A stretch of DNA of 64,000 nt from Spinacia oleracea (Eukaryota > Streptophyta > Magnoliopsida > Caryophyllales > Amaranthaceae), in the NCBI RefSeq assembly GCF_020520425.1, contig NC_079490.1, positions 4,588,001 to 4,652,000 on the forward strand, read 5' to 3'. Of the stretch, positions 1 through 64,000 are shown piece after piece. The translations under genes and the position numbers were made by a program. The number at the start of each line of letters is the position of its first letter. The first letter of the stretch is position 1. The notes below the pieces were generated by a model. It ran no database searches, was not told the DNA's origin, and was given only the letters and a program-made list of their open reading frames with translations.

Positions 1-219
1 GGATATTGACTGTAACTTCAGAATACTCATCTTGATGAGAAGAGTGGAAGACATATATTGGAATTAAGGAGCTGATAAAAGAACAATCTCAGCTTTCCAT
101 TTTGATTCAGACATTTAAATTTGATTCCTACATCAAACACTTCCTTCTTTTTGAAATGCTTTTGACATTTTTTGTTCTCACCTTTTGGTTGTTTTTCTAT
201 CTTTTCTTACCATCTATAG

Positions 220-293
220 TTACCAAAACAACAGAACAGACTTCAGATATTGCACCAGAGCGCGCCGTGAAAGTGGTGCCGGGTCCGCCATAA
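220..293 (+). CDS. Probable 3' terminal exon of a gene entering from the left
   Basis: A strong 3' splice site (pyrimidine-rich run at 185-216 followed by TATAG ending at 219) precedes a short open frame. It starts with a split codon, reads TKTTEQTSDIAPERAVKV and a few more residues, and stops with TAA at 291-293. Base composition rises to GC-rich over this stretch and falls again just after the stop, as expected for a coding exon followed by a 3' UTR (294 to about 560). The rest of the gene would lie left of the window. The product is not recognised. An intergenic open frame is the alternative; transcript evidence would decide. Confidence 0.35.
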
Positions 294-1912
294 TTGGTGG
301 GAATTCTTTTTGGTTTTCAGTTGAAGCTTCTTGTGAACACAAAGTATTTTGCATCCTAATTCCTGACATTTGGAAGTTATACTCCATTATTTATTGTTTT
401 TCTTGTTGTTGTTCCAAAGTAGTTCCCTGTTATTTGTTATGTAAGAACTCTGAATTGGGATTCAGAATTGTTTTTTCTCCAGTTACAATCTTGTAAATAA
501 GTCATTTTTTAAAGTTGACAATCAACAGAGCATTTATTTATATCAATTTGAAGATTCTACCAAGAAGCTAGAATGGTGAGCAATTATCAAGAATGCATTT
601 GATTTTTAAGCTTCTCTTTTTGCCAAGCAGTTCGCGGTTTTGCAACTGTTTTGCGAACTTAAGATGAGCTATGTACACCTTCCTAATACCGACCCAACCC
701 AACCCTACACGATGCTAAAACCGGCAAAAGTGGATTATCAACCAATTGAGCCTAAACCAAACTGTTAAAAATAACATAAAACTCGACCCCTAAAAACCGG
801 TCAAAGTTCAAAAGGTTAGGCAATGATCTAAAACAAAGTCACTTCAAACTCGAAAATTTCAATGAATCATCTACGATACCCCGTACTTTGTACAGGGAAT
901 TATTTAAAACAAAATCACTTCAAATCCGCAAGTTTCAATGACCCATCCACGATCCAAAGTACGATCCCAAGTCCATCACCGGACGTTTTGCCACCTCTAG
1001 ACACTAGCTAAACACTAGTTGAGAGATTATTCTCAACCAAAGCAATTTCAACAACACTAGCTAAACACTAGTTGAGAGATTATTCTCAACCAAAGCAATT
1101 TCAACAACGCCATGTCATGTCATTCATAGGTGTGTTCTCTTCGCCTTATTTAAACTTTGTCACGTAATTCATATATTTAATGCTTGTACTCTTCCCCTTA
1201 TTCAAACTATGTCATGTCATTCAGATTAAGGGTTATGGTGCGTTCTCTTCATGTCATTCGTATTAAGGGGCAAGGTGCGTTCTCTTCGCCTAATTCAAAA
1301 TGGTCCATTGTTAAGATTTGACCATTAACAATTTAAAAGTCCCCCAATAATTCAAATAATTCCAACAGCAAAAAAGCAAATATTCTCCTCTTCAACCTTT
1401 ACATTTGTTGAGTTATAAATCCTATAATATGCAAAGTAACATTACCTTTCAACATCTTCACCACAATCATACCATTTTTACATAGTTTTTCTTCATAAAA
1501 GTGATCAACCTTAATTTTGCTAATTCATAAAAAGAGGTCCAAATATAACTATCACAACAACATATGATTAATCATAAAAGATCTGAACTTTTATTCAAAA
1601 TTAATATACACTTTTTGTCAAGAAACTCATAAATATTTCATATACCATTAAAAAAAAAAGAGGATTACCAAAAAAACATTGATTAATCTGTTAATAATCA
1701 AACATTAATTCATCATAATCCCCATTTTCTCTCTCCTCAACTCACCACCACCACCATATCTTTATCTCACAAGAACCCAGATTCCAAAACATCAAAGAAC
1801 AACGAAAAGGTCCCACAAACTCATTGAAATACGACATCACAGAATCATCAGATCTTAAATTCAACCCAGAAATTATAAAATTGAAAAAAAAAGAGGGTAA
1901 AAATAGATAAAA
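294..1912. other. Intergenic; probable 3' UTR then AT-rich spacer
   Basis: The first 250 bases are probably the 3' UTR of the gene on the left. Bases 660-960 resemble low-copy repeat DNA with GACCCAACCC-type phrases. The stretch up to 1912 is the A+T-rich downstream flank of the zinc-finger gene. No convincing coding exon was seen. Confidence 0.4.
1001..1106. repeat. Two-copy 53-bp tandem duplication
   Basis: The phrase beginning ACACTAGCTAAACACTAG at 1001 recurs at 1054 with almost no change. Each unit also carries the internal inverted pair TTGAGAG..CTCAA. Confidence 0.85.
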
Positions 1913-2251
1913 CTACTTCTTCAAACTTCCACGAATTCCAGGTTTCGGCTTATTTGGATCAGCGACAGATGTAGATGGTGCTGCTGCAGGTGTTGAAGCA
2001 TGGAGATTGCTGATCTTGTTCTCATCAAAAGGGATTTTAGGGTGTTTAGCTTCATGATGAATTTTCATCGATTTCACATCTGGGGCGGTGACTTTGCAAA
2101 GAGGGCATTCCATCTTCGCATGACCTCCCTTTACGGCGCCTGTACGATCAGCAACACCGGCTTTACCTCCGCCGCGATTGGTGGTTGCGGCGTCGAGTTT
2201 CGCCGCGAGTTCCTTGGCGGTGTGCTTCTTTGGCTTCGCCTTTCCTGTCAT
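1913..2251 (-). CDS. Small C2H2-type (zf-met2-like) zinc-finger protein, 112 aa
   Basis: Single-exon gene with ATG at 2249-2251 and stop at 1913. The N-terminus is lysine- and alanine-rich, resembling the basic head of the small plant and animal proteins of the At2g23090/ZNF706 type. One zinc-binding module follows: C49-x2-C52, then H65 or H66 and H70 in HHEAKHP. After it comes a proline-, alanine- and lysine-rich tail ending GIRGSLKK. Seen: the CxxC..H..H module, high-quality coding composition and an appropriate promoter with a TATA box about 95 bases upstream. Known: members are small, usually intronless or with few introns, probably nuclear or cytosolic, and of poorly known function. Inferred: nucleic-acid or protein binding. 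No catalytic role can be assigned. Confidence 0.82.
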   Translation of the reverse strand: MTGKAKPKKHTAKELAAKLDAATTNRGGGKAGVADRTGAVKGGHAKMECPLCKVTAPDVKSMKIHHEAKHPKIPFDENKISNLHASTPAAAPSTSVADPNKPKPGIRGSLKK

Positions 2252-2337
2252 GGTGGTGGAGATTTGTGGGGGGGTTTTCTCTCTCCTAGGGTTTGAGATT
2301 TGAAGAAGGGGGTGATGATTTTGCGGGTGGTGGGAGA

Positions 2338-2352
2338 AAACCCTAATTTATA
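2338..2352 (-). promoter_or_regulatory. TATA box and telo-box of the zinc-finger gene
   Basis: On the minus strand TATAAA lies at 2352-2347, about 96 bases before the ATG. It directly abuts a telo-box (AAACCCTAA on the + strand, 2338-2346). A second AAACCCTAG-like copy lies in the probable leader near 2286-2294. Telo-boxes are typical of plant housekeeping and ribosome-related promoters. Confidence 0.6.
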
Positions 2353-2601
2353 AAGCGAGGGAGAAATTGGGGGTAAAATAAAAAAGATAGGAATATTTTT
2401 ATTTAATTGAAGTTTGAGAAATAGCAACTTGGGTAGGGGTATATGGGGAATTTTATTCAAGGTTATCTGCTTGGTGGTTTTCAACGAGATTATCTGTGTC
2501 GCAATCTCTGTGGGCTGTTTTTGGACTCGTGGGCTGTTTTTGGACTCGAACTGATGGTTTGACTTATTTCAGATAAAATAATGTAAAGTAAATTTTATTT
2601 A

Positions 2602-3971
2602 GGAAAAATTATTTTAAATAATCCAACCTTTCGACGATTTTCCATTAATAATCCAACTTTCGATTATTTTCGAATAATCTAACCTTTACACCTCCATTAA
2701 CTTTTATTATACCCATATGACCGTTTACCTGCTAATAAGGTCACTCTTATTTTTGATAAAAAAAAACTAAAAAACTTTAGGAAATACAGTATAATTATTT
2801 TTTATTTTTTTAAATAAAAAATAACTCATCCCCTCTCGTTTCTCTGTCTCTTTCCTTTGTCTTTCCCGTATGAATTTTCACCAGTTCGTCAATCATCCAT
2901 GCCATTCACCACCTTCGAGTTTCGAATTGTCATCATTGTTTCAAATACTTGAAGCCCATATTCGCACAAGCCAACACCAGATTTATAGAAGTCCCAAAAA
3001 TCAAATTGGGGGAAAAAATTCGGATTCTTGTTCAAATATAATTTCAGGCAAATGTTTGAGCAATTCTATCGGCATTGCACATGAATTTGAGTATCTCTTG
3101 TTTAATTTCGATCAAATTTATATTTAAGTTTTTACAATTTGGAGCTTTCACTACCGTTGTCGGAATTCCAAGATGAATTTCTTACATCGCCGAGCATCAT
3201 CGTTGCTACCACCAATCAACCCCGCACCTCCGGCGGCGCCACTGGTGGATCATCGTCTACTTCTTCAGCAATATCATCAAACTCAATTCTAACACTAGGC
3301 TTAGGAAAGCCTGAAATTGAGTACATGATTGTTGCCGGAAACCACTTCCGCCATGAGTAGAACCACTAGCACCACCCAAATCGCGCGTCACTCGGCGTGT
3401 TAATCACGGTCAACCACTGCGTCAATTGTACCCTCGCTGCTGATTGCTCAACCAAAATTCTTTCAGATTCATCTAGTGACAGAATATTATCATCCGAATC
3501 AGAAAAATCAAGCTCCGGAATTGGTTCGATCGAACCACTAAGTCGTTTGGTCACGGGCGGATTATCAGCTCCGGGCGCCGTCGAACACCCTTGCTTCGCA
3601 CTGATTCTACAGGAGTCTCTTTACTCTTCGCCTTCTTACCACCCTTCGCCGGTGCCTTCCGTCTCCTTGCCATGGCTACGAATTCCGTAAAGAGGAGGTG
3701 AGGTTGAATGAAAGGGGCAAGAGGGATGAAAGAGGGAGGAAGGAACGAAGGATGAATGAAAGGGGAAAAAAAAGAAAAAATAAATTTAACTTTTTATATA
3801 ACGAATGGTTAGATGACACGTGTATTAGTTACCTGTTGTATCAGGTTGGTGACCGGTTGGGTGCAATAAAAGTTAATGGGATACAAAGGTTGGATTATTA
3901 GATAATAATCGAAAGGTTGGATTATTAATGGAAAATCGTCGAAAGGTTGGATTATTTAAAGTAATTTTTCC
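2602..3971. mobile_element. Non-autonomous Mutator-like element with gene-like interior
   Basis: The ends are inverted repeats of about 115-120 bp starting GGAAAAATTA (2602 rightwards; 3971 leftwards). They are flanked by a perfect 9-bp target duplication TTTTATTTA at 2593-2601 and 3972-3980. Each arm repeats the phrase AATCCAACCTTTCGA two to three times. The interior, especially 3140-3690, is clearly richer in G+C than its surroundings and holds fragments of coding-like sequence. On the minus strand a short frame from about 3672 begins MARRRKAPAKGGKKAK. The next minus-strand fragment lies at 3366-3554, in another frame; it includes DSDDNILSLDESERILVEQ. No transposase was seen. A 9-bp duplication with long terminal repeats is the Mutator hallmark, and the interior suggests a Pack-MULE. 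Confidence 0.85.
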
Positions 3972-4162
3972 TTTTATTTATAGTTTTTACTTGTTTTTTT
4001 TTAATTTAACTAATCTAAATTTATTTGAACTAATCTGAATTTAACTGAATTTTGTATTTAATTAATCTGTAATTTCATGAACTTATCTGAAAAGTGAATT
4101 TAATGTGAATAGGACAAATCCTTAATAGTTCGTATAAAATACAATTGACTCCATATAAGTTA

Positions 4163-4490
4163 CTCCCTCCGTCCCGGAATACTCGACCCGGTTTGACCGG
4201 CACAGAGTTTAAGGGACTTAAATTGACTTATTTAATTTAATAGGTAATAGTTGATAGTGGGGTATTATTTTAATGTAGTTAGTGGAAAATGTGTAAAGGG
4301 GTGGGGTTGGGGGAGAGTAGGGGTTGAATTTTTAATTATTTTTTGTATGGAGTAGGGGGTAGGTGGGTTAATAGGGATGGAGTGGGAAATAATATAATAT
4401 TGTTAGAATATTTCCATTTTTAAAAACAGGTCAAGTATTAAGGGACGACCCGATAAGGAAAACAGGTCAAATATTTCGGGACGGAGGGAG
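4163..4490. mobile_element. Stowaway-like MITE, 328 bp
   Basis: Inverted ends CTCCCTCCGTCCCGGAATA and its mirror are flanked by TA at 4161-4162 and 4491-4492. There is no coding capacity. This is the Tc1/mariner-related type. Confidence 0.9.
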
Positions 4491-4804
4491 TAAGAATTTA
4501 TAAGGGGATACTACGTTCATATAAGATAAATTAAACTGAGATGATTAGTTTCTTCTCAGGTAAACAAGATAAAATAAGTTCAAGAAAAAAAAATTGAATA
4601 AAATGACGCTTTGTTACGATAAGGTAAATTTTAGAGTATAAACTTATTAAATTTAATTGAAATTTGTTGGACTTCATAGGAACTTATCAGAACTTAAGAT
4701 AAGTTATCTTAACTTTTTGCACCTGAAACGTATTTATCTAGAACTAAGGTGAAAAGAATGCACTTTAAAAATGTGTTATATTCACCTGAAATCAACTTAT
4801 TAAA

Positions 4805-5440
4805 GAATGGGACCTTCGTCTGAAAATGGATGCTTGCCAGTCACCTGGCGAGCCGTTCCCTAACCAACCCTCCTCATCATCCCCTCAGCCTCCCCCTCAA
4901 ACCCCAACCCTTTATCCTAGTCTCCTCCCCCTGTTGGATACCACAAACTTAACTTCGACGGCTCCTGCATAGCTAACTCCTCTTCAACCGACATCATTAT
5001 CAGAGATCAAGACGGCTCACCCACCTCAATTAAAACTTTCGACCTAGGTGACGAACTAGTGTACCTAGCAGAAGCTACTGCTCTCCATAACGGAACTCAT
5101 GAGGCACTCAATAAAGGGATCAACAAACTCTATATAGAAGGGCACAATCTCCTTGTCATTAATATCATCAAAGGAAGAATGCGCACCCCTTGGAAACTTC
5201 AACCTATTATAGCAGATATCAACAATCTTCTCCGCCAATTCCAAGAATGGGACATCAATCACACTTTTCGTGAAAGCAACAATACGACCGATTGGGTGGC
5301 GAACGTAGGACATTTAGTGACAGATTTTATGTATATTTATTATTCATGTAGTACGCAACTCCAGACAATCCTGTGTAATGATAGATTGAGAATACCCCTC
5401 GTGAGGAGGGCCTCCTAATCTATTTTTCTTATCAAAAAAA
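4805..5440 (+). mobile_element. 5'-truncated LINE with RNase H (RVT_3) domain
   Basis: An open frame from 4921 encodes the plant LINE-type RNase H domain. It includes KLNFDGSC (the first catalytic Asp region), a LAEATALHNG helix, and the ending FRESNNTTDWVAN where the family normally has an Asn-x-x-Ala-Asp-x-xAla motif. The last part reads through GPP and ends in an A tract, as LINE 3' ends do. An 11-bp target duplication, AACTTATTAAA, lies at 4794-4804 and 5441-5451. There is no start codon and the rest of the reverse transcriptase is missing, so this is a dead-on-arrival copy of about 636 bp. Confidence 0.85.
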
Positions 5441-5451
5441 AACTTATTAAA

Positions 5452-6072
5452 ACTATCTTAACTTATAAACTCGAAAATTATTATTTTAAGGTAGTCTCAT
5501 TTTCCTACTATGGTAGTCTCATTTTCCTGTTTATTTCAGGCCCATGATTTCTTTCTGAGTTTATTGTTTACCTTTGAATGGGCTATTATCTTTCAGTGGG
5601 TTGGACAATATATCAACAAGATTTTTTTTAAAATATTTTTTTGAGAATTTAGCCTTAATTGTAGTCCTTAATTCAACTGAATAATCTTTAGAAAAAATCA
5701 ACACATGAATATACATTCTGTACAAAATTAATCGAGAGAAATAATAAAATCTTGAATATTTCTTTGAAAACAAATTAGTAAAAGCTTGATTATGAAAGTT
5801 AAGGAACTATATTTGTATTGTAGAAACAAATACTTTTGACACAAAAATCCCTATTTAATTTCCTATTTTCCTGAGTATTTTAGTAGCAAAAAAATAGCCA
5901 AAAAAAGAGACAATATTGTAAAAGCACAAAGAAAATTGTAGACTAGACGAATAATAAATTACCCAACATTCATATAGATGTCTCTTCAAAGGTACAAAGA
6001 GTCATCATTTATTCATTTGACAAGAAAGCTCAAATATTAGCTTCTTCAAATATGTTTTCCGCAAAATCAAAC
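5452..6072. other. AT-rich spacer
   Basis: No coding exon was seen. A short direct duplication (GGTAGTCTCATTTTCCT) lies at about 5490-5530. Confidence 0.4.
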
Positions 6073-6080
6073 AACACATG

Positions 6081-6797
6081 TATGGATGTCAACAAGTCGA
6101 ACCGACTCGAGCCGAGTATTTGGCTGTTCGAGCTAGGCTTGATAAGAAATTTCCCAACTCGAGATCGAGCCGAGCTTAAACAAACTTTCATTTTCCCTGT
6201 CCGAGTTTTGCTCGTTTAAGTTTTTCACTGTTCGAGCTTAGTTCATGAGTACGTAGCTCGTTTAAATTCAAGCTCGAGCCGAGCCGAGCTATATAAATAT
6301 AAACGAGCTTTTCACAAACGAGCCTTGATAAACGAGCAAGATCGAATTTAAACGGACATATTAATAAACGTAAAATTAATTTAAACGTTTAGAACTAACC
6401 AATTCAGGTGAATTTTTTGCATAATATACTTACTAATACTATTTTTTTTTTGATGGGGGACTAATATTTTTTTTGCATATTATAATAATAATACTAATAC
6501 TATTTTATAATCTCGTAAAATAAAAATATTCTAAAAATCTAATTGAAACTTAGTTCTATCTTAATATTCGAGCTTGAACGAGCTTTAAACAAACACGGTC
6601 GGGCTTATAAACGAACATGAACGAGCTGTTCGCGAGCCTAAACGAGCCGAACAACTAACACCAAGTTGTTCAAGGTAGTATCATTTATTAAACGAACTTC
6701 AAAATTTTGTTCGGACTCGTTTATTTATTAAAGAACTAGCTTTGACCGACCTTGTTCACGAGTTGTTGACAAACGTATCAGCTCATTGACATCCCTA
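6081..6797. mobile_element. hAT-type non-autonomous element, 717 bp
   Basis: The termini TATGGATGTCAA and (reversed) TAGGGATGTCAA are flanked by AACACATG (6073-6080) and AACACAAG (6798-6805), an 8-bp duplication with one mismatch. The interior is rich in GAGCTCG/CGAGCC phrases in both orientations and would fold extensively. There is no transposase. Confidence 0.75.
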
Positions 6798-6805
6798 AAC
6801 ACAAG

Positions 6806-7181
6806 AACGCTCAATCAATACAGTAGGTACTTGCATTCCTTACAACGATGATATTATCGATCGATATAACACAGGACAGGTGATAGCCCTGAATCCCCTG
6901 ATGTATGTGCAGAAATGAGCAGCATCTGAAGTCACTGTAGGACATTGCCCTTTGATTTCTTCTTTGGATGAAAGTTTGAATGATTCCAAACCAAAAGTTT
7001 AACTAAAAAGGAGTCAAAGTCAATGCAACAAAGAACATATGCTGATCCTCTAAACCCCAAAAGAACAGCTAAAAGTCCCTGCACTATGCACACAGATAAA
7101 GATCAACAAAGCCAGTGAAGTTTCTGCAACTCGAGAGAAATAGCAGAGTCGGATCAAATTTAGTCGTGTGGCGCAAATCGG
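6806..7181. other. Region downstream of PFA-DSP; duplicated segment
   Basis: The segment around 7063-7125 resembles 7339-7364 joined to 7719-7760, so there was a local duplication before a hAT element split the second copy. The function is unclear. It may be 3' flanking or transcribed non-coding sequence. Confidence 0.3.
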
Positions 7182-7330
7182 CCTAGCCCAAGCCTAGTAG
7201 CCTGCTTCGATTAGACAAGACGTCCCATAACGAACGGCCATAAGCATAATCACTTGATGAGACTCGATCCCTGGGGCAACTATCCCGGTCTTCACGGAGC
7301 TGCCCCTGCACCTCATTTCTCGTCTTCTTT
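7182..7330 (-). CDS. Possible orphan exon, about 48 codons
   Basis: On the minus strand a frame free of stops from about 7330 to the TAG near 7185 encodes a polar, protein-like stretch that includes QLREDRDSCPRDRV and SLWDVLSNRSRLLGLG. It has clearly higher G+C than the flanks. A possible acceptor (AAAAAAG) precedes it. I do not recognise the product. It lies downstream of the PFA-DSP stop codon, so it would be an alternative terminal exon of that gene, a remnant of another gene, or chance. Confidence 0.25.
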
Positions 7331-7364
7331 TTTCATACAGAACAACTAAAAGACCATGCACAAC

Positions 7365-7718
7365 TAAAGATGGTTGTGGGCTGGGGCGGCTCGAGGCCCG
7401 ACCCGCAACAATAAAATCCTAGCACAGCACGGGAACGAAAAAGCACGGCGCGGCACAAGCACAAAGTTGTGGGCGTTTGCCAGGCCTGGGCCCCATTTTT
7501 TTTGGAAAAAACACGACACGACAAAGCACGCTAAATTTAGTAAAATTAGGCTTAGACACGATCACACGACAGTCCGCCCCGGCCCGGCACAATACAGAGT
7601 GGCTTGGCGTGGGTCCGGCACGATACAGAGTGGTTTGGCGTGGGCCCCACCTGTTTAGGCCCATGGGCTCGTCCCAAAGACCAATCCAGCCCGGCCCACA
7701 AGTACACGACCATCTTTA
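7365..7718. mobile_element. hAT-type MITE, 354 bp
   Basis: Inverted ends TAAAGATGGTTGTG and TAAAGATGGTCGTG are flanked by TGCACAAC (7357-7364) and TGCACAAT (7719-7726). The interior is GC-rich with GGCCCGGC-type phrases and gives several spurious open frames on both strands. Confidence 0.82.
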
Positions 7719-8217
7719 TGCACAATGATAGATAACAAACAGAGCCAGTGAAGAGCAGACCTCATTCACTGTCTTTCTGCATCACTTTCCTTACAGAGCT
7801 CCAAAGAAATAGAAACAAAAAGTTGCAATGAATTAAGTTCTAAAAAACAGGAGTACTTTGATTCAATGAAGAACGAGACAATGTATGGGAAATTTTTCTT
7901 TCATTGATAAATCGGGGTGGTATACAGCAATTTTTCTATTTAAAAATGTAAAAAGACATCCTTTCCTTTTCTCTCTCTCTCTCTTTTCCTCGAATTAGTC
8001 CTACGTGAGGAAATGGTCACCAAAAATAATCAAAGGAAAAAAAGAAGGGAAAAAAAAACAATATTTCCACACTTGTTCCAAACTGCCTTAAAAGAACAAT
8101 GCAGGCATAAGGACGGCCAAAAACAAAACTTTCCCAATTAGAGTATAAAAGAATCAGAGAGTAAAAATTTTTGACAAGCAAAAGTTTTGTCAAAAACCTA
8201 CTCTAACTTGGCTTATC

Positions 8218-14959
<6,742 letters not shown>

Positions 14960-14961
14960 TA

Positions 14962-15221
14962 CTTCCTTCGTTCCACAATAGATGCATCGTTTCTCTTTTG
15001 GACACTATTCATTAACTAATTTGACAATTATTCTTTCACATTATGTAAAAACAAACATAGTCAAGTGAGATCTTGTTAAATTCGTACCAATGCGAGGATT
15101 CCAAATACCAATTTTTTTTTTTTAATTTTTACTTACACACAATTAGAGATATTAATGTTCAAAGAAACATGTAAGGATACGTGAAAAAAGAAATGATGCA
15201 TCCTTTGCGAAACGGAGGAAG
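14962..15221. mobile_element. Stowaway-like MITE, 260 bp
   Basis: Ends CTTCCTTCGTTCCACAAT and mirror GCGAAACGGAGGAAG, with TA at 14960-14961 and 15222-15223. Internal inverted GATGCATC marks both subterminal regions. Confidence 0.85.
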
Positions 15222-15890
15222 TATTGAATTATTGAAAGTTGGAAAAAAAATTACCGATGAGAGAAAGGACTCTATTGAACTAGAACATAGGTTGGGCCAG
15301 TAAATTCTATTATATAGGATAACGCTTGAGAGCAAGGAAATGGTAAGGGAATCCTAAAGCATAACGTAGAAGATCCTTGATCGAATTTGTAAGTTTGGGA
15401 CCTCCGATGACAAGGTGAATTCCCCACCAACAATCACAAAACAATCTTAGTCAAGGAAGTTAATTAAGCGCCAAGATTACGTCTTTTGTATTTAATCCAT
15501 ATAATTAAGTACTCCACATCACTAATAAAATATATAATAATAGTAATTTTTAAGTATTTTAGTTTAGATGAGTGAAAATCGAGCGTATTTTTTCAAGAGT
15601 ACGTACTTATTTTTTGTTACCTTATGAACCGTAATAAAATTCAAATACTATTCTATATTGAAAAGTTTTAAAAGTGTCGTATATGTTAATTAGTATGACC
15701 AAAATATTTGATTAGATGTACCTAAGTACCTTCATGTTAACTTTAATTTTAATCTTCTAAAGAATAGAAGAATATCATTGGGGGTGTCGAAGCTATGTCC
15801 AACAAGTGTTGAGCTAGTTTCGACATATCAATAGTTAGAATAATCTTTCGAGTAATCTTTTCGATCACCTCACAAGCACACTCAAATTAT

Positions 15891-16232
15891 GGACGATGAT
15901 AAAGGTCGCAAGTTGCGACAACATTTAATTGTCGCAATCTTACGTGTCGCAGTTTAATTGGTACATATAAGCGCCACGTAGGCTACGCGTCATCATAATA
16001 TTTTTACTATTAATTCAATATTTCTACTACGAAAATATGTAAATAAGGTAGCCGATATAAAAAAGGGAAAAAATTAGAATATTAAGATTTTCCTACCTTT
16101 TTTTATAACATGTATAATAAAAAATATAAGTTAAATATTTTAATTTCCAATTTAAATCATGACACATAAGCCTGCCACGTCATCATTGTGACACGGCTTA
16201 AAGGTCGCATGTTGCGACCTTTATCATTTTCG
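15891..16232 (+). mobile_element. 342-bp Mutator-type MITE, copy 1
   Basis: The ends carry the inverted motif GATGATAAAGGTCGCAA..TTGCGACCTTTATCATTTTCG. Length and internal order match the copies at 48225 and 57661. The flanks TCAAATTAT and AATTATCAA share only a shifted core, so the target duplication has decayed here, unlike in the other two copies. Confidence 0.88.
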
Positions 16233-16423
16233 AATTATCAATTGGTGTATATTCGATCCGTTTATGAATACTTACAACAATTTAACTTTTATACTATTCA
16301 TATATTATCTTTGACCACATTTCTTATTCATATACTTCGTATAAAATCAGATGTTGTGAAATATATCACTGGATTAGTTTTAATGTGTATTTTTCAAATT
16401 TTAACTTTTTATTAATTTTACTA

Positions 16424-16777
16424 CTCCCTCCGTCTCTTTTTGTTTTTTACGTTTGATATTTTTCACGCGTTTTAACGATTAATTAATTTTCATCGAAAAT
16501 CCTCAATTTTTTTATTTAAACAAGATAAATTACGTTTATTTATAATGTTTTCACTTTTTTCAAAATTCTGGTATTGGGAAATGAGAAAAATTTAATGTCC
16601 CAATGGAAAAGTGTGAGAAATTAAGTGATCCAATGAATTTAATTGGTTAAAATAATAATTGGACACAAATTTTGATAGAATACTAAGTCATTTATGTGAT
16701 AATATAAAAGAAAATGTAAAGAACATTTTGAAATACCCAAAAAGGAAAACGTAAAAAATAAAAAGAGACGGAGGGAG
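16424..16777. mobile_element. Stowaway-like MITE, 354 bp (family shared with 50800)
   Basis: Ends CTCCCTCCGTCTCTTTTTGT and mirror AAAGAGACGGAGGGAG, with TA at 16422-16423 and 16778-16779. Same length and sequence order as the copy at 50800-51153. Confidence 0.92.
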
Positions 16778-16779
16778 TA

Positions 16780-17330
16780 ATATATAATTACATGTAATAA
16801 GTAGACTAGCGCCTTGAGAAGAGTGTCCATTAAACTGTTGCATGTATTTATTAACGGATGAAGTACTTAGAGTAGCTCACTACTTCATTAGGTTACATGT
16901 TTTTGTCAAAAGATAATTACTTCATTCATTTTCTTTTAGTAGCAATGTTTTGACCTTCACACATTCCAACACACATCTTTTACCATTAATGTTTCTAATT
17001 TTCTATAAATAAAAGTTATTAAAAGCTGATATTGAGAAAATATAAATTGAGATTAACGTAACAAGATTTCATATAACAATGTTTTAGTTTTTGGTAAATC
17101 ATCAAAGCCAGTGAAAGGAGAATGTATAAATAGGGTAAAGTCAAAATATTACGACTAAAAGAAAAATATTGCAACTAAAAGGAAACGGATGAAGTATAAT
17201 TTATATACAAAAATTATTATTTTGTTGAATGAATATATTGAATTTCCAAAACTCGACTAATTTTCAAAAAATGGGCTATGGGCCTAAGGCCAATATTAGT
17301 AACCAAATAAGAAGTGTTAGACAATTATCT
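16780..17330. other. AT-rich spacer
   Basis: No coding signal. The phrase ATTACGACTAAAAGAAAAATATTGCAACTAAAAGG at about 17150-17182 looks like one end of a decayed MITE. Confidence 0.35.
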
Positions 17331-17339
17331 GAATTCATT

Positions 17340-17896
17340 GGCAAATTTGCTAAAAATGACCTTTTATAAATCAAATGTTGCGAGAAAGGACCTTATATAA
17401 TTTATTTTGTGAAACCACACCTTAATGTAAACTTTTTTGTGAGAAAGGACCTAAAGGAAGTTTCCGGTATTGATTGAGATTTTTCGGCCATTGACTTGCG
17501 CGTGAGCAACACGTGTGGCTTAACTTGGCTAAAGACACTGATTTCCCCGAGTCTTGAATTTTCAAACTTGGTTTTATTTCAATATTTTTTTTCAACTTTA
17601 GGTTTTAAAGCTTAAAATTTTGGAGGAAAATTGGGTGTGGTTAGCAAAATAAAGCCATACGTGCTTCTCACGTGCAAGTCAATGGCCGGAAAAACCTAGT
17701 CAATGCCAGAAAATTACTTTTTGTTGTCTTTCGAAAAAAAAATTACATTAAGGTGTGATTTCGCAAAAAAAAAAATCATATAAGGTCCTTTCTCGCAAAT
17801 AAAATTTACATTAAGGTGTGATTTCACAAAAAAAATTATATAAGGTCCTTTCTCACAAAATTAGGGTTATAAAAGGTCCTTTTTAACAAATTTGCC
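17340..17896. mobile_element. Foldback Mutator-like element, 557 bp
   Basis: Ends GGCAAATTTGCTAAAAA and mirror TTTTTAACAAATTTGCC are flanked by GAATTCATT (17331-17339) and GAATCCATT (17897-17905), a 9-bp duplication with one mismatch. Both arms repeat AAAGGACCTTATATAA/ACACCTTAATGT-type phrases, and the centre contains CACGTG-flanked inverted segments. There is no open frame of note. Confidence 0.85.
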
Positions 17897-17905
17897 GAAT
17901 CCATT

Positions 17906-19028
17906 ATTATTGTTCCATCCTTGTCTCCCCTCCTTTGTAAAAGAAAAAGGAAAAGGGAAAAAAGCAACGTAAAGAGTTTAATCTTTTATGATTTTGCATT
18001 TATCGACTTTTTCTTTAAATTTATTCTTGATGTTTATAAATAATATACCACATTTGATAGTGCATCTTTTTATGTGAATTGAGTTACAAACTTCATAATT
18101 GTCATTTCCAATCTAAAGGAGGAATAACCTCCTTAGTTCATTACATGACTTACACCTCACCATATCTATATCGTCGTCTTTACGATGGTATAATTACGAG
18201 TATATACCTTTGTTATCCTCTATTAAATATTTGTTCAGTAATGACATAGCAAATTAAGTAGTTTGTGTCCCCGTTTATTGGTTCCTTGATCTTATATATT
18301 TTTCTCTGTGCAACATTGGAGTACGAGCTGTACTTTATATTGCAGAATAACAATTGGCAATGGCGGATTCAATTAACAAATAAAGGGGTCAATTGACCCC
18401 ACTTAAATTGTGAAATTTTGCTAATTTTCTTTATAATTTTCAACTTTGGTTATAAAAGTAACTACTTGACCACACTAAAATCTGTATTTTTTATTTTGCA
18501 CCCACTAAACATTTTTTCTAGATCCGCCACAGACAATAGGTGCATGTGAATATAACAATTACTACGTATGTGTTTTCTCTAAATTTAATACGTCTATATT
18601 TTCATTGTAGATGCAGTATAACTGATTATTAGTGATATTGTTCTTCCTCGTCAAGATAATATATACTTCGTATGTATATACTTCGGGCATTGATTTATGT
18701 AAAAAAGACTTAATTTTCTAATTTAAAAGCTACCCTTATTTTCTATAAGCATTGTTTAAAAAACCCATGGAAAAGACGTAAGAAGTTGAGATTGCATTGA
18801 TACGTCATGCACTCATGCTTGATTAATCATGTTGTAACGAGCTTAGATTGGTTTATTCACAAAAGTATTGATATCTAAATGGAATATTTAATTTTTTTTG
18901 TATTCCATCTTTACCATCAATCATCATATTTAAAAATGTAATGTTTTCGCTCAACAATATCGCATATCCTATACTTGAATTGAATGAAATGTCGATATGC
19001 CACAATTCCGGCGAAAACGGTGCTCATA
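17906..19028. other. AT-rich spacer with one possible short inverted-end element
   Basis: Bases 18360-18532 begin TGGCGGATTCAATT and end TCTAGATCCGCCA, suggesting a short terminal-inverted-repeat element. The duplication could not be fixed. A related unpaired TGACGGATCTAAAA piece lies near 22440. Nothing else was seen. Confidence 0.4.
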
Positions 19029-19404
19029 GGCTTTGTTTGATTTGACGGAAAACAGTTTCAGTGAAAATGATTTTGCATGAAAAGCATTTTTCAATAAAAA
19101 TATAATTCTAAAGTAGTTTTATTTTGTCTGGTTCCTTACAAGAAAAGTAATGGAGAAAATTAAAGGAAATGGGAGTAGATGGGTTATGGTCTCATGGGTG
19201 GGAGTTGATGGGAAGAAAGAAGAGGGAAGTAAGGAGGAAACTAGGAAAGTGATTTCCTTCTTTTTAAATAGAAAATGTCTTCCACCCATTTTCCTATCAA
19301 TGAAAAATTGTTTTACATTTCTTGCCAAAACAAACAATGGAAAAATAATTGAAAAAAGAAAAATCATTTTCCATGAAAAAAACACCTAACCAAATTAACA
19401 TTCC
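19029..19404. mobile_element. Degenerate Harbinger/Tourist-like MITE
   Basis: It begins GGCTTTGTTTGATTTGACGG and ends with AATCATTTTCCATG..CCTAACCAAATTAAC, similar in layout to the better preserved element at 43913. The target duplication is not clear. Apparent frames inside come from its inverted arms. Confidence 0.45.
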
Positions 19405-19789
19405 CCTAAATAAAAAAAGAATGGACATGAAATGATCAATTTTTTTTTGTAAAACATAGTATGGGGAGTAACAATTGAATCAAAATTATTTCAAATAAGT
19501 TTCCACATGTTTTTAATTTTTTTTTTGGGTGATAATCCGCTTGTTTAATTTAAAAGTAAAAGAATATTCTTAATAAATAAAGAAATTGGGAACCAACTCA
19601 TGAAGCTACAAAATTACGAAAATGCCATTAATAACACGTGCAAGAGAGATCCCAATCCTCTATTTATGAAGATTTAAGGGCCTTACGGGTGAGTTCTAAC
19701 TTCTATATATTCACCTGATTCTCACTTAACGAAATTATCTGAACATATTTTAGTTAAGATGAATAAAATTCACCCATGGGTTTTTTTGT

Positions 19790-19816
19790 TTTTGTTTTTG
19801 TTTGTGTGTGTGTGTG
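19790..19816. repeat. GT microsatellite
   Basis: Run of TTTTTGTTTG followed by repeated GT. Confidence 0.8.
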
Positions 19817-19859
19817 TTACCACCCAATTCACCCTTAGGGTTAATCCGGATTCGGGGCG

Positions 19860-20035
19860 ATTTATGGGTGGATATGTTTCTGATAGAGTATAAAACTAAT
19901 CTTGGGGCTTCAACCATCAGCTTAAGCTTTTGATTGAGTTGGTCCTTTGACATGGTATCAGAGCTGATGGTTTCAGTTTCAATCCCCTCCCAATTATTAT
20001 TGCGGGAGATCTACCCTAAGTTCTTGGTTCTCATT
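19860..20035 (+). mobile_element. LTR retrotransposon or TRIM remnant with primer-binding site
   Basis: TGGTATCAGAGC at 19953-19964 is the methionine-tRNA primer-binding site used by plant LTR elements. It directly follows a sequence ending TTTGACA, as the end of an LTR should. No matching second LTR or gag-pol was seen, so this is a fragment. Confidence 0.65.
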
Positions 20036-20527
20036 ATAAGTTATGGTATTTAGTGGACCATAATTCTATTAATAGTAACCTAACATTTAACCTATGTATT
20101 ATATACTTAATTTGAAGCATGATATATATGCTTACGGAGTTGAGATGGATGAATAGCAAAAACAAGTAGGATAATGACAAGTTGAATTGGTCCATTTTTG
20201 GATACTTACGTAGTATAAGTTATAATTAATTAATTAATTATGATAATCAAGAAATAAGGCAGTGTGATCCATGCATGGTTTTGTCATTGATCATCATGAG
20301 CCATGTCTATTTGCGCCGCCAATAACACTTTATACTCACACCCATCAATTTAATTAACTTAAACTACTCTCCATTTGATTTTGAACTAGTGGTTAGAAAA
20401 TCATTCAAGTAGTTAATTTGTGTAATTGTGTGTGTGTGTTTTTTTTTTTTTTTTTGGGGTGGTGAGTAGGAGGTGGACAAGTGGTCGTCTATTGTTTGAA
20501 CTAGCTAGTACTCTATGAAAACTAACA

Positions 20528-20715
20528 TAGAGTTGGCTCAAGTGGTAAGCAACTTCATGCCGCTTAAGGGAGGTCTCGGGTTCGAGCCTCGCCGTATGCA
20601 GAAACTCTGGTTGGGAGACTCACCCACCACAAGCAAGGTGTGCGACACGGGTCGGATCCGAATGTAGTCGGAACTAAGCTCTGGTAAACCGGGTGTACTA
20701 TGCGTAAAAAAAAAA
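20528..20715 (+). mobile_element. tRNA-derived SINE
   Basis: An RNA polymerase III A-box-like TGGCTCAAGTGG (20533-20544) and B-box GGTTCGAGCC (20579-20588) are spaced about 35 bp apart. A non-tRNA body and a terminal run of ten A follow. Length about 188 bp. A target duplication was not resolved. Such SINEs are common in Amaranthaceae. Confidence 0.82.
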
Positions 20716-20963
20716 GTAGTAGTGCCCTTATATTAAACGTACGTAATCATATCTCTTATTAATTAGGTATACACGTTGTTTCAAAAGCTTATTAGGTTTA
20801 GCAATAAATAATTACTAGGTATACCCAATGTTAGCTCGTATAAAATAACTAAATTTAATCGATTCGGAATGTATTTATTCCTTTGAAATGCACCATGCAT
20901 CCAAATAGACGTACCAATGATATTGTCTTATGTGAATTGAAGCGCACTATATAATAAGATGAA

Positions 20964-21513
20964 GGAAATTTTGGTATTTCCTACCTTAAAAATACAACAC
21001 TTTTGTATTTACTACTTTATGAAATTTTTATTTTAAATTAATACCTTAAACTTCCAATTTTTTTATTATTTACTACCACTTAACAGTTTTCTCATTTTAA
21101 AATTAAGATAAGTCTTTCGTTTCTTAATCGTTTAATGTGATTCAAAGTTCATTATTTTCTTTTTTTCTATAAATACTTCATTGAGAACGACATTTCAAAA
21201 CAATTCGTTTGATAATTCATAAATATTTTAAAATTTTACAAATAAAATTTTATTCTTTTTACCTTTTACAAAATGTTGAAAGAAAGATCCCTATGAAATC
21301 CTTAAACATAAATAAGAAGAAAGAGCTTTGAATCACTTAAAATGATTAAGAAACGAAAGAGATATCCCAATATTAAAATGAGAAAACTGTAAAGTGGCAG
21401 TAAAAAAAAAAAAATAGAACTTTAAGGTAGTAATTTAAAGTAAAATTTTAATAAGATAGTAAATACAAAAGTGGTGTATTTTAAGTTAGTAAACACACAC
21501 AAAAAAAAAATCC
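20964..21513. mobile_element. Foldback Mutator-like element, 550 bp
   Basis: Long inverted arms (TACCTTAAACTTCC.. mirrored by AACTTTAAGGTAGTA, and GTATTTACTACTTT mirrored by GATAGTAAATAC) surround an inner inverted pair (CTTTCGTTTCTTAATC and its mirror). The flanks TAAGATGAA and TAAAATGGA match at 7 of 9 positions, so the ends are placed with moderate confidence. Confidence 0.7.
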
Positions 21514-22665
21514 TAAAATGGAGGGGAAATTAAATTGAGGCAAAGTTGGTGTCCTTAAATTAAACCTAATCTCTTATTAGGTATAAACATTCTCTCAAAA
21601 GCTTACTAAATCTCAACTATATAAATTATTACTCCCTATTATGTTCTTATAGTCATATTAGAAATTTAAATCCATGATTTATATGATATACTACATTGCT
21701 ACCTCGTATATAGATTTCTATTTTGATTCACTCATTAGTTATTACAAGTCAATCTTGACCACCATGATTAATTATAAATTTACGATACAAGTCAATAATT
21801 TTAGTACTTTCTGAAAAAAAAACCTAAACCATTGTATGTGTCAACGGACGTCTAATTAAATTTAAATTTAACACACTAAATTAGTCATCTTCCAAAAATC
21901 AAATAAATCATACCACTAATTAACAAGATAGAGAAAGTATTGTATTCAATTACATTATTTAAAAACTTTACAATATACCACTAATTCATGAAAATGGGCA
22001 TATTATTTTAATGGGTCAAAAGTAATTGGTCAAAATGTTCTTTGAATCTTCATAGCCAATGTGTCAAGTTCACTCACAAAAGATGATGGTGATACGAATA
22101 TTCATCAAATCCACCTCTAAATAAAAAATTGAATAGTAATTAATTAATTAATTAATTAATTAATAAATAAATAGGATTGGAATTAGGATAATGTTATATT
22201 CTAGTCAAGTCATCCATTCTTTTGGAATCCTTGCCCCTTTATAATATTGTAAAGGTTGTTTCCAAGCATTTCCCACCATGAATAGATGAAGTAGGGAAAA
22301 AGAAATGAAACATTGATCTTTTTGGTAAAACTAAATTATATAATTTGAATTATTTTCTTCTTCGATATTGGCCGGTGGAAGAGTAGATTAAACGATAGAT
22401 TTGATTACGTTAGTTTCTACACGTGATGAGGAGGGATAATGACGGATCTAAAAATTGTATTAAGTGGAGTCACTATTACAAAATTATTGAAAAATTTACT
22501 AAATTAAATACTTTTAGATCTGCCAAAAAATAACTAAAATGAGCTAAAATTCCAAAAAATAACTAAAATTCCAAAAAAAAAAAAAAATCGGCCAAGTGAG
22601 CTCAAGTGACCCACTCAGCATACATTAGATCTGCCAGTGAGGAGGGAATACGATAACTTATCTTA
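21514..22665. other. AT-rich spacer with AATT microsatellite
   Basis: An AATT-repeat tract lies at about 22137-22165. No gene was seen. Confidence 0.45.
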
Positions 22666-22667
22666 TA

Positions 22668-22922
22668 CTACCTCCGTTTCATAAAGTTCTTTACGCTTTG
22701 GAAAATGTGTCCAAAGTATAAAAACTTTGACCTTAAATTCGCACCATTAAATACATCAAAACGTTACATGTAAGATCTAGTTAGATTGGTATTAGGATGT
22801 ATTTTCAGAATATCAATTTTTATAATTTTTTCACATACGAAATTGGACATATTAAATAGTTAAATATTGCATTGGAGTTCGTGCAAATAATAACTGTAAA
22901 GATTTTTTTGAAACGGAGGTAG
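22668..22922. mobile_element. Stowaway-like MITE, about 255 bp
   Basis: Ends CTACCTCCGTTTCATAAAG and mirror TTTTTTGAAACGGAGGTAG. TA lies on the left (22666-22667) but TT on the right, so one side of the duplication has mutated. Confidence 0.75.
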
Positions 22923-24040
22923 TTGTACGAAGTAAGGAGCAGTAATAAAATAGCTAGGTGGTCGGGATGTCAATATTGACTTTTTTTTGGAGAGAGGGAT
23001 GTGGATATTGACTATGGACTAGTTTGTATGGATTTCATTTCTCAAAGCATGGGTTTTGTAAATGATTATATTGGGCCTGAAAGGATGCCAATTCAATTTT
23101 GGGCCCAAACCAAGTCCATTTACCACTATAAGTCTATAATCACCATTAGCTTACATAATACCAATGACACTAACAATTAAGTACGGAGTGAACCAACACT
23201 ATTCCACCCAATTAATTTGGGATTAAAGTTTGGTTGTTGTTGTTGTATGAACCAATCCTATTTGAATCTAAGAGGGGTATACAAATTATAAAAAGAAGGA
23301 GGGAATTTGAACATGTGACCTATTGTATATAATGTAAAGAAAAATATGAGAAAGTGTACCTGCACGAATGCACCATGATACACCTTTATATGTGTCGTTG
23401 AATAAAGCTCCTTAATCTTTATCACAAGACTTCAATGATACTATTACAGTTTTGTTCAAATGTATGAATATATATAAATTTATATGTAAGTTGTAACTAT
23501 TATGTAAGATTATTTCTATTATATAAGCTAATTCATAAACAATTTGTTAAAAAAAAGTTAAAATACCTAAAACGCCTTTTAACAATATGTACTCTCTTTT
23601 AACATCGATTGACTAAAGTACCTTTTAAAAATGGACACATATTATTACATACATTAAGTTATACGAGTAATACTTATAATAATTCTAGTGCGGAATAATA
23701 AAAAAAGGGAGAGTTCTCTTCCGCTTTTAAAAAAAATAATTCAATTGATCCTTCAATAAATTCATATAAATCCAAATAAGTTGACAGTCTATCAAGTCAT
23801 TAAATCAATAAGTTTCAATCAATTCTTATTAGTTTAATAAGTTTACCCTCTTGTAATTAAGTTTGACCATGTCCAATAAGTTCCAATCACGTCTATAAAT
23901 TTCAATCATTTCGAATAAGTTCAGTTCATATAAGTCAGTTTTTATCCGACGGAGAAAACACACCCGTTCCAGAATCGAGACCCAAATATGTGGTGGGTCA
24001 AATACTCAAATAGTCCGAAAATCACATAAAAATAAAAATC
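22923..24040. other. AT-rich spacer upstream of psaL
   Basis: AAGTTCAATCA-type repeat phrases at 23760-23940 resemble those at 13830 and 51860. No coding exon. Confidence 0.4.
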
Positions 24041-24052
24041 ATGAAGATGAGA

Positions 24053-24300
24053 GTGGATAAGGTTGAGTCCACCAATCATCCAATCAGAAATCAAAACCCT
24101 TAACTCACAACCATGAAATCCAACTTTCAAGGATAACCTAACATTTCTTTTCTTTCTCTCTCCAAATCTTTAACTTACCAAGTTCTTCACTGCCACACTC
24201 TTCTCATTCTACTCATAACCCTATTATATTCTCTTCTCCCAAATTTTTAATTTTTGGTTCAAAGTAGATTTTATTATTGTTTTAGGGTGGGCTACAAAAA
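24053..24300 (+). promoter_or_regulatory. psaL promoter and leader
   Basis: A GATAAG I-box-like motif (24056-24061) is followed by two CCAAT boxes (24072-24076 and 24080-24084) and a pyrimidine-rich stretch near 24140-24190. No clear TATA box was seen. TATA-less, CAAT- and pyrimidine-rich promoters are common for nuclear photosystem I genes. The leader ends with CTACAAAAAATGG around the start codon. Confidence 0.5.
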
Positions 24301-27300
24301 ATGGCTGCAACCACCTCACCAATGGCTAGCCAATTAAAGAGTGGGTTCACCACTAAGGCTCTTGTGGTTCCTAAGGGCATTTCTGGTCCTGCTTTGAGAG
24401 GGTTCCCTTCTCCTAGGAGGCACACTTCTTTTACCGTTAGGGCTATTAAGACCGAAAAGGTAATTTTACTATTCGACCAGTCTTATATGCAAGTGATTCG
24501 TGCAAAAATGTATAAGAAAAAGAATTGTGTTATTATATCTTATAGCATAAAGTAACTGATTTTCCGCATGTTTACATATTCGTAATTGATTGGGATATTT
24601 GAAGGGTGTGTTTCAATGTTGTAATTTGGTTTAATTTTTTAATTAATATTAGCACTCGTATAAATTTGTAATGAATAAAGTAATTTAACAGGGGACATTA
24701 AAAAGTCAATAACTCGAGAGTTTTCTTATAAAATAAAGATGTTCGATTCAATATCACTAAGTTTTAAGCACGGTCGTATACAAATGAAGTACATATCACT
24801 AGTTTTAGTGACACTATATATTATCCTTACGCTAAGTAAGGTGTGACATGGGCAATCATTGATATAATTATGTGAATTAGTAGAGATTTAGAATGATAAT
24901 CATACTAAATTAAGAGTGGTAATATTTTGGTACGCACGTTGAATATGATTATGACATTAATTCGGTACTTTTGACCTAAAATTCGGTGATTTAGATCTTT
25001 GATGATGTATGTTTGCTGACATGTCTGGTGTTTTTTTTTTTTGGTATCACCAGAAATATTATTTTATGGAGTGACTGTTTTTATGTCTCCCTTATTTATT
25101 CTATCCAAAGTTTGTTTTTTGTGGTTGTGAATTTGTGATGATTTATAGGGACAATTACATATTCGGCCATTGCGAACCCTCATATTTAACTATTAATTTC
25201 TAGGATTTTTTGGATAAAACCACCTTTTAAAGTTCAACTTTTTGAAATAACCACCTTATATGTTTTTTTTTTTTTAAAAACCACCTTAAACTTTCAAAGT
25301 TTAAGAAATCACCACCTTCTGTCAACTTCCGTCAAATGTTCCGTCAATGGGGCCCACATCCAACGGCCAAACATTCGGAAGTTAATGGAACATTTGACGA
25401 AAGTTTTGACGGAAGTTAACAGAAGGTGGTGATTTCTTAAACTTTGGAAGTTTAAGGTGGTTTTTAAAAAAAAAAAACATATAAGGTGGTTATTTCAAAA
25501 AGTTGAACTTTAAAAGGTGGTTTTATCCAAAAAATCCTAATTTCTAACTAGGTGCAAGTAAATGTTATAAAAAGTTGATATCGTGAACTAACAATATCCC
25601 TCGTAAATATGTTTTAGTTTATGTACAATTTATCAAAGCCGGTCAAAATAAAGTACACAAGCAATTCAAAAGAAAAACGTTGCAAATAATATAGAATGGA
25701 GAAAGTATAATAGATGGGATAAGGGGAATTCAAACTTATAACCTATACAACGACCTTAAGTGTTAATCACTAAACCAAGACGTTATTGATTTTAAGTTTT
25801 GTTTTTATATAATTGGTTATATTTATAGATACTCCATTTGTGGAAAATAATATTCTTGTCTAGATTTAACTTTCTTATGTAATAGCAAATCGAAATCATA
25901 AACTTTATAGTGAATCGGAAAGAGAAATCTATTTGGAAAAAGTTTGATTCTTGAAATCAGAGAAACAATGATCTTTCAATTAATCGAATAAGAAGTCTTT
26001 TTAAGTACATGAAAGGAGATCAAGACCAAACCAATTTATTGAACTTGAAAGAAACTAACAAAAAGATGACATAAAGTTGGGTCAAAAGTGGCAAAATCTT
26101 CTAAGGAGATTATTTAGTTAAGAATCAAAGGCTAAAAGTATTATTTAGTTAAGAATCAAAGGCTAAAAGTATAGAGAATCAAAGATTAGGGAAGATTGTT
26201 GCTTGAGGGGAGGTGGGGTTGTATAAGGTAATGCAAACTATTTGTTAAGTAGTTGTCTAGTTGATTAATTCCCCTTTTAAAAAAGTATAGGCGTATCTGA
26301 ACTGAAAACACAAGAATTTCTTATCAAGTTACAGTTGTAAATAGTCTTACAAGAATGAGATTGCTAAGGGAAAACAACGCGTAAAGGACTTACATTGGTA
26401 AGCGTGAAAAAGTAAAGTGTAATCATTATTATCGAAACAGAGGGAGTAGCTCTTAGAAACTCAATTGATCACCCATAGTTTAGGGTTCCATTAGTTTGAA
26501 CTAAATTTTATCAATAAACTTTTATTTTCGATATCAACTTGTTTATCTTATACAAGTATGGAGTTGAGTTTAAAGCTAAGGCTGTCAAATCGAGTCATCA
26601 GATGGTTAAAGATCGGATATAGTCGATTTTTTTGTACTGGGTCATTGTATCATACATGTTGAAATGTGTAATCTTTTTTAACGGGTCATTCAGATGTCAG
26701 TCGGGTCGGGTCAATTTTTAACCGTCCGGGATTTGCCAATTTTGTTTACATCATTGCTTTTTACATCTTCAAAAAAAACACTTAAAAGAAAATCAAAATC
26801 AGAACTAACATTGGTGCTTGTTTAATCTGATTTGGGCAGCCAACATACCAAGTAATCCAGCCTCTAAATGGAGACCCATTCATTGGTGGGCTTGAGACCC
26901 CAGTAACATCCAGCCCATTGATTGCCTGGTACCTATCCAACCTCCCAGCCTACAGGACTGCAGTCAACCCACTTCTACGTGGTGTTGAGGTGGGCTTGGC
27001 CCATGGGTTTTTATTGGTAGGCCCATTCGTGAAAGCCGGCCCATTAAGAAACACTGAGTATGCTGGTGCTGCAGGTTCCTTGGCTGCTGCAGGACTTGTA
27101 GTGATCCTTAGCATGTGTTTGACTATGTATGGCATTGCTTCCTTCAAGGAGGGAGAACCGTCTATCGCCCCGGCTTTGACTTTGACCGGTAGGAAGAAGC
27201 AACCCGACCAACTCCAATCCGCGGACGGGTGGGCCAAGTTCACCGGAGGGTTCTTCTTCGGTGGTGTTTCCGGTGTTACATGGGCTTACTTCCTCATGTA

Positions 27301-27331
27301 TGTTCTTGACCTTCCTTACTACTTCAAGTGA
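24301..27331 (+). CDS. psaL: Photosystem I reaction centre subunit XI (PsaL) precursor, 216 aa
   Basis: Two exons: 24301-24459 and 26840-27331, with a phase-0 GT..AG intron of 2380 bp. Exon 1 encodes 53 residues of a serine-, threonine- and basic-rich chloroplast transit peptide with almost no acidic residues; cleavage is expected near RAIKTEK. Exon 2 encodes nearly all of the mature protein: a stromal [17 protein letters not shown] segment, then three hydrophobic helices at about 102-119, 129-151 and 188-209, ending DLPYYFK. Known: PsaL sits in the thylakoid membrane. It forms the contact for photosystem I trimers in cyanobacteria and the docking side for state-transition LHCII in plants, together with PsaH and PsaO. 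The sequence agrees with my memory of the spinach protein; no alignment was run. Confidence 0.98.
25203..25537. mobile_element. Foldback Mutator-like element, 335 bp, in the psaL intron
   Basis: Nearly perfect inverted arms of about 150 bp start GGATTTTTTGGATAAAACC. They are flanked by a perfect 9-bp duplication TAATTTCTA (25194-25202; 25538-25546). The arms repeat ACCACCTT phrases separated by A/T runs, and the centre is GGGGCCCACATCC-like. There is no coding capacity. Good arm identity suggests recent insertion. Confidence 0.93.
25712..25790 (-). mobile_element. Possible SINE fragment in the psaL intron
   Basis: On the minus strand GGTTTAGTGATTAACAC (A-box-like) is followed at tRNA-like spacing by GTTTGAATTCC (B-box-like). 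Ends not defined. Confidence 0.4.
26111..26172. repeat. Two-copy 31-bp tandem repeat in the psaL intron
   Basis: TATTTAGTTAAGAATCAAAG occurs at 26111 and 26142 with the same following bases. Confidence 0.85.
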
Positions 27332-27989
27332 GTGAGTGGTATGCTTTTGTTTGTAAGGGTCTAAACTTCTATGATTGTGAAGATGGGAAAAGATATTGTA
27401 TATTTCAAGAAAAATACTTTGCACTATCTTTGCTCCTTTGCTATGTTCTTTTTTCTATTTAAGTTCGATATTATTTACAACGACAACTAAAAGTAGTCAA
27501 ACAGGGATATTAAAAAACTGGCCCGGATGGGTTCAGGCCAGACCAGACCAGATGGAAGACAAACTATTCGGTCTTAGGGCCATGAAATATAGATATAAGT
27601 TTAAAGCCGGTTTGATCAGGGTTTTGGACTGGTTTTTTCCGATTCCGGTCCAACTCCAATTCAAGCATAACCTGTCCGATCGCTAAGTCTTGAATTTTCA
27701 AATTTCTAGTACCCGATTCGGTCCAGGTTTAGATAAGTGGACACCAATTACTAGAAGTAGTTAAAGTGTCCTAATTGAAACCCTGATGGACAAAGGAATA
27801 GGGACAAAGGAATTCCAAAAGAGTTTAAACCCGTTTTCTACTACATTCATCACAAAATAACATGTCACATTTCTATTTTTGTTAATCTCGAACTAATTAG
27901 CCATTTTTGGAATTTATTAGGTGAATCATATGCTTTCCCATATCCCCTTAACGCACTCTGTTCTAGCATTTTACGCATTCAAAAGAAAC
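27332..27989. other. psaL 3' flank and repeat-derived sequence
   Basis: The psaL 3' UTR probably extends to about 27450. Bases 27490-27740 carry GGTCCGGTT/CCGGTCCAA-type phrases like those at 54300-54880, typical of eroded hAT-type repeats. The open frames here are not genes. Confidence 0.4.
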
Positions 27990-27997
27990 CCTACAAT

Positions 27998-28491
27998 TAG
28001 GGGTGAGCAAAAAGTTAGTGTGCCCTGAATCGGAACCAGAACCTGATAGGAACCTGCGGTTCCGGTTCCGGTTCCGGGTAACAAAATTGGAAACCTGTTG
28101 CAACAGGTTCCGGTTCTCAATTTTTCGGAACGGGTACCCTGTTGGGTACCCTGTACACACTAATTCTAATATGAATTACCCAAAATAAGGGTTTGGGGCT
28201 TATAAAAATGCTCCCTATGCCTAAAATATAAAACAATCAAAGCTAGTTTTTGGAAAATATAAATATAAAATTACAATTTAAGCCCAAGCTATAAAATCAA
28301 TCAAAGTCCAAACTATAAAGTAGATTTTTTTCTCAATAAAATTAACAATAATTTATTTAAATTTTTAAAATGACAGGGTACCTTGAATCGGAACCTGTTA
28401 GAACATGTTCCGGTTCTCATTTTCAGGAACTTGTTGCAACAGGTTCCGATTCCTGAAATTTTGACAGGGTACCCTGTTGTGCTCAACCCTA
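27998..28491. mobile_element. hAT-type element, 494 bp
   Basis: Ends TAGGGGTGAGCA and mirror TGCTCAACCCTA are flanked by a perfect 8-bp duplication CCTACAAT (27990-27997; 28492-28499). The interior repeats GAACCTGTTGCAACAGGTTCC, itself a palindrome, and CAGGGTACCCTGT. No transposase. Confidence 0.92.
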
Positions 28492-28950
28492 CCTACAATA
28501 GTATAATAATGGATAATTTCAGTATATTAGCTAATTTGATTTAAGTTCTCAAATGAAATGTGATATACGTAGTATATATTTGAGTGTATTGTGGTACACT
28601 TCTCACTGAAATAATGATAACAATGATAATTGAGTAATCAAGAAACCAAGATAAAGTAATTGAATTCACATCGATAGATTCATCATTTTCCCTTCCTAAG
28701 TATCACAACTTGTTCTTTACAACACAACCCATCATAACCAAAATATGCAATATAATTATCCCGGCCATGATTTGTACATAATTACACAAAACTAACACAA
28801 TTACAACCCAAATCATATGTATATGCCCACAAATTAAAGAGAACATCTTTGATTGCAAGACATATACTACAAAGTATATTATATTATATTATATTATATG
28901 ATTAAAAGCAAAAGATTATATTATATATAATCTTAATATAATCTTCAAGA

Positions 28951-30517
28951 CTAAGCTAATGAAGAGGAGGCATTGAGACTACTAACAAAGGTTGGAGTGT
29001 CATTTTCAGTAGCAGTTGCAAGCTTATTAAACTGCTTCAAACTAACAGCAGATGAAGTAGAGTGATTTTGAGATGATGATAGCAACTCTGAATTGATGAT
29101 ATTATCCCACCCTGTTAATGAGTCTGTTTTAGCTAAGCTATCCCATCCGATATGTGTCACGTGTTTCACGTCCGTTGGACACCCTATTTCCATATTCAAG
29201 CCCAATTCTTCCATCTCATCTTCGTAAACTGGGAGAGGGAAAAAAAAGAACGGAATAAGTTATTGTAAATCCGTCTCATAAAGGATTTTCCTTAATGTAC
29301 TCTGCGTAATAGTAACACAATATAAGATTTGACAATCAAGAGAAAAAAACTCGTAATGTTTTTTTTTTTTTCATTATGAAAACGTGTTAGACATTCATTG
29401 TGTTACGTAAACACAATATTGATTATGTTGAAGAAGATGAACCTCAAAAAAAGCTTGAAATTAGTTAGAGATGAAGCAGTGAGTCCTTCTATATAGTCCT
29501 ATGGCAAAGAAGGTGAACCTCAAAACAGAACGCATGTCACGATCTGACTATATAGTCTAAAAAAGCCTATTCTAACGTAAGTAGAGTGATTTTCTAAATC
29601 GGCCATTAGGTATAGATGTTATGAACAATTTTGGTTCATTAGAATTGCTTAAGCAAAACATAGTACACATGCATGCATATATAGGAGGAAATCACCAACT
29701 CTGTTACCTCGACTCTTCATTTTACCTCAAATATCCCTGTCGGATCCTTGACATAAGGATATGGGTATGACACTTGGACACTTCATTTTAGACCAAAATC
29801 ATGCAATTTTTTTCACAAAATACCCGTGTCGGACACTTGGACACGTACCCCTGCCCAATATGGATATCCGAGTCCAAGTAACATAGATCACCAACAGTTG
29901 ATACCCAAAGAACCGGGAATCACCTAAGAGTTGGTACCCAAAGAACCGGGAATCACCGTAAGAGTTGATACCTAAAGAACCTAAGTCTCAACTATTAAAA
30001 TAAAATTTCATCATAACATAGATGCATGGATACAACTATACAAGATTGAAGTTTTGTTTGCAGAAAAAGACTCTATTTTGGAATGGTTAAAAACAGAAAT
30101 TTTAACCAACTAAAATGAAAAGAAGGAACCAAAGAGTATGACTTACTGAATAGTTGTGACAAACTTTTGAAACCTTTCACTAGTCTGTTAACCCCTGTGG
30201 ACAAGTTTGTTCTTGGAAGTGCCAAAAACCTAGAAGAAGTATGCTTCATGCTCTCCCCATATAAGCTCTCATCATCATCTTCTTCTTCTCGAGTTCCTAC
30301 AAATAATTAATGACAATTTAAGTAATTTAATCACTGAAATTTATTTAAGATTATGAGCATAGAGTATCATACTCATAGAAGGGGATTGTAACTCTGTTTT
30401 TGATCTTCTAGGCCTTTGTTCAGCCACAGCAACACTAGCCTGAGAAACACAGCCCAAAGAGAACGGAAGAACAACAAATTTCTCCATCCGATCTCTTACT
30501 TTACCCTGGACACCCAT
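28951..30517 (-). CDS. ROP-interactive CRIB motif protein (RIC family), 190 aa
   Basis: Three exons on the minus strand: 30517-30373, 30296-30147 and 29228-28951. The frame closes exactly across GT..AG junctions. The N-terminus has the plant RIC signature RDRMEKFVVLPFSLGCVSQ, followed by a basic RRSK segment and an acidic EEEDDDE run. Next comes the GVNRLVKGFKSLSQLF helix that precedes the CRIB domain in this subgroup. The CRIB motif IGCPTDVKHVTHIGWD lies at residues 113-128, with the key Pro116, His121, His124 and Gly126. A serine-rich, poorly conserved tail ends in SSSLA. Known: RIC proteins bind active ROP GTPases at the plasma membrane and route signals to actin, microtubules or vesicle traffic in polar growth. 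Start chosen as the first ATG. The number within the family cannot be assigned. Confidence 0.92.
29903..29995. repeat. Three-copy minisatellite in a RIC intron
   Basis: The phrase TACCCAAAGAACCGGGAATC occurs twice and a diverged third copy follows, with a period near 33-35 bp. Confidence 0.75.
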
Positions 30518-32444
30518 AGCAATGTCAACGAAAAAAGAAGCAAAGAAACCGAAACAGAAAGATGCAAAGGTGAAAATATTTTATGAAAAACAAAGTTATA
30601 GAAGAGGCTTTTAGGTTGTTATAGTTGCTGTTGTTAGCTTTGCTGTCAAGAAGGTATAATTTTACATGAGAAAAAAGTCAGTACCCATGTTGGTTTGGTG
30701 GGAAAGAATATAAGAAATATGAGAAAAAGTTACAAAAATTGAAAGAAATGTTGTTAACTTGTTAGTATAAGTAAAATTGACATTACCATGGCACGTCTAA
30801 AACAAATCAATGTCAAATTCGAGCTAAAAGACAGGTATTAGCAGAAAAATATGTATCTAAATCCTAGTATCTAACTTTTGATGTCTAAGTTCTGTGGTGG
30901 GGTCTCCTCTTTCATTGTTCCACTAACCTCTCTTGTGAGAAAAGCCACCAAAATATATTTCCTCAATTACTATTTTGTATCTCAACATTACTACTGCTAT
31001 CTTTACTTGATATGTACTCTATCTCTAAGAGTGGAACGTAAGCGATATTACGTATTTAAAATCAACAGCTAAAACTGATGGTGATGCTGTTTTTGGGATT
31101 TCTTTATACCTAATGATGAACAAATTAGAATAACAGCACTAGTCAGAAAATAAATCATACCTTACTACAGGAAGAACAACGTTTAAGACAATTCTTTTAA
31201 TGAAAAGTTTAACATTAAAGTTATGTTTTTCTGTTCTATACAAATTTGGTTTATCTAATTAGGGTAACTTGATACGGGTCAGTTTTTTAATGTCTAGCAA
31301 CTTCTGAAATCAAAGATCTTGTTCTAAAAAGTACGCAAATTTGATTAGAAAACCCCTTCAATAAGTAAGCTTACAGCTGTTATATGATTAATCAAATGAT
31401 GAAAAGGTTTAGACACTCGACTAAAAATCATGTAAAAAAATCATAATAAGCAGAAGAGAACTAATGATTATTTTGATAATGCAGAATACTATCATCATTA
31501 TAAGAATATAGGCATCATTGATTCATAGTGAAAGATGAATCTATGTGATTGTAGCAACAAACACAGGAGCTTGAAAAGGATTCATTATCTTTTACACCTA
31601 ACAGCAGTAACCAGTAAGTTTCAGTTTGATCTGTAAGAAATTTCCTAATTGAAACTTGAATTTCATTCAACCATGGTGTGTCCACGCACAGAATTCATGG
31701 GAGAGAGTGGACGAACAGAAATACAGAAAAGAAGTGCAGTAAAAGACTGATCAATTAACTTTTAGGGAAACACTTAAAATACACAGTTTCAAAGAAAAGA
31801 AAAGTCATTTCAAAACTCCCTCTATCCTTACAATATCATGGAAGAGAATACAAATCTTTGTGGTTAATTTTTTTCTTGTTTTTGCCCAACAGGATTACTA
31901 TCTTGTTTTTCACCATAGATTAGTGCATACTTGACTAGAATGAAAATCAAATCGAAATATCTTATTCAAAAAGATGCACAAACATAAAGGATTTGTGAAC
32001 ATCAAAACATCAAATTACCTGTCCGAACATGGCCAAATCTGAAAGACATAAATCAATGACCTTGCACACCCAGAATGTTCACACATGCTCTAGACCTGAT
32101 CAACTTTGGTCTGGCCCGACCCGAAAAGTACGGGTTTGGGGGCGAATTTACTTTTTCAGACCAAAAACCGAACCCGGCCCCAAAAAAGCCCATTTCAGCC
32201 CGCAAAGCCCGCACCAATTTTACGGGATTGGGCATGATTTTTTGTGTTAAAGCCCCGGTCCGAATTTTGATCACCTCTTCTCCTCTGTTTTTTATCTGAA
32301 GACTCTGAACTTTGAACAATATCAACAAAATACTGCTGATTTGAGAACCTGAATGATACTCCATATTCTATAACATGAATTTCAGGATAGTAACAGCCAA
32401 TTTGGTAACTTAGTTTAGAGATCACAGGTACATTAGCTTCTGGA
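30518..32444. other. Intergenic between RIC and PPR genes
   Basis: The first 200-300 bases are the RIC leader and promoter. Bases 32050-32270 are a GC-rich repeat with GGCCCGACCC and GGGCATG phrases like other hAT-type remnants here, and they give overlapping false frames on both strands. The rest is AT-rich with no gene seen. Confidence 0.4.
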
Positions 32445-34778
32445 TCACCAGTAATCTCCACAAGAACAAACTCCATTCTTGAAATAGTGAAATCTACGAA
32501 TATCTCTGACAATTATTTCCCTGCCTAAAAGCTGAGAAGTAAACTTAAGGAAATTATGGCAATCTGTACAAACTCGAAGATTTTTCATGACCCGAATTGG
32601 TGTTACACTGTTCGTGTTAATAATACCATACACAACAGCAAGCTTTTCACTATGATAACGAAGAAACATTTCCTGTTGTTCCTCTTCTACATCTTGTGTA
32701 ACCTGCTCTAAAGTAGTGGAATACCCTATCTCCTTTAACCTACCAATTAGGTTGTCCAAATAAGAATATATATCAGCTTCTTGTGGATGAGACCTATCAC
32801 CAATCACAAAACTATGAACTTGGTTGTTCAGTTGTATCCAAGATTGACCTGGGTGTTTCCTAACCCCTTTCTTCTGCATCAAACTCCTAACTTTAGCAGA
32901 TTCTTCCCATCTGTTACTGGTAGCACACATGTTTGACAGTAAAACATAAGGTTCTGCATCCAGTGGTTCAAGTTGAAGCAACTTTTCTGACACCCATTTT
33001 CCCAAATCATAGTTTTTGTGAAGCCGACAAGAGGATAAGAATGCCCTCCATACTGAACTAATATGAGACAGATTGTTCTCATAAATGAAATTCTTTATCT
33101 CATCCAAGTATCCAGCACGGCCAAACAGATCAACCATGCAAGTAAAGTGTTCAATCCCGGGGTTAATGTTGTACTTTTCTTTCATTACAGTGAAATAATT
33201 GCGCCCTTCATCAACTAGCCCGGCATGGCTACACGCCGTTAAAACAGCCACAAAGGTTACCTCATTTGGTTGAATGTCATCATCATCAATCATCAATTGA
33301 AAAAGTCTAACTGCTTCTCTACCAAACCCATGGAAAGCATTTCCATTTATTATCGCAGTCCACAAAATAGTGTTCCTTGTGGTGGTTTTGTCAAATACTA
33401 TCAGAGCATTCTCTAAACATCCACATTTGGAATACATATCAACCAACGAAGAGCAGAAAACTATATCAAATTTGTGTCCAATCTTATGTACGAGGCCATG
33501 TATCTGTTCACCAAAACTCAACAGCCCATAATCAGCACATACAGAGACAATAGTAGTGAGAATATATTTGTCAACTCCAATTCCTTCAGAAACCATATGA
33601 CAGAACATTTCTAAGGCTTCTTTGAACCTTCCATTTTGGGAATATCCTGAAATCATAGAGCTCAAAGAAACAGTATCCGACATTAACTTTTCACCATTTA
33701 TGTTCGAGCTTTGTTTTCGAGGAGGTATTTGCTTAAACACAATTGAAGCCTTATCAATTAACCCACACTTGGAATACACATCAATCAACGAAGATCTTAT
33801 ATACTCGTTATCACATAATCTAAGTCTGATCAGTCGAGCATGTAACTGTGAACCAAGCTCCAGTATGGACAAAGAAGAAACCAAAGTTAATGCTATAGTA
33901 TACGTAAATTCATTAAAGCACGCTTGTTCTTTAACCATTTCATAAAGGAGTTCTAATGCTGTTCTTTCAAACCCATTTTTCATCATACCTGATATAACTG
34001 TGTTCCAGGTTGCAACATCTTTAGTAGTCAATCTTCTGAATAAAGCAAGAGAACTCTTCACATCACCACTTTGAATGTTAGCACTTATCATTATGTTACA
34101 CGAAACAGTATCAACATCATCTGTGAACTCAAACAACTTGTTAGCATAATCAAACTCTTTAGATTTCACATAAAAATCAATAATAGAGTTCCTCAACACA
34201 GCATCCAAATCAATCCCATTTTTCAGTATCCACCCATGAATTGCCTTACCATTATGAACCAAACCTATGGAAGAACAACACTTAAACACACTCGAAAGTG
34301 TAAACCCGTTTGGACAAACTCCCTCCCCTAGCATTCGAGCATAATAATCCAACCCAACTCGAAACAATCCAATTCGAGCAAAACCCGAAACCAGGACCGT
34401 CCAAGTACGAACATTTCTCTCAGACATTTCATCAAACAGCTTCTGGGCAGAACCCAAATCCTTGAATTTCGCATAAAGACTCAACACATAGTTCCCAACA
34501 TTCAAATCAACAATCGAACCACTCTTGATTACCCTCCCATGAAGGTTCTGAAGAGTTCGTTCATCCTTCAAATTATCAATAAACCCTAACAATTGGGGTT
34601 GTTTATCATGATGATTAGAGGAAAGAGAAGCATGGAATCGTTGAATTAGTTTCCGGGTAATCTCAATCTGGGTTGAATTTACGACGGCAGAACAAATTAC
34701 GGCATTAAAGGGATTGAAACAATGGTTCAAAGCGACGATGCAATTGAAGAACTTGGAACGTAAAAGAGTACATTGCAT
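32445..34778 (-). CDS. PPR protein, PLS class with E, E+ and DYW domains, 777 aa
   Basis: Single exon. The first ATG is at 34776-34778 (MQCTLLRSKFF); an upstream in-frame TTG is not a plausible start. The N-terminal 40 residues are basic, hydroxylated and poor in acidic residues, fitting organelle import. A series of pentatricopeptide repeats follows, with typical elements such as GKAIHGWILKNG, ATWNTVISGMMKNG and FVAVLTACSHAGLVDEG. The E/E+ region leads into the C-terminal DYW deaminase domain. That domain carries the zinc motif HSEK, the CxxC of CTDCHNF and the terminal CSCGDYW. Known: DYW proteins bind one or a few sites in chloroplast or mitochondrial RNA and convert C to U. The usual RFHHF before the end reads RFHYF here. 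Target RNA unknown. Confidence 0.96.
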   Translation of the reverse strand: MQCTLLRSKFFNCIVALNHCFNPFNAVICSAVVNSTQIEITRKLIQRFHASLSSNHHDKQPQLLGFIDNLKDERTLQNLHGRVIKSGSIVDLNVGNYVLSLYAKFKDLGSAQKLFDEMSERNVRTWTVLVSGFARIGLFRVGLDYYARMLGEGVCPNGFTLSSVFKCCSSIGLVHNGKAIHGWILKNGIDLDAVLRNSIIDFYVKSKEFDYANKLFEFTDDVDTVSCNIMISANIQSGDVKSSLALFRRLTTKDVATWNTVISGMMKNGFERTALELLYEMVKEQACFNEFTYTIALTLVSSLSILELGSQLHARLIRLRLCDNEYIRSSLIDVYSKCGLIDKASIVFKQIPPRKQSSNINGEKLMSDTVSLSSMISGYSQNGRFKEALEMFCHMVSEGIGVDKYILTTIVSVCADYGLLSFGEQIHGLVHKIGHKFDIVFCSSLVDMYSKCGCLENALIVFDKTTTRNTILWTAIINGNAFHGFGREAVRLFQLMIDDDDIQPNEVTFVAVLTACSHAGLVDEGRNYFTVMKEKYNINPGIEHFTCMVDLFGRAGYLDEIKNFIYENNLSHISSVWRAFLSSCRLHKNYDLGKWVSEKLLQLEPLDAEPYVLLSNMCATSNRWEESAKVRSLMQKKGVRKHPGQSWIQLNNQVHSFVIGDRSHPQEADIYSYLDNLIGRLKEIGYSTTLEQVTQDVEEEQQEMFLRYHSEKLAVVYGIINTNSVTPIRVMKNLRVCTDCHNFLKFTSQLLGREIIVRDIRRFHYFKNGVCSCGDYW

Positions 34779-36067
34779 TGTATGAATTTCAAACTTCAAA
34801 GGAAGTATGTTTTAATCAAACTTTGTAGTTCCTTTTGTTGAGAATTGTCAGCTGCAAATTGCTAAAGTAATCGAAAGGAGAGAGACGAATTGCAGCAAAG
34901 GTTCAAGCTGTTACCCAGTTTTCTCCCGCCTTAATTAGTTTGATTTAAGAAAGACCCAAATGCATTTGACAAATAGGCAAAAATTGTTCTGTTTTTGTTA
35001 AACTAGATCCGTACTCATATATCTAGACTTGGCAAAATGGGTCTGAACCCGATTACCCGATTTGATTGACCCGATTATGACCCAAAACCATGATCCAAAG
35101 TTAATCCAAAATCTGAAAATGATCTGAACCAAAATTGAATATATATTTGAAATTGGCTTGACCTCGATAAGACCCTATACCTATATTGACCCGAACCAGG
35201 TAACCAACAACATCGACCTGAATCAAAATAATGTATTGAATTAACTCGAATCGCCCGCCCCACATACTAGCTAGTTCTCTACATCGTGACTAAACCTGCA
35301 AATGGGTCGTTTGAATAGGATTCGAATCAGATCATTTATATTCGGGTCGGGTCATTGAGATGGGCTCAAACATTGAGCTATAAAAAAAAACATACCAAAT
35401 ATTACGGGGTAATCGATCAATTACAAAATCAATTAACCTATTGTGAGGTGATAGAAAGAAACCGAAAGTTTTACTAACAGATAGAAAGTTTGCAAAACAT
35501 ATATATATTACTCATATTGAATTGTAGGGAAGAATTACAATCTGAAGGTAAATATTTATAGGGAAGCTTGTTACTATTGTAGTATAACAAATTTGACTAT
35601 TTACTACAATGTGATTCTCAAGTGAATTAACATGGGGCGCTACTATTAGTTTGCAGGACATTCATCATACATCGTCTATTTCTCGTAAATTCGTAACATA
35701 ACCAACAATTTTTTGTTTTGTTTTGATAAATCCAATTAACCAATATTTGAAATAGAAGCAATGGAGAAATCAATTGACAATTGCCTATAAGAGAAACCTT
35801 CATATTGCTCAACTGTGTAAATCAAACTGCAGTTCAACTAGTTGCTTTGAAGCACTAGCACACATTAGCTATGGGGATTTAACTGTTTATGGAGTGAACT
35901 TTCTGTAATTATTATTAGGACAAACTAAACTATGAATCATTCAATAAAAATAGACAAAATAATTATAATCATCTCTACAATTTTACTGCATCAGCATCAC
36001 TAATGGAGTTTAGTAATGTCTAATCTCATTCTTATACAGTTGTACCAGGAAATTGTTTCTAATAAAA
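34779..36067. other. Intergenic between PPR and DPH5
   Basis: The PPR leader and promoter occupy the first few hundred bases. Bases 35025-35370 contain GACCCGA/TCGGGTCGGGTC phrases of a decayed repeat. The remainder is AT-rich without a recognisable gene. Confidence 0.4.
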
Positions 36068-39000
36068 TTACTCTTTGATACTGTAAAAGCCAAGCATTTC
36101 TTCCTCAACATCATGAGTTTCTCCAACAATGACAAGGCAATGAAGTGGATCTCCAAAATCAAGAGTTTGGAGTTTCTTCATTGTACCCGCAACAATTATT
36201 TGATCATCACTCCCCAACCGTGCAAAACCCACACAGACGGTGTCTTCACTGTAAGCTGTAATCCATCCACACGTATCGCGTTTAATTGCACTAGTAATAT
36301 TAGTTAAAGGCAAAATTTTCAAAAAGTACCTTCTTTTGCCTTACTTTGTGAGCTAGTACCTTATATTTTCAGTTTTGTCAAACAGTACCTTGAATTAAAA
36401 ACTTGTTTCAAACATTCCGGTCAAAACCATAATTTTCCGGCCAATGATTCCGGCTATTTGCCTTGGTACAAAGTGAGGCAAAAAGAAGGTACTTTTTGCT
36501 AGTTAAATGAAATTCCAGTAAATAGTATGGATGAGAAAGAAGTAAAAACCTGATTCACTAAGCTTCTGCTCAACCTCAAGGAGTTGCTCTATTGCAGTTC
36601 CGATGGACATGAACCTCGGTGGTTCATATATCTTTTTCCCCCTGAAATTAATTTCAAGTACTAATATGTAATAATAATGAGAGAAATATAGTAAGAATAA
36701 TTTGAAACAACTATAAAAACGATTAATATTCAATCGATAACAAATGTTAACCTGCAGAGGGATTCCAGTGAGGGTTCCTTCACTTTTATATCTGCAATTA
36801 GCGGAAGACATTTATACGTCAGGCGTGAATGCAATACATACAAATGGACGTAATACGGTCTAAGAAAAAAGTTGTCCACAAAATCAAAGAAAGGGAAGCA
36901 ATGACACAAAAAAATATGTCCCTCGAACTCAACATTTCAATTCAAGCAAGACATATCAACATGCCTATGTGCACTGAATACTTCACTCTGCATCAGTACA
37001 TGAAATTGTCAAACACGTAAACCCAAGCAAATGTAAGCAAAACTATGCCTTGGAAATTTACGAATTAGTTTCTTTCCATCCACACTACCAAATACCTAAA
37101 GAAAATCACTAATTCTTTAGCTTTCCTTTTCACGCTACTTGAGAATCTTTATCCTGACCTGGTTAAAACCCAAAGTCCTAAGAATATCAAAATATCCAAG
37201 AAAAAAATAGAAGATTTTAAATATAAACTGTTTTCCGTCATATCACCCATTCATATAGACGTTTAAAGGCATTTTGGCCTACGATCCAAGCAAGGATTAC
37301 AGCAAAATATATAAAGTTAATCTTGCTTAATCACACATCAGCTAACCAATCCCTAATTGATGCTCACGTAGAAGTTGGCCCTTGTGGTTGAAATAGACAT
37401 GACGGTGAACATTGTTTGATAAAATGTACTTTGCCAGAACTTAGAGCCAATGTATGTACGAATATTTCAAGAATGCCACTGACTCACTGAGATCCCCTTT
37501 TATCACCTCAGTGGCTTCAGTGACGACTATGCTCATCTATGTCATATAAGGATGAAAAACAGATGATACTCATCTTTAAAGTAAACATATCCATATTGAA
37601 GGCATGTTTATTTGAAGCCCAACTACAGAAAGCATATATCCTGAAGCGCACCCTAAGCAACCAACCATGTGGTGCCTCAAAGAACGAAAGAATTCAAGAC
37701 AGAGTCGGGCAAGATTTCCTAGCACCCTTTCATACTGAAAATCCGAATAGGAACTGGTCCTTCAAAAATCCATTCCATATACAGATGCAACTGTTAAATA
37801 ATTTAAGAATGAAGATAGTTTAAACATTATTTAAAAACAGAATGCCCAAGCTAAGGATTTGGATTTTGGAGCACTCTAGCTTCTAAAATTATAAGAGTGC
37901 CATGCATTATGCATAAAGCAAATGACAAAATATTTTTGATGGAAAAACAAACTACTGCCCAATCATAGATAACAATTCCAGAATTCAGTATATAATTGTA
38001 ATTTGAAAAAAGACGAGCGTAAGAGAAGGGAAAGAGTAATAACCACACCTAACAAACAGAGAGTATGCAGACCAAGATCACGGTTTCTTTTAATCTTTCC
38101 ATAGAAGCTGTCAGGTCTCCATGTCTCGGTGAAGAAAGGAATTGAAATTGTCTCTCCATAACGATACAACTGTAATCCACAGACTCCAATTGCATTCATC
38201 ACTGATGCATTGTGTACCACCTTGATATCAACTCCTATCTGCTTTGCCCGAACAACAAGATCCGTGTGTGTGGTGGCTCTGCAATCCACATTGGATTTAG
38301 GCAACAACAATCACAAATACATCTTAAGAGAACTCTTCATAAAGGAAGTAAACATGTTTACAAGAACATCGCACTGGAATATACGAATTAAAGCTTACAG
38401 AAGTATTTGTTCATTCAAAATACAGAACACTATCCTTCCAATAACAAGCTACTCTAAAGTAAATGGGCTTTAACCTAGTCCTTGTTCAAGACATATGGCT
38501 CAAACTGGTGCCTGTGGTTGGTGTCCTCAAATCAATGAGGACTCTCTTCACATTTTGAGAGACGGTCAGAAAGCCAAACAGGTTTCGGACCTCTTCCCTC
38601 TCCAAGACTCCTTTTTACCCAGCCACTTCAAACATGGCTATCCCATAACCTTAAACATTCATCCAATCAAGAAGCCGATCACAACACAACCCTCTCATGG
38701 AGGACATTTTTTCCACGTACCATTTGAACTATCTGGTTAAGGAGAAACATGGCTATCTTTAAAAAATTCTCAAGCCACCACAAGTCCACAACTCTGTAAC
38801 AAAGAAGCTTATAATCTTTCCTGGGAATTTTTCTCTTCAAAACCGCAACTTAGCCACCCTCTTCTCCCCCACCCAGCTAGCCTCCATTTGACCCCTCCTC
38901 CAATAAATTGGTTAAAAATGAATTGTGATGTTTCCTTCTCCAAGGAATCAGAAATTGCAGGTATTGTTGGTGTCTTAGAAACAGCAACAGGCATTGAATC

Positions 39001-41026
39001 CTAGGCTTCCAGAAGAAATGCAAAGTGCGTTCAGTGCTTATGGTGTGAACTCTTGGCCATTATGGAAGGATTGAAAATTGCAAATCAACAAAGATGGAAT
39101 AAAATTGTGGCTCATTCGGATTCTAAAGAGGCAATAGCTAGGATCTCTGAATTTAATGACATCTTTTATAATAATCGAAACATCATTTGCAGGGCACTTA
39201 CATGTGAGGTTGAACATTTCAAGCTGGAGCATGCAGGGAGGGAGTCCAACACAACAGCTGACATTTTGGCAAAACTATGCAGGATCACTAATTGTAATAG
39301 TACTACTTATGCTAATTCTGCAGAACCCCCCCCCCCCCCCCCCTTATTTCCCATGATTCAAGTCCTAAGTTATAACCTCAACAAAATAAGTAAGAAATTA
39401 AGTCTATTCTTCTGTTTTTATAGAATGACAGTATATTTCACCAGAATAGCATTCAATTACAAAAAATCATACTTCCAAGGCTCACAAAAATTTGAGAGTG
39501 ACTATAAACCCCAAGAGTATAAGTTTGATCTAGGACAACAAAGGCACAAACCCAATTCTATAAGACAATTTGCAGAGCAATGATTAATGTGCAACAAAAC
39601 TTTGTCTCAAACGAGTTAACGTAAAGGGCAATGAAAACTAAAGAACCCAACTACCCAAGTGTTTCTTACTAATTACTAGTAAAAACTAGTCTCCCTCCAT
39701 CTCAAATTACTAGCTCTGTTTGACTTTATAACGTCGAAGTTCAAAACTCTAACCATATTTTAGTTGAACTCAACTTTGTAATGATGAATTTAACTTGCTG
39801 AACTTAACTAATACTTCCTCCACTTTCTTTTTTTACTTGCAACCAAGTTAAATGGATCACAAACCACGGAAAAGGTGGGACGATGTGAAAAAGACAATAC
39901 TCCCCTCATAATATCCAACACCCCTTCAGTTCTTTTCTAATCTCCATCCACCCATTGCCTACCTCCTCTCTTAAATTGGAGAAAACTGCAAGTCTGGAAC
40001 CAACACCGCCAACATCCACCATCTATCCACCCACCACCCAGCTCCCCAAAATCAGCCCCATATAGTAACATTGCAAGTAATATGATATTTCCCTAAAAGG
40101 AAAGTGTTGCAAGTAAAAAAAAAATGGAGGAACTATTTGTTGAACTGTTGCTTAATTTATCATGCTTTTTGCTAAACTTTACTTGTGGCATGTTCTATTT
40201 GACTTATTTTGTATGAACTTGAACTTATCTTACTTATCTGAAATTATCTGAACGTATTTTGCCTAAAATTTGGGAGTGTGATAACTTATTTTGCCCAAGT
40301 TTATCTTGTCTGAACATTTTTGTCCGAAACAAGTCAAAATAAGTTGAACGAAACATACCCTTGTTTTAGTTGAATTTAACTTACTTTCGTTGAACTAAAC
40401 TTATTTTTGTTGAGCCTAAAAAAGTTAATAAGTTGAGTAGAACGAAGCCTAACAAGAAATAAAATTATCACGTGGGGTCTTGTTAGATTTGTGTTAGTGT
40501 GCATTTTTAAAAGAAAATTTTGACTTTTTTTATTGTTACGTAACTAAAGATGTTCATTACCGTGTCTTGGAGACTGTAAAAAGAAAACGGATAAAGTACT
40601 TTAAGACAGGTAAAGTAACAGAGAGAGTAACAGATAGAGGGAGTTAATTACCCGAAAGGATCCCCAACGACGAGGAAAGCAACATCAGAATTACAAGCTT
40701 GCGACAATATAGAATCCGCCTTTTCCTCCACCATTTCTCTATCTGCCACCGTAACAGGTTTCCCATACAATTTTTCCTGTACAATATTATAACTTAGAAA
40801 GTTAGGATTACCAAAGCTTCGTACTTTCTAGGCTTTTAGGAAAATTTGCACAAACTAAAACTAAAAGGGTTCTTACCAAATTAGAGAGGCCATCAGAAGA
40901 GATACCAAAGGAGAGGAGTGAAGTGTAAGCTTCAATGTAGACCTTTTCGCATTTCTTGACAGCTTCTAAACCTTTCAATGTTATGTCTTTTTCATCTCCC
41001 AACCCCAATCCAATAATGTATAACAT
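36068..41026 (-). CDS. DPH5: Diphthine methyl ester synthase, 274 aa
   Basis: Six exons on the minus strand: 41026-40877, 40776-40652, 38278-38049, 36791-36752, 36641-36550 and 36255-36068. All splice sites are GT..AG and phases match. The protein begins [16 protein letters not shown] (the SAM-binding tetrapyrrole-methylase-like fold) and continues with [44 protein letters not shown] and [13 protein letters not shown]. Near the end come [12 protein letters not shown] and [19 protein letters not shown]. Length matches the family. Known: with DPH1-4 it makes diphthamide on eEF2 in the cytosol; DPH5 transfers methyl groups from SAM to the modified histidine. A single constitutive housekeeping gene is expected. 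Introns 2 and 5 hold transposons. Confidence 0.97.
36310..36499. mobile_element. Short foldback Mutator-like element in DPH5 intron 5, 190 bp
   Basis: Ends GCAAAATTTTCAAAAAGTACC and mirror GGTACTTTTTGC are flanked by TAGTTAAAG (36301-36309) and TAGTTAAAT (36500-36508), 8 of 9 matching. The left part repeats AGTACCTT phrases. Confidence 0.78.
38480..39345 (+). mobile_element. LINE 3' remnant in DPH5 intron 2, antisense to the gene
   Basis: The stretch reads first through a zinc-binding region ([15 protein letters not shown], the zf-RVT module). An RNase H-like region follows with [10 protein letters not shown], then [24 protein letters not shown] and [14 protein letters not shown]. The two regions lie in different frames and a stop interrupts the second, so the copy is dead. 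It ends near a run of 18 C (39326-39343). Confidence 0.8.
39326..39343. repeat. Homopolymer of 18 C
   Basis: An uninterrupted C run at the end of the LINE remnant; its exact length may be a sequencing artefact. Confidence 0.85.
39814..40133. mobile_element. Stowaway-like MITE, about 320 bp, in DPH5 intron 2
   Basis: Ends CTTCCTCCACTTTCTTTTTT and mirror AAAAAAAATGGAGGAAC, with TA at 39812-39813 and 40134-40135. TTGCAA..TTGCAAGTA forms matching subterminal pairs. Confidence 0.75.
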
Positions 41027-42240
41027 TTTTTACACCACTATTCCAAAATTTCCCCCAAATCTGGAAGAAAAGAAGTGCAAAACATCAGGGTTTACATAAC
41101 AATTCGCCATAAGCTCGGTACAATGAGCATCAAATCAATGTTATTCTATAATTTTCTTGGCCAGTAGACACATACAGGAAAAACCTTTTATTGAAAATTG
41201 TTTGAGCAAGCTATGAAAAGCAAGAAGCGGAAAATTTCAGTGTTTACTTAACCATTCGCCACGAACCCAGTATGATGAACCATAAATCAGTGTTATTATT
41301 TCAAGCTCACTCCAAATACACTACCAGGTGAATTATTTCAAGCTCCAGAACTCAAATATTTATTAAAAAAAATTGCCCAAATTCTTATTCAGTCAAACGC
41401 AAATCAATCAAACAAAACTTTATTATGCCCTTAAATTATTGCTCATTTCTACTCTGCTCAAACCAAAGAAACCAAATCAACCCCCAAAACATAGTATTTA
41501 ATTATATAAAAAAATAGAAAAAAGGAACTGGGTATAGAGTAATTAGACAAAAAGCAACACCTAAACAAAACCACTCAATAAACCCAACAGAAACATTTTG
41601 CAACAATATTTCATCATTTCAAACATCATATCAGGAAACAGAATGTATTTGAACACTTTTTGTACCGATAAAAATGCAACAAAAATATCCAAAATTCGAT
41701 ATAAAAAAACAGAAAAGTGAAGAATATAGATCGGGAAAAGAAGCCATACACTGTCGCGCTACTTGTAACTGAATAGAGAGGTATTTGAAACTGAATTCAT
41801 CCCGGAAACGAATGGGAAACGAGATTTTAATCTAATATTCACGTTTTTCCAAGCAAACTTACTAATTGTATGAAAGTTTTTCCGCCGGAAAACTGAAATT
41901 AGGTTGAAGAAGATAGGTTGAAGAGATCTTTTTTTCTTTTTTTGAAGAGAGGTTGAAGACGATATCAGTTACTCTGTATTTCACACTTGCATAGCCCATG
42001 CTACAAATTTGGGCCTGGCCCAAGTAAGACAAATGGAAATTAAATCACTATTTTTTTTATTATTATTATTTTTTAATTATTAGAATGTTTGATTTTTGGA
42101 TGGAGTTGTATATATTAGTAATTAATTAATTAAAAAATATATATATATGTGGCACAGCCTAGCTAGCCGCCCAAGCTACCAATCATTTATGATGTTTTGT
42201 AGTGTATTGGGCTTTTGGGTTTTAGGCCCAATTGTTAATC
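41027..42240. other. DPH5 upstream region and spacer
   Basis: The leader and promoter of DPH5 are expected in the first several hundred bases; a leader intron is possible. No other gene is seen. Bases 42050-42080 are a TTA/ATT-rich tract. Confidence 0.4.
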
Positions 42241-42258
42241 AATTGGGCACCCAAACAA

Positions 42259-42855
42259 TGTGTATGGTGTTGTTTGGAAATTACCATTTTCCTTTTATTT
42301 GATACACTAGAGGTCGGGTATGAGCCATTCCCACCTCCCTTTGGGAGTTTCGGTGTTTTTGAAACCCCTCATGTTGAGTGGTTTGAGGTATGGATCTAAA
42401 AATTAAAATTTCTTAAACAAACACTAGGTATGGCCGTATGAGTTTTGCTCATCCTAAACTCATATCTTATACCCAAAATACACGAACCAAACACCCCTAC
42501 AATGTGGACTTGTTGTATTGATTTTAAGTATAAATTGCTTTGTCGAATTGTCTGATATGGATAGGTGATGATATGGATAGATGAAGAATATTGCTGAGAA
42601 TTTTATGTGGTTTCTTGAATACTATGGTTAGGAAATTAGGACCGATTAGCCGTTGAAAAATCTTCCATTCTTGTAATATAAACTCAAAATGCTGAACTCC
42701 TAGAAGAAAGGCCTATTTTTGTTACAAACTAACGGTAATCCTCATCTCATGACATTATTGAAACTATATGAACAAATGATGCAACAGAAAGCCGTAATCT
42801 TTATCTCATGGCATCATTGCAACTATATGAACAATAATACAGAGTACCAATCAAG
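42259..42855. repeat. Segmental duplication, copy A
   Basis: The order of sequence from TACCATTTTCCTTTTATTTG through CACGAACCAAACACCCC to CATGGCATCATTGCAACT matches 44511-45035 with moderate divergence. Copy B abuts the NRT2 gene, so copy A is a displaced duplicate of the NRT2 downstream flank. Confidence 0.82.
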
Positions 42856-43264
42856 TAAAACTAAATTAATCTTACTAAAAAGTCCTACAACATCTACCAA
42901 AGAAATTTGAATCCAACAACATTTAGTTAACTATTTATAAATTTATTAATCAATATTTATGTATATAATAATAATTGTGCTAAATTCATTTTAAAAAAAA
43001 AATTAATATCAACATGCCAAAAGAAGAAGGTTTATTACGGAGTATCAAACTATGTAAATCAAACCGCGTGTCAGCTTCTAGGCAGAAACAAAAGAGGAGT
43101 GACAACGAAGAAGGCGTGCAATCCAATTTGCAGTACCGAGGAGGTCGATCCTGGAAAATTCGTCAGAAAGTGTGAGAAAACCGAGCAGATACTCAACGAT
43201 TGCGTCGGAAAGTCAGTCTCTCCCTCTACCTAATTATTGATTGTTCTTCCTTATTACTGAATCA

Positions 43265-43909
43265 CAGTCAAATTGATTTTGGTTTTTTGTTGTTGCTGTT
43301 GCTGTTGTATACTTGTATTGATTTGAGTATGAATTGCTTGTTCGAATTGTCTGATATGAATTGCTTACTCGAGTACTTAATTTTAATTAATTATAAGCAA
43401 TTTTAATTATTTTTTGTTGCTGTTGATGTTATATACTTGTATTGATTTGTGTATGAATTGCTTGTTCGAATTGTCTGATATGAATTGCTTACTCGAGTAC
43501 TTAATTTTAATTAATTATAAGCAATTTTAATTATTTTTTGTTGCTGTTGATGTTATATACTTGTATTGATTTGTGTATGAATTGCTTGTTCGAATTATCT
43601 GATATGAATTGCTTACCCGAGTACTTAATTTTAATTAATTATAAGCAATTTTAATTAACTTTTGTTGCTGTTGCTGTTGCTGTTATATACTTGTATTGAT
43701 TTGAGTATGAATTGCTTGTTCGAATTGTCTGATATGAATTGCTTACTCGAGTACTTAATTTCAATTAATTATAAGCAATTTCAATTAATTTTTGTTGCTG
43801 TTGCTGTTATATACTTGTATTGATTTGAGTATGAATTGCTTGTTCGAATTATCTGATATGAATTGCTTACTCGAGCACTTAATTCTAATTAATTATATGC
43901 AATTTCGAC
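43265..43909. repeat. 124-bp tandem repeat, about five copies
   Basis: The phrase ACTTGTATTGATTTG starts at 43311, 43435, 43559, 43689 and 43813, a period of 124, 124, 130 and 124. Each unit contains GAATTGCTTGTTCGAATT, a TCTGATATGAATTGCTTAC segment, TTAATTAATTATAAGCAATTT and a GTTGCTGTT tract whose length varies. Confidence 0.95.
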
Positions 43910-43912
43910 TTA

Positions 43913-44254
43913 GGCTTCGTTTAGTAGGGCGTAAAACGTTTTCATGGAAAACGATTTCCCCCTTTTCAATCATTTTACGTTGTTTGGTTGGGTAAGGGAT
44001 GGAAAACAATTTTCCATTACTCCCTCAAAGGTGGAAAACAATTTTCCATTTGAAAGGGAGGGAAACCACTTTTCCTTCTTTCCTCTTTACCTCCCTCTCC
44101 TTTCTTCCCCTCAATCTTCACCATCTTCTCCCATTTTCCTTTTAAGCTACCAAACAAAGGAAAATTAGTTTGAAATTGTATTTTCCCTTGAAAAATGTTT
44201 TCCATGGAAAATCATTTTACATTGAAAACGTATTACGCCCTACCAAACGGAGCC
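43913..44254. mobile_element. Harbinger/Tourist-like MITE, 342 bp
   Basis: Ends GGCTTCGTTTAGTAGGGCGT and mirror ACGCCCTACCAAACGGAGCC, with TTA duplicated at 43910-43912 and 44255-44257. TTTTCCATGGAAAA-type inverted arms give false frames on both strands. It sits at the end of the tandem array. Confidence 0.9.
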
Positions 44255-44429
44255 TTAATGAAATTCATTGAGGACAAAAGTCCAATTGTTAATACCAAGT
44301 AGAAGGAGTTGCAAGTTAGTTGAGAATAAATGTTCCATTTGAAAAAGAAGGGGGAGGAATACCATTATCAATTGCCAATTGGGTTGTCTAGGGCTTGCAT
44401 CATTAATTGTTGGCATTCAAAGTCTTCTA

Positions 44430-44736
44430 GGGGGGTTTGGTTCGCATGGTGGTACGAATTGGGAATGAAACCAAAATGGTATAGGGTTGGAACTTGATTC
44501 CTAATATAATGTATGTGGTGTTCTTTGGAAAATGACATTTTCCTTTTATTTGATACACTAGAGGTCGGGTATGAGTAATACCCACCTCCCTTTGGATGTT
44601 TTTTAAACCCCGCATGTTGTGGTTTTGAGTTGAGGTATGGGTTTAGAAATTAAAATTTCTTAAACAAATACTAGGTATGGGTTTTGCTCATTCTAAACTC
44701 ATACCTCATACCCAAAATACACGAACCAAACACCCC
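44430..44736. mobile_element. Terminal-inverted-repeat element within duplicated segment
   Basis: Ends GGGGGGTTTGGTTCG and mirror CGAACCAAACACCCC. Only TA-like flanks are visible, so the superfamily is unsettled. The right part is also present in duplicate copy A (to about 42498) where the left end is missing. Confidence 0.6.
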
Positions 44737-45035
44737 TACAATGTGGACTTGTTGCATTGATTTTAAGTATAAATTGCCTTGTTCCAATTGTCTGATATGA
44801 ATAGGTGAAGAATATTGCTAAGAATTTGATGGTTGGATCGATTAGCCATTGAAAAACCTTCCATTCTTGTAATATAAACTCAAACTGCTGAACTCCTAGA
44901 TGAAGGCCTATTTTTTTTACAAACTTACAGTAATCTCATCTCATGACATTATTGCAACAATATGAACAATAATACAACAGAAAGCCGTAATCTTCATCTC
45001 ATGGCATCATTGCAACTATATGAACAATAATACAA
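44511..45035. repeat. Segmental duplication, copy B (NRT2 3' flank)
   Basis: Partner of the segment at 42259-42855; see that entry. It also contains two near repeats of ATTGCAACTATATGAACAATAATAC. Confidence 0.8.
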
Positions 45036-45082
45036 CAGAAAGCCAATCATGGAGAAAGATAATTTCTGTACAGAGTGAGTAG

Positions 45083-46609
45083 CTAGACATTATTAACTGG
45101 TGTTGGTGTGCTATCTTCTTCTTCTGTAACAGAAATTACTTTCGAGCTTCTCTCATTCCGGCTGCCTTCCGCGAACTTCATGCTTACCCTATGAAGCCCT
45201 TGCTCCTGCTCTTCAGCATCCCATTCCCTCATGTAGTAGTCTTCTTCTGTGACATTTGGTTTTGGACCGCAAAACATACCGCCCCACTGTGGGAAGTTTA
45301 TGGTACCTAAGCTAAGGGTACATGCTATGATCACAATACCCATGTAAGTTAACCCGTGTTCTATTTTGAATTGTGATCCTCTAAAGAAAATCACTTGACA
45401 TATCACTGCACCCGCATTTCCACCTGCTCCAGACAATCCCGAAACCACGCCCAATGATCTTCTGGAGACAAAAGGAACGACCCCGAATGTGAGTCCTTCA
45501 GCTGCTTGAACTAAAAAGGAGAAGATCATCATAACAGCAATGGTGGAGCTTAAAGTGTTCATGCGTCCCATAACGATACACATTACACCACTTAGTGTCT
45601 GCACAGTCCACCAACCCCATAATCTACCCCTCATCCCGAACTTCTTCGCCATGAAATCGGAAAACCAACCACCGGAAGACCTGGAGAAGATGTTAACCAT
45701 CCCGAAAAGAGCACCAACAATCCCTGCTAGGTTCAGGTTCAGGTTGAATCTGTCATAGAAGTAGTAAACAACAACGTTTGTTACGGCTAGCTCAACCCCG
45801 AAACAGAACCCGTACCCTATAGCAGTAATCCAGCTCCTGTAATTTGTGACTGCATGGTATACAATCTTGGAAGCTTTGTCTTTGTGCATTGCACCAGATT
45901 TCTGCATTTGCAGGAAGTTTCCGTCAGGAAGATCCTGCCCGAAAAGCATGACTGCATAAGCCGAAAACATTTGTAGGCCGGCGGGGATGAAAAACGCCAC
46001 CCTCCACGCCGTGAACGGCGTGTCGGCCGGTGTTTTATTAAGGATAAAGCTATAAAGAAACGGCATGACTAAGTTGGCTACACCTCCGCCGAGGTTGCCC
46101 CACCCGCCCGACTGCCCGTTCGCAAGCCCGACTACTTTCGGAGAGAACATGCAACTCATCCAGTATTGGGTTGACACAAATGTAGCCAATGAAAAACCAG
46201 TGAAGAACCGCATTATGAAAAACGCTGTAGGCGAACTGGCCATTGAAGAGAGGAAAACAGCAGGGACTGTTATGAAACAGATTGTTGCAGCAGCAAGACG
46301 CGGGCCCACCATGTCACAGGCGGCACCTAAGGCGAGACGGGCGAAGATCGCCCCGGCTACCGAGCCAACACCGGCATTACCAATGTCATTGGCGGTTAGA
46401 TTGAGGTTGTCACGGATTATGGGTAAGAGAGGTGGTGCAGCGAAAGTTGATATGAAACATGTGAAGTATGTAAACCAACTCAAATGGAATGCTCTCATAT
46501 GAGGCTTTGCTACAGAGAACAGAGGAAATATCATTGCCTTGTTCTCTGTATCCACCGGTAAATCTCCGAACTTTTTTGTTTCGAACTCATCATTAACTCT
46601 AGTAACCAT
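45083..46609 (-). CDS. NRT2: High-affinity nitrate transporter, NRT2 family, 508 aa, intronless
   Basis: Single open frame with ATG at 46607-46609; an upstream in-frame GTG is not a plausible start. The cytosolic N-terminus is followed by about 12 hydrophobic segments of the major facilitator fold. The family motif DMVGPRLA follows helix 2, the nitrate signature GGWGNLGGG lies in the first half and SGAGGNAGAV in the second. The C-terminal tail is charged and serine-rich (KFAEGSRNERSSK) and probably cytosolic. Known: NRT2 proteins co-transport nitrate with protons at the root plasma membrane, usually together with NAR2/NRT3, and are induced by nitrate. No intron interrupts the frame although the paralogue at 63 kb has one. 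Confidence 0.97.
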   Translation of the reverse strand: MVTRVNDEFETKKFGDLPVDTENKAMIFPLFSVAKPHMRAFHLSWFTYFTCFISTFAAPPLLPIIRDNLNLTANDIGNAGVGSVAGAIFARLALGAACDMVGPRLAAATICFITVPAVFLSSMASSPTAFFIMRFFTGFSLATFVSTQYWMSCMFSPKVVGLANGQSGGWGNLGGGVANLVMPFLYSFILNKTPADTPFTAWRVAFFIPAGLQMFSAYAVMLFGQDLPDGNFLQMQKSGAMHKDKASKIVYHAVTNYRSWITAIGYGFCFGVELAVTNVVVYYFYDRFNLNLNLAGIVGALFGMVNIFSRSSGGWFSDFMAKKFGMRGRLWGWWTVQTLSGVMCIVMGRMNTLSSTIAVMMIFSFLVQAAEGLTFGVVPFVSRRSLGVVSGLSGAGGNAGAVICQVIFFRGSQFKIEHGLTYMGIVIIACTLSLGTINFPQWGGMFCGPKPNVTEEDYYMREWDAEEQEQGLHRVSMKFAEGSRNERSSKVISVTEEEDSTPTPVNNV

Positions 46610-46778
46610 AATGATCACGATATTAGTTAATCCGAATGATTGGGGTCGGCTAATATGCTAGTTTTTGTGGTATATGACAATGTCAAGAATTGATATTTGT
46701 TTTTGTTTTTTGTGTTGTTTAGGAAAGAAGGTATGTATGTGAGTTTGAAGATGGGAAAATGTGTTGAAGCAAGGGGAG

Positions 46779-46786
46779 CTTATATA
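46779..46786 (-). promoter_or_regulatory. TATA box of the NRT2 gene
   Basis: TATATAAG on the minus strand, about 170 bases before the ATG, implies a leader near 140 bases. Confidence 0.6.
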
Positions 46787-46799
46787 ATGGACCGTACGG

Positions 46800-48215
46800 C
46801 CGTATATTGACAGATTATGAAGATGGTGCATGATTTAGGTTAGTAAAGTACGGGAAGTACGGAATTGTAGTTTAAGAACAAGTGGTTATTACTTTAATTT
46901 AATTTTAATTTGAGTTCAGACATTGAGTCGTATTTGACAACTTATCAACACGTCGATCATGTGGATGATAATAATTATAGCTGTGATATGATATGCATAT
47001 TCGCATATCACAAACAATATAATAAATCCATGGTGTTTTGGGTAATTTAGGGCAGAAATTGTTCAATCAATTATTCAATCAATTATTCAATCATCCACCA
47101 TTCTTCATTAGGTTGAAGATAATAAAACTTATCTAATTAACGACAAATAAAATGATGTACTGCATTTTCAGTTTTCTTTCTTCTAGTTTGTACTTTGTAG
47201 GTGAAGGAGAAGGGTCTTATTGAGCCAAAACCTTGTACACGTCAACTGATCCGATCTGATTTGATCTGATCATCTGAGTTAGTTGCATTGGCAAGTTCCT
47301 TTTAAAAGTTGGTGTAGAGTAAGTAAATCCCCATCCCAAATATTGGGAATTGATTGTGTAACTTCAACGTTAAAGTGGTGTTAGGAGTAAAAGTAGCTTT
47401 TTGAGTTGCATTAGACATTTAGACGTTTGATCATTTTAGAAAGGTAATTTTGAAAAAGTTTAATTTAGAGTGTTGAAAATCCTGGTAATTTTTGAAAAAG
47501 AATTTAGAGTGTTGAACATTTAGAGTGTTGAAAATTCTGGTAATAACATTAATGTCTTAATATTGTCTAAAATTACAACTCTTATCAGCCTAAAACACTT
47601 TATGTCTATGTATTTAGTGGTTTTTTTACACATTAAACAACTACTACGTAACAACTAATTTAAAACACTTTATACACAAATAGCTAAGTCAAACCAGCTA
47701 ACAACCGCGAAAAACTCCCTCCGTTTTAAAATGGTATAGTTTCAATAAGTAGGTGTTGTAAAATAATATGGCTAGATGACTCACCATATATATTAAACGC
47801 TTTCACACTCTTCTTTTTTTCCCACTTTGTTTTCAACGTTTCACCTTAATCTATTTTTATATTCACTTTTTATTCATAACTTTCTACTCAACATATTTTG
47901 TTATTTTTCTTTTCTTACACTACTTCCCTCAACCTTTTTTTTTTTTTACGGTATATTATTCTTTTCTTATAACATTTCACTTTTCCAATACTTATTTCTT
48001 ATTTTCCGATCATTTATCTTGGTTTTTATAATTTTTGTAAGCGTCCTCGTTATTTCGAATCGGATGAAGTACATACCAAAAACGGCCGGATATTACTTAT
48101 TACTACGTGGTGTCAACGTGGTATGAGGTGTAGCGCATGATATTATGATGATGTTCCTGATACAAAGGATCTAGTGTATGACAAAGGGCATAAGTCATAG
48201 ATCGAGTGAATTGAA
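46800..48215. other. NRT2 upstream region
   Basis: Expected promoter region. It contains an inverted TGATATGC..GCATATCA pair (about 46986-47010) and short repeats such as TTAGAGTGTTGAA three times near 47465-47530. A lone CTCCCTCCGTTTTAAAATGG at 47716 looks like one end of a decayed Stowaway. No gene seen. Confidence 0.45.
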
Positions 48216-48224
48216 ATAAAATAA

Positions 48225-48566
48225 CGAAAATGATAAAGGTCGCAACATGCGACCTTTAAGCCGTGTCACAATGATGACATGACATGCTTATGTGTCATGA
48301 TTTAAAATGGAAACTAAAATATTTAACTTATATAATCTATTATACATGTTACAAAAAAATGTAGGAAAATCTTAATATTCTAATTTGTTTCCTTCTTTAT
48401 ATCGATTACCTTATTTACATATTTTCATAGTAAAAATATTACATTGATAGTAAAAATATTATGATAATGCATAGTCTATGTGGCGCCTATATGTACCCAT
48501 TAAACTCTGACACGTAAGATTGCGACAATTAAATGTCGTTGTAACTTGCGACCTTTATCATCATCC
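48225..48566 (-). mobile_element. 342-bp Mutator-type MITE, copy 2
   Basis: In opposite orientation to copies 1 and 3. A perfect 9-bp duplication ATAAAATAA lies at 48216-48224 and 48567-48575. The ends read CGAAAATGATAAAGGTCGCA and GCGACCTTTATCATCATCC. Confidence 0.94.
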
Positions 48567-48942
48567 ATAAAATAAACCTTTAAAAGTCAAGAAATTGCGC
48601 AATTAATGAACAAAGTACGGAGTAATTAAAGCAATAACCTTGCTTTGCGTTGGAACAATCAAGTTAGTGAAGATAAGTGCAGTCAAATAAAACAAACAAA
48701 AGAAAAACTCGTATGAAAACGTTTTAATTAAGCAATAACCGAAACGCTGGCCGTATATCCTACTTCGGTTATAGCTTAATATGGAAATAACATAAACATA
48801 ATACAAGTTTTTTCGAGATTTGAACCATGTGATCTCCGATAATTTTCTATGTACTACCGGTGATACTTTGTGAATAATACAATCTATACGTTCGATGATT
48901 TTCTATTACAACCGGTGATACTTTGTGAATCGGAAACTAAAG

Positions 48943-49870
48943 ATGGACATGTGTTGGGTCGTCGTGTCCAGAATGAACTAAGGGAAAGTAATGTTATGTC
49001 GGGCTAGTGCCTTTCATCCCTAATTGAGGCCCGTGCATAGCATTGTCACGTGTTAGGCCGGATCACGCTCGTGCCGTGTAGCGGACTCCCTTACTAATTT
49101 TCAAATCTTTTTATGTTAAGTGTTTTTAAAAAATAAGTGTGCCGAAGTTCGTGTTGAAGTCGTGCCAAGTATCTACAATGACGATGTTCATGCACGGCTC
49201 ATGGCCCATCAACATATATACTTTCGGGTTTACAATGGGCTCGTGTCGTGTTTGGGGGACACGAGCCGAACCGAGCCGAACTCTAATAGGCTCGGCTTGG
49301 TATGGTTATTTTTTTCTTGAGTTCGAACTCGCGCTCGAACTTACCTCGAGCCGAACCGAGCAAGGTTTGATAAGAATTCTTCGAGTTCGAGCCGAGTTTC
49401 GAGCTTGTTCGAGCCTCTACTCGATAAACTGATCTGATAAACCATATTATACCAACAAATACAATAATATTACTAGTAATTTTCTTAAACTAACATTAAA
49501 ATAGTATTTTTCTTGGATAAGTTATGTAAAATATTATTCTTATTTATCATTTAATTGATAGTTTGGACAATGGTATTAAACGATATATAAATATCTCATA
49601 AATATGCATTATTATTCTTAAATTAACGAGCTAGCGAGCTTTCAAGCCGAACACCATTGAGTTTGAGTTTGGTTCGTTTAGTTATCTAGTACCATAAATT
49701 TAAGCTCAAGCTTGGTTCATTTACAAGCGAATCGAGCTCGAGCTAGCCGAATTTCTATCGGACCGATTCCGAACTGTACGTTCACGAACAATTCTGTTCG
49801 TGTCCACCCCTAGTCGTGCCGAGCTTGAACAACTCGCATGTTGGCCCGACTGATGCCCGGCGGCCAAACA
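48943..49870. mobile_element. hAT-type remnant with a second hAT element nested inside
   Basis: The outer left end CTAAAGATGGACATGTG resembles the termini of the element at 7365; its right end is not clear. The inner element (about 49253-49812) ends TGTCCACCCCTA and begins near TGGGGGACACGAGCC. It is flanked by GTCGTGTT and GTCGTGCC (49245-49252; 49813-49820). The inner part is rich in GAGCCGAACCGAGC phrases like the element at 6081. Confidence 0.6.
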
Positions 49871-50235
49871 ACATCAGTTAAGTCCTGGAATAACATTGAT
49901 GTTGTAAGATACAAGCGTTTATCATCTGATTAACTACGCTACCGCTTCGCGTTCTCGTATATAGTGTTGGATCTGTAATTAAGTTAACAGAGAGAGTATA
50001 ATTAAGGAAGCGTGTGATAATGTTAATTAGCATGACTAATGACTGTCTTATGAGGAATTAATTAGCATGACTAATTATGTAAATTAGTATAATTAATGTA
50101 CACAATTTCGAAGAAAGTAGATCACAACAAGTTGCTACATTACTACTCCAAAATTGATAAATATTGATAAATATACGGTCATTGACTTGCATAAATATCT
50201 TCAAAATGTTTGTCATTTGATTAAATCATATAATC
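49871..50235. other. AT-rich spacer
   Basis: Short direct repeats of AATTAGCATGACTAAT occur at about 50024 and 50059. No gene. Confidence 0.4.
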
Positions 50236-50281
50236 GTCGTTCTCTTTATGTTTGGTATTTTACACGTTTTTTAACGATTAA

Positions 50282-50618
50282 CTAGTTTCTGATCCCGGGC
50301 GATGTCCCGGGTCATTACATGAAAAATCATATTTATTCCATTACATACAAGGAACGTGATTAAATGCTTATATTATTTTTCTTTTTGACTATTTTGTCAT
50401 TTGTTATATTTTGTTTGGAAAGAAAGAAATCAAACATGACATATAGCTTGGTGGATAAGTCTTTATTGTTTGAAACCTGAGGTCAACATAAACAATATTT
50501 CTGTTTTTTTAATTGTATGTAAATGCATGGAGTACCACCCTCTAATTAAGAAGGAAGAGGGAGAGCGTCACGTGGAAGATGAACATGATTGTAAACGCCT
50601 TTTAATATATAGTATAGA
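50282..50618 (-). mobile_element. Non-autonomous Helitron, 337 bp
   Basis: Read on the minus strand it begins TCTATACTATATATTAAAAGG and ends CTAG. The 3' end is preceded by a CCCGGGACATCGCCCGGG hairpin a few bases upstream. It is inserted between A and T with no target duplication. All three are Helitron hallmarks. There is no Rep/helicase. Confidence 0.85.
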
Positions 50619-50799
50619 TTAATGTGCATTGAGATTTTTCTGTTTTTTTAATTTAAACAAGCATTTATTTATAATGTTTTCACTTTTATTAAAATTCTGA
50701 TATTGGGAAAATGAAAAAAATACAATTGAAAAGTGTAAGAGATTAAATGACCCACTGAATTTAATTGGTTAAAATAATCATTAGACACAAATTTTGATG

Positions 50800-51153
50800 C
50801 TCCCTCCGTCTCTTTTTGTTCTTTACGTTTGGTATTTTTCACGCGTTTTAACGATTAATTAATTTTCATCGAGATTCCTCAATTTTTTTATTAAAACAAG
50901 ATAAATTACGTTTATTTATAATATTTTCACTTTTATCAAAATTCTGATATTGAGAAATGAGAAAAATTTAATGTCCCAATGGAAAAGTGTGAGAGATAAA
51001 ATGACCCAATGAATTTAATTGGTTAGAACAATAATTGGACACAAATTTTGATAGAATACTAAGTCATTTATGTGATAATATAAAAGGAAATGTAAAGAAC
51101 ATTTTAAAATACTCAAAAAGGAAAACGTAAAGAACAAAAAGAGACGGAGGAAG
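50800..51153. mobile_element. Stowaway-like MITE, 354 bp, younger nested copy
   Basis: Ends CTCCCTCCGTCTCTTTTTGT and mirror AAAGAGACGGAGGAAG. TA lies on the right (51154-51155); the left is TG, probably a mutated TA. Same length as the copy at 16424. Confidence 0.9.
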
Positions 51154-51604
51154 TAGAATATTAAAACATTTTATGTGATAATATAAAAGTTAATGTAAAA
51201 AACATTTTGAAACACACAAAAAGAAAAACGTAAAAAATAAAAACAAACTGAATGAGTAATATTTATAAATATACGGTTATTGACTTGCATGCATAAATAT
51301 CTTCAATTCAAAATGTTTGTCATTTGATAAAATCATGTAAAACCGTCGTTATGTGCGTAACGTAGTACGGTACTAGTTAAGTACGGAGTAGTTGTGTTGT
51401 TGTTATCGAAATAACATCTCCACCATCATATATTTGACTCATTTTTTTTTATACTTGGATTAAACCTTTGCTTTGAGTTAAAACAAAATACCATTCCAAG
51501 TAAAGAGAACTAGAGAAGTGCATGGAGTTATTTATCAATAACTTATATGTATGTTATTTATCACTTCATTGAATGATCTAATTAAATAACTTATATATGT
51601 ACGT

Positions 51605-51740
51605 TATTGTATTAGCCTAGTGGTTAAAATTAAAGGCTTATGTACAATATGTCACGTATTTGAATCCCTCTCTCATTTGAAATTGCATTGTGTTATCGTA
51701 ATTCGCACCATATCTTTTACATGAAACATAGCTAAAAATT
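51605..51740 (+). mobile_element. Possible tRNA-derived SINE fragment
   Basis: TTAGCCTAGTGGTTAAA (A-box-like) is followed by GTATTTGAATCCC (B-box-like) at tRNA-like spacing. Ends not defined. Confidence 0.5.
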
Positions 51741-51840
51741 AGCCCTAGCTATGTAGTACCTTCATCATAGTTTTTAAAATGTGGTAAGGAGAAATGTTAT
51801 GTTAATTCCATGAGTCAACATCTCTCTCACTACTTAATAA

Positions 51841-52100
51841 GGCTATATTCTGTTGGACTTATTTTGACTTATTTCATACAAAATAAGTTTAGATATACAA
51901 GTTCAGATAAGTTCAGTTAAGTCCAGATAAGTTCGGAAGAAATAAGTTTTTTTCAAACATTTCTGCACACAAATAAGTTTATTTCAGACAACATAAGTTT
52001 TTTCAGATAAAATAAGTTCAGTTAAATTCATATAAGTTATGTTAAGTTCATAATTCAGATAATATATGTTCAGTCAAAATAAGTCGAATAAAACGGAGCC
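51841..52100. mobile_element. Harbinger/Tourist-like MITE, 260 bp
   Basis: Ends GGCTATATTCTGTTGGACTT and mirror AAGTCGAATAAAACGGAGCC, with TAA at 51838-51840 and 52101-52103. The interior repeats ATAAGTTCAGTTAAGTTCA. Confidence 0.85.
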
Positions 52101-52103
52101 TAA

Positions 52104-52632
52104 ATTGGCTTACATTGAGCTACAACGGAGAGGTAAAGATTTGAAATTACCATCCTAGTATAAAATTATAGAACGGAGCCTAAAGTGGCTTCCTTTTTGC
52201 TACCGCCCAATACCAATTCAAGATTAAGACCTTGTTCTTTAAGATGAATATTGAATTGAACTGGATTGAAAAGTCTTGAAATTCAACAAAAAAGATCGAA
52301 CAGGGCCTGAACTGATTGCTGGAATATAATACTTCATTTATTTCCCAAATATTGCATCATGTAAATAAGATCTCACCTGACTATATGAAAGATGACTGCA
52401 TACGAACAAAAAACTAAAACAATAGCCTTACATTGAACTTTACATAACCATAAAATAGAAAGAACTAAAAGTTTGATTAATTGGTAGCTCGATGTATAAT
52501 TGAGAAGAAGTTGGTCAACAATTTTACAAAAGTCCTCATAATGATGTTTGTATTTGAATAATTTGATGATAGAGAGAAAATGAAGTTAGGTGTACGGAGA
52601 AATTGGTGATGAATTGAGTAACGACAATTAAC
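52104..52632. other. AT-rich spacer
   Basis: A second GAACGGAGCCTAAAGTGGC at 52172 repeats the edge of the preceding MITE. No gene. Confidence 0.4.
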
Positions 52633-52634
52633 TA

Positions 52635-52958
52635 CTCCCTCTGTCCCATAATATAGTGCCCGTTTGACCAAAATCACGGTTATTAAGGTAAAGTATAACA
52701 TTGATAATAAAAATAATAATTATTTGTTCTTTCAAGATAAAGTACATGTTAGTTGGCTTTTATGGAGAGAGAAATTAGAGATTAAAGGTGTGTACATAAT
52801 AAATAGGCCTAAAAAGACAAAAATCAAGCACATGGGTTGAATAAAAGTCAAAAAATACAATTTTCAAAGTAAAAATTAATGGTTTAAAATAGAAATAGAC
52901 ACATCATTTAGGGACACCATTTTAGGAAAACAGGCACTATATTATGGGACGGAGGGAG
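52635..52958. mobile_element. Stowaway-like MITE, 324 bp
   Basis: Ends CTCCCTCTGTCCCATAATATA and mirror TATTATGGGACGGAGGGAG, with TA at 52633-52634 and 52959-52960. Confidence 0.92.
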
Positions 52959-52960
52959 TA

Positions 52961-55291
52961 ACATGTTGTACTAATCCGTACTTTGATTACTTAATTGGAC
53001 TGCCGTCATTGAAATGGACATCTCAGCTCCACATGCTTTGTCTCTTTTGTACGGAATAATCATCAGTATTTTGTGGAGTTAATCTAGCTAACCCCACATG
53101 ATAACCTTCATTTTCTTTTTTTTTAATTACTCCGCTTCTTATTTTATTTGCTCTATTTTAATCCAAAAAATCTCATAAAAATTAGTTAAATAGAGCCGGT
53201 AAAATGAGACAGAAAGAATACTATTGAAATTACAAGAGTTGTACGCGTGTTTAGATTAACCTTTGTCATCTTTAATAAATGAACTTAGAGCACATTAACA
53301 TACTAAACCGTTTACCAACATGTTATGTACTCCGTACTATTTATGGAAGACATCCCCAAGAGCTTGGACAATTCTTGAATAAATCAATCGTGGTACTATT
53401 TTCAGAAAATCCAAACCTGTTATGACCGGTTCCTAAAATTTGAAATCGAAACCGGTTCCTCCGGTACTGGCTCCGGGTTCGAATCCGTCGGGTCCTTTGC
53501 AGTTCCGGGTCCGGGAACGAATACCTAGTATTTCTGCTCAATCATATGACTAAATTTCAAAGTAAGTCCAAAAATGAAATAGATGGTGGGTGTGACCATG
53601 GGAGAAACAAAAACGTTTATGAAAGGTTTTTTAGCCTTTGTTAGAGGTTCACCAAATGGTAATACTCTTAGTTACAAAACCCCTAATAATAGGAATGTAT
53701 TTACATTTAAATTTGTAAGAAAACATTCCCATAGTAATACTAGTTCACTTAATACTTAAAAGTTTTTATATTTTCTGTAAAGTTTCATTACCATTCATTA
53801 ACATTGAAGAGTGGTATTTGAAATAAGCTAGGTTTCATTATCACGATGTTACTATTTCTCTCCGTAAATAACACTTAAATTTGTTCTCATTCCACTGTTT
53901 ATTATCGGTTACTAAACGGGCTGAAAGTGTAACCCAACAAAGATGCTGTTTTGGATCGAAGAGATAAATTCTACAAAAGAAAAATAAAAAAAATAATGTG
54001 GACCATATAGAGGAACATCTAATTTAAGCTATGATATGCATATTTGCATATCAAAAAATGACATTTCGAGTAATTTTAAAGTGAAAATTATTGAAATTAA
54101 TCATTAACCATCATTTGATCGATGACTAAGTAACGTAGTGGATGATAAGATGGTATTCATTAAACAAAGTTTAGAACACTAATTAACTTTGCATGTGGCT
54201 CAATTAATTGAACTAACAAGTCAACTACCAACTCAACGTACCATAAGCCAAGATAAGTACACTTCGATTAAAAAAGTCACCTTATTAATCATTTCACGTT
54301 ACAGGTTTACGAACCGGATCACTTGCCCGGAAACGCGTTTCCGCGTTTTAGTTTTGATTTTACGAGTACGTATATGCCGAGGAATATTCCTAGCTAGCGT
54401 CGGACCGGACCCGGACCGGATGGAAAATCGAAATTATGATAATTCAAGGCCCGAAGACCGGATCGATTATGCTTGGACCGAACTCGGACCAGACCGAAAA
54501 AATCGTTCCAAAACCCGGACTAGACCGATTTGGATCGGTTATAAACCTATTTCTATATATTGTTTATTTTTTATAAGAATTATGATAAAAAAGAAAAAAT
54601 ATATATAAAAAACTATTTGTTTGAGGCCTTTCTTGGAAGTTAAAATAAAATATATCACAATATAATAATATTTACAACATATTAAAGGAGAGAATTAAAT
54701 TTTTAAATAGGTTATATTATATTTTATTAAGGAAAAATCAGTCCGGTCCAAAATCGAGACCGAATACCGGAAATTGATATTTCTCGACCCGCAGACCGAA
54801 CCGATTGCCTTCTGTCCGGGTCGGTCCGGTCTGGTCTATTTTTTCGGTCCGGACCATTTTTTGCGCGCACACCCCTAAGCTAGCCTCCGTCCTTTAAAAA
54901 ATGCTTCATTCGACTTATTATGGTAAAAACACGTATTCCATTATTTAATATATACAGAGTACTCTGTATAGGTAATATTTGCATGAAAAAATATAAAGAG
55001 TTGTTATTCGATCTAAAGTTATATTTTGACGCGAATCTAATAAGACTGCATCATTTACGTTAATTGTAATAGATTAGTAAGAATTTATGGTCAAAGTTTT
55101 CTAAGTTTGAAATAATAAATGTAAAAGAACAACATTTAAATGATTAAAGGGGTACACGTATTTCTATCGGATTTTCGCATTGGTGATCCTAATCCAACTT
55201 AAGCGATTAGGTTTTAATTTAGGCTCCTTCAATCGAAGCGGGAAAGCAAAAGGCAGCGTCTATGAGATACAATATTATTAACGGTTGAAAC
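52961..55291. other. Spacer with eroded repeats
   Basis: Bases 53370-53530 (ACCGGTTCC, GGTCCGGGAAC phrases) and 54300-54880 (GACCGGA, CGGACCAGACCG phrases, right end GCGCACACCCCTA) look like decayed hAT-type elements. The open frame across 54189-54608 is part of this repeat and not a gene. An inverted TGATATGCA..TGCATATCA lies at about 54032-54053. Confidence 0.5.
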
Positions 55292-55294
55292 TTA

Positions 55295-55539
55295 CATTAC
55301 AAGAAATTGTACCATTAATGACGGGAAATCCCGTCGCTAAAGATCAATAATCGTTGATTAATGAGGGAATTCATGTCGTGAATCTGTCATAAAAGGGGGT
55401 CGTCATTAATGAAAAATCCCTTCGTTAACCCGTCGTAAATGATATTTGCGACGGTTGTTTCCGTCTCTGTTTGGTTGTTCGATGGGATTTTTAACCCGTC
55501 GTTATTAGGTTGTCATTAAAGATACAAATTCTTGTAGTG
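55295..55539. mobile_element. CACTA-type MITE, 245 bp
   Basis: The right terminus CTTGTAGTG and left terminus CATTACAAGAAATTG (one change from CACTACAAGAAA) are flanked by TTA at 55292-55294 and 55540-55542. Internal GACGGGAAATCCCGTCG and GCGACGG phrases form subterminal repeats. Confidence 0.9.
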
Positions 55540-55542
55540 TTA

Positions 55543-56182
55543 ACCTCCCAAATAACACATGTAGTGTCCCTTATATTATTGACAATAATTATCACTTTAT
55601 AATTAAGGCTAAGGTGCTACTCAATTTCAAAATAAAAAAAAAAAAAAAAAAAGGTGCTACTCAATCTCCTTATCGTCATATGGTTAATTTTAAGTTGGAA
55701 CCTTCATTTAGACTTATTAAGTGGAATCTTTCTTTTAATGACGGGTGCGACCCATCTCCATATTTTAACATTTACATGTAAGCCGTAAACCTAATACTAC
55801 GATGAGTTAATACATATATTTATACATGTACTCCGTAGTATTTTGTATTCTACGTTCGTTTTTACTTCCTCTAATTATTAAGCATTTCAATACACACCTT
55901 TAATATACACATAGTAATATTCGATCAAGTTTTCAAAATTAAAATTAAAATGTAATTTTATTATATTAGATCAAGTTTTTAATTTTTAATACTTAAAGTG
56001 TAACCATATTTTTTTAAATCCATTTCCTCTTTCTTTTTCCCTTTTTAATTGAATAGGGGCTCTATTTTGAGGAATTGCGCAGGACTCCATAATTGTGATG
56101 TCATTGTAGCCCCGACACTGCTTTAAGCTATTCTGTACGGCGTCACATAGGTTGACGTGTTATGTTAGGTTGGGTTAGTTTA
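55543..56182. other. AT-rich spacer
   Basis: An A run of about 19 lies between two copies of AAGGTGCTACTCAATCT (about 55610-55667). No gene. Confidence 0.4.
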
Positions 56183-56184
56183 TA

Positions 56185-56428
56185 CTCTCTCTGTCCCGGA
56201 ATACTCGCAACGCTTGACTGAACACGTTTGCCAATGCATAACTTTGACCACCAATATCTTTAACTACATATTATTAAAACTTATAAAATATTAATATTTT
56301 GAAAATATATATTTAGATGATATATATGAACATTTGTTTTCATATATTTGAAATAAATTATGGTCAAAGTGAATTATATGAATAGTGCAAAAAGTCAAAC
56401 TGTTTCAAGTATTCTGAGACGGAGGGAG
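56185..56428. mobile_element. Stowaway-like MITE, 244 bp
   Basis: Ends CTCTCTCTGTCCCGGAATACTC and mirror AGTATTCTGAGACGGAGGGAG, with TA at 56183-56184 and 56429-56430. Confidence 0.88.
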
Positions 56429-56430
56429 TA

Positions 56431-57651
56431 AAACGGGAAGGTGGTTAGTTAGTCCGTATTTTCAATTGTGCCGACTCAACTCATAAGTAACGAGTCACAA
56501 GAGTATTTAAGAATATTCTAGTACCAAGTTGGTTTAAGATGATAAGATATCATTTATTTTGTCGTGAAGGTGATAAGGTATCGTGCTTCTCTATATTCCT
56601 CCGTATTTTAAGCTTGATAAGTAAACTTAATTATGATCATTGACTTTCCATAAAACGCTCCTCTTATTATTAATGTTCCGTACTTCCCTATTTTAAAGTT
56701 AACAAGTTGTTGTGATCACGAGTGACGACAATTAATAACTCATTTTATGACTTCTCTCACATGTATTCTCTCGTTTGTTACTCCGTATTTAGTGGTGTTA
56801 ATTTTTTTATTTTTTTTTATAAACAAATTAATTCATTGTTAAAAAGATATACGACATTTACATAAAGATTTAAATCTAACAAATACATAATAATCGAATC
56901 AAATAAAAACTTCTTTTTACCATAGCTACGATCGTAGTATATCAAACATTCTGTATATATACCCTCTTTTATATCGATCTGATTTACAGCCTTCATTGAC
57001 GAGGGGGTTATAGACCTGTTGTAGCTGTAACAAATATGATTTTCGTCTGATTCGTCTGACTGTAGTCGAAAGATTGACATCCTCCTTGATCGCGCATAAA
57101 TCTTTACCAAAGAAACAACTTGAACTAAACTAAACACACAGAACTTAACTAAAAACAAACTCATCATAGGGGTACTTACTACACTTAAATAATCAAACCC
57201 ACCATATGGGTACTTACTACACTGAAATAATCAAACCCACCATAGGGGTACTTATTACACTGAAACTATGTAGTTTTATTGAGATCTAACGCAAAAAAAC
57301 ATAACAGAATTGAAAGAGAAGGGGCGGAAATAAACAATTTTTCGAAAAAAATTGGCTATTTCCACCCTAAAAAACCTTAATTTTTATAAACCCTAAAAAG
57401 AGAGAAAAGAGGGAGAGAGGGGGGGAGAAGCTAGTGGTGTTAATCTAGCTACTGCATTGGGTGAACTAATTTTGACACTCCTCATAAACACTAACAATCT
57501 TCTTTGAGAGTAGAGTACAAAAAATGTAACAAAACAAAATGTTTGTCGAAAATTATTTGAATATAAACATGCATTCATGGGTATGATAAATAAGATGTTG
57601 TGGTATTTGATTAAGAGATGTTTGGAGAAAAAAATAGCTTTTAAAGGAGAA
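56431..57651. other. AT-rich spacer with short tandem repeat
   Basis: Bases 57169-57262 carry three copies of a 38-bp unit containing GGGTACTTACTACACT and AATCAAACCCACCAT. Open frames here (up to 116 codons) are low-complexity and unlikely to be genes. Confidence 0.5.
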
Positions 57652-57660
57652 TTAGAGGTT

Positions 57661-58002
57661 GGGTGATGATAAAGGTCGCAAGTTGCGACAACATTTAGTT
57701 GTCGCAATCTTACGTGTTGGAGTTTAATTGGTACATGTATGCGCCACGTAGGCTATGCGTCATCATGATATTTTTACTATCAATGCAATATTTTTACTAT
57801 GAAATTATGTTAATACGGTAATCAATATAAAGAAGGAAACAAATTAGATTATTAAGATTTTCCTACCTTTTTTTGAAACATGTATAATAGAATATACAAG
57901 TTAAATATTTTAATTTCCTATTTAAATCGCGACACATAAACATGTCATGTCATCATTGTGACACGGCTTAAAGGTCGCATGTTGCGACCTTTATCATTTT
58001 CG
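57661..58002 (+). mobile_element. 342-bp Mutator-type MITE, copy 3
   Basis: A perfect 9-bp duplication TTAGAGGTT lies at 57652-57660 and 58003-58011. It begins GGGTGATGATAAAGGTCGCA and ends GCGACCTTTATCATTTTCG, in the same orientation as copy 1. Confidence 0.95.
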
Positions 58003-58306
58003 TTAGAGGTTTGAACATTTCATAAAGGTAATGGGAGTGTTTGGTTAGGAGAGGTAAGAAAGAGATTTTGGGATGACAACTTTGTTATGTTGGAGATTTT
58101 TGCATTAGGTGTTTGAAGAAGTGAGTGTAAAATGACAACTTTATTATAATATTGTCTAAAATTACAACTCTTACCAACATGGCAACATACATCACTTTTA
58201 TGTCAATGTCTTTGATGATCTCTGTGACATCTAATTTCCCAAATATTTTATACAAACAACTAATTCAATCAGGTTGTTAAAAATTAACAAACACATATAA
58301 TTAATA

Positions 58307-58593
58307 CTCCCTCCGTCCAGATTAGTTGTTACACTTTCCTTTTTTGGCCGTCCCAGATTAGTTGTTACACTTCTAAATTAGGAATGACCCCACAGCTATT
58401 ATATTGTCTCTCTCTTCCCACAAAATTATTTTTTGTCCCCACACCCCCTCTCATTCAATTAAAAAAAAAATACCCCACTAACTTCTACCACATCTACTTT
58501 TTCAATAAAATAACAATTGATAACCAAACAATCACTTATCACCTAAAACTATGTGCAAAGGTAAGTGTAACAACTAATCTGGGACGGAAGGAG
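58307..58593. mobile_element. Stowaway-like MITE, 287 bp
   Basis: Ends CTCCCTCCGTCCAGATTAG and mirror CTAATCTGGGACGGAAGGAG, with TA at 58305-58306 and 58594-58595. AGTTGTTACACTT is mirrored by AAGTGTAACAACT. Confidence 0.92.
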
Positions 58594-58724
58594 TAATAGT
58601 TAGTCAAACCAGCTAATTATCGAACACATATATTATAAAATTAAATTAGATTTTGGAATATCACATCAAAGTGCAAAATATAAAAGGCCAGAGGTTGGGG
58701 TTGGTTAATGTGGACGTTTATGTA

Positions 58725-60613
58725 GGAGTAAATAGGTCTGGAGGTCCCTAAACTTTGCCAAAAGGAGCATTTAGGTCCCTCAAAATGGATGGAAAACGCT
58801 GCTTTTTGGCTTCTGTTACTAACGTCTGTTAAATGAATTAAAAATAAAGGCAATTTAATATAAAAGGCAGAAAAGGACAAAATAACAGTTACTTTTACCT
58901 ATAAATAATTTAAAAATAAAAGCAAATGCATTTAAGTTAGCTTTTCTACATAATCATCTCTATGTTCCTTCTTCTCCTCCACTCATCACGTTTCTTCAAC
59001 TGGGAATCCCAGCAGCCCAACTTTTCTCACTCCTCCATTTCTTACCACTCTATTCTAAAATACCTTTCTCTTTCTCGTCAATTCAACTCCTTAGAGAACC
59101 TTCTTAGAGAGGCCAATTCAACCGCCCTGGTATCGCTTCCCTCGTCAAATCGTAGAAATCACATGAAGCTTGTTTTTCATTGTTGCTTAATATGTTGGTT
59201 CTTAATTTTTAATTTTTGGGATGGTCTTCTAATAATAGAATTGACTAGTTCACCAATAATTAAGCAATGGTACTAGAAATAAAACAAAGTGAAGACAATG
59301 TTCAGGGCGCAAAATCGCAATTAACTAGAAAGCGATCAAATTTGTGCGGCAGTATCTCCTTTGAGCTTTTCGGAATTGGGATTTGAAAATAGTCAAGGTG
59401 TTTTCTTTTTATAACTCCTTTGTCTTTCTCTCTCATACAATTCTGCAACCTTTTTCATCTTCCACCTTTTTTCATTTTAATCTTCTGCTCTGTAAGTTGC
59501 AATTCTGAAGTGGGTTTTTAGTGTTGTGAATTGGGAAGCTCTGAATTGTTTGTTTCTAAAGGAAATTGGGGAATCTTTTTTTAATTGTTTATTTAGAAAA
59601 TGGGAAATGTGTATTTTTGCAGTTTTTTTTCCTGCAATTTTTGTTTCATAGTGAAGTGTAATCTTCGTTCTGGGTTCTGAATTTTGTTTTAGGTTTTTAG
59701 TTGATGATTGAATGCGCTATAAAAATTAGAAGTAAAAACAGGATTTTGTTAAAAAGAGAAGAAAAATCGAAAAGGGTAATTGAGAAATATGATTTAATCA
59801 AGTGGGTCAATGAGAACTTACAAGAACATCAACTGATCTGAGCTCTTCCGCACAAATTGAGAATCGATGCTTGTCCACAATCTTAATATAGAGTAATTAA
59901 TAAAAATAGCCTCTGTTTTTTCTTCTCTTTTGTCTGTTTAGAAAAAATATATGGACTGAATTATGTGAATTCGGTGGAATAGATTCAAATTATGTGAAAA
60001 GAAATTAGATTAGGGTGCAAAGTCGTCGAGTAAAGCAAAACTTCGCCATTTATGGGAAGAAAAAACTTTTAAAACAGGGGTTTTTATCAACAGTGGAGGA
60101 GTTTGGGGGTGTACAACTGAGACATTGAGAACGAAAATCAAAATGCTAGTTTTGATTAGAGTTGAGAGAATTCATAATTGGGGGTTTAAGGTGAGAGGAA
60201 AACAGGGGAGGGGAGAGATAAAATGGAGTTCGGAGGTTTGCTGGGGACGATTGAATATGACTCAAGGAGAATTTTGTGCCAAAAAAAATTAGTGGAAGAA
60301 ATCAGGGAGGGGAAAGATGAAAAGTTAAAACATGTACATGGAGAAAAAGCCATGTGAAAAAGCCAAGTAAGTTGAAAAAGCTAACAAATAATCAAGAGCA
60401 GCTGTTTTTAATCATTAATACACATGTAATTTAATTTCTCTTTTTTTTAAAGCAGTTTTATTATTATTTTATTCAATTTAACGGAAAGACAAATGGTGTT
60501 AACAAAAGTAGCGTTTTCCATCCATTTTGAGGGACCTAAATGCTCCTTTTGAAATTTGAGGGACCTAACTGCTCCTTTTGGCAAAGTTTAGGGACCTGCA
60601 GATCTATTTATTC
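58725..60613. mobile_element. Pack-MULE carrying a PPR gene fragment, 1889 bp
   Basis: Inverted ends GGAGTAAATAGGTCTGGAGG and GAATAAATAGATCTGCAGG continue for over 100 bp. They are flanked by a perfect 9-bp duplication GTTTATGTA (58716-58724; 60614-60622). The right arm has an extra copy of the AAAAGGAGCATTTAGGTCCC phrase. No transposase is visible. The interior holds a PPR-like coding fragment (58962-59276) and then intron- or leader-like sequence of unknown source. Confidence 0.9.
58962..59276 (+). pseudogene. Captured fragment of a P-class PPR gene
   Basis: The frame starts at an ATG and encodes SSRFFNWESQQPNFSHSS and then SYHSILKYLSLSRQF, NSLENLLREANS. This matches the usual early region of P-class PPR proteins (FFNWAS.QPGF.HS..SYH.IL..L...QF). 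After SLPSSNRR the likeness ends and the frame runs out in AT-rich sequence. Only about 55 residues are preserved, without any full repeat array, so it is not a working gene. It differs from the intact DYW-class gene at 32-35 kb, so the donor lies elsewhere. Confidence 0.7.
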
Positions 60614-60622
60614 GTTTATGTA

Positions 60623-63021
60623 GTTGACTAGTTGTACAAATCACAAAAGACAAAAGTCATTTTTATTAACAAAGGTTCACTCAAATTTGTCATTCAATCA
60701 ACGGCTCACGTCGGTCAAATGGTAATGTTTGATTACTCGGTTTAAATACTTCGTACATATGACGTGTGCTTTTATATTTTAAAAATATATACATACTCAT
60801 GGTATATTACACCGTAACATTGAAAATATCGATCTATACATATTAAAATGCGTTTCTAAAAAAGTTTATGTAACACATGACGATTTGCTTATCAGTGATT
60901 CATTCCATGCGATCTTTACAGATTAAAAAATGTCAAATAGTTTGCATAAGGTAACACTCAACCTTGTGTTTAAAGGATAAAACACATGACACGTTCCATG
61001 TTATCATTACGGAAAAAAAAGTAAATGTAAATAGTATTAATGTATTATCTCGGGATATCACTTAGGGCCAAAAACTAGTTAAACTTTAGGAGAAGGCGTA
61101 AAAAAAAAAAGACTAAGTAAACTCTTTCCCATACAAAAAAAAAAGAAAAAAAAAGAAAAAGAAAACACAAACCCATTAACAACGAGCACAAATCTTGTCC
61201 CTTTTTGAAGGATTCTATGACAAAGTTTGGATTTACCATAATTCAGCCCAGAAAGTTTAGTAAAAACCTTTTGTCCATTGCCTTTTATAACGGGATATTT
61301 ATTATGACTATCCCTTTCATGATAGCCTTAGTTGTAACAATTAAAGATATCCTACCGTAACTCGTAATTGAGCTTTTAGGATGAAAAATTCATGTCAAAT
61401 ATTATTTAATTTCTTGCATTGGATCTAACCCGCACTGTAATTAGCTTAAAATTAATTTATGTGTATGCTCTCAGTCGCTATGTCCCCAAATAATCTTCCT
61501 TCTTATTTCGATGTCCTACTTTTGAATGTTATGGTGCATGTTACACCCTACATAATCCTTTGAATTCTCGATTGTGATCTGAGGACTGTGTGATTTTCGA
61601 TTAACAAAAATAAAAGGTTTATCACACTTTCTCTTACTTTCTTCCTCCAAATAAGTTTCATGAGCACAAATTCAAGTCTGCAAATAACAAGAGAGTCAAA
61701 CTATATGAACAAATCATATTTTATTGATTTTTCTGTATTTGGGTAGAATCTCTAATATTTGCTTCTCTGATTCAATCTCCACTTTGAATTTGAATTTGAA
61801 TTTGATTTGGCTCACTGAATGGTTTCATTTGTGCTTGAATAAGGGTCTTCGGCTTAATCTCGTTCAAAGATGTTGATGTATAATAAAACTAAGGATAATG
61901 TTTTGGACGAATTCTACTTAGAGTCGAACTCGTCGAGGGGAGGTGCTAACAATCGAGATCAGCAAGATATGTAATACTAGGATTACGAGAGCAAGGCTGA
62001 GAAAATATGATTATATTATTAAGCAGTTTGAATGTATGATAGAACATGATTGACAAATATTACAAACGCTAATTTATACATCTTTCCCTACTTTGTAACG
62101 TACAAGATGATTAACTACCATCTTAATGATCCGGCTCCATGAGTTAAGCCTGACCATTTAATTAATATTTGTAACTGTCGTTCCTCTTCTAGCCGTTGCC
62201 TTGATTGACAATCTTAATGATGTTTATATCTTGTTGGCTGCCACGTAGTCTTTAGAGTAGGTCTAATACGCCCCGCCATAAGGAGAGTATTTTTTAATAG
62301 AAATTTGAGGGCGCACGCGGAAGTTTTGGTGGACCTCAATATAATAACAAAATCACATTGTTATTATCATTGATTACAGTAATAAGAATTGTACAATAAT
62401 ATTTGCGAGAGCCCATGTCTCTCACTTATCTCTTTGGTAGAAGCCTTGTTTCTACCCTCACTCATATTTTTACTGGAGCTCTTTTGATTAGCTTACCCCT
62501 CAACTTATGCATACAAGATATTTATAGTGGGTGTATCCTAATTTCTAGATTTTTCTACACTCGTCATTTATCTAGATTTTTCTTACTAGATTTTTCTTAA
62601 GTAAATTCTAGACATTACTTTAGCTAGATTTTTCTACACACTTTACTATTAGATTTTTACGAAGTATATAGTACATTCTAGATTTAGATTTTTCTAGATT
62701 AACATTTTAACATTTTTCTCCCCTAACGGATAATGCATGGAAATGAATGACCAATTTAGAGACTCTGTATTGGTCATTCCGTTCTCTATGTTGCTTTACG
62801 TATTGTGTCTAAAAATCCTCGAAGCTAATGAAAATAGAACAACCAATATTGGTTTATGTATTGTGCATAAATATCGTCTAAGCTAATAAGAATGGAGCAA
62901 GCAATCACACACTTGAGAACTAGAACAAATTTTCTTCTCATAGATACATTCTTGACAAGTCAAAAAATTTATGCATTACAAATATGAGTTAATAAAGAAG
63001 CTAATTAACCTAAACAACCAG
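60623..63021. other. Spacer downstream of the second NRT2 copy
   Basis: AT-rich. Bases 62400-62710 are pyrimidine-rich with repeated CTAGATTTTTCT, possibly an LTR fragment, but no ends were confirmed. No gene seen. Confidence 0.4.
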
Positions 63022-63391
63022 TTAAACACCAGCTGTTGATCGTGTACCATCTTCTTCTGAAACATACTTTCCTTTCGAACTTCTCTCATTCCGGCTACCT
63101 TCGGCGAACTTCATGCTTACTTTATGAAGCCCTAGTTCCTGCTCTGCAGCATCCCATTCCTTTATGTAATAATCTTCTTCAGTGACATTAGGTTTTGGGC
63201 CGAAAAACATACCGCCCCACTGGGGGAAGTTTATGGTACCTAAGCTTAAGGTGCAGGCTATGATCAGAATTCCCATGTAAGTTAGCCCGTCTTCTATTTT
63301 GAATTGTGATCCTCTGAAGAAGATTACTTGACAGATGACTGCACCCGCGTTTCCTCCTGCTCCTGATAAGCCCGAAACCACGCCCAATGAT
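63022..63391 (-). CDS. NRT2: Last exon of a second NRT2 nitrate transporter gene
   Basis: A 3' splice site (CTCTCTTTCAG on the minus strand) precedes codons SLGVVSGLSGAGGNAGAV. The exon continues through the last membrane helices (YMGILIIACTLSLGTINFPQ) and the hydrophilic tail with KFAEGSRNERSSKGK, ending at the stop at 63022. It is very similar to the C-terminus of the intact NRT2 at 45-46.6 kb; differences cluster in the last 20 residues. The exon starts with the third base of an Arg codon, so the intron is phase 2. The upstream exons lie beyond 64000, so completeness cannot be judged. Confidence 0.92.
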
Positions 63392-64000
63392 CTGAAAGAG
63401 AGAAGTAATATTAATATTAAGGCGAGGTGTGTTAGTATAAAATGAGCAAAAAAACTATCCTAGATCAGTTTAATAGGCAGGCCGGGCTGGGTTAGGGTCG
63501 AGCCACTGCAAAAAAATGGCTCATTATGTCGGACAAGGTTTGTCGGGCCAAACTCCGGGCCTGTGTTTCTGCCCAAATCCCGTTTTAGTGGGACATAATA
63601 AGTGGGCTTTTGCGTATTTTGGGTCGGGATAATTTTAAACTAGATACTATGTGTTGTCCAAAACCCAACAAAAAAATCAGACTGGGCCCGAAAAATGAGC
63701 CTAAAAATTCTGCCCAAATCTCGCTATTTTCAGGTCGGGCTCAAGATGGTCTGGTCAGGTCTATACCCTTCGCATGTCCTCAGGCGGGTAGGCTACTCTA
63801 AAAAAATACTAGGGTAATTAGGCCATTTTTGAACCCGGACAATCTTATAACTAAAATTCTAATTAAAGTTGCCTTTAATCAGATGGGTCGGGCCGGACCC
63901 GATAACAAGCATAAAATGTATATGTCACTGACTCACAACCCCTTGTTTTCAGGTCGGGATAGGTCAACAGGTAGGTCTACTTTTTTCATGAAAAAACTTA
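63392..64000 (-). other. Intron of the second NRT2 gene, filled with repeat DNA
   Basis: From 63470 the sequence is rich in GGTCGGG/GGGCCGGACCCG phrases of the same class as the hAT-type remnants elsewhere. The intron continues past the window edge. Confidence 0.55.

What the first reader, a model, noticed from the sequence alone, without database searches (positions are those of the whole stretch)
58725..60613. Pack-MULE that has captured part of a PPR gene
Seen: long inverted ends, a perfect 9-bp duplication GTTTATGTA and an internal frame with a clear P-class PPR start (FFNW..SYHSILKYLSL). Known: Mutator-like elements can carry gene fragments (Pack-MULEs). Inference: a fragment of a PPR gene elsewhere was duplicated into this element. 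PPR genes are numerous, so shuffling of their start could feed new transcripts or antisense control.
Basis: partly seen in the sequence, partly recalled or inferred. Interest (0 to 1): 0.75.

Follow-up and report, generated by a model that had tools for sequence, protein, structure and literature searches.

The report
Jumping gene carrying PPR-gene fragment
This is a plant DNA transposon whose lineage copied the start of a PPR gene (a family of RNA-binding proteins) and scraps of other DNA and then moved around the genome; the process is known in plants, and this is one more example.

Summary
The element spans 58726-60613; its target-site duplication is a perfect 10 bp (GTTTATGTAG), not 9. Its inverted ends are far above chance and contain a ~29-bp tandem unit. 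The host genome holds two other near-full-length copies (99% and 93%), each with its own perfect 10-bp duplication, a relative split by an LTR retrotransposon, and other places sharing only end sequence. So it is a mobile, non-autonomous element of Mutator-like structure. The PPR reading is supported, but indirectly: the fragment itself gives no PPR profile hit, while sister element L007 continues it, in the same frame past one TGA, into sequence that does. The best match outside the family is an unbroken 617-codon frame on C3, 81% identical over 54 residues. I could not fetch that locus because the genome machine stopped answering. Other interior stretches match two other loci (91%, 87%), so the element looks like a mosaic. 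Relative to L007 a 25-bp gap shifts the frame after about codon 52 of its 104-codon ORF. Pack-MULEs, and PPR capture by a plant DNA transposon, are already published. New member of a known kind; expression and function untested.

The parts
58716..58725 (.). left target-site duplication GTTTATGTAG
60614..60623 (.). right target-site duplication GTTTATGTAG (10 of 10)
58726..58806 (+). left terminal inverted repeat, lacking a ~29-bp tandem unit that the C1 and C3 copies have
60504..60613 (-). right terminal inverted repeat with two tandem units (60526-60551, 60555-60580)
58807..58953 (+). left subterminal backbone, shared with L008, whose interior did not match (L008 match 58742-58953)
58962..59276 (+). 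104-aa open frame; in frame with L007's PPR frame for about its first 52 codons; same length in the C1 and C3 copies
58983..59164 (+). PPR-derived fragment, approximate limits: start = first residue matched to the C3:71.59 Mb frame, end = last clear alignment to L007; 25-bp gap relative to L007 near 59116
59206..59684 (+). segment 91% identical to C3:153866481-153866970 (L004); no other part of the element, ends included, matched in the 3,490 bp held there
59735..60024 (+). segment 87% identical to C5:10660319-10660623 (that locus was not read)
60063..60307 (+). inner right part shared with the C6 relative (match 60063-60595, 87%) but outside the L008 match
60308..60503 (+). right subterminal backbone shared with L008 and other places that match only this end

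Best explanation
A non-autonomous Mutator-like DNA transposon (Pack-MULE) whose ancestor copied the 5' part of a PPR gene. The lineage also holds other genomic scraps, and it kept transposing, presumably with a transposase supplied in trans. SHOWN: ends, 10-bp duplications, copies at several loci, a fragment shared with a PPR-bearing sister element, interior matches to two other loci. INFERRED: transposase in trans, capture by repair-type copying, the order of gains and losses. My default is that the captured piece is a passenger without protein function; a short fusion transcript or siRNA against the donor is possible but unproven.
For: Near-full copies at C1:107.66 Mb (99%) and C3:20.49 Mb (93%). 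Perfect 10-bp duplications in 4 of 6 members examined, 9 of 10 in one more. Window vs C1: 13 substitutions in 1,888 aligned sites; vs C3: 73 in 1,856. Ends far above chance. Sister L007 has the same left end and PPR start. Then, in the same frame past one TGA, L007 has PPR 5.4e-6 (26.7 bits, cut-off 25) and PPR_2 1.8e-6 (28.4 bits, under its cut-off 30), and in another frame PPR_2 2.2e-5 (24.9 bits, under the cut-off); 2 of 5 L007 frames scanned hit PPR families. Best match outside the family: C3:71589818-71589979, 81% over 54 residues, 617-codon frame without stops. No transposase among the 4 open frames scanned, of 17 listed for 58000-61500.
Against: The fragment alone has no PPR profile hit and no PDB hit. 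The candidate donor could not be fetched, so its PPR identity, DNA identity and freedom from element ends are untested. Its match runs to the window residue coded at 59142-59144, past the 25-bp gap; I did not see that alignment, so whether the window lost or L007 gained the 25 bp is open. No autonomous MULE with these ends was identified, so the superfamily rests on structure.
Confidence: 0.9

Rival explanations
1. A decayed PPR gene at this site that happens to lie between inverted repeats, without transposition of the interior.
For: Only the fragment's relation to a longer PPR-like frame.
Against: The whole ~1.9-kb unit, ends and interior, occurs at two other loci, each bounded by its own 10-bp duplication.
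Confidence: 0.02
2. A mobile element as described, but of another terminal-inverted-repeat superfamily than Mutator.
Against: 10-bp duplications and a right end of ~110 bp fit the MULE description (9-11 bp duplication, TIRs typically 100-500 bp; PMC3310237, passages).
Confidence: 0.06
3. The 104-aa chimeric frame is an expressed and selected new gene.
For: The frame has the same length in the window, C1 and C3 copies; window vs C3 shows 4 substitutions in 312 sites inside it against 69 in 1,544 outside (Fisher p 0.006).
Against: 3 of the 4 substitutions are non-synonymous. 22 of the 69 outside lie in the two terminal bins, where tandem-unit alignment may inflate differences; the test was not repeated without them. 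The C6 relative has a TGA in the matched stretch. The contrast was chosen after seeing the data.
Confidence: 0.05

Closest known systems
Pack-MULE family PM-ZIBP of tomato, with tandem TIRs (PMC3310237; passages, section 3.2)
   Same: A Pack-MULE with a gene fragment, repeated units in its ends, several copies at distinct loci
   Different: Here the repeated unit is ~29 bp within the TIR rather than a whole duplicated TIR; the fragment is PPR-derived; three near-full copies found against 14
CACTA family Cactavine-5 of grapevine, two copies with part of a PPR gene (PMC2528002; passages)
   Same: A plant DNA transposon carrying part of a PPR gene; the authors already suggested antisense regulation
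   Different: CACTA superfamily, part of the coding sequence plus 3' untranslated region, beside a transposase; here the 5' part, in an element with 10-bp duplications and no transposase found
Rice Pack-MULEs (as described in passages of PMC8903248, and PMC13317346)
   Same: Fragments from one or several host loci between MULE ends
   Different: Rice and maize Pack-MULEs prefer GC-rich sequence (stated in PMC3310237); not measured here

Membership tests
Mutator-like element (MULE) | 9-11 bp target-site duplication | tested here: met
   10 bp: perfect in 4 of 6 members examined, 9 of 10 in one, right end lost in one
Mutator-like element (MULE) | long terminal inverted repeats (typically 100-500 bp) | tested here: met
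   110 bp at the right end; 81 bp at the left of this copy, which lacks a ~29-bp unit present in the C1 and C3 copies
Mutator-like element (MULE) | mobilised by a MURA-type transposase of an element with matching ends | not tested
Pack-MULE | carries a fragment of a cellular gene and no transposase | tested here: met
   PPR-derived start, indirectly shown; no transposase hit in the 4 open frames scanned
Pack-MULE | intact parental gene elsewhere, without element ends | tested here: inconclusive
   617-codon open frame with an 81% match over 54 residues, but the locus could not be fetched
Pack-MULE | element has transposed after capture | tested here: met
   Copies with the fragment and their own 10-bp duplications on C1, C3 and C6

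The most novel reading that the evidence does not exclude
One transposon lineage preserves successive states of gene capture. A more diverged sister (L007) holds a longer PPR piece followed by a second captured piece resembling a RADIALIS-type MYB. The window, C1 and C3 copies keep only the PPR start, followed by other scraps, and have an ATG in frame with that start which L007 lacks. That would be a stepwise record of capture, loss and replacement making a new 104-codon frame.
Probability: 0.35. Interest if true: 0.4.

Novelty: new member of a known kind. Interest (0 to 1): 0.25.

Why it matters
It is a compact, fairly recent family in which a donor candidate, a longer relative and short relatives can be compared, so the order of capture and loss can be tested. 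It changes no general view: capture by Mutator-like elements (PMC3310237, passages) and capture of part of a PPR gene by a plant DNA transposon (PMC2528002, passages) are in print.

Tried and rejected
PPR assignment by profile or PDB from the fragment itself failed; the best Pfam hit was an unrelated family under its cut-off. No Rfam match at E up to 1 in 58600-60750. I considered that the C6 relative, 13,050 bp from end to end, was the autonomous partner. Its length comes from an inserted LTR retrotransposon with 1,414-bp LTRs; the longest frame in the two MULE parts beside it is 106 aa, and those frames were not scanned against families. Selection on the 104-aa frame: contrast p 0.006, not taken as evidence of protein function because 3 of 4 changes are non-synonymous. 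Papers: 4 held papers contain both 'Pack-MULE' and 'pentatricopeptide' (listing; of these I saw passages of PMC2528002 only). 'Spinach' with 'Pack-MULE' gave 1 paper, on sucrose metabolism genes (listing). Spinacia oleracea with Mutator-like, transposable elements and genome assembly gave 0. I make no claim that this family is absent from print beyond these searches.

Full report
WHERE. The window lies in a genome of 894,210,420 bases in 242 contigs, at C4:4588001-4652000. From its size and large contigs I think it is spinach; that is recall, not a tool result.

OBSERVATION. The element runs 58726-60613 (1,888 bp). Its termini are GAGTAAATAG...CTATTTATTC, flanked by GTTTATGTAG on both sides, a perfect 10-bp duplication. 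The inverted ends are real: the best ungapped inverted score is 47, against a maximum of 20 in 60 Markov resamples. The ends contain a ~29-bp tandem unit. The right end has two copies. The left end of this copy lacks one that the C1 and C3 copies have. The C6 relative has three on the right.

COPIES. The genome search scored 40 of 559 candidates and listed 120 matches, so counts are lower bounds. Of the 40 scored candidates, 3 are near-full copies: the window itself, C1:107.66 Mb (99%; 13 substitutions in 1,888 aligned sites) and C3:20.49 Mb (93%; 73 substitutions in 1,856 aligned sites, gaps apart). At a recalled rate of about 7e-9 per site per year these separations would be roughly 0.5 and 2.8 million years; the rate is from memory. 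Two candidates (L005, L006) are the two halves of one C6 relative, which shares 58726-59126 and 60063-60613 and is split by an LTR retrotransposon. One is L007 (C3:114.19 Mb), which shares the left end and right subterminal part but has lost its right terminus. Two match only inner segments (L004; C5:10.66 Mb). The other 32 match only about 280-330 bp at the right end. I examined one of these 32 (L008, C3:92.86 Mb): it has both ends (58742-58953 and 60308-60613 match). Duplications: window, C1, C3 and C6 10 of 10; L008 9 of 10; L007 not assessable.

PPR CONTENT. The frame 58962-59276 codes 104 aa. By itself it hits no PPR profile and no PDB chain. The case rests on two results. (a) A genome search with the 69 residues of 58941-59147 found 20 places at E up to 1. 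Three are the near-full copies, one is the C6 relative and one is L007. The best of the rest is C3:71589818-71589979, 81% identical over 54 residues, in an unbroken 617-codon frame. The other 14 are weak (E 2e-4 to 0.76), in frames of 264-1045 codons whose identity I did not check. (b) L007 continues the fragment in the same frame, past one TGA, into residues that hit PPR (5.4e-6, 26.7 bits, cut-off 25) and PPR_2 (1.8e-6, under its cut-off), with a further PPR_2 hit in another frame (2.2e-5, under its cut-off); 2 of 5 L007 frames scanned hit PPR families. The P class was not tested.

MOSAIC. The window aligns with L007 through the PPR start but has a 25-bp gap near 59116, so one of the two has left the PPR frame; clear alignment ends near 59164. 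L007 stays in frame with its PPR hits, so I take the window to be the shifted one. But the match to the C3:71.59 Mb frame runs, in the window's frame, to 59144, and I did not see that alignment; this point is open. Beyond it, 59206-59684 matches C3:153866481 at 91%, and no other part of the element matched in the 3,490 bp held there. 59735-60024 matches C5:10660319 at 87% (not read). L007 has, after its PPR piece, a stretch whose two frames both have the RADIALIS MYB chain 2cjj as best PDB match, at consecutive residues 15-44 (E 0.16, weak) and 44-80 (E 0.002). Pfam gave no MYB hit there. This is suggestive only.

FUNCTION. Best supported: a passenger fragment in a non-autonomous transposon. 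The frame keeps its length in the C1 and C3 copies, and substitutions against C3 are fewer inside it than outside (4 of 312 vs 69 of 1,544, p 0.006). But 3 of the 4 are non-synonymous, 22 of the 69 lie in the terminal bins, and the test was chosen afterwards. Expression, siRNA and antisense effects were not testable.

KNOWN WORK. MULEs have 9-11 bp duplications and TIRs of typically 100-500 bp, and a tandem-TIR Pack-MULE family is described in tomato (PMC3310237: passages, section 3.2). A grapevine CACTA family carries part of a PPR gene, with antisense regulation suggested (PMC2528002: passages). Pack-TYPE elements with pieces from several loci are known (PMC8903248: passages), as are siRNA effects of captured pieces on donors in maize (PMC13317346: passages).

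LIMITS. So the donor, the C5 locus, wider C3 flanks and any autonomous partner were not read.

Noticed in passing
58307-58593: A ~287-bp element with ends CTCCCTCCGTCC...GGGACGGAAGGAG flanked by TA, resembling a Stowaway-type MITE (name recalled), just upstream; read by eye.
   Followed up: no
32445-34811 (-): An uninterrupted 788-codon frame that reads like a full PPR protein with a DYW-type end (recalled motif). It is not among the 20 places matched by the captured fragment.
   Followed up: no
45083-46657 (-): 524-codon frame resembling a high-affinity nitrate transporter (recalled).
   Followed up: no
26831-27331 (+): 166-codon frame resembling photosystem I subunit PsaL (recalled).
   Followed up: no
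L007:911-1113 (-): Possible second captured piece in the sister element: best PDB match RADIALIS (MYB) in two frames at consecutive residues; no Pfam MYB hit.
   Followed up: partly
L009/L010 (C6:31875554-31888603): LTR retrotransposon with 1,414-bp LTRs, 99.9% identical, inserted in the C6 relative.
   Followed up: partly
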